From Crambe crambe (lineage: Eukaryota > Porifera > Demospongiae > Poecilosclerida > Crambeidae): a stretch of 64,000 nucleotides of DNA. A program made the position numbers and the translations under genes. The stretch lies in contig OZ004597.1 of the NCBI GenBank assembly GCA_963924555.1, positions 1,568,404 through 1,632,403 on the forward strand, given 5' to 3'. Shown here in pieces: positions 1 through 64,000 of this stretch. Within the stretch, counting starts at the first letter, position 1. The number at the start of each line of letters is the position of its first letter. The notes beneath the pieces were generated by a model. The model had not been told where the DNA came from. It saw only the letters and a program-made list of their open reading frames with translations, and did no database searches.

Positions 1-109
1 AACCTGGTTGGAACAGTATCGGCAAATTAGTAAGCCAGGTTCATCTAAGAAAAAAGGCTTACGTAAAGATCTCAAGAGGGCTACACAAACTCCAGAACCT
101 GACCATTGA
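1..109 (+). CDS. 3' end of an unknown plus-strand gene (partial)
   Basis: The second reading frame is open from the window edge to a TGA at 107-109 and gives about 35 residues. They are basic (KKKG and LKRATQ stretches) and end in TPEPDH. No family is recognisable from so short a tail, and the upstream part lies outside the window. It could also be the end of a longer last exon. The transposon that follows begins within about 40 bases of the stop. Confidence 0.4.
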   Translation, partial: TWLEQYRQISKPGSSKKKGLRKDLKRATQTPEPDH

Positions 110-148
110 TTTTTTTTTCAAAAGCAAACTTTTTGATATAATAAAACC

Positions 149-536
149 TCAATATAATAATATACATAATAAGAAAAGAAATTCAGTGATTTGGTTTTGA
201 ATACCTAGCTCTTTTTGGTAGGGGTATGGAGAGATCAGCAATATCTGTTTCTGAACTGCTAGTAGGTCTTTTTCCACAATTGCTGCGGACAGGTTCCAAA
301 GCAGAAGATCCTTGGACACGTAAGGACACAGTATTTTTACAAAAGTCCTGTACAGTTGGGTTGTCGTTTCTTCCCCCAGCACTTCTTTATTTTCCAAAAA
401 AGGATTCTAGTGGATCTTGACAAAGTCTTTCAGATAGGATATACTCAACCCCTGGTTCTGATAATAAGCATGGGACCATCTCCACAAAAGACCAAACTAA
501 AAGCAATGAACAAGAAAGTGAATGAAGCAGGGATCC

Positions 537-567
<31 letters not shown>

Positions 568-3333
568 GGGGGGCTATATTTGGGAATAGTGTGCTCTATT
601 TATTAACCATTGTATAACATTTGGGTACCTTACCAGTAATTCTCAATCCTTCTCTGGTCTGTGAAGAAAGAAGCATTCGTTGCATCTCTGACTTGGAAAA
701 TTCACTCTTCTTCCTTTTGCTTTTGCCTTTTCCACTGTTTGCCTTGGTACTGTTAATCGAATCTTGTTCCTTCATACTGCCTTCTTTCTTCCTACCATGC
801 ACCGAGTCCTCCCAATCTTGGAGATACTTCAAGAAACCATCAACAAGCCACTACAGAAAGAGAATTGTGTCGTATAAAAAAAGTTCTTGGTATTAAAAGG
901 TAATTTAATTACCGCTAATCTTGAATCACAGGGATCTCTATAAGGTCGAAGGTCCGGCTTTCTTTTCTTGACACACTCAGAGATACAACGGACGTTAAAA
1001 CAATCGAAGAATCTGTCAAACACTTTGATGAAGTTTATTGTCTCCATAGTGTCATCATCCCCATAATATTCAAGGGCATGAGCAACAGATGAACTTAAAA
1101 CCTGATACATATCATCAACACTACTAAATATAACCACATTTACACTGACATAATTATTCTTACTTGAGCAGCCAAATTGACTTTCATCCTTGAATAGGAT
1201 GTCAAATAAATATGGTCCCTACGTAACTTAGGAACAAGGCTGAGTCCAGATGCTGTCCTGTTCTGATTATAAAGAGTGATAAGATGATTCCAACTGATGT
1301 GCTTTCCATCTTTCTAAACAGAAAAAAAAATGCACAATAATAATACACTAGATAATTGTACTTACCCAAAGAGCTCGTGAGTGCTTGTTAGCAAACGAGT
1401 TAGCCCAGCAATTTTGGGTGGTTTTGATTAGGTGGGGTACATCACATATAAAGAATATTTCTCTGCCTTCACAGAAAGGGTTAGAAGTCTTGTAGGTAAG
1501 CCCAGATGATGTTCCATGCATCTTGTAAAATTTGCGGTTTGCAGATGCACCGTCACAACAGAACGCTATTACAGTCATACCACAAGATTCCAGCCGCTGC
1601 ACTGCCTCCCATACAATGGGGAAAAGAGAATCAGCAGATATCCCTCTTGTAGCAAAGTGGGCATAAGGGAATTCAAGTGTAGTAAACATTCCCCTTACCA
1701 TGAATAAAAGCATATGAGTGCCAATGTTAGAATGAGACTTCCTACATACATCAAGTTGCTGTTCCATCTTGTCCAATTGGTCATTGATATCTCCGATATT
1801 TGTAAACCCCACAAGACTACAACTATGTTTATCGAAAACCAAACTCTCTTTAATTCGCATTTCATCCCAAGAAAGCACAACTAACCTGTCCTTCTCTGAA
1901 ATTATGTTCGCTTCCTTCACCAATTGAGCGTCCACTTCTGGAATAAAGCCAACACCAGCACGGATCCAGTGAGTATAATCCCTTAAAGTCCTTTCAGATG
2001 GCAAAGTTATAAGCCCACTATGACGCAAAGCATGGTACCCTCCTGACGAAATAAACTTTAAATGTAAGCACCATTTGATTATTGCTGGGTGCCATCGAAT
2101 CTGTCGGGCATCTCTCAGGTTTGTAGCTTTCAGCTGCTGATTCCAGAATAATTGTTTAAAAGAATCTTCAGCACACTCATTAACTCTTTTTGACATCTCA
2201 CCCATTATTGTCTTGAAATCTGATTGTAGAGTTGGATCTAGAGTTATATGATCCCTTTCCATCATCACATTGATCTTTTCTTTTAGACGTTATATATATA
2301 TTTTTTGATTCAGCATCTAATCTGGTTCGAAGTTGAGAATAACGCTTGCTCTTTTCTGGAGTGCTGAGCCATCTCAGGTTTGTTTTACTTCTAGTAGACA
2401 GCCTCCTTGAAGGAGATAGAGGCTTTTGTTTTAACCAACGATGGTACATACTACGTAAAGAATTTCGATACGATACACATGAAGTGCACTTCCTTCCTTC
2501 CACTAACAACTCACAGGTGGACACCCGAACAGTTTTGGCATACTTTTCCCCGTTTAAAAAAACTGGTGAAAAGGAGTCTACAGTTGCTATGAGGTTTTGT
2601 CTGTTCTTGGACATCAACTGCCCCTTTTTTGCTTCGACCATTTCTATATAGCCACTGTCAGGATTTCCAGGACAGATATTATACTTATCAAGAAGCTTCA
2701 GGAACTCTTCCAAAGAACTCGGACTCAGTATTTCAGGAATGCCAGTCAATAACGTACACTTCAGAGAATCAACTTGAGAACCATGAACAAACAAATTCCA
2801 AGACAGGTTCTCCTGAATTCTAACAGAGTGTGTGACTACCAAAGGTGAAGAGGGATGAGTGGATGTCTTGTATACAGCAATATTGTTCATCCCTTGACCC
2901 TTGATGATCCATTGGTTGCTAGGCAATACAAAATTTCTTACAAGTGCCTCCAAACTACATGTTAACGATGAAATATCAGCAGCTGGATTATAAAAATCTG
3001 GTGATGCCAAAGTATGATTACTCTGACTATAATGGGCATTTAAAGGCATTAATGATGATGAAACTTCATCACTACTAGAAATTGAAGAAAATGAACCATT
3101 TTCACTGGAATTTGTTAGCAATAAGGAATTGACATCAGAAGAAACTGAATCTACACCGTTATCGGTACTATTGCCAGGAGAAGACACCGAATGGTGTGAA
3201 GATATTGAAGAGTAGTGTCACTATTATCTGAAACACTTGGGTTCTTACATGGTCTTCCCACTGGTCTTTGACCTTTAGTTTTTCGTTCAAAGTTCTTTGG
3301 CAAATAACTGAGCCTAAATTTTCGACAACCCAT
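149..3333 (-). mobile_element. Decayed P-element-superfamily DNA transposon (transposase remnants)
   Basis: Minus-strand pieces, in order, match a P-element/THAP9-like transposase. 3333-3190 is a short start with a GRPCKNP AT-hook-like stretch; 3187-2280 is a Ser-rich segment; 2268-1364 is the RNase-H-like catalytic region (SWDEM, FCCDGASANRKF and DVPHLIKTTQNCW motifs). An exon near 1313-1165 reads KDGKHISWNHL, and 1109-915 holds RFFDCFNVR. 835-632 has LQDWEDSVHG and 410-190 the C-terminal QDPLESF motif. Introns with normal splice sites separate several pieces. No THAP zinc finger is visible at the N-terminus. The frame shifts at least twice, near 3190 and in the TA-rich stretch near 2290, so this copy looks inactive. 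I did not find convincing terminal inverted repeats. Confidence 0.8.
537..564. repeat. (TG)n microsatellite
   Basis: Fourteen TG units run without interruption and are followed by a short G run. The repeat lies inside the non-coding part of the P-element-like remnant. It is simple length-variable sequence; I see no other role. Confidence 0.95.
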
Positions 3334-3817
3334 ATTTAACCTACAGAAAGTGTAAAAATTTTCAAATAAGCAGCTAATTAGAGAATACAAGTATCAAATG
3401 AACCAATGCTATAGTTAGTATCAAGGAATACTCATTTGTGAGATGAAAAAAATCCCACAGGTTACATCACACAAAATCATTGCGTATCGTGTTCATGGGT
3501 ACCTAGGGCAGCTGAAAATTTTTGCTAACCCAATCAGAGCAGACTCATACTACCAAAGTCCCTAACTCAACTGAAAAGCTGACTTGATTTACAACAACTA
3601 CATCGGCAGAATCCCACAAAATCTACAAGTAACTCACAAGCGTTAAAATCAGCTAAAAAGAAGACAAACTGCTCACTTCACCTTCTTTGTAACACGTGGA
3701 AGTCCGTTTTCTAAAAAATACAAGCTTAGGTGTACGAAAAACGAGCAGTACACAGTTATAGCCAGCCGGCAGATCAAGCGGGTGAAAAAGAGGCGTGGCC
3801 GTACTTAGCAATCGCCG
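3334..3817. other. Non-coding stretch between transposon and Death-domain gene
   Basis: No reading frame in this stretch resembles a protein. It probably includes the 5' flank of the transposon and the distal promoter of the downstream Death-domain gene. The last 150 bases are more GC-rich. No tRNA or structured RNA was recognised by eye. Confidence 0.5.
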
Positions 3818-3825
3818 TGACGTCA
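3818..3825. promoter_or_regulatory. Perfect CRE-like palindrome upstream of the Death-domain gene
   Basis: The eight bases TGACGTCA are the full palindromic CREB/ATF consensus. They lie 124 bases upstream of the ATG at 3949, in the GC-richer block just before the gene. Position and consensus fit a proximal promoter element. A chance match is possible and binding is not shown. Confidence 0.45.
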
Positions 3826-3948
3826 CTATTGCTGTTCAATGAACGTTTCCAATCCCTCCTCTTTTCTATTATCTCTGGCCTGACCTATTAAAGTACTTTC
3901 TCAAGATTTGGCTGCCGCTGGAAGGGTATCTACAGAGAGGAAAAGGCT

Positions 3949-4722
3949 ATGGCTGATGACATTGAAGTGAATCCAGGACCTGGTGAGAATAATATTGGTA
4001 GCTACAAAGCATTGTGGTAGAAGTGTGCACGGTATCCGGTAGTTATCATGCACCACAAAAATAAGCATGAGATTACACCACCTATGCATGCATTCACTAA
4101 TTTTTAAATACAGCAAAAGTAAAATTATTGACAATGGAAGACCACTTTCAAGTTGTTCAATTTCTGAAAAATTTGGATAAAAAGGACTTAACAAGTTTGG
4201 GTGGGGCACTGGGACTCTTTTACCCCAAGATGAAGAGAATGGAGTCATTGTGTGAAGACATAATTGCTGCATGGCTCAATAAGGAAGACTCTGTCTCCAA
4301 GAAGAGTGGTGAACCCAGCTGGGAGAGTTTAAAAGCAGCACTCAACATAATTGGTCAAACAGGACTTGCAGAAGCATGTAGGTTTCTCAAATGAGTGATC
4401 AATTATTAGCTTAGCTACCAGAAGCAAATATCCTCTAGTACTGCAGCTTCTGGATGCTGGGGAGCTTAAGTACCAATAGCTTTTTAAAAAGTTATTTGCC
4501 ACTTAATTCAACTTCATAATAAAATTCATCTTGTTAAAAGCCTATAGCTAGTTACAATTGGTCTATAAGTATTAATGAGGCATGCAGTAACTTCTTGTCT
4601 AAATCATCTCTAATGGTATAATCCTTTTGCAGGTGAAGAAGACCATGTTACTTCTTCACTAAGTGAAAGTGCTGAAAGCACACCTACTCCTTCAGGAGTA
4701 GTCAATTTGCCACCACAAGGAG
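3949..4722 (+). CDS. 2A-like motif followed by a Death-fold domain protein
   Basis: Exon 1 (3949-3982) reads MADDIEVNPGP, containing the D-I-E-x-N-P-G-P signature of 2A ribosome-skipping peptides. It ends in a GTGAGA donor. Splicing to the acceptor at 4113 keeps one frame and gives GP-AKVKLLTMEDHF. Exon 2 (4114-4377) encodes a six-helix Death-like domain with the typical GEPSWESLKAAL helix. Exon 3 (4633-4722) adds a Ser/Thr-rich linker (SESAESTPTP). The frame upstream of the ATG is open back to a stop at 3889 but has no other ATG and lacks the hydrophobic stretch active 2A peptides usually have. Skipping therefore needs an upstream exon or is lost. The gene may continue into the 5336-6331 unit. 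Confidence 0.6.
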
Positions 4723-4742
4723 GTAAATGGCACACAAATCAC

Positions 4743-5215
4743 TACTAGGGTAATGCAAGCATTGTGGGGTGAGCACGCTTGCTCAGTTTACCCAAGGTCA
4801 TCATGCAAAGAAACTCCAATAATAGAACGGACATACGGTGAGCCACCTAGGGCTAGGGGGTCGAATGAGGGTGATACTACATATATTGTATGTATGTACG
4901 TACGTTCTTCTGGTTCCATCCAGTGTGATATGGTGACATCATCGGCTAAAGCTTTGCTCACCACAATGTTTCCCTGGGGCTCGCTTTGCTAAGGCAAGTG
5001 AATGTATACAAACGTGACCCATGAAGGGACCCCGAGTCATCAAAAGTGCCCAAGCATGCATCAATTTTTACTAGGGAAATGCAAAGCATTGTGGCGAGCA
5101 AAACTTTATCTGATGATGTCATCATTATTGGAAAGGACGAAACCAGAAGAATGTACATACATAGAATGAGTATAGCAGTGCCCTTCATTCCACCCCCTCG
5201 CTTTGCTCGCCAATG
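4743..5215. repeat. Cluster of short inverted repeat elements (MITE-like)
   Basis: Three related blocks share the core CATTGTGG next to GAGCA. Block one runs forward from 4744, block two runs reversed at about 4885-4985, and block three runs forward from 5070 to about 5165. Block two is an inverted copy of block three over roughly 100 bases, including a GATGATGTCA-like core. A further fragment of the same kind lies near 5190-5215. They sit in what is probably an intron. The structure fits non-autonomous DNA transposons that inserted near one another; no transposase is present. Confidence 0.6.
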
Positions 5216-5335
5216 ATGTCTTATGTCCTAAGGTTTCAGTAATAAGTAGCTAATTCAAGAAGCACTGAGTATAGCTAGAGAGGAAGTGAGCTATCACGCA
5301 GATACTTGCTCAAAACTTGCTCAAATATTGCAATG

Positions 5336-6155
5336 CCCTGGAAAATTGATATAGTTGAATGTGCATACTTTTTATTGTCCTCTCTGCATGCAGATGTCAA
5401 AGAAAAGTTTCCACATCTTATCAAACTGGATGGTATGTCAGAAGAAGAGATAGATGATCTGAAGGAGCGACTAGTACTGGAGAGTGAGGAAATGAGGGGG
5501 AAATTTGCAGTCTTGGTGGGTAAAACTATATCCTCATGCAAACAAAGCTCTGTAGGTGTGTCCAATCTGAGAGCAGTGTTAAAGAATTATAGCTCTGAAA
5601 AGGTTTTGGAAAGTCTGGATAGTGGAACTGATGAAAACATGTGGGAAAAGATTGCTGACTATTGGTCATTTTTTGATTATAAAATTTTAAGCATCATCAT
5701 CAAAGGATTATGCAAAGTTCATGTGGACTTGCTACAAGATTTGGACGCATATATTTCAGATTTCAAAGAATATTGTAAACGTAGACTTTGTGAAGTACCT
5801 GTTGATAGTTTCTCCAAAGAGATCCAAGACAAAGATCATACCTACTTGAATGTCAAGTTCGACCCTCCAGATGGATTCTTTACTTCTGTTGCAAATATTG
5901 CCCGGCAGAATAAATTGCTTTCAAGAATTCTCGAAACTAAAGTACGTCTTTGTAAATTTGAAGATGGATGTATCAACTTTGTTTATATATCTCTCTGTGA
6001 ATTTGACAGTACATTTTCACTAAGTGATGAGCAGAAACAAAACCTTTCAACTCTCGGTGTATTGAAAATATATAGCAATACTAAAGTCTATTATGAAGCA
6101 ATTGCTACGAATGATAAAAATATTGCTGCAAATGACAAAAAAGCTATGATTGATG
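5336..6155 (+). CDS. Uncharacterised helical domain exon (about 285 residues)
   Basis: The reading frame is open from about 5306; the first ATG in frame is 5336 (MPWKIDIVECAY). The product is mostly helical, with an acidic stretch (SEEEIDDLKERL), a central MWEKIADYWSFFDY segment and a C-terminal ligand-like half (HTYLNVKFDPPDGF). I recognise no named family. My impression is that similar segments with a W..FFDY..L core accompany Death domains in other invertebrate genes, but I cannot verify this here. It ends at a GTAAGT donor after 6155. The exon may belong to the Death-domain gene upstream, although the phase I inferred does not join cleanly to 4722. It could instead be a separate gene starting at 5336. 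Confidence 0.55.
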
Positions 6156-6259
6156 GTAAGTAATATATGTTTATGGCACAGAGAAATTGTCCAGACTAAT
6201 GACATTATAGCTAAATATCCACAAGTTATACGTAGTATGTTTTCCCCAATTATATGCAG

Positions 6260-6331
6260 CCTCTATTGCTTCTGCTCCCACTATCTACTCAAGAAAGATA
6301 GCCACTGTTTCCTCCCAACAACTACTACCAG
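6260..6331 (+). CDS. Linker exon homologous to the caspase-dsRBD linker exon
   Basis: This short exon is bounded by ATGCAG and a GTACTA donor and reads ASIASAPTIYSRKIATVSS then QQLLPG. The linker exon of the caspase-dsRBD gene at 19194-19111 reads ASVSTGCSRKIAAVFPS and ends QQQPG, with the same flanking intron phase. The two are clearly related. The exon therefore ties the Death-domain unit to the caspase genes, either as part of one ancestral gene or by exon exchange. What follows it in the transcript is unclear. Confidence 0.55.
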
Positions 6332-6470
6332 GTACTATAGCACTATTGGCTACCTACTGTAGCTAATTACAACTTGGTCCCTTTTTGCAAATAAGGCTAA
6401 CTGGCTAACTTCTTTACTAAGTGAAAAAGCATACCTACTTCAGTGATATACAGCCATTCAACTTTATGTG

Positions 6471-6551
6471 ATAGTTATTAACCAAGCGCTAGGTTTGGCC
6501 CGAGGGCCTAGTGCTTATAATTCGACTACAAACTGCACGGTTAATAACTAT
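6471..6551. repeat. Nested inverted repeat (short hairpin element)
   Basis: ATAGTTATTAACC at 6471-6483 is repeated as its perfect reverse complement at 6539-6551. Inside lies a second GC-rich inverted repeat around GGCCCGAGGGCC. The whole could fold as a cruciform or be the terminal part of a small MITE. Sequence to about 6740 is non-coding and may belong to the same element. Confidence 0.6.
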
Positions 6552-7165
6552 TTTATAGCCCGCGAGTGTACTACGCATGCTTAGTGCTTCTGTCTCTATA
6601 GCGATGTAGGCTGCTAACAAGAATATGGCCATCCCACTTCAACGTTGTGACTCATACAGTACCGAACTATCTTTCAGTCTATAACCCACCCACTCACTGT
6701 GCTTTAACTTGCTCACGTAAGGTAGGGGCACAGCGTCATAATTATGGTTGGATGCTGAATGGCAAGTAGGACAGCTAGTGCAGAATACCAGCCACGCTGT
6801 TACACAGCTCGCAAGTTCTGCCTTTTATGCTGGCTACTCTCTGAAAAGCTTGTTGGGTTTGAAATGTGGAATGTGGTTAATGAATATTATAGCGTGCGCA
6901 ACGTGTTCAATGAATAATATTAAAATTCTTTTCTGAGAGTAGTTAGTATAAGGACAGAACTCTATACTGTCACATACTCACCTTTCAGTCTAGTCACAAC
7001 TCCTTAAAAGTCCAATATCAACTTTGCAGAATCTATATCTAACTTTTCCCTGTAAACACCACCCCAGGCTACAATTACATGCACTGTATCACATTTATAA
7101 ATCCATGTAAATCGGTCCGTTACCATGGCAATGGGCTATAAATCACATTACAGCATTTTAGTTAG
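6552..7165. other. Non-coding stretch before the broken caspase copy
   Basis: No convincing exon is present. Near 7150-7180 the sequence AGCATTTT followed by TATGGTGTGTA resembles the region just upstream of the intact gene at 22827, so the end of this stretch is the old promoter of the duplicated gene. Confidence 0.45.
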
Positions 7166-9016
7166 CTATGGTGTGTATATTATACTACGTGCCCTGGACT
7201 TGATAATCTTCCTGGAGCTAACATTGATGGCCAGAATCTCACGGCTACATTCGAAACATTGAAGTTTGACGTTCGCTGGAGTCAGAATATTGATAAAGCT
7301 AGACTGTATCATATCGTGCATGAAATAAGCACGTTAGATTACCAATCTTATCCCCATATTATCTTCATATTTGCTGGTCATGGCTGTGAGGGTGGCATGC
7401 TGTACATGCAAGATGGTACAAAAGTTATGCTCTGGGAGACTATAGTTGAGCCTCTTTTACCAAAGAATGCCAAAAATATTGCAACAATTCCAAAGGCCTT
7501 TCTATTTGATGCCTGTCATGGACTGGAGATAACAAAGACAGTGCTTGTACCAAGAAGCTCCAAGGTCAAGAAAACATTGCCAAGAGGGGGAGATCTGATT
7601 GACATGACGAAAGTTCCAGAAGATGCAAATTTTCTGCTAGCTTATTCAACAATGCCAAACCACAAAACCTATGAAAGAAAAGATAAGGGAGGGATATGGT
7701 TCTCAACCTTGGTGGACTTAATCCAAAAACAAGTTCGTCTCTACTCTCTTGATGACCTTCTAACTGAAGTCAATAAATCTATGGCTGCAAATATGAAAGG
7801 CCCAGATTTCCAGCAGCCAGAGAAATTCTCCAGACTCCATGAAGTACTGTGCTTGGATCCACAAGGTTTGTCTTCTGAGTTAACGCATCCAATAATTGGT
7901 GAAAGCTTGTTTCTATACGCTCATAGCTGTTACCCCATCAAGTGCTAACCCATCAAGTGTTAACCCACCAAGAAGAATAGCAGCTGTTTTTCCTTCTGGT
8001 ATTCACAATACAGCTCAACAACCAGGTAGGTATAAAAATCACAATCATAATCATGATACAATCTCACATTAATTTCCTACATGTATATAATACCATTTCT
8101 TCACTATTTAGGCAGTACAACCATACCATTTGTTCAGCTGCTTGCAAGATACACTAAACAGTATGGTTTGCATGAGGAGTACATTGACAAAGAAATTTAC
8201 AATGAAGAATATCAGCATATATACTACTCAAGTGGAGTCAGAATTGTGGGGGGTCATGGTGGGATTTTATTGGAGAATCATGGCACCAACATGTATGTTT
8301 CACTGGATAGTGCGAGAGAAGAAGCAGCTAAAATTGCCTACCAGAGTCTCCTCGAACAGCCACCGACAGGACAGAATGTACTGCCTAGTAGTAGCAATGA
8401 AAGATCAGAAGCTAGAACAGATGGTCAAAGTGTCAGACAGCTGGACACGTCAAAAAGTAAGTTGTTTGAAATTCATTAGTGTTCACACATCGTAACATGT
8501 TAAACTCTAAAGGTCTTGCACCTGAGCCTTTTAAAAATTCTCGGGATCGTCTAAACCACTATTTCCAGAAGAACGGTTTGAATCCGCGGTATGACTACGT
8601 TGAAGACTACAGCTCAGGACAACAGCCAATCTTCAAATGTACCTATTCAGTACTCAGTTAATGGGAAAATCATCAGAAGAGACAGTGGGAGATTCTTCCC
8701 CCGGAAAGCTGATGCCAAAGAAAATGCAGCACATAATGTCCTCCAAAATATGGAAGCTCAACCACATGGTGGAAGTGGAGGAGCTGGAGCTACGGTTGGT
8801 GTGAGTTGGAAGTCACTTCTCAAAGAGCACTATGACAAACGTGGACATCCAAATATGGTGTTGAACTACGACACAATGCAGAGTGGGATTGGCTTCCTCT
8901 CTGAAGTCTTTGTGCCAGAACTGAGAGGCAAGGTGAAAGGTGAAATTGGCAGAAGCAAGAAAGAAGCTGAACAGAGTGCAGCAAAAAAAGCTTTGCAGCT
9001 TCTCAAGGCTATATAG
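7166..9016 (+). pseudogene. Broken, inverted copy of a caspase-dsRBD gene
   Basis: From about 7181 this is a close copy of the intact minus-strand gene at 22827. It carries the caspase domain (FAGHG histidine motif; AYSTMPN substrate-pocket motif), the linker exon (7929-8022), dsRBD1 (8112-8457) and dsRBD2-3 (8512-9016). The start codon and first 25 or so codons are missing: sequence jumps from the old promoter to codon 26. The active-site motif reads DACHG where the intact copies have DACRG. One extra base near 8645 shifts the frame inside dsRBD2. An acceptor-like TTAG before 7166 could let the caspase part be used as an internal exon, but the later frameshift argues for a pseudogene. Confidence 0.75.
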
Positions 9017-9199
9017 CTAGCACAGGCTAATATGGAACTACATCAACAGCTAACTAAAAATATCTGCAGATAGATAGCCATAATAATTATTTTGTGAAAA
9101 TGCTCAATCTATAATTTTATTATAATTATGTTGATTTAATATGAACAAAGAATAACAAAATGACCACAGAAATGATTGTAGCTACTGAGCTAGTTAGCT

Positions 9200-9410
9200 A
9201 TGGCTCTGTTGAGAGTGAAGCCCCAAAGTCATGGTGTTGCTATCATCTTGACCAATGATTACAGCAAAAAAAGCTTTGCAGCTGCTCAAAAGCACAACCT
9301 ACAATTAGCTAGCTACTGTAACTAAAAATTATCTGCGCTATATTAGCTAGATTGTCGGTATAGAGTGTATAATTATAATTATGAACAAAAATAACCACAG
9401 AAATGGCTCA
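9200..9410 (+). pseudogene. Start of the 17777-type caspase gene fused to another gene's 3' end
   Basis: 9200-9263 encodes MALLRVKPQSHGVAIILTND, identical to the first residues of the intact gene starting at 17777. It then jumps directly into AAAAAAGCTTTGCAGCTGCT, the end of the last dsRBD of the longer paralogues, followed by their 3' flank. About a whole gene's worth of sequence has been lost at the junction. Together with the copy at 7166-9016 it preserves the gene order seen around 17777-18151, in opposite orientation. Confidence 0.7.
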
Positions 9411-9910
9411 TGTGTTGTTTGTGAGGTGTGGCTATTGTCTGGAGGATTTCCCTAGAATTCAGGATACACTATCAACCTAGCTATAGATAGAAATATATGA
9501 GGCAAGATGTAAGACCAAATGATGTAGCTATGTAAATTTCTGATGTTTTTCCCCAATATAAAATACTGGTAGCTATAATTGTTAGGAAAAAAAAACAAAA
9601 CATTATTATTATATACCTTGCCTGGTCTAGTTAGAAAAGTGGTTGGAATCATGAATAATACTGTGCAAGCTACAATAGCAGCAGGATTGAAGTTGTGGGA
9701 TCTGACATCGGAGTTGGGTTTGAAGGCTGTGTCTGGTCTGCAAATCCTAGAGCATGGATAATGACCATTAAATGGTCATCGTCCATGCCACTTGTGTGAT
9801 GCTGGAGATCACATTCTAAACCTACCGAATATTGGTACTATTGAGCTGGTCACTATGCTGAGCAACTCACAAAGAACATTTTAACAAGTTAGTCTTTTAA
9901 AAAGACTAGG

Positions 9911-10575
9911 AATGCCTCGGCACGACTTCAGTGCAACCTTTATTATTATTAAACTTTATAAATAATGTGCACTAAGCAACATGGCTTATTGTAGTAAGGT
10001 GGGTATTTACCACAGCTAGTATTCTTGTTGTTCAAACTGCCGTTTTGAATGATTCTCACCCATATAACTTGATTGAAGTATGTCTGGGATTCTTTCATTA
10101 GATTCTCCTTCAACATGGCTCTCTCTAAGTCTTTGGCACTTCAAATGATCACCTAGTTCATGTACATTGCAATCTCTGTTTTGCTGTCTTCTCTGCATGG
10201 GCTTGATTTGTTGGCAAAGACGGCCAAGAAGCATCACTCTCTTCACGGTGTAGCATTACTGCGTAGTGACTGTGAGCCTGAGCCTGTCTGTTTGTAACGT
10301 GGCTCTGTTATTTTTGTTCATTGCTGTCTTTTAGTCAGTTCTCTGCATGGGCTTGATTTGTTGGAAAAGATGGCCAAGAAGCATCAGCACTCTCTTCGCG
10401 GTGTAGCAGCATTACTGCGTAGTGACTGCGAGCCTAGTAGCTAGAGAGCTAGCTAGCTAGTGCTAATAATGCACGTGCTCGATACGCATCACCGCGCATC
10501 ATTGCGCGCGCTATTATTACGTACAATCGATAGATCGCCTTTGGCACTGTGCCTCGGCACTCCGGTGCCGAGGCA
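9911..10575. repeat. Probable MITE with TGCCTCGGCAC ends
   Basis: TGCCTCGGCAC occurs near 9913-9924 and, reversed, at 10565-10575, which would be the two ends of an element of about 660 bases. Next to the right end, GCCTCGGCAC at 10551-10560 and its reverse complement at 10565-10574 form a perfect 10-base hairpin with a 4-base loop. Inside, two diverged tandem copies of about 120 bases (about 10180-10290 and 10320-10440) share the segment GGGCTTGATTTGTTGG. No transposase is recognisable and the target duplication is unclear. Confidence 0.45.
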
Positions 10576-10824
10576 AAAACCCAGTGATGTTCTGAGGAGT
10601 CCAGCTAGCTATAATGGATTTAACCATCTCTGTCGTGAAGTTGCAGAATCCTTGAAGGTATTTTATGTTCATCCAGGATTATCATCATAGAACCAAAAGA
10701 CATTTAGCTTGACAGACTATCCATTACATAATAGCTTGATTATTATTAATAGAAAAATGTCAAATAAGGTATTATTGTTTTTGTTGATTTGAGGTAAATA
10801 CCAAAGACGGCCGGCTGTATGAGG

Positions 10825-11769
10825 CTTGAAATTTGGGTGTTTGTATTCACTGGACCGGACTACTGGACAAGGATTTATGGATTTTTTCGACTTGTAACTG
10901 CTATTCTATTAATGTTGACATCCTTTCATTCTATTGTGGATTTTAAATGCTTGAAAGTGTGCAGTGCAGGTTGCATTGTGTTATTTTTATGTTGAATTTT
11001 GTGTTCCGATATGTGCAAAAAAAATTCAAAGGTCAGTCCAGTAGTCCAGTCCAGTAGTCCAGTGCTCTTTGAGTATTAATTTTTATCTTACAAATCTTCA
11101 ATCACAAGATCCCAAGGGGTTACGAAGCCAAATGCACAGTGATAGTAATGCTCTGGGGTGCCTCTGATCCATGGGGTGTGAACTATTTCCATTCTTGGTG
11201 CTTAATGCACAAGTCATTGGGAGGTGTTGGTGATTTAGAATATCTGTCATTGGATCCGATACAAACTCCTTAAATACATATGGATTAGTAGGACCTGGCG
11301 ATGAAAAAGTGCTTGGATACTGCATCTGGTAGCTTGGGTAAGCAGAATGTGGAGAAAAGTATCCAGAGGGTGACACTCTTCATTGGAAAAAAATCGATCA
11401 TGGGTGTGGTGGGCTCTGCACTACTGCCATATAGTATTGCTCTGATTTTCAACATTCATAGCTAGGCACTCGAGTCTGTGGAGCTTCTATTCATCTTCAC
11501 TCTCCAAGCTTGATTCTGATTCACAATCAATCACAATTGGATCATCACCACTTGATCCTGGCTAAATACTAAAGCATAGTGCATGAAGTTTGACTACCCC
11601 TTGGCATTCTAGCTATTAACTAAAATAAAATAGAGACACCATGTGCTCTTTGGATAAACTGAGCATGTGGAATAGGTCAGATCCAGTAGTAATTGAGCAT
11701 GTTCAAAGGTCAGTCCAGTAGTCCAGTCCAGTAGTCCAGTCCAGTGAATACAAACACCCTTGAAATTTG
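10825..11769. mobile_element. Non-autonomous DNA transposon with long TIRs and 11-bp target duplication
   Basis: The element spans 10836-11758. Its left end GGTGTTTGTATTCACTGGAC is matched exactly by the reverse complement of the right end. CTTGAAATTTG flanks it directly on both sides (10825-10835 and 11759-11769), a clean 11-base duplication. Subterminal tandem GTCCAGTA-type repeats occur near 11030-11062 and 11708-11745. A duplication of 9-11 bases suggests a Mutator-like element. The minus strand at 11098-11376 has a short reading frame rich in Ser, Pro and Tyr that resembles no transposase and may be captured or spurious. Confidence 0.75.
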
Positions 11770-11924
11770 GCTATCTATCTACCGTCAATGAGCACATGTA
11801 CAATGAGCAGCGGTTAGTAACACTCTGTAACTCACTCTGTAACTACAATAGCTAACTAGCTATTAAATTTTAATAACAGGACCATATGAAGACTGCTACC
11901 CTCGTTTTTGTTTGTATTTTTTAG

Positions 11925-13090
11925 AACTTGATCAGCAAACTAGATATGTCCTGGAGAAATTCAAAGTGGACTCCTCAAAGATATTGAGTAAGTAGCATCA
12001 TGGCTAGCTAAAGATTCAAGGTGTTTCAATTTATAGATATCAAACAGCTTGCTTATGTCAAGGCTGCCATGATACGTGTGATGGCAAGTTGGGAGGATAT
12101 TGGCATCTACTGGGGGATAGACATTAATGATCTGGATGTAATTAAGCGAACATATCGTGATATAGAGCGTCGGTTCACTGAAATGGTAGCCAAATGGCTT
12201 CAGAATGGGTGAGTGATGAATTTTGTGATTGTGGTGCACTTATAACTTATACCATGCATACACACTGCATCCACCAGAAACCAAACTCAGCCAACGTGGG
12301 AGAAGGTAGTTATTGCGATATCAGCAACTACTGCAGGTAGAAACCCAGCTGAAGCTCAGAAGTTGGCAAAGTCATGTCAAGAAGGTGAGTAATCTAGCTT
12401 GCTGATATTCAGGTATTGGCTAATATTATAGCTACACCCTATCCTGATACAGCTGGAGTGGAATCACTCTGCACTGTACCAGAAGCCGATGGAGTAGATG
12501 AATCAGAAATTGGTGTGTTAGGACTTTTTTGTCACATAATAGCTAGCTACATTTGTTTTGTTTTGTTTTTAAATCAGGAAAAGGAGCTATAAATGAAGTC
12601 ATGAAAGCCTTGGAGCCTGTTTCTGCTGAATGGTCCAACATTGGAGTCATGCTGGGTTTAAGTTACAATTTCATAAGATTGCTGGGAGAAGATGACGATA
12701 TAATGGACAGGATACGATCGTTGGCTGAAAGGTGGCTGAAGAAGAATTTTGATTTCAAAAACTTCGGAGTTCCCTCGTGGAAGAAGCTAGTCGAAGTGAT
12801 TGGAGCAAAAGCAGGAGGGGGTGATAGTGCGCATGCTCTTAAGATTGCCAAGGAGCATTATGTAGCAGTTACTGTCAAAAATAGCAGCAGAAAAAGAGCA
12901 CATTCTGGACCAGAAGATGCAACTGACTCAGGTGAACACACCAATGTTGCAGATATCAGAAAAATTCCTCGTCTAGAAGGTAAGTTGGTGGGTAGTTAAC
13001 TAATCAATCAAGAGATGCATTCAAGATTGAACATAATACACAGGTGATACCACCGATGGAGCAGTTAAGGACATTGGATTTCACTTGTGA
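11925..13090 (+). CDS. Protein with two Death-fold domains
   Basis: Exons with GT/AG borders lie at about 11925-11988, 12037-12209, 12279-12384, 12432-12511, 12578-12978 and 13044-13090. The first domain combines SWEDIGIYWGIDINDLDVIK with PTWEKVVIAIS; the second combines EWSNIGVMLGL, a LAERWLKK helix and PSWKKLVEVIG. Both have the layout of Death domains: helices with W..IG..LG, then W, then P.W..L. A Ser/Glu-rich linker separates them and the tail carries a basic SSRKRAH patch. The stop TGA is at 13088-13090. The first exon is not certain. Death domains act as adaptors in apoptosis and NF-kB signalling, which suits a locus next to caspases, but the partner is unknown. Confidence 0.65.
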
Positions 13091-13202
13091 TATTTTTATA
13101 TACATGTTATTAGCATACTACAAGTTTACCACAAAAATTTAAATTATAAGTTACAACCTCAACCAGCATGCTATTATAAAGTTGGCCTAAGCAACCAGGA
13201 GA

Positions 13203-16200
13203 ATGGATCTAGCTGGACTACAACTCAGACATCTACCAGCTACAACCCAAGAGAAGATTAGAGTGTATAAACAGCTGCTGAAGCAGGATGAGGCCACTGA
13301 CATGTAAGGCTAATAACTCTAGCTGTATCCCAGCTTAGCTATGGGATATGTCTACGCTTCAGCCCTTTCTGGGACCTCATAGTACTGAGTGGTGGCGATG
13401 AGGAGCAGAAGAAGAGCTATCAACAGCAGATAGACATCAAAAAGAGCAGAAATGAAATTCCTAGCTTTGTCAAGTGAGGAGACTAGTTAGTGGGTAAAGG
13501 GTCGCTGTGTTGTGGGAGGACAAGTACAGAAATGTGTCAGAGTTGGTAAAATTCAGGTACATTGTGACATGTGACCCTGTGGGGGCCAAAATTGGCAATG
13601 GAGGGGCCACTATGCACGTTCTGGAACAACTCCATGACGAAGTGGACTCAGAGGAACTATTGAAAGGTGAGTCTGTGCATCTTTGGGTTTGAAGATATCC
13701 TCAATGGTCTCTTATTCCGTCTATTCTATAGCTAAAGTGCTATTGTTACATGCTGGTGGATATAGTCAGCGTCTTCCCATAGTCAGTGTGATAGGGAAAG
13801 CATTCATGGCTCTACCTTGTGGTTAGTTAATTCTTAATAACCATACCACCTACCATAGCTACTATGGTAACGTAACAGGTGACCCGATGTTTCACATGCT
13901 CGAAGCACTCCTGGTGATGTACATAGACCTACCTGCGAAGATGAACCCTGGGGTAAGAGGGAAACTGAATACCCTTCATATCAAGCATGTAGCAGCTGCT
14001 ATTTCTGCTCTAATTATAGGTTTTTCTGACTTCATCAGACATCATATTCTTGTATAATGGAAAGGGTAAGTCCCTAAGCAATCCTAGACGGATTGGATTC
14101 CCTTCTGTCTTTTTTTTTTCTAGGTGAGTGGGATATGAAACGTCCAGGAATCACTGCCATAGCCCACCCAGCCAGTTTCGAAGTTGCCAACACACATGGT
14201 GTCTTTATCGTGGACCAAGTTCAACAACTTATCGAGAAGTACAAACAAGGTATGTACTCAGGGCTCCAAGGGGGAGAGGGAGGAGGAGGGGGGTAGCCCC
14301 TGGTAATAATTGAGAAATAGTTATTTTTAATAGACATAGATAAACCAACCATGATGGGGCAGGCAAAGTGTTTCTTACACAAGGCACCAACTGAAAGACT
14401 GAATAAAGCTGGAGCCAAGATCCCAGGCACCAATCAGGTTTGTCTGTGGTGATCATGTGAGAGATATACATTTATCATGATGTGTTCTATAGGTGTATGT
14501 TGATATAGGGTATTACTTTGATTGGCCCACTGCTGATACCTTCATCAAAGTAAGCATTGCTACTAATGTTTGTTTGTTTCTTTGTTGTTGTTATTGTTGT
14601 TGTTTTTGTTGTGATGATGTCTCTTTTCTTCTTCTTATAGTTTTATTCCAAGCATAAGCCCCTGAAGTGCGAGATAGATGCGTATGGAGATTTCCTCCAG
14701 GCATTGGGTCCAGATGCCACTGCTGACTACTGTAGCAACACTGTTAATGTTACCTTTGTTACTGAGGACTTGATCGAAATGAGGAAGAAAGTGTTTGAAG
14801 CACTCCGAGGAACCGACTTTAATGTGGTCATCTATAACCAAGTGAGTACCAAGTCACATGATCAGATACCTGATTGGTTAGCACCCTCGTAATGGGAACA
14901 CTTTCTGAAATTAGAAGTATATGAATTAATTATCCTTCGTTGATTGCAGGCTCAATTCAATCATGTGGGAACGATACCCGAATATTTAGAGCACATGTTT
15001 TCAAATAAAACTCTCTCCCAGTCCTTCATGTTCCAGAACGAGACCATGGTTTCAGCCGGGAGGGAAAAATCAGAGGACACTTCCACTTCCAAAGAAAAGA
15101 AAATGAAGATATCGTTTGAAGACTGTCTTCTCATGCACACAGCTTTAAAAGAGAGAGGAAGGTGAGTAGCAGTCAACATTAAGACAAACAGGTAGTTGCT
15201 GACCTATGAATAGTATGACAATTGGAAAAGAGAGTGTGATCGAGTACTGTGTCCTTGAACCGCAAGTCACTATCGGAAACAAGTGCATAGTCAGCAATCT
15301 CCATCTCCCAAAGGGATCCTCCATACCAGATGCCTCTTTTCTCCACACTGTTCCTGTTTCCATTGATGGAAAGACACTGTACACCACATTTGCCTTTGGT
15401 GAGTGGACATGTTCCTATCAAGGTTGTTGGAGGAGGATACTGTGGCTTTGTCGAAATTGACGAGTAATTTTTTCCCCACGAAAATCATGGAATTTTCACC
15501 CACTGAAAAAAAACCTATTATTCACACATTGCAGATATAAATGATAGCATGAAAGCATCAGTCTCTCAAGATAATGCCAAGAAATTGAAGTACTGCAAGA
15601 GAGATATGGTACCACCCATGTCATGTGATTGTCATGTGCTAATCATGTGATGATAAATATTGTAGGTTGAGGCTCTGGAGTGTCTCTTTGATGATGGGGT
15701 GACTGTTGAGCGAGTTTTGCCTGTAAGCAGCTGGAAAACCTTTCCCAACCCTAGCATTTGGAATGAGGGTGGCCTCTTAGCAATCATCACTAATTGAGAG
15801 CAATAGAATCCCAAAACTAAAGCAACCCTTCACTTACTTCAAAGACTCTGGGCAATACTCTTTATTTTTATAGGCTACATTGTTAAAATGCTCGCTTTGG
15901 AACAGCCGGCTTTTCCCCGTATTCTCTACCAGGCAAGAGTCTGCTGGATATGCTATTGCTATGGTGCAGCGACTGAAGGGGGTGGAGTCTTCTGAACCAG
16001 GTAAACTTGGTATGGGGAGGAGGGAAGAGGAACTAATAGACCCTCTAAGAATAATGGCAGTGTGACCCTTGAGCATTTTCCCCAGTCAGTCTCACAAATC
16101 AGAACTATGCATTAACCTCATCAATTTTATCATATTCCATGAAAACCCCCTGCAAATCAGCTGGGCAGACATAGTTCCAATTAGCTTAAGTCCAGCATAT

Positions 16201-16391
16201 GGACCTGAGGCACTTTTATATTATTTAGAAGAAAGGAAAATATGCCTGTACCTACAACATTCAAGCATCTTTATTCCACAGTTGTTTTGCCAGAGGGTCA
16301 GTTGATGAGTGTTGCAGACATGCTCAAGTTGAAGTCCATTCCCTCTGTGTTAGACTACCACCAAATGCTCAGGGAACTAATCACTAGCTAG
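13203..16391 (+). CDS. FPGT: Fucose-1-phosphate guanylyltransferase
   Basis: The enzyme makes GDP-L-fucose from GTP and fucose-1-phosphate in the cytosolic fucose salvage pathway, feeding Golgi fucosyltransferases. About sixteen short exons start at MDLAGLQLRHLPATT (13203) and end at TAG 16389-16391, giving roughly 600 residues, the usual family size. Diagnostic stretches in order are FWDLIVLSGGDE, GAKIGNGGATMHVLE (nucleotide-binding loop), LLHAGGYSQRLP, LLVMYIDLPAKMNPG, FLTSSDIIFLYNG, GVFIVDQV, DIGYYFDWP and the beta-helix-like C-terminal half with NHVGTIPEYLEHMF and IEYCVLEPQVTIG. The gene looks intact. It is 112 bases downstream of the Death-domain gene and converges on the first caspase gene. 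It has no evident link to the flanking immune genes. Confidence 0.9.
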
Positions 16392-16412
16392 CAAGACTTT
16401 AAAAGTCACACA

Positions 16413-16432
16413 CTTTTATTAGAGGAAAATAA
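16413..16432. terminator. Overlapping poly(A) signals of two convergent genes
   Basis: An AATAAA on the plus strand (16427-16432, for FPGT) and one on the minus strand (TTTATT at about 16413-16418, for the caspase gene) lie within 20 bases. The 3' ends of the two transcripts are therefore expected to overlap. Confidence 0.6.
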
Positions 16433-16552
16433 ATTATTAATTGCACCAAATTATTTATAATCATGTAATAGGTACAATAGTAGTAATGATTCTTGTGTAT
16501 GTGGGTGTGTCTCTCTATCTGCATCTGTGTGTATTTGTGTGCGTCTGTGTGT

Positions 16553-17777
16553 TTAAATGCGTGACAGACACATCTTTGCAGCGTCCTCTTCTGCCTCTGG
16601 TTTGGTTCTCTTGGGAGTTCCCGCAATTCTCCCAAAGGGAGCCGCGTAGACAGTTGCTCTATAGCTCCCCCTCTTGATCTTTTCACAATCATAAAAAGGT
16701 GCTGGCTTCTTCAAGATGATTTTGACATAGTACTCCAGCTTGTCTTTTGCAGTGTGGCCCAGAAGAGTAGACACTTTGCTTTGAGTTTCCTTTGTGGTGG
16801 TTGCTTCAGCTGCTTCTCTTCTGGTTGATGACTTGTTCCGTGGCTTTGCTGCAGTGGTATCTCTAGCTTGAGAAGATTTCAGCAACAGTAGATCACCAGC
16901 CTTTTCGTTGCCTGGTATTTTAAGTGCTGGGTAGGCTGTAGGAGGTGAAGGACCTAGAGGAATAGAGGAATACACAGAATTGATAGATTGGTTGTAATAC
17001 TTTAGCAGTACCATTGGAGTCGACTTCTAAGCTGACAATCTCATTGAGTCTCGACAGCTTCTCGGGTTGCTGGAATTTCCTTGAATCTTGGCTCCCTTCT
17101 TTCATGATCCTGTTGACTTCCGTGAGGAGATCGTCAAAGGAGTACAAGTATTCACCTCTTCTCAGCTGCTCAGCCAATGTTGAGAACCACACCCCTCCTT
17201 CACGTCCATTTTCATATGCTTTATAGTTGGGCATCGTCGAATAGGCCACCAGGAAGTTTCCTTCTTCTGGTATTTCCAAAGTGCTGATAAGAGATCCTCC
17301 TCTTGATGGCAATCTTTTGGGAACAGGACTACTTCTTGGTACCGACAAGGTCGGTGTCTCTTTCTCTCCACGACAAGCATCAAATAAGAACACTTTTGGA
17401 ATGTTTCCGATATCTTTAGCATTCTTTGGCAGTAGAGGTTCGATGATGCTCTTACTGATGGAGACTACAGAACCATCTTGCATGTACAACTGACCACCCT
17501 CACGACCATGACCAGCAAATATGAAGATGATACAACGATAGTTCTGCACCAGGTGGTATTTAAGGTGATTTATCTCACTTATGACCTGATTCAGCATGGC
17601 ACTGTCCACATTCTTCTTCCAGTAGACATCGAAGTTGAGTCCCTTGAGTGCATCAGAGAGGTTGTGCCCATCTTGAGTGGTGCCAGGAAGATTGGGGAGT
17701 TTGGGGCAGGTGCTATAGTCATTGGTCAAGATGATAGCAACACCATGACTTTGGGGCTTCACTCTCAACAGAGCCAT
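16553..17777 (-). CDS. Caspase-like protease with one C-terminal dsRNA-binding domain
   Basis: Exon 1 (17777-17012) holds a complete caspase domain starting at residue 1. It has NDYS near the start, a GHNLSDALKGLNF segment, the catalytic histidine in FAGHGREGG, the catalytic cysteine in DACRGEKE, the pocket motif AYSTMPNYKAYE and the p10 strand GGVWFSTL. Exon 2 (16953-16553) joins in frame as DSNGPSPPTAYP, adds a basic low-complexity linker (KPRNKSSTRREAAEA) and ends in a dsRBD-like domain (TAKDKLEYYVKI, then EAEEDAAKMCLSRI). There is no CARD or DED. Aspartates available for self-cleavage are few between the two subunits. It is the most diverged and shortest of the cluster. Protease activity and RNA binding are inferred from motifs. 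Confidence 0.75.
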
Positions 17778-18150
17778 AGCTAACTAGCTTAATACTATTA
17801 AAGATCCCCACTGGTATCCTAAGAGTAATCCAGAGAATTTATATAATTCACGGCTAGGTAATGTTATTCATGATTCCAACCAACCACCTTTTCTAGGGTA
17901 TAGCTTTGATCAATTCTAGGGAAATAGTATTCACCAATCACCACACCTCATAGCTAAGGGGAACATCACCTTAGCCACAATCATTTCTCTGGTCATTTTG
18001 TTGTTCTTTGTTCAAGTTATAATGATAATAATACTCTAATTAAACAACATCATTATAATAAAATTATAGATTGAGCATTTTCACAAAATTTTTATAATAT
18101 GGCTATCTTTTAGTTAGCTGTTAATGTAGTTCCATATTAGCCTGTGCTAG
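17778..18150. other. Intergenic spacer between two caspase-dsRBD genes
   Basis: AT-rich, without exons. It holds the 3' UTR of the gene ending at 18151 and the promoter of the gene starting at 17777. An inverted relative of this spacer follows the broken copy at 9017-9199, which shows that both loci come from one duplicated block. I see no kB-type site here, unlike upstream of the next two genes. Confidence 0.6.
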
Positions 18151-20030
18151 CTATATAGCCTTGAGAAGCTGCAAAGCTTTTTTTGCTGCACTCTGTTCAG
18201 CTTCTTTCTTGCTTCTGCCAATTTCACCTTTCACCTTACGTCTCAGTTCTGGCACAAAGACTTCGGAGAGGAAGCCACTCCCACTCGGCATTGTGTCGTA
18301 GTTCAACACCATATTTGGATGTCCACGTTTGTCATAGTGCTCTTTGAGAAGTGACTTCCAACTCACACCGACCGTAGCTCCAGCTCCTCCACTTCCACCA
18401 CGTGGTTGAGTGTCAGCTTCCATATTTTGGAGGACATTACGTGCTGCGTTTTCTTTGGCATCATCTTTCCGGGGGAAGAATCTCCCACTGTCTCTTCTGA
18501 TGATTTTCCCATTAACTGAGTACTGAATGGTACATTTGAATATTGGCTGTCCTGAGCTGTAGTCCTCAACGTAGTCATACCGCGGATTCAAACCGTTCTT
18601 CTGGAAATAGTGGTTTAGACGATCCCGAGAATTTTTAAAAGGCTCAGGTGCAAGACCTTTAGAGTTTAACATTATGTTACAATGTGTGAACACCACTGAA
18701 TTTCAAACAACTTACTTTTTGACATGTCCAGCTGTCTGACACTTTGACCATCTGTTCTAGCTTCTGCTCTTACATTGCTACTACTAGGCAGTACATTCTG
18801 TCCTGTCGGTGGCTGTTTGAGGAGACTCTGGTAGGCAATTTTAGCTGCTTCTTCTCTCGCCTCATCCAGTGAAACATACATGTTGGTGCTATGACACTCC
18901 AATAAAAAACCACAATGAGCCCCCACTACTTTGACTGCACTCGAGTAATATTTCCGTTGATATTCTTCACTGTAGATTTCTTTGTCAATGTATTCCACAC
19001 GCAAGCCATATTGTTTAGTGTATCTTGCAAGCACATGAACAGACAGTGTGCCTACAGCATGGAAAGAGTGCTTTCATGACGATAGCCAGGTACTATAATG
19101 AAGCTAGTACCTGGTTGTTGTTGGGGTGTTATTGTATTATTGGCTGAAGGAAAAACAGCAGCTATCTTTCTTGAGCAGCCAGTGGAAACAGAAGCTGTGA
19201 ATATAAATTAATAGGTACATAATTAGAAAAACTGAAGAGAGTGTGGTAGCTCTCTCTATGTAGGGATTATGTATACCTTGTGGATCTTGTGGAGCTAAGC
19301 ATATAACGTCATTTAGTCTGGACAATTTCTCTGGTTGCTGAACATCTGGGCCCAATAGATCTTCAGTCATAGATTTATTGACCTTTGTTAGAAGGTCCTC
19401 AAGGGAGTGCAAACACTCTCGTCTTTGGATTAGTTTAACCAAGGTTGAGAACCATATCCCTCCCTGACCTCTTTTTTCATAGGCTTTGTGGTTAGGCATC
19501 GTTGAATAAGCTAGCAGGAAATTTCCAGCAGCTGGAACTTGTTTCATATCGATCAGCTCTCCCCCTCTTGGTGATGTTTTCTCAACCACTGGGCTTCTTG
19601 GCACAAGTACTGTTTCTGTTCTTTCCTTTCCACGGCAAGCATCAATTAAAAAGGCCTTTGGAACATTTCCAAGATGTTGTGACCTCTTTGGAAGTAAAGG
19701 CTCCAATATGTCCTTACAGATGGACACTTCTGCACCATCTTCCATGTATAGCTTGTCACCCTCACAACCATGACCAGCAAATATGAAAATGATACAGGGA
19801 TACGTTTGGTAGTTTATCTGGGTTATATCATACACTGTCTGATGCAATTCAACTCTGCTGATATTCTGTTTCCAAATGACATGAAAGTTCAATGCATTGA
19901 ACGCACAGGAGAGATTATCACCGTCTACACCGGTTCCAGCAAGAGTCTCAAGTTGACGGACGGTTTCATAATTATTGGTTATGATCACAACTATGCCGTT
20001 TGTTCCCCGACGCTCTGATATTCCACTCAT
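18151..20030 (-). CDS. Caspase-like protease with three dsRNA-binding domains
   Basis: Four exons: 20030-19277, 19194-19111, 19051-18716 and 18656-18151. I start at the ATG 20030 (MSGISERRGTNG), since the open frame further upstream has no ATG. The caspase domain has VIITNNYE, FAGHGCEGD (His), LIDACRGKERTE (Cys), AYSTMPNHKAYEK and GGIWFSTLVKLI. A Gln-ending linker exon follows. dsRBD1 runs from LARYTKQYGL to EEAAKIAYQSLL, dsRBD2 from RLNHYFQKNGL to DAKENAARNVLQ, and dsRBD3 from WKSLLKEHYD to EAEQSAAKKALQLL, each with the K/A-rich final helix of the family. The frame is intact to TAG 18151-18153. This is the cleanest member of the cluster and the best one for judging the architecture. Confidence 0.82.
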
Positions 20031-20087
20031 TCTGATTAACCATACTATAATCTCTTCTCTATCACTTAACAATGCTGCCACTGAAAC

Positions 20088-20129
20088 GCTGATTCAGCAA
20101 TTCCTTAATTAGCATTCCTGGAAATTCCC
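20088..20129 (-). promoter_or_regulatory. kB site and MARE/AP-1-like palindrome upstream of the gene at 20030
   Basis: Read on the minus strand, GGGAATTTCC (20129-20120) matches the NF-kB consensus GGGRNWYYCC. GCTGAATCAGC (20098-20088) is a near-perfect palindrome close to the MARE consensus TGCTGACTCAGCA. They lie 90 and 58 bases upstream of the ATG. The same pair occurs upstream of the next gene with a different spacer. Confidence 0.5.
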
Positions 20130-20174
20130 GGGGACTATTATTTTTGTAAAATTAATTTTAATCAAAAGTCATAA

Positions 20175-22827
20175 TTATGATTGGAGTAGTTGGAGTGCTT
20201 TCTGGGCAGCACTGTGTTCAGCATCTTGTTTACTTGAACGTTTCTCCCCAGTAACACTACCCACTTTTGGACAGAAGACTGTCGACCTAAAGCCTGATGA
20301 GCCATCCATTTTGGTGTCATATTTAATCTCTACCACCTTTCCTCTCATTTCAGCATCAAAATGCTCTTTGAGTTTTGATTTCCATGTCTTTTTTTGTGAA
20401 GTTTTCTTCTTTGAGGTGGAGACTGAGTTGGATGTTCCTAATCATAAGGCATGTGATAAAGTTAACTTAATAATCTACTGATACACTACAAACCTCTTCC
20501 CTGATGTGAATTCCACATCTCAATTTGTCCACAAGCTTTTTCTGCAGCACTTTCTTTTGCTGCTGCCTTGGTAGGCTCCAGTGAACTGTGCACGGTAAAT
20601 GGTGGTGAATTTACCATATGAACTTCGACACAAAATAAAAACTGGTTTGTTGGAGGACTAGAATATTCTTTAAACTCATATCTTGTAATAATTTCCTTCT
20701 GTTGATATGTGTTCAATTGATTACGGAAAAATCCTTGTTGGTTTTGCTGTGCTATGACTGCAGCTGTACAGCCTGTATAATTGGCATGATATTTAAAAGT
20801 GCCTCAATATTCACTACATGCAGTATCACCTTGTTGAATGCGCACCCATTCAGCTCCACTTGCTTGAGATTGACAGCTGCTCTCATTCTGAATGGCTATA
20901 GCTACAGATCTCATGAACAACCATGATTATTATTAATAGCTAAATGTAGTTATCACCTTGTAGCCCACCATATTTGGCAGCTTTTTTTGCTGCACTCTGT
21001 TCAGCTTCTTTCTTGCTTCTGCTTTCACCTTGCCTCTCAGTTCTGGCACAAAGACTTTGGAGAGGAAACCACTCCCATTCTGCATTGTGTCGTAGTTCAA
21101 CACCATATTTGGATGTCCACGTTTGTCATAGTGCTCTTTGAGAAGTGACTTCCAACTCACACCGACCGTAGCTCCAGCTCCTCCACTTCCACCACATGGT
21201 TGAGTGTCAGCTTCCATATTTTGGAGGACATTACGTGCTGCATTTTCTTTGGCATCAGCTTTCCGGGGGAAGAATCTCCCACTGTCTCTTCTGATGATTT
21301 TCCCATTAACTGAGTACTGAATAGTACATTTGAAGATTGGCTGTTGTCCTGAGCTGTAGTCTTCAACGTAGTCATACCGCGGATTCAAACCGTTCTTCTG
21401 GAAATAGTGGTTTAGACGATCCCGAGAATTTTTAAAAGGCTCAGGTGCAAGACCTTTAGAGTTTAACATGTTACGATGTGTGAACACTAATGAATTTCAA
21501 ACAACTTACTTTTTGACGTGTCCAGCTGTCTAACACTTTGACCATCTGTTCTAGCTTCTGATCTTTCATTGCTACTACTAGGCAGTACATTCTGTCCTGT
21601 CGGTGGCTGTTCGAGGAGACTCTGGTAGGCAATTTTAGCTGCTTCTTCTCTCGCACTATCCAGTGAAACATACATGTTGGTGCCATGATTCTCCAATAAA
21701 ATCTCACCATGACCCCCCACAATTCTGACTCCACTTGAGTAGTATACATGCTGATATTCTTCATTGTAAATTTCTTTGTCAATGTACTCCTCATGCAAAC
21801 CATACTGTTTAGTGTATCTTGCAAGCAGCTGAACAAATGGTATGGTGGTACTGCCTAAATAGTGAAGAAATGGTATTGTAGGAAATTAATGTGTGATTGT
21901 ATATCATTATGATTTTTATACCTACCTGGTTGTTGAGCTGTATTGTGAATACCAGAAGGAAAAACAGCTGCTATTCTTCTTGGTGGGTTAACACTTGATG
22001 GGTTACCAGGAACAGAGGCTATGAGCGTATAGAAACAAGCTTTCACCAATTATTGGGTGCATTAACTCAGAAGACAAACCTCGTGGATCCAAGCACAGTA
22101 CTTCATGGAGTCTGGAGAATTTCTCTGGCTGCTGGAAATCTAGGCCTTTCATATTTGCAGCCATAGATTTATTGACTTCAGTTAGAAGGTCATCAAGAGA
22201 GTAGAGACGAACTTGTTTTTGGATTAAGTCCACCAAGGTCGAGAACCATATCCCTCCTTTATCTTTTCTTTCATAGGCTTTGTGGTTCGGCATTGTTGAA
22301 TAAGCTAGCAGAAAATTTGCATCTTCTGGAACTTTCGTCATGTCAATCACATCTCCCCCTCTCGGCAATGTTTTCTTGACCTCAGAGCTTCTTGGTACAA
22401 GCACTGTCTTGGTTGTCTCCAGTCCACGACAGGCATCAAATAGAAAGGCCTTTGGAATTGTTGCAATATTTTTGGCATTCTTTGGTAAAAGAGGCTCGAC
22501 TATAGTCTCCCAGAGCATAACTTTTGTACCATCTTGCATGTACAGCATGCCACCCTCACAGCCATGACCAGCAAATATGAAGATAATACGGGGGTAAGAT
22601 TGGTAATCTAACGTGCTTATTTCATGCACGATATGATACAGTCTAGCTTTATCAATATTCTGACTCGAGCGAACGTCAAACTTCAATGTTTTGAATGCAG
22701 CCGTGAGATTCTGCCCATCAATGTTAGCTCCAGGAAGATTATCAAGTCCAGGGCACGTAGTATAATCATTTGTTACGATAACAGCAATGCCGTTGGCTTC
22801 CCGATGCTCTCTTATTCGATCCTCCAT
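20175..22827 (-). CDS. Caspase-like protease fused to three to five dsRNA-binding domains (chimeric)
   Basis: The start MEDRIREHREANG (22827) leads into a caspase domain with FAGHGCEGG, DACRGLETT and AYSTMPNHKAYER. A linker exon, dsRBD1 (21855-21511) and dsRBD2-3 follow, all close to the 20030 gene. Near 21023 a 10-base deletion relative to its paralogues shifts the frame at the end of dsRBD3, replacing the final helix, with a stop near 20933. Downstream exons still encode dsRBD4 (20760-20497, LNTYQQKEIITRYEF and ESAAEKACGQI) and dsRBD5 (20438-20175, WKSKLKEHFD and AEHSAAQKALQLL). These match the tail of the 25284 gene, so the gene looks like a fusion of two types. It either ends early or depends on alternative splicing to reach the last two domains. 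Confidence 0.7.
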
Positions 22828-22914
22828 GATTATTAACAGAACTAGCTAGTCTTAGCTAGTGTACTAGCTGTGGATCTCCAATCAGTACACACCATAACTT
22901 CATTACACTAAAAA

Positions 22915-22943
22915 TGCTGATTCAGCGCCGGCCGGGAAATTCC
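22915..22943 (-). promoter_or_regulatory. kB site and MARE/AP-1-like palindrome upstream of the gene at 22827
   Basis: GGGAAATTCC on the plus strand (22934-22943), also a consensus kB site in reverse, is followed toward the gene by TGCTGATTCAGC (22915-22926). They lie about 107 and 88 bases upstream of the ATG 22827. Compared with the pair at 20088-20129 the intervening bases differ in length and sequence but both core sites are kept. Confidence 0.5.
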
Positions 22944-22999
22944 CCGGGGACTATTTTTATTATTGTTAATTATCACTTTAATTAGAACATTCCTCATCA

Positions 23000-25284
23000 T
23001 CAATCAGAGTTGAGTAGTTCAAGTGCTTTCTGGGCAGCACTGTGTTCAGCATCTTGTTTACTTGAACATTTCTCCCCAGTAACACTTCCCACTTTTGGAC
23101 AGAAGACTGTTGACCTATAGCTTAATGAGCCATCCAATTTGGTGTCATATTTAATCTCTACCACCTTTCCTCTCATTTCAGCATCAAAATACTCTTTGAG
23201 TTTTGATTTCCATATTTTCTTTTGTGAAGTTTTCTTCTTTGAGGTAGAAGTAGGACTGGAAACTGACTTGGATGTTCCTAATCACAATATGATGATCAAA
23301 CTTAATTAGTTACTGAATAAATACTACAAACCTCTTCCCTGATGTGAATTGTACATCTCAATTTGTTCACAAGCTTTTTCTGCAGCACTTTCTTTTGCTG
23401 CTGCCTTGGTAGGCTTCGATGAACCATGCACGGTAAATTGTGGTGAATTTGCCATATGAACTTCGACACAAAATAAAAACTGGTATGTTGGAGGACTAGA
23501 AAAATCTGTAAACTCATAGCTTCTAATAATTCCCTTCTGTTGATATGTGTTCAATTGATTACGGAAAAATCCTTGCTGGTTTTGCTGTGCTATGACTGCA
23601 GCTGTATTGGCATGATATTAAAAAAGCCTCAATATTCACTACATGCAGTATCACCTTGTTGAATGTGCACCCATTCAGCTCCACTTGCTTGAGATTGACA
23701 GCTGCTCTCATTCTGAATGGCTATAGCTACAGATCTCATAATTATTATTGCTAGCTAAATGTAGTTATCACCTTGTGGAGGAATTGCTCCGGCTTGATAG
23801 CTGCTGCCTTCAATTTGGAGGCCTAATATAGTTCATTATGCATTTACAATATATTGAATATTAGTACATTTACCTTGAAATGCTTCATCAACTTCACTAC
23901 CTTGCCACTGACATCCACCATTTCCACCACTGAAAACTACACAATTACATTGAAATCACATGATAACAACAGTTAGTTGCTCCTATAGCTACTTATTGGG
24001 TATGAAACATAAGACAGCATGCAGAGCATGGCTGAATAGTGGTATTTTGTAATCACCTTGTTAGCTAGCTATATATAGATAATACCTGGCACATCTATTG
24101 GAACAGGTTGTTGTGAATAGTTGTGGACACCTACTACACAATATTTAATATGGTGAATTCATAGCATAGGATTAACATGTGCTGGTCACCTGCTGAGATG
24201 TATTGCTGCTGCTGCTGACCATCAGTGTATGTCATGTTAGAGTGCCCTGGAGCTTCAATCAGTATGAGATGGTAGTTACCATAATTGAATGGCTTACCAT
24301 GATCTGGTTCCAAATGTTGCAATTGTTGTTCTTGCTGTTGTTGTTGTTGCTGCTGCTGGAATAATTGAAGTTGTTGTTCTAATTCTTGTCGTCGTAGCTC
24401 TTCTATTACATAGAAGAATGATAATAGCTACTATGCATGTAATTGCATACCTGCATACCTAATAATATTAACATTTTAGCTTCTTCAAGCAGATTAACAT
24501 CCTCATTCAAAGCATTCATGTGCACAGGTTGCTGTGGTATAGCGATATGAAGCAAATTATTCACTTTTCTAAGCAAGCTTTCGAGTACTAGCCCAGTATT
24601 CTCTTCATTGATGAGCTCATGTGACAAAATATGTGTCCACATGCCTCCTACACTTGCATCCTCTATTGCTTCCATCCCTAGTAATGTGGAGTGGGCTATA
24701 AGAAAATTTGATACAGTTGGTCTCACGTCTCCCCTAGCTACATACTGTGAATCTCCTCGACCATACATTTTTAATGTCTCTAAATCAATGCCTGTATTCG
24801 TTCCCTTCCCTCGGCATGTATCAATGAAGAACAGCTTGGCATGAGGGATAAGTTGCTTCGCCTGTAGTATAGGAGTAACAATCTCACTATCTAAACTGAT
24901 GGAGTCATCTTTTGTGTATAGAAGATCACCATCACCTCCATGACCTGAAAAAGTCACGACAATTCTCCTCCATGACTCTGGTAGCTTTATTGCATCACAA
25001 TTTAGTTGTGAAGTAATTTGCATCACTCTCATGATATGTTCTTTGGTTGGGTCAGGCAGACAAAGAGTTACAAATCTCAGAGTTTGAAAGGTTTTGTTGA
25101 GTTCTCTGAGGTCATGATCGACTCCTGTCAAGGTCCTATGATCGGGGTTTGAGCTATTCTTGCATCCTATAATAATGGCCAATCCATTCGTGAGGTGATG
25201 GTTAGAATGGTCGCGGATAGCTCGTACCATCCAAGTGTGTATATCTTCTACTCTCGGAAGAAGCAGATCCCGAGCTTGGGCCAT
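23000..25284 (-). CDS. Divergent caspase-like protease with Gln-rich linker and two dsRNA-binding domains
   Basis: I prefer ATG 25284 (MAQARDLLLPRVED); another in-frame ATG is 25308. An extra N-terminal helix of about 40 residues precedes the protease domain, which has LAIIIGCKNS, FSGHGGDGD (His), FIDTCRGKG (Cys) and IAHSTLLGMEA in the pocket position. Exon 2 (about 24403-24303) is Gln-rich with a run of Q. Several small exons follow between about 24250 and 23640 (SGGNGGCQWQGSEVDEAF; NESSCQSQASGAEW). Two dsRBDs come last: LNTYQQKGIIRSYEF to ESAAEKACEQI (23590-23335), and WKSKLKEYFD to AEHSAAQKALELL (about 23277-23000). The pocket and cysteine contexts differ from the other three, so its specificity may differ. 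It is divergently arranged with the beta-helix gene. Confidence 0.72.
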
Positions 25285-25426
25285 CGAGAACTGGCGACAC
25301 AGTATCATTTAATAGGCCACGCCCCGGCCCCCAGCATCATAACATAACAGGTCAGCATATGCAAAGGGGGAGGGTCTGGCATTCATAACGCATGCGCATT
25401 TCGACTCAATTAGTTAGGTGATAATA
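25285..25426. promoter_or_regulatory. Compact bidirectional promoter between caspase and beta-helix genes
   Basis: Only 142 bases separate the divergent start codons at 25284 and 25427. The spacer holds the GC box GGCCACGCCCCGGCCCCC (25315-25332) and a CGCATGCGCA palindrome near 25389, similar to NRF-1 sites. Both are repeated in front of the second beta-helix gene. Confidence 0.55.
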
Positions 25427-27799
25427 ATGAAGCACTTCTTTTTGAGGGTTATGCAGGTGGGTGGTCTGATGCTTACCCTGATTCTAGGGTCCTGCCTTGC
25501 AGATAAGTCTACATTTGACTGCAAGATGAGGCAACTGGCCATGGATTATGCTCGCAAGATCCAGCCATGGCTCTCCAGTGACAAGTACCAAGAAATAGCT
25601 GATGCCCTCAATGGGGCTGAAGAAGCTCAACATTGCAATGTCTCTTCTGGAGTAAATTTTCCAATTTACAAGTCTCCTGCCTTTTCTGTGCCCAGTGAAG
25701 CCTCAACTACTTATTATGTGGATGCAATCAAGGGCAGTGACTCCAACTCCGGAACAGAGGCTTCTCCATTCCAAACGATCCCCAAAGCCATTATGGCTGC
25801 TCGTTCTTCTGGACCAGGTGCAGTGATTGTACTGAGAAGTGGCACTTTCTACCTGACAGATACCATTATGCTGGGTGCAAATGACAGTGGACTCACCATA
25901 CAGAATTACGCCAACGAAGATGTGGTTATCAGTGGAGGGAAAGTGATCAAACCAAGCTGGGAAGAAGTCAACACACAGAACTCCATGAATATCTACAAAG
26001 CAGATCTCTCCTCGCAGGGAATCGGCTCCACCATGTTGGGGTTTCGTGTGAATGGGACAAGAGCAATCAGAGCTCGATATCCAAATGCAGACCCAGAAAC
26101 ACAGGGTTTCGCATCGTCCCTAAAGGCCAAGAAATGGCTCCCCCAAGCAGCCCCGATCAGTCCTGCTGTTGAAGAGTTTCCGGACACACCCTTACGAAAT
26201 TCTTCCGATTCGTTCCAAAAATACCAGCTGGGCATTAACGGTACTTGCGCTAACTTCTCACCCCCTGCCGGGTACTGGTGCGGGAATCAAACCAGTGGGG
26301 GAGGAGCATTCACATATCGGATTCCATCAGGTATGATTGCTGATAAGTCCATTCTCCCCAACCAACCCTACAAGAGTGCAGTGGGGGCTGTACTTCAGGT
26401 CTGGAGGCCTGGACACTGGGCTAGTTGGATGTTTGAAGTTGGAAATTACAGTAGTGATTCCGGAACCTTCACCTTCTCTAAGGGAGGTTTCCAAGGTGCT
26501 CGAGGCAATAACAATGGTGATGAATTTTTCATTGAGAATGTGATGGAAGAGCTGGACTACCCCAATGAGTGGTTCTACGATACCTCCAACTCAATGCTCT
26601 ATTTCTTTTACAATGCCTCTTCTGGGACCAAGCCCCCTACTGACATAACTTATGTGGTGCCTACCATCAAAACACTGATCTCGATCCAGGGCTCGCAGGA
26701 CGTGCCTGCAACTGGAATTACATTCAGGGGCATTAAGTTCCGTGACACTGCCTATACTTACATGGATCCTCATGGCATGCCTTCTGGTGGTGACTGGGGC
26801 CTTCAGAGAATGGGTGCCCTGTTCTTCGAAGGAACCAAGAACGTGCTTGTTCAAGAGTGCATTTTCGAGCGTCTTGATGGCAATGCCATTATGGTTTCCG
26901 GCTACAACAGGAACACAACTATCTATAAAAACGAGTTTGTCTGGATTGGAGATTCCGCCATTGCCCAGTGGGGAGACACAAGTGGATCCAGCGCGAAAGG
27001 AATGGGGTGGGATGGGACCGATGGGAACCAGCCACGTTTCACCCAAGTTCTCTACAACTTTGTCCACGAATTGGGAATCTTTGAGAAGCAATCATCCTTC
27101 TACTTCCAAGCGAAATCCTGCCAGAATAACATCACAGGAAACATCTTCTTCAATGGACCCCGTGCTGGTATCAACTTCAACGACGGGTTTGGAGGGGGGA
27201 GTAATGTCACTGAAAACCTCTTATTCAACACTTGCCGTGAGTCAGGTGACCATGGACCATTCAACAGCTGGGACAGGCAGGTCTATGTCACTAAGGTACG
27301 AACTGGATCACCTGACACCATCAAAGAGTGGGATTACATCTCCGATAACTTCATGATAGCCAATTACCACAGCACTCTGGCCATTGACAATGATGATGGT
27401 TCAGCTTACTACCAAACTCACGATAACTTCTTTGCATATTCTAGCAGAGGAATGAAGAATGACTTTGGTGGTCACGACAATCGTCACTACAGGAATATAT
27501 ATGGCTACGTTGACACGGGATTTAGGATCACTACGCAGCTTAAAGGCCACGAAGATTACTTTTTTAATAACACTGTAGTGATGAATAAAGATGGGGATTA
27601 TGGAAATATGCAATGCAGTGGTGATGGGAAGACTGTAGTCCACGATAACGCCATTTATTCCCCCACAGGGAAAGTCACTGAATGTGGAATGAGCCTGGCT
27701 GATTGGCAAGCCAAGGGAAATGACCCTGGCACAAAAGCCAATAAATTCCCTGAGGATGATGAGCTTGTTGCAATGATCAAAAAGTTACTGGATATCTAA
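25427..27799 (+). CDS. Secreted right-handed parallel beta-helix protein, copy 1
   Basis: A single exon of 790 codons starts at ATG 25427; frames further upstream begin with GTG. MKHFFLRVMQVGGLMLTL followed by ILGSCLADKS is a signal peptide with a likely cut after CLA. Then come a short helical domain, STTYYVDAIKGSDSNSGT and SPFQTIPKAIMAA, which is the opening typical of right-handed beta-helix (DUF1565-like) proteins, and many parallel-helix rungs with N-rich turns (ECIFERLDGNAIMVSG, NNITGNIFFNGPRAG). Such proteins usually bind or cleave polysaccharides, but no catalytic set can be assigned by eye. The gene has no introns and is more GC-rich than its neighbours. Bacterial proteins of the same layout are common, so old horizontal gain is possible. 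Confidence 0.8.
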   Translation: MKHFFLRVMQVGGLMLTLILGSCLADKSTFDCKMRQLAMDYARKIQPWLSSDKYQEIADALNGAEEAQHCNVSSGVNFPIYKSPAFSVPSEASTTYYVDAIKGSDSNSGTEASPFQTIPKAIMAARSSGPGAVIVLRSGTFYLTDTIMLGANDSGLTIQNYANEDVVISGGKVIKPSWEEVNTQNSMNIYKADLSSQGIGSTMLGFRVNGTRAIRARYPNADPETQGFASSLKAKKWLPQAAPISPAVEEFPDTPLRNSSDSFQKYQLGINGTCANFSPPAGYWCGNQTSGGGAFTYRIPSGMIADKSILPNQPYKSAVGAVLQVWRPGHWASWMFEVGNYSSDSGTFTFSKGGFQGARGNNNGDEFFIENVMEELDYPNEWFYDTSNSMLYFFYNASSGTKPPTDITYVVPTIKTLISIQGSQDVPATGITFRGIKFRDTAYTYMDPHGMPSGGDWGLQRMGALFFEGTKNVLVQECIFERLDGNAIMVSGYNRNTTIYKNEFVWIGDSAIAQWGDTSGSSAKGMGWDGTDGNQPRFTQVLYNFVHELGIFEKQSSFYFQAKSCQNNITGNIFFNGPRAGINFNDGFGGGSNVTENLLFNTCRESGDHGPFNSWDRQVYVTKVRTGSPDTIKEWDYISDNFMIANYHSTLAIDNDDGSAYYQTHDNFFAYSSRGMKNDFGGHDNRHYRNIYGYVDTGFRITTQLKGHEDYFFNNTVVMNKDGDYGNMQCSGDGKTVVHDNAIYSPTGKVTECGMSLADWQAKGNDPGTKANKFPEDDELVAMIKKLLDI

Positions 27800-27861
27800 A
27801 CTAGCTATCAAATTGAGTTTTGTGTTGATTTCTTTAAAGCTTTCCTCATGCATAAACTTCC

Positions 27862-28256
27862 AGCAGGGCTGGATCCAGGATTTTTAGATAGGTGGGGTTG
27901 CCATGGGGAAGGGTGCATGAAAGATATTTGGAGGACCCATGTTGGCTTCACTTGCTGGCTACCACTTTTTGAGCACTTAGTAATTTTGCTTCAATTATTT
28001 TATAATGTCATTGTAGCTACAAATTGAATCCAAGAAGTCCAAAATTTTCCCTAAATGTGTGCATTATATGACAGCATGAGTATAGGCAAGGATGGCTGTA
28101 GTAGCCACATTAGTTAATTACCTGTAGCAGAACACAAAGTTGTTTAAACACGGCTAAGCAAGTAGGCATGATCAAATCGTATTATTTTATCTACAGGCTT
28201 AGCTTGGGAACAAAAGGGGGGGTTGCAACCCCCTCAACCCAACCCCTGGATCCAGT
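27862..28256. mobile_element. hAT-like MITE in the 3' flank of beta-helix copy 1
   Basis: The 3' flank of copy 2 reads CTTCC directly followed by GGTTGCATGATG (31522-31538). In copy 1 the same two parts are separated by 395 bases. The insert begins CAGGGCTGGATCCAGG (a few bases in) and ends with CCTGGATCCAG before GGTT, giving inverted ends of the hAT kind. No coding sequence is inside. Copy 2 therefore shows the empty site. The target duplication is not clear. Confidence 0.7.
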
Positions 28257-28970
28257 GGTTGCATGATGTCATAATCTCGTGTCATGTCAGATCTAGGGAC
28301 ATGCAAATTATGCTGCATAGCTAATAACTTAATGCCAGCACAATGCTGGCATAATAGGGGATAGGGGTTGGCAGATATGGAGGTATTGATGTCGACTCTT
28401 GTATAACTGCTGAATTAGAGTAGCCACCTACATAATTGGTGGTGGTAACAAAAAAAACAATAACTATTATTCAGAGCTGGAGCCACCTTAATTATAGTGG
28501 TACAGCCATAGCTACCATCTGGAGGGTCTGCCCTCCAGTAAGTTCAATATTATTGATTCAATTTCAATCTGGTATGATCCAGGCAATGCCATGTACTAAC
28601 TTATAAGTCATTGTCATTGTTATTATTATTTTAATTGCATACACACACACACACACTCTGAATGGTGGTACGGCCATGGCCGTACCAGCCGTAGCAGTGC
28701 CTCCGGCCGTGTTATTACAACTGTCTTCTGTTGCTGTTTTCTTTATTAAATGTTCCAGCAAACTAACTTGCTGCTGATAAATTATGATGGATGACTAAAA
28801 GAGGCTGCAATTATGCTACAATAAACCATCACTTATTAATTTTCTTACCAATTTTTAAAGCATTTTTGTTGAGCATAGAATAGGGCAGGGCAGGGGTTCT
28901 GGCATTGGAGCATAGCATAATAGGGAAGAAAAAAAAAAGCATAATTTGCATGTCTCTAGTCAGATCCCGA
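28257..28970. other. Spacer between the two beta-helix genes
   Basis: Non-coding. The first part continues the shared 3' flank. A short (CA)n repeat is at about 28638-28656 and a GGCCATGGCC palindrome with nearby CCGGCCGT lies at 28673-28712. From about 28963 the copied upstream block of the second gene starts. Confidence 0.5.
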
Positions 28971-29095
28971 GCTTGGGCCATTGATTGGAACGGGTGACAC
29001 AGCATAGGCCACGCCCCGGCCCCCAGCGCATGCATGTACATGCAACTGGTATCATAACGCATGCGCATTTCGACTCAATTAGTTCGGTGATAATA
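28963..29095. promoter_or_regulatory. Duplicated promoter carrying a fossil of the caspase gene start
   Basis: The block matches 25270-25426, including the GC box (29007-29024) and CGCATGCGCA. On the minus strand it still encodes MAQARDL, the first seven codons of the caspase gene at 25284, and then diverges. The duplicated segment therefore began inside that gene's first exon. Confidence 0.7.
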
Positions 29096-29127
29096 ATGAA
29101 GCACTTGTTTTTGAGGTGGGTGGTCTG

Positions 29128-31458
29128 ATGCTTACCCTGATTCTAAGGTCCTGCCTTGCAGATAAGTCTACATTTGACTGCAAGATGAGGCAACTGGCCA
29201 TGGATTATGCTCGCAAGATCCAGCCATGGCTCTCCAGTGACAAGTACCAAGAAATAGCCGATGCCCTCAATGGGGCTGAAGAAGCTCAACATTGCAATGT
29301 CTCTTCTGGAGTGAATTTGCCAATTTACAAGTCTCCTGCCTTTTCTGTGCCCAGTGAAGCCTCAACTACTTATTATGTGGATGCAATCAAGGGCAGTGAC
29401 TCCAACTCCGGAACTGAGGCTTCTCCATTCCAAACAATCCCCAAAGCCATCATGGCTGCTCGTTCTTCTGGACCAGGTGCAGTGATTGTACTGAGAAGTG
29501 GCACTTTCTACCTGACAGACACCATTATGCTGGGTGCAAAGGACAGCGGCCTCACCATACAGAATTATGCCAACGAAGATGTGGTTATCAGTGGAGGGAA
29601 GGTGATCAAACCAAGCTGGGAAGAAGTCAACACACAGAACTCCATGAATATCTACAAAGCGGATCTCTCCTCACAGGGAATCGGCTCCACCATGTTGGGG
29701 TTTCGTGTGAACGGGACAAGAGCAATCAGAGCTCGATATCCAAATGCAAACCCAGAAACACAGGGTTTCGCATCGTCCCTAAAGGCCAAGAAATGGCTCC
29801 CCCAAGCAGCCCCGATCAGTCCTGCTGTTGAAGAGTTTCCGGACACACCCTTACGAAATTCTTCCGATTCGTTCCAAAAATACCAGCTGGGCATTAACGG
29901 TACTTGTGCTAACTTCTCACCCCCTGCCGGGTACTGGTGCGGGAATAATACCAGTGGGGGAGGAGCATTCACATATCGGATTCCATCAGGTATGATTGCT
30001 GATAAGTCCATTCTCCCCAACCAACCCTACAAGAATGCAGTGGGGGCTGTACTTCAGGTCTGGAGGCCTGGACACTGGGCTAGTTGGATGTTTGAAGTTG
30101 GAAATTACAGTAGTGATTCGGGAACCTTCACCTTCTCTAAGGGAGGTTTCCAAGGTGCTCGAGGCAATGACAATGGTGATGAATTTTTCATTGAGAATGT
30201 GATGGAAGAGCTGGACTACCCCAATGAGTGGTTCTACGATACCTCCAACTCAATGCTCTATTTCTTTTACAATGCCTCTTCTGGGACCAAGCCCCCTACC
30301 GACATAACTTATGTGGTGCCTACCGTCAAAACACTGATCTCGATCCAGGGCTCACAGGACGCGCCTGCAACTGAAATTACAATCAGGGGCATTAAGTTCC
30401 GTGACACTGCCTATACTTACATGGATCCTCATGGCATGCCTTCTGGTGGTGACTGGGGCCTTCAGAGAATGGGTGCCCTGTTCTTCGAAGGAACCAAGAA
30501 CGTGCTTGTTCAAGAGTGCATTTTCGAGCGTCTTGATGGTAACGCCATTATGGTTTCCGGCTACAACAGGAACACAACTATCTATAAAAACGAGTTTGTC
30601 TGGATTGGAGATTCCGCCATTGCCCAGTGGGGAGACACAAGTGGATCCAGCGTGAAAGGAATGGGGTGGGATGGGACTGACGGGAACCAGCCACGTTTCA
30701 CCCAAGTTCTCTACAACTTCGTCCACGAATTGGGAATCTTTGAGAAGCAATCGTCCTTCTACTTCCAAGCAAAATCCTGTCAGAATAACATCACCGGCAA
30801 CATCTTCTTCAATGGACCCCGTGCTGGTATCAACTTCAACGACGGGTTTGGAGGGGGGAGTAATGTCACTGAAAACCTCTTATTCAACACTTGCCGCGAG
30901 TCAGGTGACCATGGACCATTCAACAGCTGGGACAGGCAGGTCTATGTCACTAAGGTACGAACTGGATCACCTGACACCATCAAAGAGTGGGATTACATCT
31001 CTGATAACTTCATGATAGCCAATTACGACAGTATTCTGGCCATTGATAATGATGATGGTTCAGCTTACTACCAAACTCACGATAACTTCTTTGCATATTC
31101 TAGCAGAGGAATGAAGAATGACTTTGGTGGTCACGACAATCGTCACTACAGGAATATATATGGCTACGTTGACACGGGATTTAGGATCAATCAGCAGCTT
31201 AAAGGCCATGAAGATTACTTTTATAATAACACTGTAGTGATGAATAAAGATGGGGATTATGGAAATATGCAATGCAGTGGTGATGGGAAGACTGTAGTCC
31301 ATGATAACGCCATTTATTCCCCCATGGGGAAAGTCACTGAGTGTGGAATGAGCCTGGCTGATTGGCAAGCAAAGGGAAATGACCCTGGCACAACAGCCAA
31401 TAAATTCCCTGAGGATGATGAGCTCGTTGCAATGATTAAAAAGCTATTGGATATCTAA
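29128..31458 (+). CDS. Secreted right-handed parallel beta-helix protein, copy 2
   Basis: This is a tandem copy of the gene at 25427, almost identical from STFDCKMRQL to the C-terminal MIKKLLDI. A 10-base deletion just after the ancestral start (ATG 29096) puts that ATG out of frame, so it meets a stop within about a dozen codons. The first in-frame ATG is 29128 and gives MLTLILRSCLADKS, a much shorter hydrophobic leader with an arginine near its end. Export may be weakened. The rest of the frame is open and changes are few (for example NHSTL versus NYDSI regions), so the copy is young or kept by selection or conversion. Confidence 0.75.
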   Translation: MLTLILRSCLADKSTFDCKMRQLAMDYARKIQPWLSSDKYQEIADALNGAEEAQHCNVSSGVNLPIYKSPAFSVPSEASTTYYVDAIKGSDSNSGTEASPFQTIPKAIMAARSSGPGAVIVLRSGTFYLTDTIMLGAKDSGLTIQNYANEDVVISGGKVIKPSWEEVNTQNSMNIYKADLSSQGIGSTMLGFRVNGTRAIRARYPNANPETQGFASSLKAKKWLPQAAPISPAVEEFPDTPLRNSSDSFQKYQLGINGTCANFSPPAGYWCGNNTSGGGAFTYRIPSGMIADKSILPNQPYKNAVGAVLQVWRPGHWASWMFEVGNYSSDSGTFTFSKGGFQGARGNDNGDEFFIENVMEELDYPNEWFYDTSNSMLYFFYNASSGTKPPTDITYVVPTVKTLISIQGSQDAPATEITIRGIKFRDTAYTYMDPHGMPSGGDWGLQRMGALFFEGTKNVLVQECIFERLDGNAIMVSGYNRNTTIYKNEFVWIGDSAIAQWGDTSGSSVKGMGWDGTDGNQPRFTQVLYNFVHELGIFEKQSSFYFQAKSCQNNITGNIFFNGPRAGINFNDGFGGGSNVTENLLFNTCRESGDHGPFNSWDRQVYVTKVRTGSPDTIKEWDYISDNFMIANYDSILAIDNDDGSAYYQTHDNFFAYSSRGMKNDFGGHDNRHYRNIYGYVDTGFRINQQLKGHEDYFYNNTVVMNKDGDYGNMQCSGDGKTVVHDNAIYSPMGKVTECGMSLADWQAKGNDPGTTANKFPEDDELVAMIKKLLDI

Positions 31459-31641
31459 ACTATGAACTGCAGCTAAACAAATTGAGTTTGTGTTGATTTC
31501 TTTCCTCATAATAAAAATAAACTTCCGGTTGCATGATGTCATATTATAATCTCGTGTCGAGTCAGAGTTAGAGCTAGAGATGGAGCCAAGGTCAAGATAC
31601 TCGAACTCATAAAAGATTAATAGTGTATCTTTTATTAAAAG

Positions 31642-33271
31642 ATGGCAGCTGTCGGTGGCCAGCAATTACAGGTAGATAACTCGATCGATAATTATACGTA
31701 AGATTGTGCCTTGTGGTTAGTTAGCTTGTAACAAGACAGAATATGTAGAGGGAGAATGAATACAGTTATACTAGGCTATAAGTACAGGAAACTTGTTTTA
31801 CCTCCTATAGGAGATGGTTTCACTGAAAAATAACCAATTGTGTGTTGCTGTGCAGCATTTTGAGGGCCAACAAGAAGGGGTAAGTGATAGCATGAATCAC
31901 TGGTACGTACTGGTTCTTGTTTAATAGGGTGATTCATACCTGGTTCAGGTGGTTCATAGTTGATTCTAACTGTGTGGATTTAGCTAGGTCAACCAAAAAA
32001 AAAAAAAAAAAAAAATAATCAGAAGGAAATATTTGACATTGCTTTTTTTTTTCTCATCATGATTTTTACTTTTAGCTAACAACTCCTAGTCCATTTCTTG
32101 TAACTAATCCTAGTCATACTTTTAGCTAATGGTGTTCCATGAGTGAAACCACCATTGTGTATTTAGCACTGGATAAGCAATTACTACTGTAGTGAAACTG
32201 AGTAATGATGTAATGTACGTAGGGATAGTTACATAGAAAGGCGACCGTCTTGACCAACCCCTGGCTCTTTATAAGATTGTAGCACTTAGTGAGATAACAT
32301 TTTAGTTCTTCTCCTGACTGGTAGGAAATGCATTGTTTTTTATTTTCAAATTGTTGAACTCTATGTTAACAAGGCTGATCAGCAGAGACAGTTCTGTTTA
32401 GTAAACTCGATCTCCAGTATATTTATTGCTACTATTACTATGATCCCTTCCAGGAACCAGCGGAGGAAATTTAGAGCATTGTTTTGAAGCTGTAGTTATG
32501 CTACCAATGAATAACTTTATGTAGGTGGCACAGCATAATAACCTAGGCAACCTATGTATTCTAACTAACCATTGGGGTCAATTGTACTGCTGCACCTGCT
32601 ACATAAAAAATGCTCAGCGTCATGACAGAGTAAAGGCTCAAAGATGTACCTAAAATGCTTCCCTCGCCGGCTTCACTGTGCTATAGGAGCATACTCTTGT
32701 TAGAATTGATCTGTCACTATGTATTGAATTTTATTACAGGATCTTTCATTTGGTGTTGGAGATAAGATCAGGATCATCAAACCTTCAAGTGTTAGTCTTT
32801 ACCAGCTGCTTCAAACACAGTAAACCTTGAACTGATGTTTTTTCTACTGCATAGCACATGTTTTGGTATGAAGCTCGGAATGAAAATGGAAAAGTTGGAG
32901 TTGTACCAAGCAATTTCCTCAAGCCTTTGGAGGATGAAGGTTTGGTGCATCTTTTGCATTACAGTTGTAGAATATCCTTCACTTCTGATACCGAAAGCAC
33001 AATAGTGCATACACAAAAACATTCGAGTTTTCCCAAAATAAATGATGTCATTCAAAAAAAAAACCCCAGCGTATAAAAAGACCGATACTTTGATTGATTT
33101 TGTACAGGGCCCATAATCAATTCTGAATCAGGTGGGAAGGGAGCAAGCAAAGACTCAAGCAGGAAAGAAAGTACAGGTGATGATGGCTATCTCCATATGA
33201 ATCCCCAAGATATCAACCTGGCTAAAAGAACTGAAATGGTAAGTTCAGGAGGTCATTCAGCTTGTTTGATC

Positions 33272-33317
<46 letters not shown>

Positions 33318-35522
33318 AGTTAGAGAAAGTAGCTCTCTACCCTTCTGCGTGGGCAGAAATAGGAGGGGGCTGGGTTCGAGACTAGTATTCATCAGTCGAT
33401 ATCTTTTCATACCAGCTTGTGTGTGTGTGTGTTCTATGTGTAGGAAGTGATGCTAGCTCAGGAGAAGGAGCAGCGTAGAAGACTGCGTCCAGGGACATTG
33501 GTTGTTGGAACGTGTCCATTTGTAGCACAAGAGAAGACGGTAAGAGGGGAGAGGGGGTGGAAAATCCCACTCAAATAGACAGAAACATCTAAACATACCA
33601 TTATCAGCCTTAAATCAACACTTGTATTTTAACTATCGTTGTTGTAGGATCTCAGCTTTGACGTTTATGAAGAAATGAACATTCTTCACCCTCTTCCTGT
33701 GAGTGAGTAAGATGAGGTTATTATAATGTTATTATTCAATAAGTATTAAGGAGAGTGCTTTATGATTATGCAGGACTTGTGTTGGTATTTCGCTCAGAAA
33801 ACAGACCAGCCTTCCAAGAAAGGTGCCATCCCAGTCACTCATGTCAGATTGGTCTACCTATCTGAAGATGGTAAGTCCTTGGAATACTCTGAGGATGTTA
33901 ATAATTAACCCCTGTAAAATCATTATTATGTCATTGCCTGAGGATGGTAAACCCCTGTAATCATTACTGTCATTGCATTACCTGTCTGAGGATGGTGAGC
34001 CCCTGTAATCATTACTGTCATTGCATTACCTGTCTGAGGATGGTGAGCCCCTGTAATCATTACTGTCATTGCATTACCTGTCTGAGGATGGTGAGCCCCT
34101 GTAATCAGGATGGTTAGCCCCAGTTACTATTACGGTGGCACTTGTCCTTATCCATTTAACACTTACCCTCTTGTTTGTTTGTTTGTTGTTATCGTCATTG
34201 CTGTCTCATTGCAGAGGATGACTGCAGCCAGTAAGTGGATAGTATTATGTTGCATATTGATAATGGTGATCATACTTTCATCACATTTTTCAGAGATGAT
34301 CCAGGGGAGTCCTCTCACGATCGGCTTTATGAAGGTGATGCGGTGTGACATACATCTCAATCCCCTTCCCCTCTAATCAGGACACTAATTAGCTACTACT
34401 CCTTCCATGAGTCAGTCCCTCTAATCAGGACACTAATTAGCTACTACTCCTTCCATGAGTCAGTCCCTCTAATCAGGACACTAATTAGCTACTACTCCTT
34501 CCATGAGTCAGTCCCTCTAATCAGGACACTAATATGATTGTACTAGCTAATATGTTCCCCATGCTGAACAAACATTGGTCACTTTTAGATGCGGATGAGT
34601 TCATAAGTCAGTCTGGCTGGTTCTCATTTCCTGGTCTACCTCACTGCAAAGAAGCACTGTACCATGTTTTGGCCAAGAAGTGCAAAATGAGTTATGAGGA
34701 CTTTATGGCATGCAAAGAAGCTGTGTATTACTTTGATTATATCAATGGAGAAAAGGTAATTATATTAATGATTGAGGGGGGGGGGGGGGGGGGCACATCT
34801 GAAGAGTACCACAAAGAGGTATTCACTCTTTGAGGTATATTATTATTGTTATAACTATACAGAAATTTGTTGGGAAAGCACATGTGCTCCATGAGGAACT
34901 TGCCATTCACTTTGACCAGTTTGAGAAGAAGGAGGGGATAAGGGAACTGGACGATGAGCTCTGCCATCACACAGGCATAGCTGGCTGGGAAATCATGGTC
35001 TGGCCCATACAAGTAAGTTTACATCTATGAAGTGGGAGCCGTGGAACCTCTGACACACTCAGGACCCAGCCTTTTGTCCTTTGTAAGGAGGTTATCCTCT
35101 TTTAGCAGTCCTTGAGAGGTTTGTCCTCTTTCGGAGTGTTCTACCATGATCATAGAGTAGCAAGTGCATTATTATACATGTGCATATCTGTCCTGACAAT
35201 TTAGCAACTGTCACGTCACTTTACTTTTCATTTCATCACCCTGTGTAGATTTAGTATTATTTAATGGCTGGTTAGATAACACACCTAACCCGTTGAAATT
35301 TCATAATCCCACTTGGGACACTCGTGATGTTACATATTCTTATGATGATGATAATCTACTGTTGAATACTAGGAAGAACAAGATCTGGAGAAAGAGTGTG
35401 CAAAGAGAATAATAGAACTTGATGCTTTGGGTTCTAAAGAAAGTGATAGTGGTATCACAGATTATATGGAATTTACTTCTTATGCCTCTTTCCAAAAATT
35501 TTGGGAATGGTTTGCTCCCTGA
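31642..35522 (+). CDS. Adaptor-like protein with two SH3 domains and an unknown C-terminal domain
   Basis: ATG 31642 (MAAVGGQQLQ) is followed by a GTAGAT donor. SH3-1 is split over three exons: LCVAVQHFEGQQEG, DLSFGVGDKIRIIKPSS and HMFWYEARNENGKVGVVPSN ending in FLKPLED, with the ALYDY-like, acidic loop, W and PSN positions of the family. A linker contains YLHMNP, a possible phosphotyrosine site. SH3-2 is VVGTCPFVAQEKT, DLSFDVYEEMNIL and DLCWYFAQKTDQ with GAIPVTHVRLV. The last three exons (34591-34756, 34861-35011 and 35374-35522) encode a compact domain (SGWFSFPGLPHCKEAL, GIAGWEIMVWP, KFWEWFAP) that I do not recognise. Proteins of this kind bring proline-rich partners together in signalling, but the partner is unknown. 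Confidence 0.65.
33930..34110. repeat. Minisatellite of about 47 bp in an intron
   Basis: About three and a half copies of a unit containing TGAGGATGGTGAGCCCCTG and TCATTACTGTCATTGC run head to tail. The unit begins as a copy of the SH3-2 exon end (TGTCTGAGGATG), so it probably arose by slippage over the exon border. Confidence 0.8.
34365..34525. repeat. Minisatellite of about 48 bp in an intron
   Basis: Three to four nearly perfect copies of CCCTCTAATCAGGACACTAA followed by TTAGCTACTACTCCTTCC and TGAGTCAGT. Each unit carries TGAGTCA, the AP-1 core, so the array multiplies that site; it may be chance. Confidence 0.85.
34776..34793. repeat. Run of 18 guanines
   Basis: An uninterrupted G18 lies 19 bases after a splice donor in the SH3 gene. 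On the RNA it could form a G-quadruplex near the 5' splice site. Such runs are also prone to length change and sequencing error. Confidence 0.9.
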
Positions 35523-35778
35523 GATAGCTATAAGTATTCATATTAATAAACAGTTCTTCATTTTTTCATCATTCTTTTATACCTTCTCATGATAGCTAGC
35601 TATTTCAATGACTCTGTTTCTTAGAGTATAATAATTATTACAATCTATTATGGCAAACTGCGCATGTACACAATGTTATGGGTGGGGCTGGTTCCTGTTG
35701 TCATGATAACGAGGTAATTTTTTTTAACGAACTCAAATACTCTAAATAGTGCACACCCTGGGATTCTACTGCTTAGCT

Positions 35779-38700
35779 ATGCTTTCAGCAGCAAGCAACA
35801 GAACGATTCTAACACTGGGTGAAGTTGGAAGTGCGCAAGAAACTCGAAGCAAGACATTTCACCTTTTTCTTTCTGCGCTCTCGAATGAAGAACCTGAGGC
35901 TCCAGCATACAAAGATCTTTTGGATCACCTAGCACATTTACCGCAAGATGAGATAGCCAAACTTATAGAAAATCCTCAATTTCAGCACTATCTGCATCGT
36001 TTAGTGCAGCATGCAGTCAAACATGGTGGTTTGAATGGCCTAATAGAGAAGTTGGCTCGCTATTTCCCTGCTGCAGTAGCAGACTTCAAGGAAAAACAGC
36101 TGCCTATCTCATACAGCTACTCTGACCTCGATATCAGAAAAGATAAGAGAGTTAGTGCCAGAACAGATGCTAACAAACAACCAGCAGTGGCATCATCTCA
36201 TCCCAAGCTCTTCAGGTATGATCCTGTTGCTATTCCAGCCACTTTCAGAGGACAGCAAGTCAAACTGACTGACCTGGACAGAGCTGCATTCGCAGTTTCT
36301 ACAGAAATAAGGATCTCGGAAAAATCAGCTGGTTCCATTAGAACTCGGAAAAGTTGGACTTTGGAAGGAGGTAGACGCAGTGCACAAGGAAGAAGTAGAC
36401 AAAGTGGATGTAGTGCGCAAGCAAGTGCGAATACTGCTTTTCGATCTTCTGCGAAGGACAAATCTAAAACAAAAATAAGCAGTGAATTATCAGAAATATC
36501 CACTCTTGAGCCAGTATTGCTATCAGAACTGAAAGATCCTCACTTTAAGGTGTCAAATTCTGGTCTTTCCTTGTTTCCAGAGAAGGAGAGAGCTGCTGAA
36601 TCAGCTCGACCACAGGTCCCCCTAGACAAGGATGAGCTCTGTCTCAAGAGTATTTATGATGTTATTGATGCCTTTGCATCAGGGAAGCTCAAATCTGAAT
36701 CTGACAGTGTGTACCTTAACTATACCTTTCCAGACAAATGGCACCCATACGACCTCACAGTGACTCTCAAGACTAAGGTTAGACCTGAGCACTTAGTTAT
36801 TTCAAAATTCGGGATCCTCTTTATGCATCCTGATGGCGAATCTGACTTCCAAACTTTTGCGGAGTGGTTGAGAGAAGCCAGGATGTTCACATTAGTACGC
36901 CACATCCCATTTTTCAGAGATCATAAACTGAAAATTGCTTTCCACCAGTGGCTAAGAGCAGTGAAGTTCACAAAATACAAACGGGTCTTCTTCAAGATCG
37001 ACACAATGGCCATGAGGTTCCTTCCAACATTTCTAGATGCTCTTTTGAAAATAAAATTTTTGAGTGAAGAGTTTTTGACCATCTCCTTCCACCACCTTAT
37101 ACCTTTAGGAGCTTACAGTGTGGAGGCATTTGAGCACAATCTACATAGATCCCAAGATGCAGCTTCTCAGTATCTCTTCAAATACTTCAAGTACTGCAAG
37201 AGACTGGTATGCGGAACTATGAAGACAGTCAGGTCTCGTGCAATTGAACTTAAAGTAGAGACTCAGAATCAGCCATTTGTATCTGAGCTTCCTTTGAGCA
37301 TTCAAAGAAAAAACCATGAGAACTTGAAAGGGGAACTTAAAGCTGCCACGTATCAAAGAGATAAACTGGGTGACTTTGTCATTTTGGCAGAGCAAATTGT
37401 GTACAGCTGTCTTTTGGAGTCGGCAAGACAGGCTGCTGATTCTTGGAAACGGACTCTTCTCGTGTCTCCCACACACCAAGTGCCAGTAGCCTCTCTCCAT
37501 GAAGACAGTGAAAATTCCCCAATGCACACCAAGACCAGTACAGAAGAAGTGGAAGAAAAATTCTTCTTGCTAACATCTCTGATATTAGACAAATCAGGTA
37601 AAGAATTACTATGGTGGTATACTGTTAGGGCATAGATAATAATTTAGCTCTAATGATCTGAAAAATGCCTAAATCTACTGAAGATTTACTGAATTGTGCT
37701 GTATTGATGCTTTTTTATTACCCAGGTGAAGTGACAACAAACCCTGACTGTGCTCATATCGAAGCCTTGCTTTTAGAAATTTTCCAAGACACACTGGGGA
37801 TTATTACAGAGGTGGTGAGCCGGTTGGATGATCCAGAGAACAGGATGATTGCCACCAGGCCATCCACAATCGATACTCCAATGACTCCAATGACTCATTT
37901 CAAGGATCAGACCTTTTCTGAAGCTAGTACATCGACTGTTCCGGTATGAGGTCACATATTAGTCCTATACTCACCTTGCACCTTCTTGATGATTATTATA
38001 GAAAATGAAATTAGATCTTCCTCCTTCGTTTGCTTCCTCTAAGCAGCCAAAGTCGCTAATGAAAGCTCTAAAAGGTGTTTTACAAGATACAACTGGTTTC
38101 ACTGGTCCACTTCTGGCCAGTCAAACAGCAAAGAATCAACTGGCTTTGTTGGAGACATCAGAAGTGACTGATATAAATATTGAGGATCTAGTAGTAAGAC
38201 ACTCAGTATTAGACCAATATAAATGCACAGAAGCAATGGAGAATGAGTAAGAGGCTTTGAATAAAGTTGAAATTTTTAAATTATCGCTTTTACCTTTATT
38301 AATTTTGTAGTGAACATATCAAATCTGTGATGGAGATTGTAGGGGATGCTGTGAAGAAGTCATGTGAGGAGTTGAAAGCCATGTGCCAGCAGCATCACTG
38401 GCTGAGTGACATGTGGAAGTTCATACAATCCTGGAAAGGTGACCAACAGGAATTTAACATGCGTACCAATGAGTTTGAGGTAAGAGAGACCAATACAATG
38501 CAGTAGCATACAATTTTGTATCTTTTATATATACAGGACACACTTGGTGAGCTCCATAGGTGGCATAATCAATTCAAGTCTCTCCCATCTCAACTCCTAA
38601 CACACCGTTCAATACTCTGCATCTCCAGTTCTTCACTGAAGAAGCAATATCTACCCATGTTAGTAGCCATCCAGGACCAGATCAAGTTTGGAGCAATCAA

Positions 38701-41700
38701 AAAGGCCCGTCGGCTTTGTGAAAAGGTCCTAGAAGAGACCAAAAAGAGAGCAGGGGTGAGTCATAATGGTGGTTATGCTATTAGAGTGTCCAGCCCTGAC
38801 CCAGAGCCCCTCCCCTATTCTGAAATTTGCATCTATCATTACTTTATTAGGTACTTTCATCGAAACGTTATGACCTGGAGGGCTTTGCTGATTATGCACA
38901 CTATCTGAGAGAGAGTCAACTCTTCCGGTCTGAGGAATTTGCAAACATATCATTTGTGCTTGATGTACACCTTATCCTTCAACGTCAAGGGATTCAAGTC
39001 CTTCCCCATGACAAGGTAGTTCTGCTATGAGATGCATTTTTTAAAAAGACTTTTTTCAAGAGTCTTTCCCCACTCTATTAGGAGCTTGGAAGGAAATTAC
39101 AAGACACCTGGCGGGAATTTGAATCGGTGTTGGCAGAAGCTGAAGAATTTGTGAAGAAGCAGACTCCTATCAAGGACCAAGGATTGCTGGATAGCATCAA
39201 GGTATTATACATAATACTTATTATGTTGCAGACACTATTACTTATCATTCTTTCAGTCGTGTGAGGAAGAATTGCAAGTGTTGGTGAACAAAATCAATCA
39301 GGATGAATTTGTGGATCCCAGCAGAAGACCCTCTGAGATTGTAGCACTGCTAAAGAGAATTCAAGAGGAGGTGTCAACTATACACTCTCGCATGTTAGGA
39401 CTCAGCAAGTGGAAAGAAGCCATTACAGGCCTTCCTCATGACCTCTCCAATATCAATAGGTATATCACAAATACTTTTTAGTAGTTGAGTTTATAGCTAC
39501 AACCCAATCTTTTGATTTAGCCTCTTAGATCAGGTCTATGTCCGTCAAGAGCTGTGGAAGTATCGTGGGGTCTTTGATAGTTATGAACGAGAGTGGATGA
39601 AGTGTCCTTTCAAGTCACTAGATATTAATATCCTATCCAACAAGGTGCATGACTCCTAAGCTACATACATGTATATATATTATAATCTATAATTTTCATT
39701 AAGTAGGTGTCTATCTGGCTTGAAGTTTGTGCTAAACTGGTAAAGATACTCCCAATGGATGACCCAGTGCTGAGTGACTGGAAAGAAAGGCTCAGTGTGC
39801 TCAAGAAAGGACTCCCCCTTCTGACACAGCTATCATCAAAAGCACTGAAGGTAAGCTACACGTTTGAGTATCATGGAAAAAAAAGACCATTTTTTGCCAA
39901 GGCGGCGACCTGGTAAATTTCATGAAAAACAGTCTATTTTTTTTGTGTCAAATTGAGGTTTTAACTGACCAATTCAGATTTAAAATGAATCTAGGCATCA
40001 TGTCAAAGGGTTAGATTCACCTTTGAGTGTCATTGGTTTCATGGAAAAAAAGACCCAAGGCGGCGACCTGGTGAATTTTGTGAATAATTTTTTTTGTGTC
40101 GAAGTGAGGTTTTAACTGACCAATTTAGGTTTAAAATGAATCTAGGCATCATGCTGAAGGATTAGATTCACCTTTGAGTGTCATTGGTCTTGTGGAAAAA
40201 AGACCTTTTTTTTGTTTGATATTTTCCCAAGGCGGCGACCTGGTAAATTTAATGAAAAATAGTCTAAGTTTTTTGTGTCAAATTGAGGTTTTACGTAACT
40301 GACCATTAAAATGAATCTAGGCATCATGCTGTGAAGGGTTAGATTGCTTAACCATGTCCCACTGGCTCATTTAGCTAGGAACTTTCACTATTGTTGTTGC
40401 TGTTATAATTTTTTCCTTCAGGCATCACATTGGTTCACTATTTTTGCTGCATTGGGTGAGGTGTATGACCCATCCAAGCAGTACACTTTGACCGATTTCT
40501 CCCTCTTCAATATCTATGAGCATGCGAACATCATATTTGAGATCTGTCATGATGCCATGCAAGAAGATAAACTCAAATCCAAAGTAAGACTTAAGTAGAG
40601 GACAGGTCATCTAAAAGTCAACTATAGCAGAAATTGAAATTTGCTCTTTATATGTTAGGTATGTGAAATGAGCTATATTGTAGAGTTACAGACAATCAAT
40701 GTCGTTGAAATTCCTGCTGAGAAGTTTGGATTCATCATTGCCAAGCCTGGTTCAAGTGATGGAGCAATAACGGGTGGTACTACTACTACTACTACTACTG
40801 CAAAGAAATCCAAGGGCACCGCAAAGAAATTCAAAGGCACTGAAAAGACGACATCCTTTGCCTTTGGTTTTGTTGAGCACAGGGACAGGGAGGCCAGCAC
40901 AGAAGCTCTATACTTAATTGAGAATAACACTGAGATTTTGGCAGAGCTGGAAAATGCAATGGTTGAACTGAAGATGCTCGTTGGCTCTCCTCACATTGGA
41001 CACCAAAAAACTAAGGCAGTGAGCTTGCTGGACACATTTTCTCGACTAATAGAACATATTGATCTACTAACCCAATGTCAGAATCAGGTATAATTCATTT
41101 AAATTCCTAGAAATCATAAAGCAATGACTTTCCCTTATCGATTGCAGTGGCACCACATGGTTTCTCTCTTGAAGCAAGCACCTCCATCCTTGCGTGAGGA
41201 ACTGGGCTTGACAAATCTGCAGAAGGCTACTACCAAGTTTCAAGAGATAATTCGCAGTATTCAAGAAGATCCTAGACTGCTCTCTTTGATGGAAAAGAGG
41301 CGAGGTCAGAAGGGATTTCGTGAGCTTCAGGGAGAGAGTTTAAGGCATGCTGGCAATGTTATGCTCAAGATTTTGGTCAGTTTATTATCAGTAATTTATG
41401 ATCAGTGTAGCTATATTGAGTGTGTTTCAATGCAGAGTGAGGTTATGTATAAGGTGATGTCTTACCTTGACAAGAGTTATGGAGAATTCCCACGTTTGTT
41501 CTACCTTTCTGACAAGGACATGCTGGCATTAGCGGGTAACCGAGGAGATCCCATACCTCTCATCCCTATCATCAGCAAGCTCTTCCCAGCTATAAAAAAC
41601 ATACGATTCACAGAGGTAGAGCAAAAAAAGAACATTTCAGTTTTTTCTTCCTCTGATAGTATTGATGAAGGTAAGTAGTAATCTAATTTTATTAATAATA

Positions 41701-44700
41701 AACTTCTAATGGTTATATGTCTTGAAGGTCTTCAAATCGTGTCTCTTGATGGGTGGCATGATGAACACCTATTTCTCGTAGTTCCTCTCCCCCTGGGAAG
41801 GAAACCTACCACAAAATGGCTGATTGCTTTGGAGTATGCTATATCCTACTCATTATCCTCCAGTCTCAATGAGACATACTCAAGCCTGCCTGATGTGTTG
41901 AAGGGAAATGAACACTTAGCTGAATGGCGAGGTATGTATAAATTATAGCCACTAAAGTGGTAGCTGTAGCTCCATATAGAGGATTCACTCATATGCTATC
42001 AGAATGTTGTCATGCTAACATTATACACTCTTTTCTTACTTAGTGAGGGAACTGGTGTATTGGATAATTGGGCATTTGGATCAGTGTGTGTTACTCTCCA
42101 TGGAACTTCATTGGACTCTTGTGCTACATTCGGCCTTGACTTCAGATGATCCCATTGAACAGATGAAGTCTATTAGGTACAGTAGCTATATCACATAATA
42201 TCATTACATTATCTCCACTGATTCTTACTATAGAACCAGAATATCCACTGCTTTGGAGTCCTTATCTGACCTCTTTCTAAAGTGGCGTAGCAAGCGTTCC
42301 AGGTCTACTGATACAATCCTACTAAATCTCATCTCTCTACTCAGATGCAACTACGAGACAACACTCTCTCTCATGTCAGAAGAGATTTGCACACCAAAGT
42401 CTTTCCATTGGAAAATGCATATCCACTATTCCTCAGAGACAGAAAACCTTTACACTGTCCATGACGATATGGCTGTCATGAGAACTAGGCTTGGTTCTGT
42501 CCATGGCAAACCCCCTGCAAATATTACCATGGAAAGCAAAGACCCTACTGAAGGTCCTAGAAACCGCTCTATTTCTGTAGCTTCAACCAGGACCTTACTA
42601 CAGGGCTGCAATGACACAGCACTTGCCAATGTTAGTAATATAGTTATGAGCGAGCAAGACAGATCAGCTGCATCTTCATTGTTTAGTAAAATATCAGGGT
42701 CTTACCCTCCATTGAAATGCTTTGTGCACTGCCATCGGAATACTATTCCATATGCCTTTGAATTCCTTGGCTCTGACACTCATCTTACTTTCACGCCACA
42801 GACAGAAAAGTCACTGTTATCGCTAGTAAATGCAATGGCTACTCACAACTATCCACTCATAAACTCAGCATCTTGCTCTTCTTATCAAAGTACAGCAGGA
42901 AAAGATCTTGCAGTGGTAAGTATAGCTAATATATATATACATATAGGCACATGATAATTGAATAGTTAAATAGTAAACTTATTCCTTTAGATTCTTGGTA
43001 GACACTTCTATGCTATTGATTGTTGTCTGCTCTCAAGTCCAGCTGCTCTTCAGCGATTGATACTTGGAGCGGTTCACACTGGATCCCAGCTCCAGCTCAA
43101 TAACTTTCACTGTCTGCCTGAGTTGCTGATGGGACTCCTCACTCAGCTGCTTGAAACCCTTGCTGCAGTATTGATAAGACCTTCACCTGCTTTACTGCAA
43201 TCTCAACGCACCAGAGTTACCCTGGGTATATCATCTCTTTCTTCCTCAACATTAACCTCTACCACGTCTAATATTCAACAACGTGTCCCTGAGCTGAGAG
43301 TCAATAATGATGTTGAAAGATTCTCATCAGATTCCACTGTGCAACCTCTTCGCAAGCAGCCTGCTTTTATAGCCTTCCCTGGTTCATCTGACAACCAGAA
43401 ATCAAACACTGCAAATGCTCAAAGTAGTGCGCAAAACTCCCGGGCCACTTCACAGCAATCACACTCAACTCAGCATCAATCAAGACCTTCAACAAGTCGA
43501 GGTACTTCTAGATTGGACTGGTATCAGTCGCCCAACCCTGAGGAAGGTGGATTGTGGTATGGTTATGGAGGCGATGCCAGGAGATCTATGGAGACCGAAA
43601 GTGGGGTGATTCAGGTTTCTCCTGCTTTTGGTTGTGTCTTGGTAGGAAAAACTGCTGCAAAAACCATTCCAGAGCAATTGAAGGTTTGCTGTCACATTAA
43701 TTAATGATAACTATAATACCTTATTCAATTTCGTTCTAATAGTCCTTGTTTCGGTCAATTGACGTCATGCAGCCAGAAATGCCCTATCTAGCTGAAGCTC
43801 TGCTTTCTATCAACGGTTTCAGTGAAGCAAGGGCTTTCAGCTGCATCATCCCCAAGTTCCTGCAGCATCTGAAACACCAGGTAAGTCATCAATGGCAACA
43901 TTAATATAAATGAATTCATCATGAATCTACTATATAGCTTCTTTCCAGTAACCCTGCCATTTCTTCTTTCATTGGCATACCAACTCTTAAGCAAATAATA
44001 GAGAAAGCTGCTAAATTGTTTGCACAGGAGAAAGATAACTACACCGAGTCCAATGCTATTGTGAAATCCATAGAGCACTACTTTGCTCCTATGCTGACTG
44101 TGGAAGGAAGCTGTGAAGACGAGGGTGAAGAGATGTCCAACAGAAACGTATACAGAGAATATGTGGGCTGGAAGAAGTTGAGAGACCTGCTGGAACACTT
44201 CTTTCCTTCATGTGATGTAGAAGCTGGCTATTTTGTGGCTGAATCAAAGCAACTGCTAAGGGCTGTAAAGATGTGTCTGGATGAAAGACACTTTCAGTGC
44301 AATTCATCTTTCTTAGACAAGGTAGCTCTATACCAGTATAATAGCTGGATCAATCTTTTGATTCCATTTACCAGATTTTGCAGGTCCATCTTGGTCTCCA
44401 GCACTCAAAATGTGTTTTATTGACTGGCCCATGTGGTAGTGGGAAGACCACTAGTTTCAACGTCCTAGCAGCAGCCTACCAGCACATGAATGAACTCCAT
44501 GCTCTTGCCAGTGATAGTAGCAAAACACAAGACCAAGAGCAGCTGGGAAAAACAGGCAATTACAACTGTGTCAATATCATTACTATAAATCCCCAGGCAT
44601 ACTCTTTGGATGAGGTATATCTTGCATAAACATCATCTCTTCTTTTGTGATAACTAGTGTTATTTATTTTTTAGCTATTTGGTTTCTATAAAGATAAAAC

Positions 44701-47700
44701 AAACTGCAAGGAATGGTGTGATGGAATTCTCACGGTACATCTTCGACAGGTGAAGGTCAATGATGATTTACGGGCTACTGCCTTGCATCCAGATGCAAAT
44801 GAAATGCTGCGTCCACAAGTAGTAAGTGAGACCAGGCATGTCATTGTACTTGAAGCATGGTTTTATTATTGTGTATAGTTCAAGGAGAGTACCCCTATTG
44901 CACATTGGCTAGTGTTGGACGGTCCACTCGAACCACTCATGAGTGAAATACTACACCAGTTGGTCTCAGACGAGGGAATAATCCTTCAAAGTGGAGAAAG
45001 AATTTCTCTGCCCAGATCGTGCCAACTGATTATTGAAACACCCTCATTGGATCATGTGACACCATTCCTCCTTTCCGCATCATCTCTCATCCATTTTGAC
45101 AGCAAAATCCTCTCCTTCAATGCCCTGGTCAATACTTGGTTAGATAGGGCCCCCACACAGCATAATTTGAGTGCTACAAGGTAATTAAGGCATCTGTCTC
45201 TCTGAAATTTCTGTATGGGGAGTGGTTTTTTATAACCAGGCCTTTTTGTACAAGACCATTGTAATATTATCGTCTGTGCGTTGACTATTGAAATATTCCA
45301 CACAGTACTGAAACTCTGGCAATCATGATCAAACAGCTCTTGCCAGAGACCCTGGAGTACCTCACCAATGTGAACACAAAGTATTATGGTTCAGAGTACA
45401 CTGTGTGGAGCAGGTCTCAAGTCTATGGACTGACAGAAACGCAGTGCTTCCTGAGTCTCCTTTCAGCAGTGCTGGAGAGAAACGCTCCAAAGGGAACATC
45501 TTCTAGTGGCTACTCTGGCAATATCAGTGAGAGGAGCAGCAGGAGTAGCAGTAGGATGTCTGCAAGTGAATCCAGGGCTAGCAGTATCATGTTATCTCAC
45601 AGGTAAATTTAGGATAGAGATTCACTTGCACACTTTATTTACTGCACATGCACTTATGCTGTGCATTAAACATGGCTGTTCAGTGTTCTGACTAATATGA
45701 CTATTCAGTGTTGTGATTATTTCTTACTAATATGACTGTTCAGTGTTGTGATTAATATGACTGTTCAGTGTTGTGATTAATATGACTGTTCAGTGTTGTG
45801 ATTATTTCTGATGTGACTATTCAGTGTTATGACTATTCAGTGTTGTGATTATATGACTATTCAGTGTTATGATTATTTCTTGATCCAGTACTAGTTCAAT
45901 GCAAACTGATGTCAGTTTGGATCCTTTGAAACAAGACTATGACGATGATAATGATGAATTTGGGATGTCAGGCATAGGGAGTGATTTCGAGCTCTCTTTC
46001 CATGTCCAACTAGCAGCCATGTTGTCATTTGCATACATTTGGTCACTGGGTGCATTTGTACCTTTCAAGTAAGCAAGTTCAGTGTGTGAGGAGAAAAAAT
46101 TTAGCTGATAGCTAATATGATAGTTTTGAATGCACAAGTACTTTTTTGCAAGAATGTGAAATTTTTACCTATAGTGATAACTAATAACCCTGTATTATCC
46201 AGTGAGGCCAACTCATTCAGTGACTTTGCTCGAGACTTGATCATGCAGCTTCCATATGCTGTCCATCTTCCCGAGGATGGCTCTATATTTGACTACTTCC
46301 TAGACCTAAAAATGTATCAATTCAATCCCTGGAAAGCCAGAAAAATAACAAGCAGAAGAGCCACTGGAGGGTATATAGCCACACCAGAGGTTTGTGGAAT
46401 TATAGTGGCTTGATTTGGATTGGTTACAATTATTTTATTACAGCTGGAACGTCTGGCATACATCTCTGACTTGTACTTCTTGTATGGCCTTGATGTGATC
46501 ATCACAGGGCTCACTGGAACTGGAAAGACTTCCTTCGTGAATAACCTCCTGAAGAGCAGACTTTCAATCATCAGGATACCCATCACTTGCATAGAGACCC
46601 CACTCTGCCTTCAATCCAGTATCCTCACCAAGTTGGCTCAGGAAGAGAAGAAGACTGGACAGAAGTTAGTGGGCAGCTCCAGACGGCTACAACGCAAAGT
46701 TGCTTTTGTATTGGATGATATTCACTTAGCTCCCAAGTATGACAGCACTGCTGTCACCTCATGTACTAGTCCCATTCTGGAACTGGTGACTTTCATGGTA
46801 TCCAATCACAAGCTTGTTGACTTTGCAAGGGGTTGTGACCACATCTTGAACAGCAGGTTTGCAGTGATAACCACCCCTGGAGACTACTGGAGGCTTCCCA
46901 CTAGGCTAACGAGGAAGTTGTGTCGCTTACCCTTCTTCCCTCCTTCAGATGAATGTCTGCACCAAGTATTCTCTCGTAGCATTGAACTCTGGCTACAAGC
47001 TTTCCCTTCCATAGGAGATGTGGATCAAGTCATCAATGTATGTTGATTTGATAAGAAAATACAGACTACATTGTATTATTATCTCTTACTAACTCCCAAT
47101 CATATCCCTATAGGCCCTTAGTGTAGCATCAGTTACAGTGTACCGGAGCATCTCTGACAGATTCCAGCACTCTTCCTCATCTCCTCACCTCCTTATCACA
47201 ATGCACGACCTCATGAATGTTTACCAAGGCCTACTTCTCCTCTCTCCGGGCACCAAAGCGCAAGCCCAACCACAATTTAGCTTCCTCAATCGCAGGGGTG
47301 CCCAAAGCTCACTGAACTCGCAAAAATCAACAAAGAGTGGAAGAAGAAAGCAATTACCAGGCCTTGATATCAGAAGGAAAAAGGTAGCTAGAAAGAAAGT
47401 GGATACAGTGGAGGCTACATCCACTATTCGTATGCTGATAAGACTGTGGTGTCATGAGACAACTCGGGTCTACTTGGACAGAAATACGGATAGTAAAGAC
47501 CATGTGTGGTTCTCCAAGCTGCTGGAGACTTGCATTCAGTATTGTTTCTGTGGAATCAACTTTGGTGTCAATCCAGTCTCCCCAGGAGCTGCTATCATGT
47601 CAAGACAAAGTGGTGGTGGTCGTACAGCTAATGCAGGCATGTAGCTCTATAGTACAATCACTGACTCAGTAGTCAACTACCATAGAGCGGGAAAATTTCA

Positions 47701-50700
47701 TGTGGTAAAATTTTTGTAGAATCTCATAATAATAATACACTATTATACTAATTTTTCCCCACAAAATTTTCCTGCTATGTATAACAGAAGTATATTTACT
47801 CTAACGGTATTTTTTATTCATTTGTTTGTTTGATTTAGGGAGACATATAAGAGGTAACCGAGCCAGGGGAGGTGCTCTGCCTCAACATGCTTCTGCTGCT
47901 GAGGGATTGAATGCAGCAGAACTCAAGGGAAATGGAGTGAAAGTGGAGACGCTTAAGAAGCTGATGCTGAGTGGTGAGGAACCAAAGGAGTCTCCACCTA
48001 AGCTCATCTCTCTTGATCAAGTCACAGTAAGAGGAGAAGACCTAACAGGTAAAGTAAAGTCCAGTGTCCATGCTTCCCACTATAATAATATACATACATA
48101 CATACATATGTATAGGCCTTCTGTTTGCCCAGTTTCCCAAATCTCTCAGCTCTAGTCAGGTACCGTCAATGGAGTCTGCTGCATCAGTAGGCCAGGAGGA
48201 GGGCAGTTCATCACCATTGCCTCCAATAGCAGTTGTGGAGTATGCTGAGTTGGGAGATGGGCAGGTGATGGAAATACTCTCCAGTCACTTGAAGGAGTAT
48301 CAGAGCTCCCGTGATGAAGAGGATGTGGATGACTCTCTCCCAAATGAGCAGAGTGGATCTTGTATTGTGTTATACCGGAAAGCTATAGAGCACTGCGCAA
48401 GACTGTGTCGTGTAATGGTGAGTATTATGGTAGTCTATGTGGTAATTATGTATGTATGATTCAGAAAAATTGATTAATAGAAATTACCTGGAGCTCATGC
48501 ACTCTTAATTGGGACCAAAGGAGGTGGACGAAAATCGCTCATAAGACTCATGACTTACATATTAAAATTCAAGGTATGTATGGGGCCTATCATTGTGCAT
48601 AGATGATTGATTTTATGGTACTCAATGATGCAGTTGATTGACATCAGTAGTACCCACCGATCCAGCCTGAGGAAGCAACTGCGAGAAGCTTGCATATCAG
48701 CAGCAGTGGGGAACCAAAACACTCTATTGGTTGTTTCCAATCAGACTAGACTCAGTACTCAGGAGTGGGATGACATTGTGAACATCATGAGTCATGGTAA
48801 GCAAGTCATTGCCTGCAATATCAAAGCCCTGAAGATTTTGATCCATGCAGATTGAAGTCTATGTGTAAGTGAGGCTTATGCAGTTTTTCTCTTTCCCTCT
48901 CAGGGTACTGCGAAGGACTCTTTACTTCTTCAGAAGTGCTGGTGATGAGTGGTAAACTACCTGGTGGAAAGCTGAAGAGAACGGCCCACTTGGCATCCCA
49001 GGCCTTTTCCAGGGCTGTCAGAGCTCACCTGCAAGTCCTGGTACTCTGGAATACCGACAGTGTCACTGGCTCTCTCTTTTCGGCCAATGCCTCCTTGCAT
49101 GAAGGCAACGTCCTCGCCGATGAGGAGCAAAATAGGGCCTTATTTCAGTCCCTCTTCAAGTGTTGTTCCTATGTTGATCACTACATGCCATGGAGCAGAC
49201 AAGCTTATAGTGATATTGCCATCAGGTGGTGGCAGCAAGGTACTGTAGCTATACTGAAAGGATGAAGTGTGAATAATGAAAACCACACATCTTGGCCCAT
49301 AGCTATAATATTTGTGTATGTTTATGACATGTCATATTTTCAGACTCTTCAGCTGTTAAGTGGCAGGACTGGGTAGACACAAGCAGTCAGTTGGAAGCTG
49401 TAGGCTGCCTGGCTGCTCATGCTCATATCACTACTGCTGACTTGCTGAGCAGGATGTACGGAGAGTCAGCAAGGCACTTGATATCGCCTAAAGTCTTCAT
49501 CGATTGCTTGACCATGGCTCAAAATATGGCAGTTAAGATTAAGCAGGAAGTAGTGGTAAGCATAGATTATTTCTACATTGGAGGTCTAATAGTGCCTGTA
49601 ATAAAGTTGCATTATGATCATGTAGACTAATCTAGAGGAGTTACAGTTCGCTCTGAAGGAACTTGAGGATGTGGATGACGCTGCAATCAGTTTGGAACAA
49701 GAACTCACTAAGAAGGCTAGTTTTCATCGAGATGCTGAAGATTTAGTGTCGAAGAGGATGGAATCAATCACAGAGGCAAAGGAGAGGTACATAAGAAAAT
49801 CCTTAAAAATACATATGATTTCAATCTTGTTTTGAAAATTGAAAGGTACATGGCTGCACATAAATGCTGCAAGCAGGCTGAAGAGATCATTCAGATTGAA
49901 ACAGAAAATGTGCAGAAACTATCAAAGGAACTAGATCGTATGAATGCTGAGGTATGTATGAGTTTGGGAGAGAGAATTGACCGAAATAGCTATCTCTTCT
50001 TTCTGAAGGTACGTCAACGTCGAGCAGCATCCTTAAGTGGCCTATCAGGAGTGACTCCTGATAATGTTATTGAGGTATCACACTACAGAGAACCCCCAGA
50101 GTCCCTCCTTCCTGTCTTCTATGGATTCTGCGTGCTTTTCGATAGACCCCAAAGGTACAGTACTGTAGACAGCTCATTTCAATAAATAGTTGCTTTCTTC
50201 TCTGCAGTTGGGAAGAGTGCCAAGTCCTGCTTATGTCTGACAAATTTCATGAGTGCCTCACTTTTTTTGATCGTGATAATGTCTCTGCACGAAAACTGAG
50301 AGAGATATCAGAATTGATACATAGGAATCGTGATAGTTTTGACAACATGGCAAGTATCAGCAAGGTTGTAGTGCCTTTTTCCACATGGTTGCTTGCCCTG
50401 GTGGACTACAATGCTATTAAGGCGTCTATTATGCCAACGCAGCTGAAACTTAAACGGGCTGAAGAAAATTTAGAAAACGTATGTATAATGAAACCTGTTG
50501 GCGGGGCCTTTTCATTATGCCAATAATTTTCACTGTTTCAACAAACTTTTTCAGGCCAAAAGAATCTATGTTGAAAAACAGAAAGAGATGATGGAGACAA
50601 AGGAAGCTCTTGAAGACACCATTAGAAAACACCAGGACAGCATCAAAAGTGCCAGAGGACATGAAAAGGATACTTCTGTATGTTCTGTACTGATTGTGAA

Positions 50701-53700
50701 GTTAATATTATAGACATGTATGATTATTCATTATGATTAACTTATCCCAGAAAACGAATTCTAAGCTTGAGCAAGTCCAGAAGTTTTTGACTACAATGTC
50801 TCCCCAAAGGAAGAAATGGGAGGCTGAGCTGAAAGTGGTATCTAGCAGATTGAACTGCGTGCCTGGTCATGTAGTGCTTTGTGCTGCTGGTGTGTGCTAC
50901 TTGTCTCGAGTCCCCCCTGACATGCACAAGATGCTCTGGACCAATTGGCTGGGATACTGCTCTGGTACAGTCACCCTGGGAAGCCTCAAAGCAGAACATG
51001 GCACGTCTCAGGTAAGTGTAGAATACATACTAAAAGATCTGTATTGGTTGATCATGTGACTATCACATGGGGTATTCTATAATAATTATTACAGGGGTAT
51101 GGGGGATTTTCTGGTCAGCAGCAAGTTGTTGGGATACAAAAGGACTTTTCTCTGGCAAATCATCTCTCTACAAAGGAAGAACGGTCACTATGGAAGCAGG
51201 AGGGCACATTTCCAGATGAGAGCATTTTGGAGAGATCCCTTGCTTCTCGGTGCTTTTGCACTTTTGGATCTAATTCATGGCCTCTGGTTTTTGATCCATA
51301 TAGTCAGTTTGAGAAATATCTGATAGCCCTGATGGTATGCCGGACTGAGTCTCAGAGCGATGATGCTATTAATGGTATCGTTAATTTGCTTTATAATCAT
51401 TATCATAGCCATTACTAATTTTTGTAGAAAGCAACACACAATCGATTTTCAGCAAGCTGAAAATTTCAGATCCGTCATTAATTCAAGAAATGAAAATAGC
51501 CATGACTCTTGGGAAGACAGTTATGCTTTCTGTGGATGAGCCCAACGCTAGAGAGCTCTGTCCTGAGGACGAAACTCTTCTGTCTAAAGCAATACAGAGA
51601 GATTTTACCAGTGATAAAGATGGACTTCATCTTTACGTATCAGATCAACTCAATATCACTGTGAATCCGAAGTTCCAACTGTTCTTAGTTATCCACAGAA
51701 ACGTTATGAATACATTATTTCCAAGAGGCAAGATCTCTTATCTAAATGTGCTAGGTATGCAAAGTATTTCAAATGGTGGTCTTATAGACATTGAATTGAG
51801 AAACGAAGCCCTGCAAAGTAACCTACAATGGTTTGTGATCACTCACGAAAGACCAGAGTATGAAGTCCGTTATAAGTCACTTTTGACAGACTTAACTCAC
51901 CATGAGCAAGAACTGGAAAAGACACAAAGGAAAATGTTGGATCATGTTTCATCAGCAAAAGACAAGAAGTCACTTCTCAATTTCAAAGATACACTGGACA
52001 TCCTGGAGGAATGTGAAATGTCAGAAGCAACATCACTTGACCTGATTCGTGAGACAAAGAAAAATTTGGAAATATTTGATCAGCAAGCATTGACTTACAA
52101 AATCTTCTCGCATCAAGCTAGCATCTTTCTCAGTACTCTACAGAAATTCTCATCGACACTCCAGTATTTCAGCATCAGTATTGATAAATTCAAGAAGACT
52201 CTGGCTGACTTGATCCTTAACTTCAAGCGCAATAAAGTAAATGATCATGCTTTGACTATCAATGCCCGCATTCTGCACTTACAAAAACAGCTTCTACTCA
52301 GCATCTACCATCAGTTGCAAGTATGACATTAGCTAGTACTGCCATTTTATAAGCTCTATGATGCTCAAACCTTTGTGTAGATGAATGTATTTGAGAGGCA
52401 TCAGCTACTCTTTCCTCTGATGATTGGGATAGAGACACAGTTGAAGGAGAGAAAGATCACAGATAAGGAAGTGGAACTGCTTGGTGCCAATTTGGGAGGA
52501 CTGGGTATTCAACTGGACTTGATCAATTCAGAAACTGAAAGGCAACAGCTGCTTGTGAAACCCCAGTGGACTAATGATAAGGTATTTATATAAACTATAA
52601 TTTGCAAAGCATTTTATTGTGCATATTATTATTGTGATTTTCTAGTCTTGGTCTATGGCTATGCAACTTCAAAAAGAGATTCCTGATCTTCGGAGACTTG
52701 CGTTTGAAATTTCTAATTCCAGCAATGAATGGGAGGAATATTTTGAAGTAAGTCACTAAAATCCTTATGCCTATGATCATTATAATTATATTACTGTAGA
52801 CAACATCATCAATAATGGCTCCTGTACCAGGAATGGGGAATAATTGCTCATTGGGACAAAAATTACTCATTTGGAAAGTTTTCAAACCAGAAAAAGTATT
52901 TTAACTAAATTAATATAGCTAATGTATAAATATTGCATTTTTTCCCTTCAGTTTTATGCCATAGTTAAAGATTTTATCCTGATCACTGTTGGTGCTGAAT
53001 TCATCATTACTAAGCCACCTTCTTTGGACGAGGTCTTTTTTTACACAGACTCTCAAAGTGTGACTCTTTTGCTCCAATCTGGAGATGACAAATGTAATCC
53101 CACACTAGCCGAGATTGAGGAACTGGCTCTGAAGCATAAACTAGGGTTGAACCATTTCTTACTTAATGGAGATCCCAATTGTGAGACTTTATTTCAGCAG
53201 CTTCCTCAACTAGCTGCAGAGCGCTGCTGGATACTGGTGGAAAATTGCCACTTGCTCACCAATTGCCTAGAAATACTGAAGAGACTCATGAAGGTATAGC
53301 TACTGCACTATAAACAGATCTTACTACTTGCTTCAACACTTTTAATTTTACAATTTCTGTGTATAGAAAGTGGAAGGTTTGGATGTATTTGATCACTTTC
53401 GTTTATGGGTTTTGATGCCACTGGAGTATATTTGTAAACATCCTATAGTCGAATACAAGACAATAATCTTCCAAAAGTCAAAGGTATGACTGTGGTTTCT
53501 GTTAAAACTCTTTTTCTGATCCATGATTAATCTTGATAGATGTCTGATGAATGTGAACAGAGTATAGAACTGCTTCAAGATTTACCTCGAGTTCTCTCTC
53601 CCAGTACACACACATCATTGAGAACCCAGAAACATGTCGATGGTTCATGGAGTGGCTACGATTCCATCATCTCAATGTTAGATGCCTTCATTCCACCAGC

Positions 53701-54656
53701 TCTGTCCGACTCTGAGCTATCTGATCTAGATCCTCAGCAAGAGAATCTCCAATCCCTGCCTTCCTTAATCTATGAAGAGCTTTGTCTGCACAATCAAAGC
53801 ATAGCATCCCTACACGCCTCACTAGAGCTGGTCTCCAGCTTCTTAAATGGAGAGACTCATTTTTCGGCTTTGATAGGACAAGACCTCCTCTGCATTGCCG
53901 ATGATGTGATACCTTCGTCTTGGCATGGTGTGCTCCCCAAGCCTCTATATGAAATGACTAGTCTCATATCTGCCGTTAAGCTGATCAAGTCACGTCTGAC
54001 ATTCTATAGGAGAGTTTTACAGAGTGGGACATTACCAACTAAATTGAACCCTCTGCTCTTTAGTAGTCTCCAAGATCTCCTGTCCAGAATGCTCAGCAGT
54101 TATGCAGCCAAATATCAGCTCGATATATCCTCAGTCATAATGGAAGGAAGAGTATGTGATAGTGAATATGTAGCCAAACAGCTAGCAAACTGATTTAGGC
54201 TAAAGTTTGTAGCTTAATAATGGGATTGATTATGTGATTTTGTTGCAGCTTGCTGTGAATGGATCAGTGGCAGACGTGTCTGAAGGTATAAACTTTCCAA
54301 ATCTCACACTGCATGGTGCAGTTTGGGATGAAGTCGGCCACTGCCTTGTTGATCCATCAGACACTGAGTCTACTACAGGAACAGCCACTACTACTACTTC
54401 TACTACTATCCGAAATGCTGCATGCTACTCTGCTTTGATCAGCTTCAGACATGAGGATGATACTGCTGCTGCTGTCCTGGAGACAGCAAGCATGTGTGAT
54501 TCAACACACCCATGTAGAGTGTATGAGTGTCCAGTGAAACTTAAAATCAGAAGTGCTGAAAATGTGACGGCCCCATTGTTCCACATACCACTGCCTCTGT
54601 CAGTACAACTGACTAACACTATTGATGTTCACTTGTTATGTGACTTGGAAACTTAA
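35779..54656 (+). CDS. DNHD1: Divergent dynein heavy chain, DNHD1-like
   Basis: A many-exon gene of about 19 kb starts at ATG 35779 (MLSAASNRTILTLGEVG) and stops at TAA 54654-54656. The N-terminal exon has YDLTVTLKTKVRPEHLVISK and WLREARMFTLVRHIPFFRDH, as in DNHD1/axonemal heavy chains, followed by the linker region. AAA1 (42780-43140) is recognisable by LTFTPQTEKSLLSLVNAM but its P-loop reads YQSTAGKDLA and its Walker B position LNNFHCLP, so it should not hydrolyse ATP. AAA2 keeps GPCGSGKTTS (44420), AAA3 keeps GLTGTGKTS (46507) with VLDDIHL, and AAA4 has GTKGGGRKSLIRL. Stalk coiled coils flank a microtubule-binding region (GVTPDNVIEVSHYREPP to about 50450). The C-terminal exon ends in LLCDLET. 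Probably a ciliary or sperm structural dynein rather than a motor. Confidence 0.75.
39873..40340. repeat. Tandem repeat of about 160 bp in a dynein intron
   Basis: Three copies share AAGGCGGCGACCTGGT (about 39899, 40058 and 40219) followed by GAGGTTTTAACTGACCA and AATGAATCTAGGCATCATG. Copies differ by small deletions. The array fills the intron before the exon at about 40423. Confidence 0.8.
45690..45885. repeat. Short tandem array in a dynein intron
   Basis: About eight imperfect units built on ATATGACTGTTCAGTGTTGT, some lacking part of the unit, run head to tail between the exons ending at 45601 and starting at 45890. Confidence 0.8.
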
Positions 54657-54897
54657 GTGCTTGGCAAAATTAGTATTTTAACAGAATTTTGAAAAAGTGG
54701 TGATGTCACTTTATAATTTCTTATCACATTCTACTTAGTGGTGCATATAATAAAATCTATTTTAGATATATAGTTCTCAATAATAAAAAAGGGCTAATTT
54801 TTTTTTCTATGGAAGGTCAAAGGTGAAATAAATGTGATAGCTAAAACATTGTTAGTAGCCAAAATTAGAGGGGCGGGGCAGCATTTTGTATTCCTAA

Positions 54898-57800
54898 TTA
54901 TCTCTTGCGAGGCTTGTTGCTGGCAAGCTGGTCCCTTTCTGTTTGGGCTCGCTGAGCTTGAACTGCTGCTTTCTTTTTGTTAAATAAGCTTATTTCTTCC
55001 TCCTGAAATATTAAAATAATGATATGAAAAAAACAACAAAAACAACAAAACAAAACAAAAAAACAACAAAACAAAACAAAAAAAACAAAAAACAAAAAAA
55101 ACAACAAAAAACACTGTACTTTATCTCAATGTGGAAACTCACTAATTGTCTCTTTTTGTCATCTAGTTGCCTCTTTTCCTCAGCATTTTGCCTTCGTAGT
55201 CGCTCAAACTCGTCATGGAGTTTCTGCTCAGCAGACTTCAATTCTGCCTCCTTATCCTTCACCTGGATATTGACAAGAAGAAAATTAAGATTCACTCTAC
55301 CAGACAGTGTTTATTCTCATGCTACTTGGGGTAGCAGTTTCATGAATCCATGGATTCATGTGAACCATGTATCAAATTGCACCCCCAAACTTGGACACTA
55401 TGCCCTATTGGGGAAGGTTATTAATAGCAACTGCCCCGCATTTGACTGCATATGTAAACAGATCCCTAAATGCATGCCAAGAAGTGGCGTTACCACAGAA
55501 ATCGTGGCTATGTTGGTCGATGGATGAAATCACATACCACACACAAAGTATGCATGCATACATAGTATGTTGTGTGGGGGTACATAGCTTGTATGGCTCT
55601 AGGTGTCATCAGGGCCTTCACGGGTGTGTCATAATAATTACAACAAATTCCTTCTACACAAGTGGTTTAATCCAATCCACAAGTCTACTCCTCCACACAA
55701 CTGGCTCACCTTCTGCACAAACATCTGTCTCATCTGCTCCTCCTTGCCCTGCATCTCGCGCATGTGGGTCTGACGCTTCTGTTCGTATGTTTCCTGGGCA
55801 CTGAAATGAAAACAAACACCTCCTTGAACACAAATATATCATCAATCTCGGTAATTGGGACAACTTTTATGATAGGATCATTCACTTGATCACTTTGATC
55901 ATTCGCTCGTGCTCTAACTTTCCCATTTCTTGAATTAGCTGATCACCCATTCTATCTGCTGGTTTTTGAAATTGGAATTACTCCTGTAGCCACCCCTCAC
56001 TGAATTAACTCCAAGGGCAACTGAAAAGGTACCTGATTGGCTTATTATCAGCAGACACATCAGTGAAGCCCATCTCCTGAAGACGCCTCTGACGAAATAG
56101 TTCATAGTGTTGAGAGTGGGTCTTTTCTCTCAAGTCCTCCATGTTAGTGCTGCAAGGAATAAAAATACACAGAGCTATGAATTTCTACAAGAGAAGTTGG
56201 TACTGATATAAATGTTGGGGCCATCTTACCGTAGAATCATTTCTCTAAGTTTCACAAAGTCGCAGTGGGCATCGTTTTCCACTAAAGGACACAAGAGTCA
56301 GTAAATTCCACTGGAGAGTCATTCTGGCATATGCACACTTAACAGTGTCTCACCTTCAACAGTACCCCAAGGGTACTTCCTAGCCCGTACTTTCTGTCCA
56401 TTCACCACAATCTCGTCCCGGCTACCCACAACAGCAAAGGGGACCTGTTCATTCATCTTGACATTCAGCTCAGCTACTGTTTCATCGTCTGTGGGGAACT
56501 GGTAGATGTTTATTCCATTGCTACGGAGCTCCTCCATAATCTAGCAGCCAAGAGAATCAATGAAACATACTGCTGTTATGCTCCTGGTTGCTATGTAACT
56601 GAAGGGAAGGCACTATTAATTATAATGTCAACCCTGTAATCAAACATTAATTGTACATAGAGAGAATTTTCGCATGCAGTACAGATAGACTGTGTTCAAA
56701 GACAGCTAGGCCATCCAATATTCTACAGGTATGCATGTGTGCTAATTATAAGAGCTATTACAAGAAACCATTATATTCCAAATGGAGCACACCACATTGA
56801 ACAACTGGAGTGCATTAGGTATTGGAGCTGGAAATCCAGACTGCATTCATCCATGAACTCTGTTCACATCTCATTAGCGCCACATATTTCATAGTTAGTA
56901 TGGGGTCAACGAACCTTTAGGTAAATTGAACCTGTCCACCAACATCAAACAAACATAACTCCCTCCCTCACCAAGCTCTATGCACCCACTTTGGATTTGA
57001 CATTGAACTAGTCTAGCTAGCTGTCATTCACTCACTTATTCACATTCACTCACCCTGGCTTTAAACTGAATCAGTTCTGAACGGGAGACAGTATCAGCTT
57101 TGGCAATGACTGGAATCACATTCACCTTAAAAATAAATAATTTTCTGTCACAATTCTCAGTAGCACAGATATGAAATTACCTTCTTATCCAACTCCTTCA
57201 TACATACCAAATCCAGTGACTTGATGCTGTATACATTAAACACCATGGTTACCCGATACTAGAGAAATCTATTGATCTCTAGATAATGTTACCCCTGCAA
57301 GGTTCAGGAGAACATTTTGTGGGTTCAACAGACTACATGAAAGAAACCATTAATTAGCTGAGTGAGCTGCTGATGTTGGAGGAAAGGGAACTCCAACTGG
57401 TACTGATTAGTCTAAGATCAGGGGATCTCCATTTCAGTGGTAAACTTGTGTACAATAAACAAATTTAGAAGGGATTCAAATCATAACACAAAATTTCCAC
57501 AGCGTCACACAAGTTCTATGGAATGCCTAAATGTTTGTGCTTTCCACGAAATTGCGTTTAGTTGACACATAACACTATCATGTCTCCCAAGTGATGTAGC
57601 AGTGAAAACCTAACTTCCATCCATAAACCAACAGTTGCTACTTCTCAAAATTAATGTACTTCTAATGGCACATGCAGGAAAGGTTCTGAAGTCACAGCAT
57701 GCAACAAAAAGAACTTACGAGTGACCAGTGGGAGAGATGAAGTAGATACAGGCATGTATGCGAGTGTCGTGAAAGTGGACCAGATCTCTCTTTATCTTCA

Positions 57801-58937
57801 GTTCCTCTGTCAAATACAGCTCAAACTGCTTGTTGATGTAGTCTATGATGGTATGGGAACTGTTCTCCTTGTTGATTTGGTCTCCAAAGCCAGCCGAACT
57901 GACTACAGTCAGGCGTAGCTTCACGTTGCTCTCTTTGAGCTCTGAAGGAGAGGGGGACAATAACATCAAAAAAGAGCTTAGCCTTAGGCATTACATAATC
58001 GTATTACATAAGATTTAAGGCATCTAACCCAATTGAGGTCACCAGGTCATGGATTTCCTTTTCAAATTCCTAATTAAAGATCACCATGAAGATGACTCAC
58101 CATAGGTGTGCTGGTTTAGTGATACATCAGGGAGTTTGTGATCAACAGGTGTATCTAAATGAGATAAAAAATAACACACTGTTAATTAACCTTCAATGGA
58201 CAGCAATCCCTTCATGATAATCATGAGATGTGCATTAAAACAAAAGTTCGAAACTCGATTCATACGAGACCAAAGCAGGTCTAAGGATATTCATGACAGA
58301 TCTCTGGATAATTAGATGGCCATTAATTGGCAGGTATGAAGGAAGAGTTTAATTGCATGCCTACCCAGTACGAATATGCAGCATTCCATTGGCTTGTAAA
58401 AATCAACTGCTTGGCATTTAACTTGACATGACATGACTGCTGAGCACACCTATACTCACCATTGAAGTTGGATTTGAAAAGTGAGTCTATCAATGTTGAT
58501 TTTCCACATCCAGTCTCGCCTATATCCAAATACAGAGAGAATTAGTACTTTTGTACTCTTTTTTAAACAAGATAGGCTTACCAATGCAAAGAATGTTGAA
58601 GTCAAAGCCTTTGTTAACACACTTATTGACTAACTGGTCAGGGAGGCTATCAAATCCGACGTGCCCCTGAAGACGAAGATCCCTCCCCTCAGATCCCTTC
58701 AGAAAAATAAAAATTTTGGAAGCACTACAACTTTACACCAGCCACCTGAATCAACTAGCTGCTAGGAAGCTTCTATTTTATGCTGGTGAATCGAATTCGT
58801 ACACTGGTTGCAAGATCTTAATTAGGCAACACAATAAACAAAAAGAGTTGATTTTTAGCTAGCTATTACTTCATTGTGCTTATCCAAATACTTACCAGGA
58901 CCCTTCGAACCTCACAATGCGAGGACTGACCGCTCAT
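54898..58937 (-). CDS. Septin of the SEPT6/8/10/11 group
   Basis: Septins are GTP-binding proteins that polymerise into cortical filaments at the cleavage furrow and cilium base. Starting at ATG 58937 ([14 protein letters not shown]), exons give [15 protein letters not shown], the P-loop [38 protein letters not shown] (G3 region, SAGFGD), [36 protein letters not shown] (G4 AKAD), [13 protein letters not shown] and [11 protein letters not shown] (septin unique element). The coiled-coil tail follows, with [20 protein letters not shown]. Wording closely follows human SEPT6, a group lacking the catalytic switch Thr and binding GTP stably. The stop is TAA 54898-54900, 241 bases from the dynein stop, in convergent orientation. 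About twelve exons are spread over 4 kb. Confidence 0.9.
55024..55112. repeat. A/C-rich low-complexity stretch in a septin intron
   Basis: Repeated AACAAAAAC and AACAAAACA words of varying spacing fill about 90 bases. On the minus strand this is a long pyrimidine and G tract just upstream of the acceptor of the last exon, so it may act as an extended polypyrimidine tract. Confidence 0.7.
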
Positions 58938-59135
58938 AGCACTCACTAAAGGTAAGACAAGCCCAGAAGAAAAAAACTCTAAGCGCGCACACTCGAGTCC
59001 TGAATGCACACACCCAAACTTCTGATGTGGGAGGAGTGGGCGGGCATTATTATTATAGTCACGTCACTTTCTTTCTTTGCTGCCTTTAGGACTTTTTACT
59101 GATCGTTGAATAATAATTTATTGATAAATTCATGG

Positions 59136-60400
<1,265 letters not shown>

Positions 60401-60544
60401 GGTGGCTCACTTCATTAATCGCGGATAGAACAAAGAAGCTAAATTAATTCAAATTTTTCTTTCCTTCGGTTAATTAGAGAATTGTACTGTGCAAGTGCAG
60501 TGATGAGCTGATGAATGATTGTTTAATGTCATTGTGTGGTGTTC

Positions 60545-61477
60545 TTATTCATCCACATCTACTTTGCCTTTATCATGCTCAGGCCACATTGGTCTAACTG
60601 GTTGAATACCCCAGTCCAATAGGGTTTGCGTCATGTGGTATTCAACATGAATCTTCTTGACTTCATCACCTACGCTCCAAATGCTAGTTTCACGTGGCTT
60701 ATCACTTGGTGGATCATATGGCTTTTTGTCTCTTATCAATTTCCCAACTCGAGTAGTAGCCATAGCATGTTTTCTCTTGGTGACATCCAACACGTCCTTC
60801 TTGTTTGCAGAGCTAAAATTGACTACTTTACTACTTCTGGAACGGATTTCTTTGTGAGAGAATGAAGTTTCATGACAGATGACTTCAATTTTGCCAATCT
60901 TCAGACCCCTAGCACTGCTCACACGGTCTCCCTGCCAAAAGTTGATAATCAAACTAATCAATTACGGACAGAGAAAGTGACAAACCTCATCATTAGCAAA
61001 CCGTGGTAATGAGAAAAGAAATTCACGATATGCCCCATCTTTTTCAGGAAATCCACTGATAATTCTAATAATACTTAGAATCATCTATTAAGCTAATATA
61101 AGTTTCTACGTACTTGCTTTCTCCTCTTCTCAACCAGATACTGCTAACATTTATGCCATCCACCATTACTTTGTAGTGGTAAGTTTGCTTACAAGATGCC
61201 TCAACATATACCTGGTAACACACAGAGAGGATAGGGTTCATCATCACAATTGAATATATCACTTAGGTACTTTTATTTCATATGGCGTTACAGGCCATTT
61301 TTGGGTCTCTATTTCTCCACTTGCTTTGCAGAATTCCTTCAGTTCAAGCCAGTATGTCATAGGAGACCATAACACACTCTCAATCAAAATTCTAGTACTA
61401 TCATCAGGGTGTTGGTATTCTGGCAGTTCTTTGCCCCCAACTAGCACAGAGAACCCAAACTGGCCATTCGAAGGCAT
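60545..61477 (-). CDS. Uncharacterised protein, paralogue of the next gene
   Basis: Four exons start at MPSNGQFGFSVLVGGKELPE (61477) and read on through PVTPYEIK, VYVEASCKQTYHYKVMVDGI, LRRGESK, ISGFPEKDGAYREFLFSLPR and KIGKIEVICHETSF. They end KGKVDVDE with TAA at 60545-60547. The layout (a short strand with a PEY motif, an extended beta domain with YKVMVDG, then REFLF..PR and IG.IEV) loosely recalls the DUF7918 domain described mainly in fungi. This is a weak memory-based link. There is no signal peptide or membrane segment; the tail is charged. It sits 144 bases upstream of YIPF5 on the same strand. Confidence 0.6.
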
Positions 61478-62054
61478 CTCTTCCAGCGCCGAAAGTCATG
61501 CTCATGTCACGCGATTTAACGTCACGAATTAATTATATAAAATAATTATTGGTACGTACGTACGTGTACGTTTAATGAATCGCGCGCGCTAGCCCTGTTC
61601 TAATCTGCACATGCGCACAGACAGTTTCTGGGAAAGGTTTCGCGGCAGTTCTTGGAAGTGTTTATAGTTACATTTACTGTTCATCAGAAGTTATAGATAG
61701 CTCTTTCTTGGCAGAGTTTTATAACTAGTAATTTGCTAGAAATTGCTACGAAGAAGGCTTTCTCTGAAGCTTATTCAACTTACTGTTAAGAAACAATGGT
61801 AAAATTAATGGTAAGTGAATGCTGTAGTTAGCTATCTACCCACCTAACTACAACCAGAACCTACCGAAAGTATCCAGCATGTGATTTATATTAATTATTA
61901 TACCCTATCCATGACCTCTTAATACTTATTAGGTCTAAAGACACTCATTATAACTATGTCAGACACAATATTATTATAGAAATGAATATAGCCAAAACAG
62001 CACTGTACATAATATGAAAGAAAAAGAAAAGAACAAGGAAAAAGATACATTAAA
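61478..62054. other. Spacer between the two paralogues
   Basis: Contains a TACG repeat (about 61552-61570), GCGCGCGC and a GCACATGCGCAC NRF-1-like word upstream of the gene at 61477, and AT-rich sequence after that. A short ATG with a strong donor (ATGGTAAAATTAATG then GTAAGTG) near 61795 on the plus strand could be a stray first exon, but I found nothing to splice it to. Confidence 0.5.
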
Positions 62055-63119
62055 CTAACTGGATAAAATTGGCTGTACTGGAGTCATAAGAGGTTCTGAA
62101 ATGTCTTTTTCTTTCTTGATTTCTGTTGAAGTGAATCTGATGACATCTGTGTTGCCCTTGATAGGACTAGTTGGGGAACTGGACCGACTTGGTGTAAATT
62201 GATTGCTTTTATCGCTCTCTGGAAGCTTGGGACTAGCTGTTGGACTTGAGGATGGACTACTGGGTGGGCTACTGCTGGATTTTCGAACTATCACTCTGGA
62301 CCAATCAACCGATCTGAGTTCGACTCCCATTTCTTCTAAACTGTGTCCCATGCGATAGTTGATGCTAAGTTTGCCACATTCTCTGCCAACTCGCCACAGT
62401 TTTTTTAGTTGAACATCATATGGTGCTGTTCTGTGAATGTATCTTCCCTTTTTCGTGGTGGACATTGTGTATTTTCCTTCAGTGACTTTGAATGCGTCCT
62501 TTTTGTTTGCTTGGTCAAAGTGAATATCCTTGATGGGTCTGTATTCCTCCTTGATGTAACTTGCTTCACAGCGTACAACTTCAACTGTGCCAATCTTTGA
62601 TCTTCTCTTCTCATCAACTGTATCATGCTTTTAGGAATAAAAATAACAAATGAAATGGATTGTACATAAAGATAATTAAAATTGTTAGGTACCTGATTCT
62701 TAGCATATCTCGGGAGAGCAAACAGAAATTCTCTCATGCCTTCTTTGTCTTCAAATCCACCAATGATCCTGGATTGAAGTGAATAAAAGTATCAATTAAA
62801 TGCTCCTTGATCAAATGGTAATTACCACTCACTTTGATTGCCCTTTCTCTAGTAGCAACTTTGTCACTCTGATACCATCCACATAAATGAAGACCACACT
62901 CGTTTCACAGTGAGGTGCCAAGTGAATGAACACTTGATAAGGAGTAACAGGAGACATCTGCACTTCTTTTTCTCCATTTACCATTTCTTCCATCTGCTGG
63001 TTATAGCTGAACGGCGTATGCAGGTTGCTCTCAACGAACACTCGTCCATCATGAACGTATTCAGGCACTGGTCGGCCTGCAACGAGCACCGAGAATCCAA
63101 AGAAGCTGTCACTGGGCAT
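62055..63119 (-). CDS. Uncharacterised protein, paralogue of the previous gene, with Ser/Pro-rich tail
   Basis: It starts MPSDSFFGFSVLVAGRPVPE (63119) and follows the same plan as the gene at 61477: SPVTPYQVFIHLAPHC, FIYVDGIRVTKLLLEKGQSK, IIGGFEDKEGMREFLFALPR, KIGTVEVVRCEASY and ANKKDAFKVTEGKY. The C-terminus is longer and low in complexity (SSSSPPSSPSSSP, SRSSSPTSPIKG), a likely phosphorylated disordered tail. The shared ANKKD..VT box in both proteins may be a binding site. Introns fall at matching places, so the two came from a tandem duplication and have diverged well. Function is unknown; the DUF7918 likeness is tentative. Confidence 0.6.
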
Positions 63120-63415
63120 TATCTAGTTCTTTGCTTTGCTTAGTTTTAAGAGCTGTGACAATAACTACGGCATATAAAAAACCGGAGCTGTATTTATAGC
63201 ACCAGGCGAGCTTCGCCCACGTATTCTGAGTACTCGCGCCCGCATACGCATACAAACCGCAATAATTTCTAAGAATGGTAGCTGATCATAGAATTATAAT
63301 CGACTTCTGAAGAAAACTCATTGTGAATTATAAAACCCAACGACTCCAAGAAAGTTACCAGCTATTCATAGACTTAATAATAGTCTCTTTGCATTAGCTT
63401 CAACTGTTTTTGTAG

Positions 63416-63566
63416 TTATAGTCTATAAAATCTCTTTGCATTATAAGCAAAGAACTGTTTTTGTTCTTTCAACCCGAATGGCTGCAAAATCAGTCTGAGA
63501 GCATCCATGAGTTGAGGGAAAGTTCCATTCACCTTGTCCACTGGAAAATTACTTGCAAATATTGTC
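63416..63566 (-). CDS. Last exon of an amidohydrolase-family gene (partial)
   Basis: An exon following an ATAG acceptor reads TIFASNFPVDKVNGTFPQLM, then ALRLILQPFGLKEQKQFF and AYNAKRFYRL before a TAA at 63416-63418. This is the C-terminal signature of the amidohydrolase-2 family (TIM-barrel metal hydrolases of lactones and decarboxylations): GSNFPVDK-type aspartate and N-A-x-R-F-Y-R-L end. Earlier exons should lie further right on the minus strand; one possible exon near 63915-63785 (SHVEFPRRRRNAVHF) does not look like this family, so the link is unproven. Confidence 0.6.
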
Positions 63567-64000
63567 CTATTTCAAATGAGAAAAGAGTACGGGTTTAATG
63601 GTGCCTGGCTAGAAATTAACTTGTGACCAAAATCAGTATTCATCAAATGTAGGGATGATGCTGAGGTAGTAAAAATTGTGGCCTTCATCTCTTTGTCCAT
63701 TACAGCTATACATTTGTACATTATTATGCTATACTTCTTGGAAGCTGTCTAATTTCAGATGCACTTTACTGTCTCCATGTAACTTAAAAAAATGTCCTCT
63801 TCAGTGATTCCTCCTCTGTAATCTTGTAACTCTGAATGTAGCTAAATGGATGATGAACAATAAAGTGAACAGCATTTCTTCTTCTTCTTGGAAACTCAAC
63901 ATGACTGATATGAAGTATGAAGCTTGCCTGTGATGATGTAGAAAAACAGAAGATGTCTCTATTATCTCTAAAAATATGCATATGGTCAAAATGAACAGTG
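63567..64000. other. Right edge, probably intronic
   Basis: AT-rich sequence with a possible minus-strand reading frame at about 63915-63785 (VHFIVHHPFSYIQSYKITEE). No family is recognised. It may be intron of the amidohydrolase gene or part of a separate gene beyond the window. Confidence 0.3.

Follow-up and report, generated by a model that had tools for sequence, protein, structure and literature searches.

Organization of the array

The window analysed here, a stretch of 64,000 nucleotides from the sponge Crambe crambe, carries a tandem array of four minus-strand genes, in each of which a caspase-fold exon comes first and is followed by one or more exons encoding domains that resemble dsRNA-binding domains (dsRBDs), with counts of two, five, three and one for genes 1 to 4, respectively (Table 1). 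Profile searches of the open reading frames (ORFs) against Pfam detected a Peptidase_C14 exon in all four genes, and the motifs by which the first-pass annotation had recognized a caspase-type domain at the beginning of each gene are present. The four genes are real as domain arrays. The annotation had missed a fifth, decayed copy on the plus strand, which is 95.6% identical to gene 2 at the DNA level over 1820 columns and in which Peptidase_C14 was likewise found (5/5 copies). The order of caspase domain and dsRBDs proposed for genes 1-4 was upheld and is seen in five copies.

Table 1: Features of the array, with positions in the window.
Feature	Position	Strand	Evidence
Gene 1 caspase-fold exon (GHG, DTCRG, HSTLLG...E)	24459..25308	-	PF00656 E 3e-23 (ORF 24406-25308); splice model
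Gene 1 linker, six small Q-/G-rich exons	23655..24402	-	open nine-exon model
Gene 1 linker exons, individually	24298-24402, 24190-24252, 24086-24130, 23874-23936, 23772-23822, 23655-23726	-	
Gene 1 dsRBD 1	23332..23601	-	dsrm E 0.071, below cut-off; one of the six rows of the six-row dsRBD profile
Gene 1 dsRBD 2 and stop	23000..23277	-	dsrm E 0.00085, DSRM_2 E 5.7e-05, both below cut-off
Gene 2 caspase-fold exon (GHG, DACRG, YSTMPN...E; intersubunit linker LVPRSS)	22080..22827	-	PF00656 E 1.4e-30 (ORF 22003-22845)
Gene 2 linker exon, phase 1-1	21926..22018	-	splice model
Gene 2 dsRBD-like 1, divergent, uncertain	21510..21854	-	no Pfam family at E 0.1; 1/1000 shuffles as good
Gene 2 dsRBD 2 and broken dsRBD 3	20957..21453	-	dsrm E 8.6e-11; 10-base gap relative to copy at 7166-9016
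Gene 2 small exon	20830..20887	-	in frame only via alternative acceptor
Gene 2 dsRBD 4	20494..20763	-	dsrm E 0.012, below cut-off; 84% identity to gene 1 dsRBD 1
Gene 2 dsRBD 5 and stop	20175..20437	-	dsrm E 3e-05
Gene 3 caspase-fold exon (intersubunit linker LVPRSP)	19277..20030	-	PF00656 E 5.8e-30 (ORF 19137-20093); splice model
Gene 3 linker exon, phase 1-1	19111..19194	-	splice model
Gene 3 dsRBD-like 1, divergent, uncertain	18716..19051	-	window-dsRBD profile E 0.0089; no dsrm match
Gene 3 dsRBDs 2 and 3 and stop	18151..18656	-	dsrm E 5.9e-21, two stretches
Gene 4 caspase-fold exon (intersubunit linker SVPRSS)	17012..17777	-	PF00656 E 5.8e-32 (ORF 16920-17783); splice model
Gene 4 single dsRBD-like exon	16553..16953	-	splice model; own-profile and trimmed dsrm matches
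Fifth, decayed copy: 5'-truncated caspase domain (DACHG), dsRBD-like 1, frameshifted and thereby split dsRBD 2, dsRBD 3	7166..9016	+	PF00656 E 9.7e-27; dsrm 2.3e-11

It is plausible that the caspase and dsRBD exons are spliced into one protein. Open models were obtained for genes 1, 3 and 4; the nine-exon model of gene 1, for which splice sites were picked for openness of the reading frame, contains eight introns that are all GT-AG and of phase 1, and in gene 4 the caspase and dsRBD exons are separated by a phase 1 intron of 58 bases. Since frame-compatible GT-AG joins are easily found, an open model by itself is weak evidence, and such models were discarded as proof of joining. Alternatively, the two types of exon might represent separate transcripts alternating along a duplicated array, which we consider improbable. 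The abundance of compatible joins and the presence of a methionine upstream of the domain in three of the nine dsRBD ORFs would fit separate transcripts, but the remaining six ORFs lack such a methionine and thus need an upstream exon, the intron 3′ of the caspase exon measures merely 56-82 bases in the four models, and all five copies show the same order, although this would also be expected if one unit had been duplicated.

Gene 2 was not retained as a clean five-dsRBD protein, as its domains 4 and 5 are joined in an open frame only with an alternative acceptor and the gene 1-type acceptor results in six stops. In addition, its dsRBD 3 lacks 10 bases that are present in the fifth copy, unless this is an assembly error. 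Together with the frameshift in the fifth copy, this deletion could point to a decaying array of low function, in which similarity is kept by gene conversion and most copies are becoming pseudogenes; the dS values between genes 2 and 3, 0.07 for dsRBDs 2-3 versus 0.59 for the caspase exons, would agree with this. Such general decay is nevertheless very improbable in view of the open models of three genes (1, 3 and 4) and of the dN/dS values between caspase exons of genes 2-4 (0.18-0.45). Of the 12 exon pairs compared, four involve the decayed copy; taken as values only, dN/dS lies below 0.5 for eight of the 12 and, among genes 1-4 alone, for five of eight; the exceptions among the 12 are one dsRBD pair (1.58), two pairs at 0.61-0.63 and one caspase pair for which no value could be computed.

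The protease domain and its S1 pocket

The catalytic His and Cys are kept in the alignment of all five window domains. The closest sequence match of the gene 2 domain is a caspase of the caspase-3/7 type, the best matches of gene 1 are caspases as well, and a structure model of the gene 2 domain (pLDDT 64.6, pTM 0.67) retrieved caspases in all 50 Foldseek matches listed, of 365 at E 0.001. The window caspase profile scored 94.4 bits with caspase-3, 83.7 and 82.5 with insect caspases and 74.4 with caspase-8, compared with 23.8 for MALT1, so that overall similarity of the domain is far greater to caspase-3 than to MALT1 (94 versus 24 bits). Membership in the metacaspases was ruled out by a score of 1.4 bits to yeast Mca1. 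In a tree of 11 sequences, four caspases formed their own clade with the window genes outside (99.9/100); genes 2-5 were joined to these caspases at 29.6/36 only, and gene 1 stood apart from genes 2-5. As the first-pass annotation had stated, no CARD or DED was detected in the 15 ORFs profile-scanned, a scan lying outside the small exons, and the same scan yielded neither the death domain nor the Ig domains that are a trait of type 1 paracaspases. Scans of a viral and a genome contig set detected no relatives of the caspase domain. The caspase profile gave no matches at E 1e-30, an unsuitably strict threshold.

The main point missed earlier is the S1 pocket. At the three S1 positions compared, which we take to be R64, Q161 and R207 of caspase-3, all four caspases carry R/Q/R, whereas all five window domains, including the decayed copy, carry L/D/E as does MALT1. 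Asp and Glu occupy the columns of MALT1 D462 and E500 in 5/5 window domains, the placement of the pocket Glu depending on the MAFFT alignment, as the phmmer alignment had a gap there. The window domains also carry Asp in the column of MALT1 D365, but caspase-3 has Asp there too. With MALT1 they further share the GHG motif, the Asp preceding the catalytic dipeptide, the Glu on loop L5 and the Leu in place of the caspase arginine; with the executioner caspases-3/7 they share the fold. McLuskey and Mottram linked P1 specificity to the corresponding residues in caspase-7 and MALT1. A pocket of the MALT1 type predicts cutting after Arg, in which case Asp-site death substrates are not expected targets. 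The pocket residues thus suggest an arginine-specific protease and not a DEVD-cutting death caspase.

The first-pass annotation had proposed a classical death caspase switched on directly by dsRNA, as a natural counterpart of DRACO. The caspase fold and the closest sequence similarity to caspases are consistent with this proposal, and a dsRBD and a caspase in one chain fit the synthetic DRACO design, in which dsRNA binding and caspase recruitment are combined in one chain and procaspases are among the effectors (PMC3144912). However, DRACO was built on Asp-cutting caspases and the window genes are predicted to cut after Arg: their Asp-binding residues are replaced in all five copies, two of them by acidic residues, and the intersubunit linker of gene 4 contains no Asp at all. 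The death protease claim is consequently not supported in its classical form, to which we attach little probability. Cell death could still result from cleavage after Arg.

A VPR-S motif is present in the intersubunit linker of four of the five copies and absent from gene 1. It resembles MALT1 cleavage sites, as those tabulated in a review include LVPR|GGS in Regnase and MVPR|GSQ in Roquin-1, and a Phe(guan)-LVPR peptide is given as the most active MALT1 substrate of one study; following the cut, MALT1 is described to prefer Gly and not Ser. We consider the motif a putative self-cleavage site. The intersubunit linkers are Lys-/Arg-rich in any case, which weakens VPR-S as evidence.

The dsRNA-binding domains

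Nine dsRBD-bearing ORFs of genes 1-4 were compared with PF00035 (dsrm) using the curated Pfam cut-offs. Three of them, all in genes 2 and 3, scored above the cut-off (18151-18702 with 75.3 bits in two stretches, 20933-21496 with 42.7 and 20175-20441 with 24.9), three scored below (23000-23281, 20486-20803 and 23324-23617; Table 1) and three (16553-17026, 21487-21885 and 18672-19073) gave no match at E 0.1. Both dsRBD ORFs of gene 1 and that of gene 4 are consequently below the cut-off or unmatched. The earlier claim of one to five dsRBDs per gene holds for the counts, with some of the calls being weak and the third of the five domains of gene 2 being broken.

The unmatched ORFs were further compared with the dsRBDs of the window itself. 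For gene 4 (16553-17026), a profile of seven other window dsRBDs gave E 0.0013 among 1002 sequences with 0/1000 shuffles as good, but the E value was only 0.024 when 1511 six-frame ORFs were scanned; trimming resulted in a dsrm match at E 0.099, and the AlphaFold model of this exon, calculated without an alignment, reached a pLDDT of 38.6. The gene 3 ORF (18672-19073) was likewise matched by none of 1000 shuffles, its E value among 1002 sequences (Table 1) rising to 0.084 in the six-frame scan, in which the gene 2 ORF (21487-21885) is not listed. The exon containing dsRBDs 2 and 3 of gene 3 had no relatives in the viral contig set and matched eight loci in bacterial and archaeal records of the genome contig set, taken as ordinary dsRBDs because the gene 3 query matches the RNase III model.

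PDB searches with single dsRBDs gave no matches; a six-row dsRBD profile alone did, with PKR as the best (E 3.9e-10), followed by TARBP2 and ADAR2. Of the PKR helix-2 lysines (K60/K61/K64), all three are kept in none of the 11 dsRBD-like domains and two in five, each of genes 1-3 possessing at least one such domain, whereas Glu occupies the K64 position in 4/11 domains, among them the only dsRBD of gene 4. K64E has been described as deleterious in PKR. Judged by these residues, dsRNA binding, which the first-pass annotation had taken for granted, is plausible for genes 1-3 and doubtful for gene 4.

The partial loss of the lysines and the Glu in gene 4 are in line with a different function, in which the dsRBDs, as protein-docking modules rather than sensors of RNA, would hold an Arg-specific protease on Dicer, ADAR or another dsRBD protein, and the protease would regulate an RNA pathway. 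Several domains match the Dicer dimerisation model, 18151-18702 above the cut-off (26.7 versus 23.7 bits) and the others below. PKR being nearest to the six-row profile among solved chains, and the two lysines retained in genes 1-3, argue against docking, which we regard as rather unlikely.

Proposed activation and comparison with known systems

Tentatively, we favour a caspase-fold family whose C-terminal dsRBDs replace a death-fold recruitment domain and whose S1 pocket is charged like that of a paracaspase, acting as a clustering-activated Arg protease. The dsRBDs of several molecules would assemble side by side along a long dsRNA, or dimerise, and thus bring the protease domains together; the dimer would turn active and might cleave itself at the conserved VPR-S within the flexible linker between the subunits. 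The active enzyme would then cut substrates after Arg, as a signalling or effector step of immunity that may or may not end in cell death. From the features described above we infer that genes 1-3 bind dsRNA, that the protease is Arg-specific, activated by proximity and able to cleave itself, and that its role is antiviral. The logic would be like that of PKR and the chemistry like that of MALT1, and the PKR/DRACO analogy drawn earlier is supported as a concept of how clustering could activate the enzyme. PKR shares the dsRBDs and the proposed clustering logic; its effector, in contrast, is a kinase, and the window genes combine a protease with C-terminal dsRBDs containing fewer helix-2 lysines. 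Caspase-4/5/11 bind LPS directly, the caspase itself being the sensor; there, a CARD and a lipid ligand take the place of the dsRBD and RNA of the window genes.

The idea of a dsRBD-caspase fusion is partly known already. Cg3C-like A and B of Crassostrea gigas, reported in 2021, belong to the caspase-3C group and contain two dsRBDs in an N-terminal prodomain, and their authors also propose virus detection (PMC7836458). The oyster proteins share with the window genes the fusion to a caspase domain and the existence of close paralogues, but the order is reversed, since the exons for the one to five dsRBDs follow the caspase exon 3′, both in the gene 1-4 models and in the decayed copy. The pocket, moreover, appears charge-reversed and MALT1-like. 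MALT1 itself differs in having death and Ig domains, and its whole-domain similarity to the window genes is weak; type 2 paracaspases are described as a protease domain alone, and the accounts of both, in the parts considered, mention no dsRBD (PMC5978004, PMC4357240). It is possible, though not probable, that the array encodes a natural dsRNA-activated, Arg-cutting protease that cleaves itself at VPR-S and represents an unrecognised branch of animal caspases, with a fusion independent of that in the oyster. If true, there would be at least two ways in which dsRBDs became attached to caspase-type proteases, preceding them as published for oysters or following them as in the window, and the divide between Asp cutting by caspases and Arg cutting by paracaspases could arise inside a caspase-like lineage.

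Domain content of the tandem array

The four minus-strand genes of the array each contain a caspase-fold exon followed by exons resembling dsRNA-binding domains (dsRBDs). Peptidase_C14 (PF00656) was matched in all four genes (Pfam, E 3e-23 to 5.8e-32), and the tandem caspase and dsRBD array proposed in the first-pass annotation stands. The dsRBD profile dsrm (PF00035) scored above the Pfam cut-off in three of the nine dsRBD-bearing ORFs of genes 1-4 and below it in three, and the remaining three gave no match at E 0.1. Among these last is the sole dsRBD of gene 4, which reached E 0.099 in trimmed form and only E 0.024 in a six-frame scan; none of 1000 shuffles was as good against a profile of seven other dsRBDs of the window. 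Least certain is the first dsRBD-like domain in genes 2 and 3, which is divergent and was equalled by 1 and 0 of 1000 shuffles, respectively. A PDB search was performed with a profile of six of the 11 dsRBD-like pieces; we chose to leave out the three weak ones, the broken one and one that nearly duplicates a piece in the profile. The search yielded 26 sequences at E <= 0.01, all of which we take to be dsRBD proteins, with PKR at the top (E 3.9e-10).

Exons were linked via GT-AG sites picked for an open frame, giving open models for gene 1 (9 exons, 598 residues), gene 3 (4 exons, 559 residues) and gene 4 (2 exons, 388 residues). All 12 introns of these models and five of six in the gene 2 model are in phase 1; since openness guided the choice of sites and frame-compatible joins occur often, these models represent support rather than proof. 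An internal position of the dsRBD exons is better supported by the nine dsRBD-bearing ORFs, six of which have no Met ahead of the domain, while three have one.

The PKR lysines K60, K61 and K64 are kept together in none of the 11 dsRBD-like domains. K60 and K64 are found in gene 1 dsRBD 1, gene 2 dsRBDs 2 and 4 and gene 3 dsRBD 2, K60 and K61 in gene 3 dsRBD 3, and the gene 4 dsRBD carries K, P and E at the three positions. As K64E in PKR is termed deleterious in the available text of the DRACO paper (PMC3144912), this pattern makes dsRNA binding plausible for genes 1-3 and doubtful for gene 4.

Features of the window
Feature	Position	Strand	Observation
Genes 1-4	16553-25308	-	tandem array
dsRBD 2-3 block, gene 3	18151-18702	-	dS 0.07 vs 0.59 in caspase exons
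dsRBD 2-3 block, gene 2	20933-21496	-	as for gene 3
Fifth copy	7166-9016	+	inverted; 95.6% identical to gene 2 across 1820 columns
Short piece	9194-9322	+	matches start of caspase profile, E 8.9e-06; perhaps a sixth-copy remnant
ORF	12547-12999	+	sub-threshold Death domain match, E 0.015; few kb from fifth copy
ORF, 793 aa	25418-27799	+	weak beta-helix and GH141-type matches
ORF, 791 aa	29083-31458	+	DNA 96.5% identical to the 793-aa ORF over 2470 columns; probably a recent tandem duplication
Transposase	1348-2289	-	TNP-like, RNase H domain, E 1.8e-22
ORF	46414-47046	+	dynein motor-type AAA match
ORF	51409-52326	+	dynein motor-type AAA match; perhaps, with the preceding ORF, pieces of a single large multi-exon gene
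ORF, 294 aa	5279-6163	+	no Pfam match at E 0.1

Probable copying within the array

Gene 2 appears chimeric: the 5' portion resembles gene 3 and the fifth copy, and the 3' portion is 88.6% identical to that of gene 1. Close to the join, its third dsRBD is broken by a 10-base deletion, which may be an assembly error, and dsRBDs 4 and 5 keep the frame only via an alternative acceptor. Between genes 2 and 3, dS was 0.59 for the caspase exon, 0.20 for the first dsRBD-like exon and only 0.07 for the dsRBD 2-3 exon, so this last block was probably copied recently between the two genes. The fifth copy has a DACHG motif and a frameshifted second dsRBD. Of 12 exon pairs, four of which include this decayed copy, the gene 1-gene 2 caspase pair gave no computable dN/dS; in the other 11 the ratio was 0.30, 0.45, 0.18, 0.26, 0.63, 0.27, 0.61, 0.27, 0.27, 1.58 and 0.36.

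The S1 pocket and predicted cleavage specificity

The alignment covered the five window domains, four caspases (caspase-3, caspase-8 and two from insects), the paracaspase MALT1 and a yeast metacaspase. At the columns of the caspase-3 substrate pocket residues R64, Q161 and R207, all five window copies carry L/D/E, as does MALT1, whereas the metacaspase has L/D/D and all four caspases R/Q/R. The motif before the catalytic histidine is GHG in the window domains and MALT1, SHG in three caspases and THG in one. MAFFT places the window E at R207 and phmmer leaves a gap opposite it; from the MAFFT position and its invariance in all copies, we favour this E as the R207 equivalent. In the available text of McLuskey and Mottram (PMC5978004/PMC4357240), Asp is bound in caspase-7 by Arg87, Gln184 and Arg233, and the P1 specificity of MALT1 is set by Asp365, Asp462 and Glu500, with Glu500 lying over Arg233.

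The intersubunit linker carries LVPR-S in gene 2, gene 3 and the fifth copy and SVPR-S in gene 4, whose linker contains no Asp; in gene 1 it is without VPR-S. MALT1 sites in a review table include Regnase LVPR/GGS and Roquin-1 MVPR/GSQ, and the accessible part of a specificity study describes Phe(guan)-LVPR as the most active peptide substrate, with a fairly strict requirement for Gly following the cut. The copies with VPR-S, in contrast, have Ser at this position. As Lys and Arg are abundant in these linkers, the conserved Arg is at most suggestive.

Scored over the whole domain, the window genes resemble caspases (94 bits against caspase-3 and 24 against MALT1), whereas their active site is paracaspase-like. 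A tree of 11 sequences clustered the four caspases (99.9/100) with the window genes outside; beyond this clade nothing was resolved, and gene 1 stood apart from genes 2-5, the last being the fifth copy. Type 2 paracaspases, described in the available text as having the protease domain only and as present in porifera (PMC5978004/PMC4357240), are a possible home.

Two Pacific oyster caspases carry two N-terminal DSRM domains each, a motif which the authors, in the text available, regard as new for any caspase and as a possible virus detector (PMC7836458); in a paper on mussels, a figure legend names DSRM as one of the caspase domains. The accessible part of PMC11251625, with data including one sponge, describes caspases with CARD, DED or NHR or the protease domain alone, and no dsRBD. 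Neither the caspase-dsRBD order nor the charge-reversed pocket was found reported in the accessible literature on dsRBD caspases, sponge caspases, MALT1 and DRACO (PMC11251625, PMC5978004, PMC4357240, PMC8195603, PMC6207715, PMC6237847, PMC3144912, PMC7836458, PMC10967218).

The first-pass annotation had proposed a direct dsRNA-triggered death protease of caspase type. The order of caspase fold and dsRBDs agrees with this reading, but the pocket, L/D/E instead of R/Q/R, does not. The most useful result to emerge is a predicted shift in cleavage specificity away from the caspase type.
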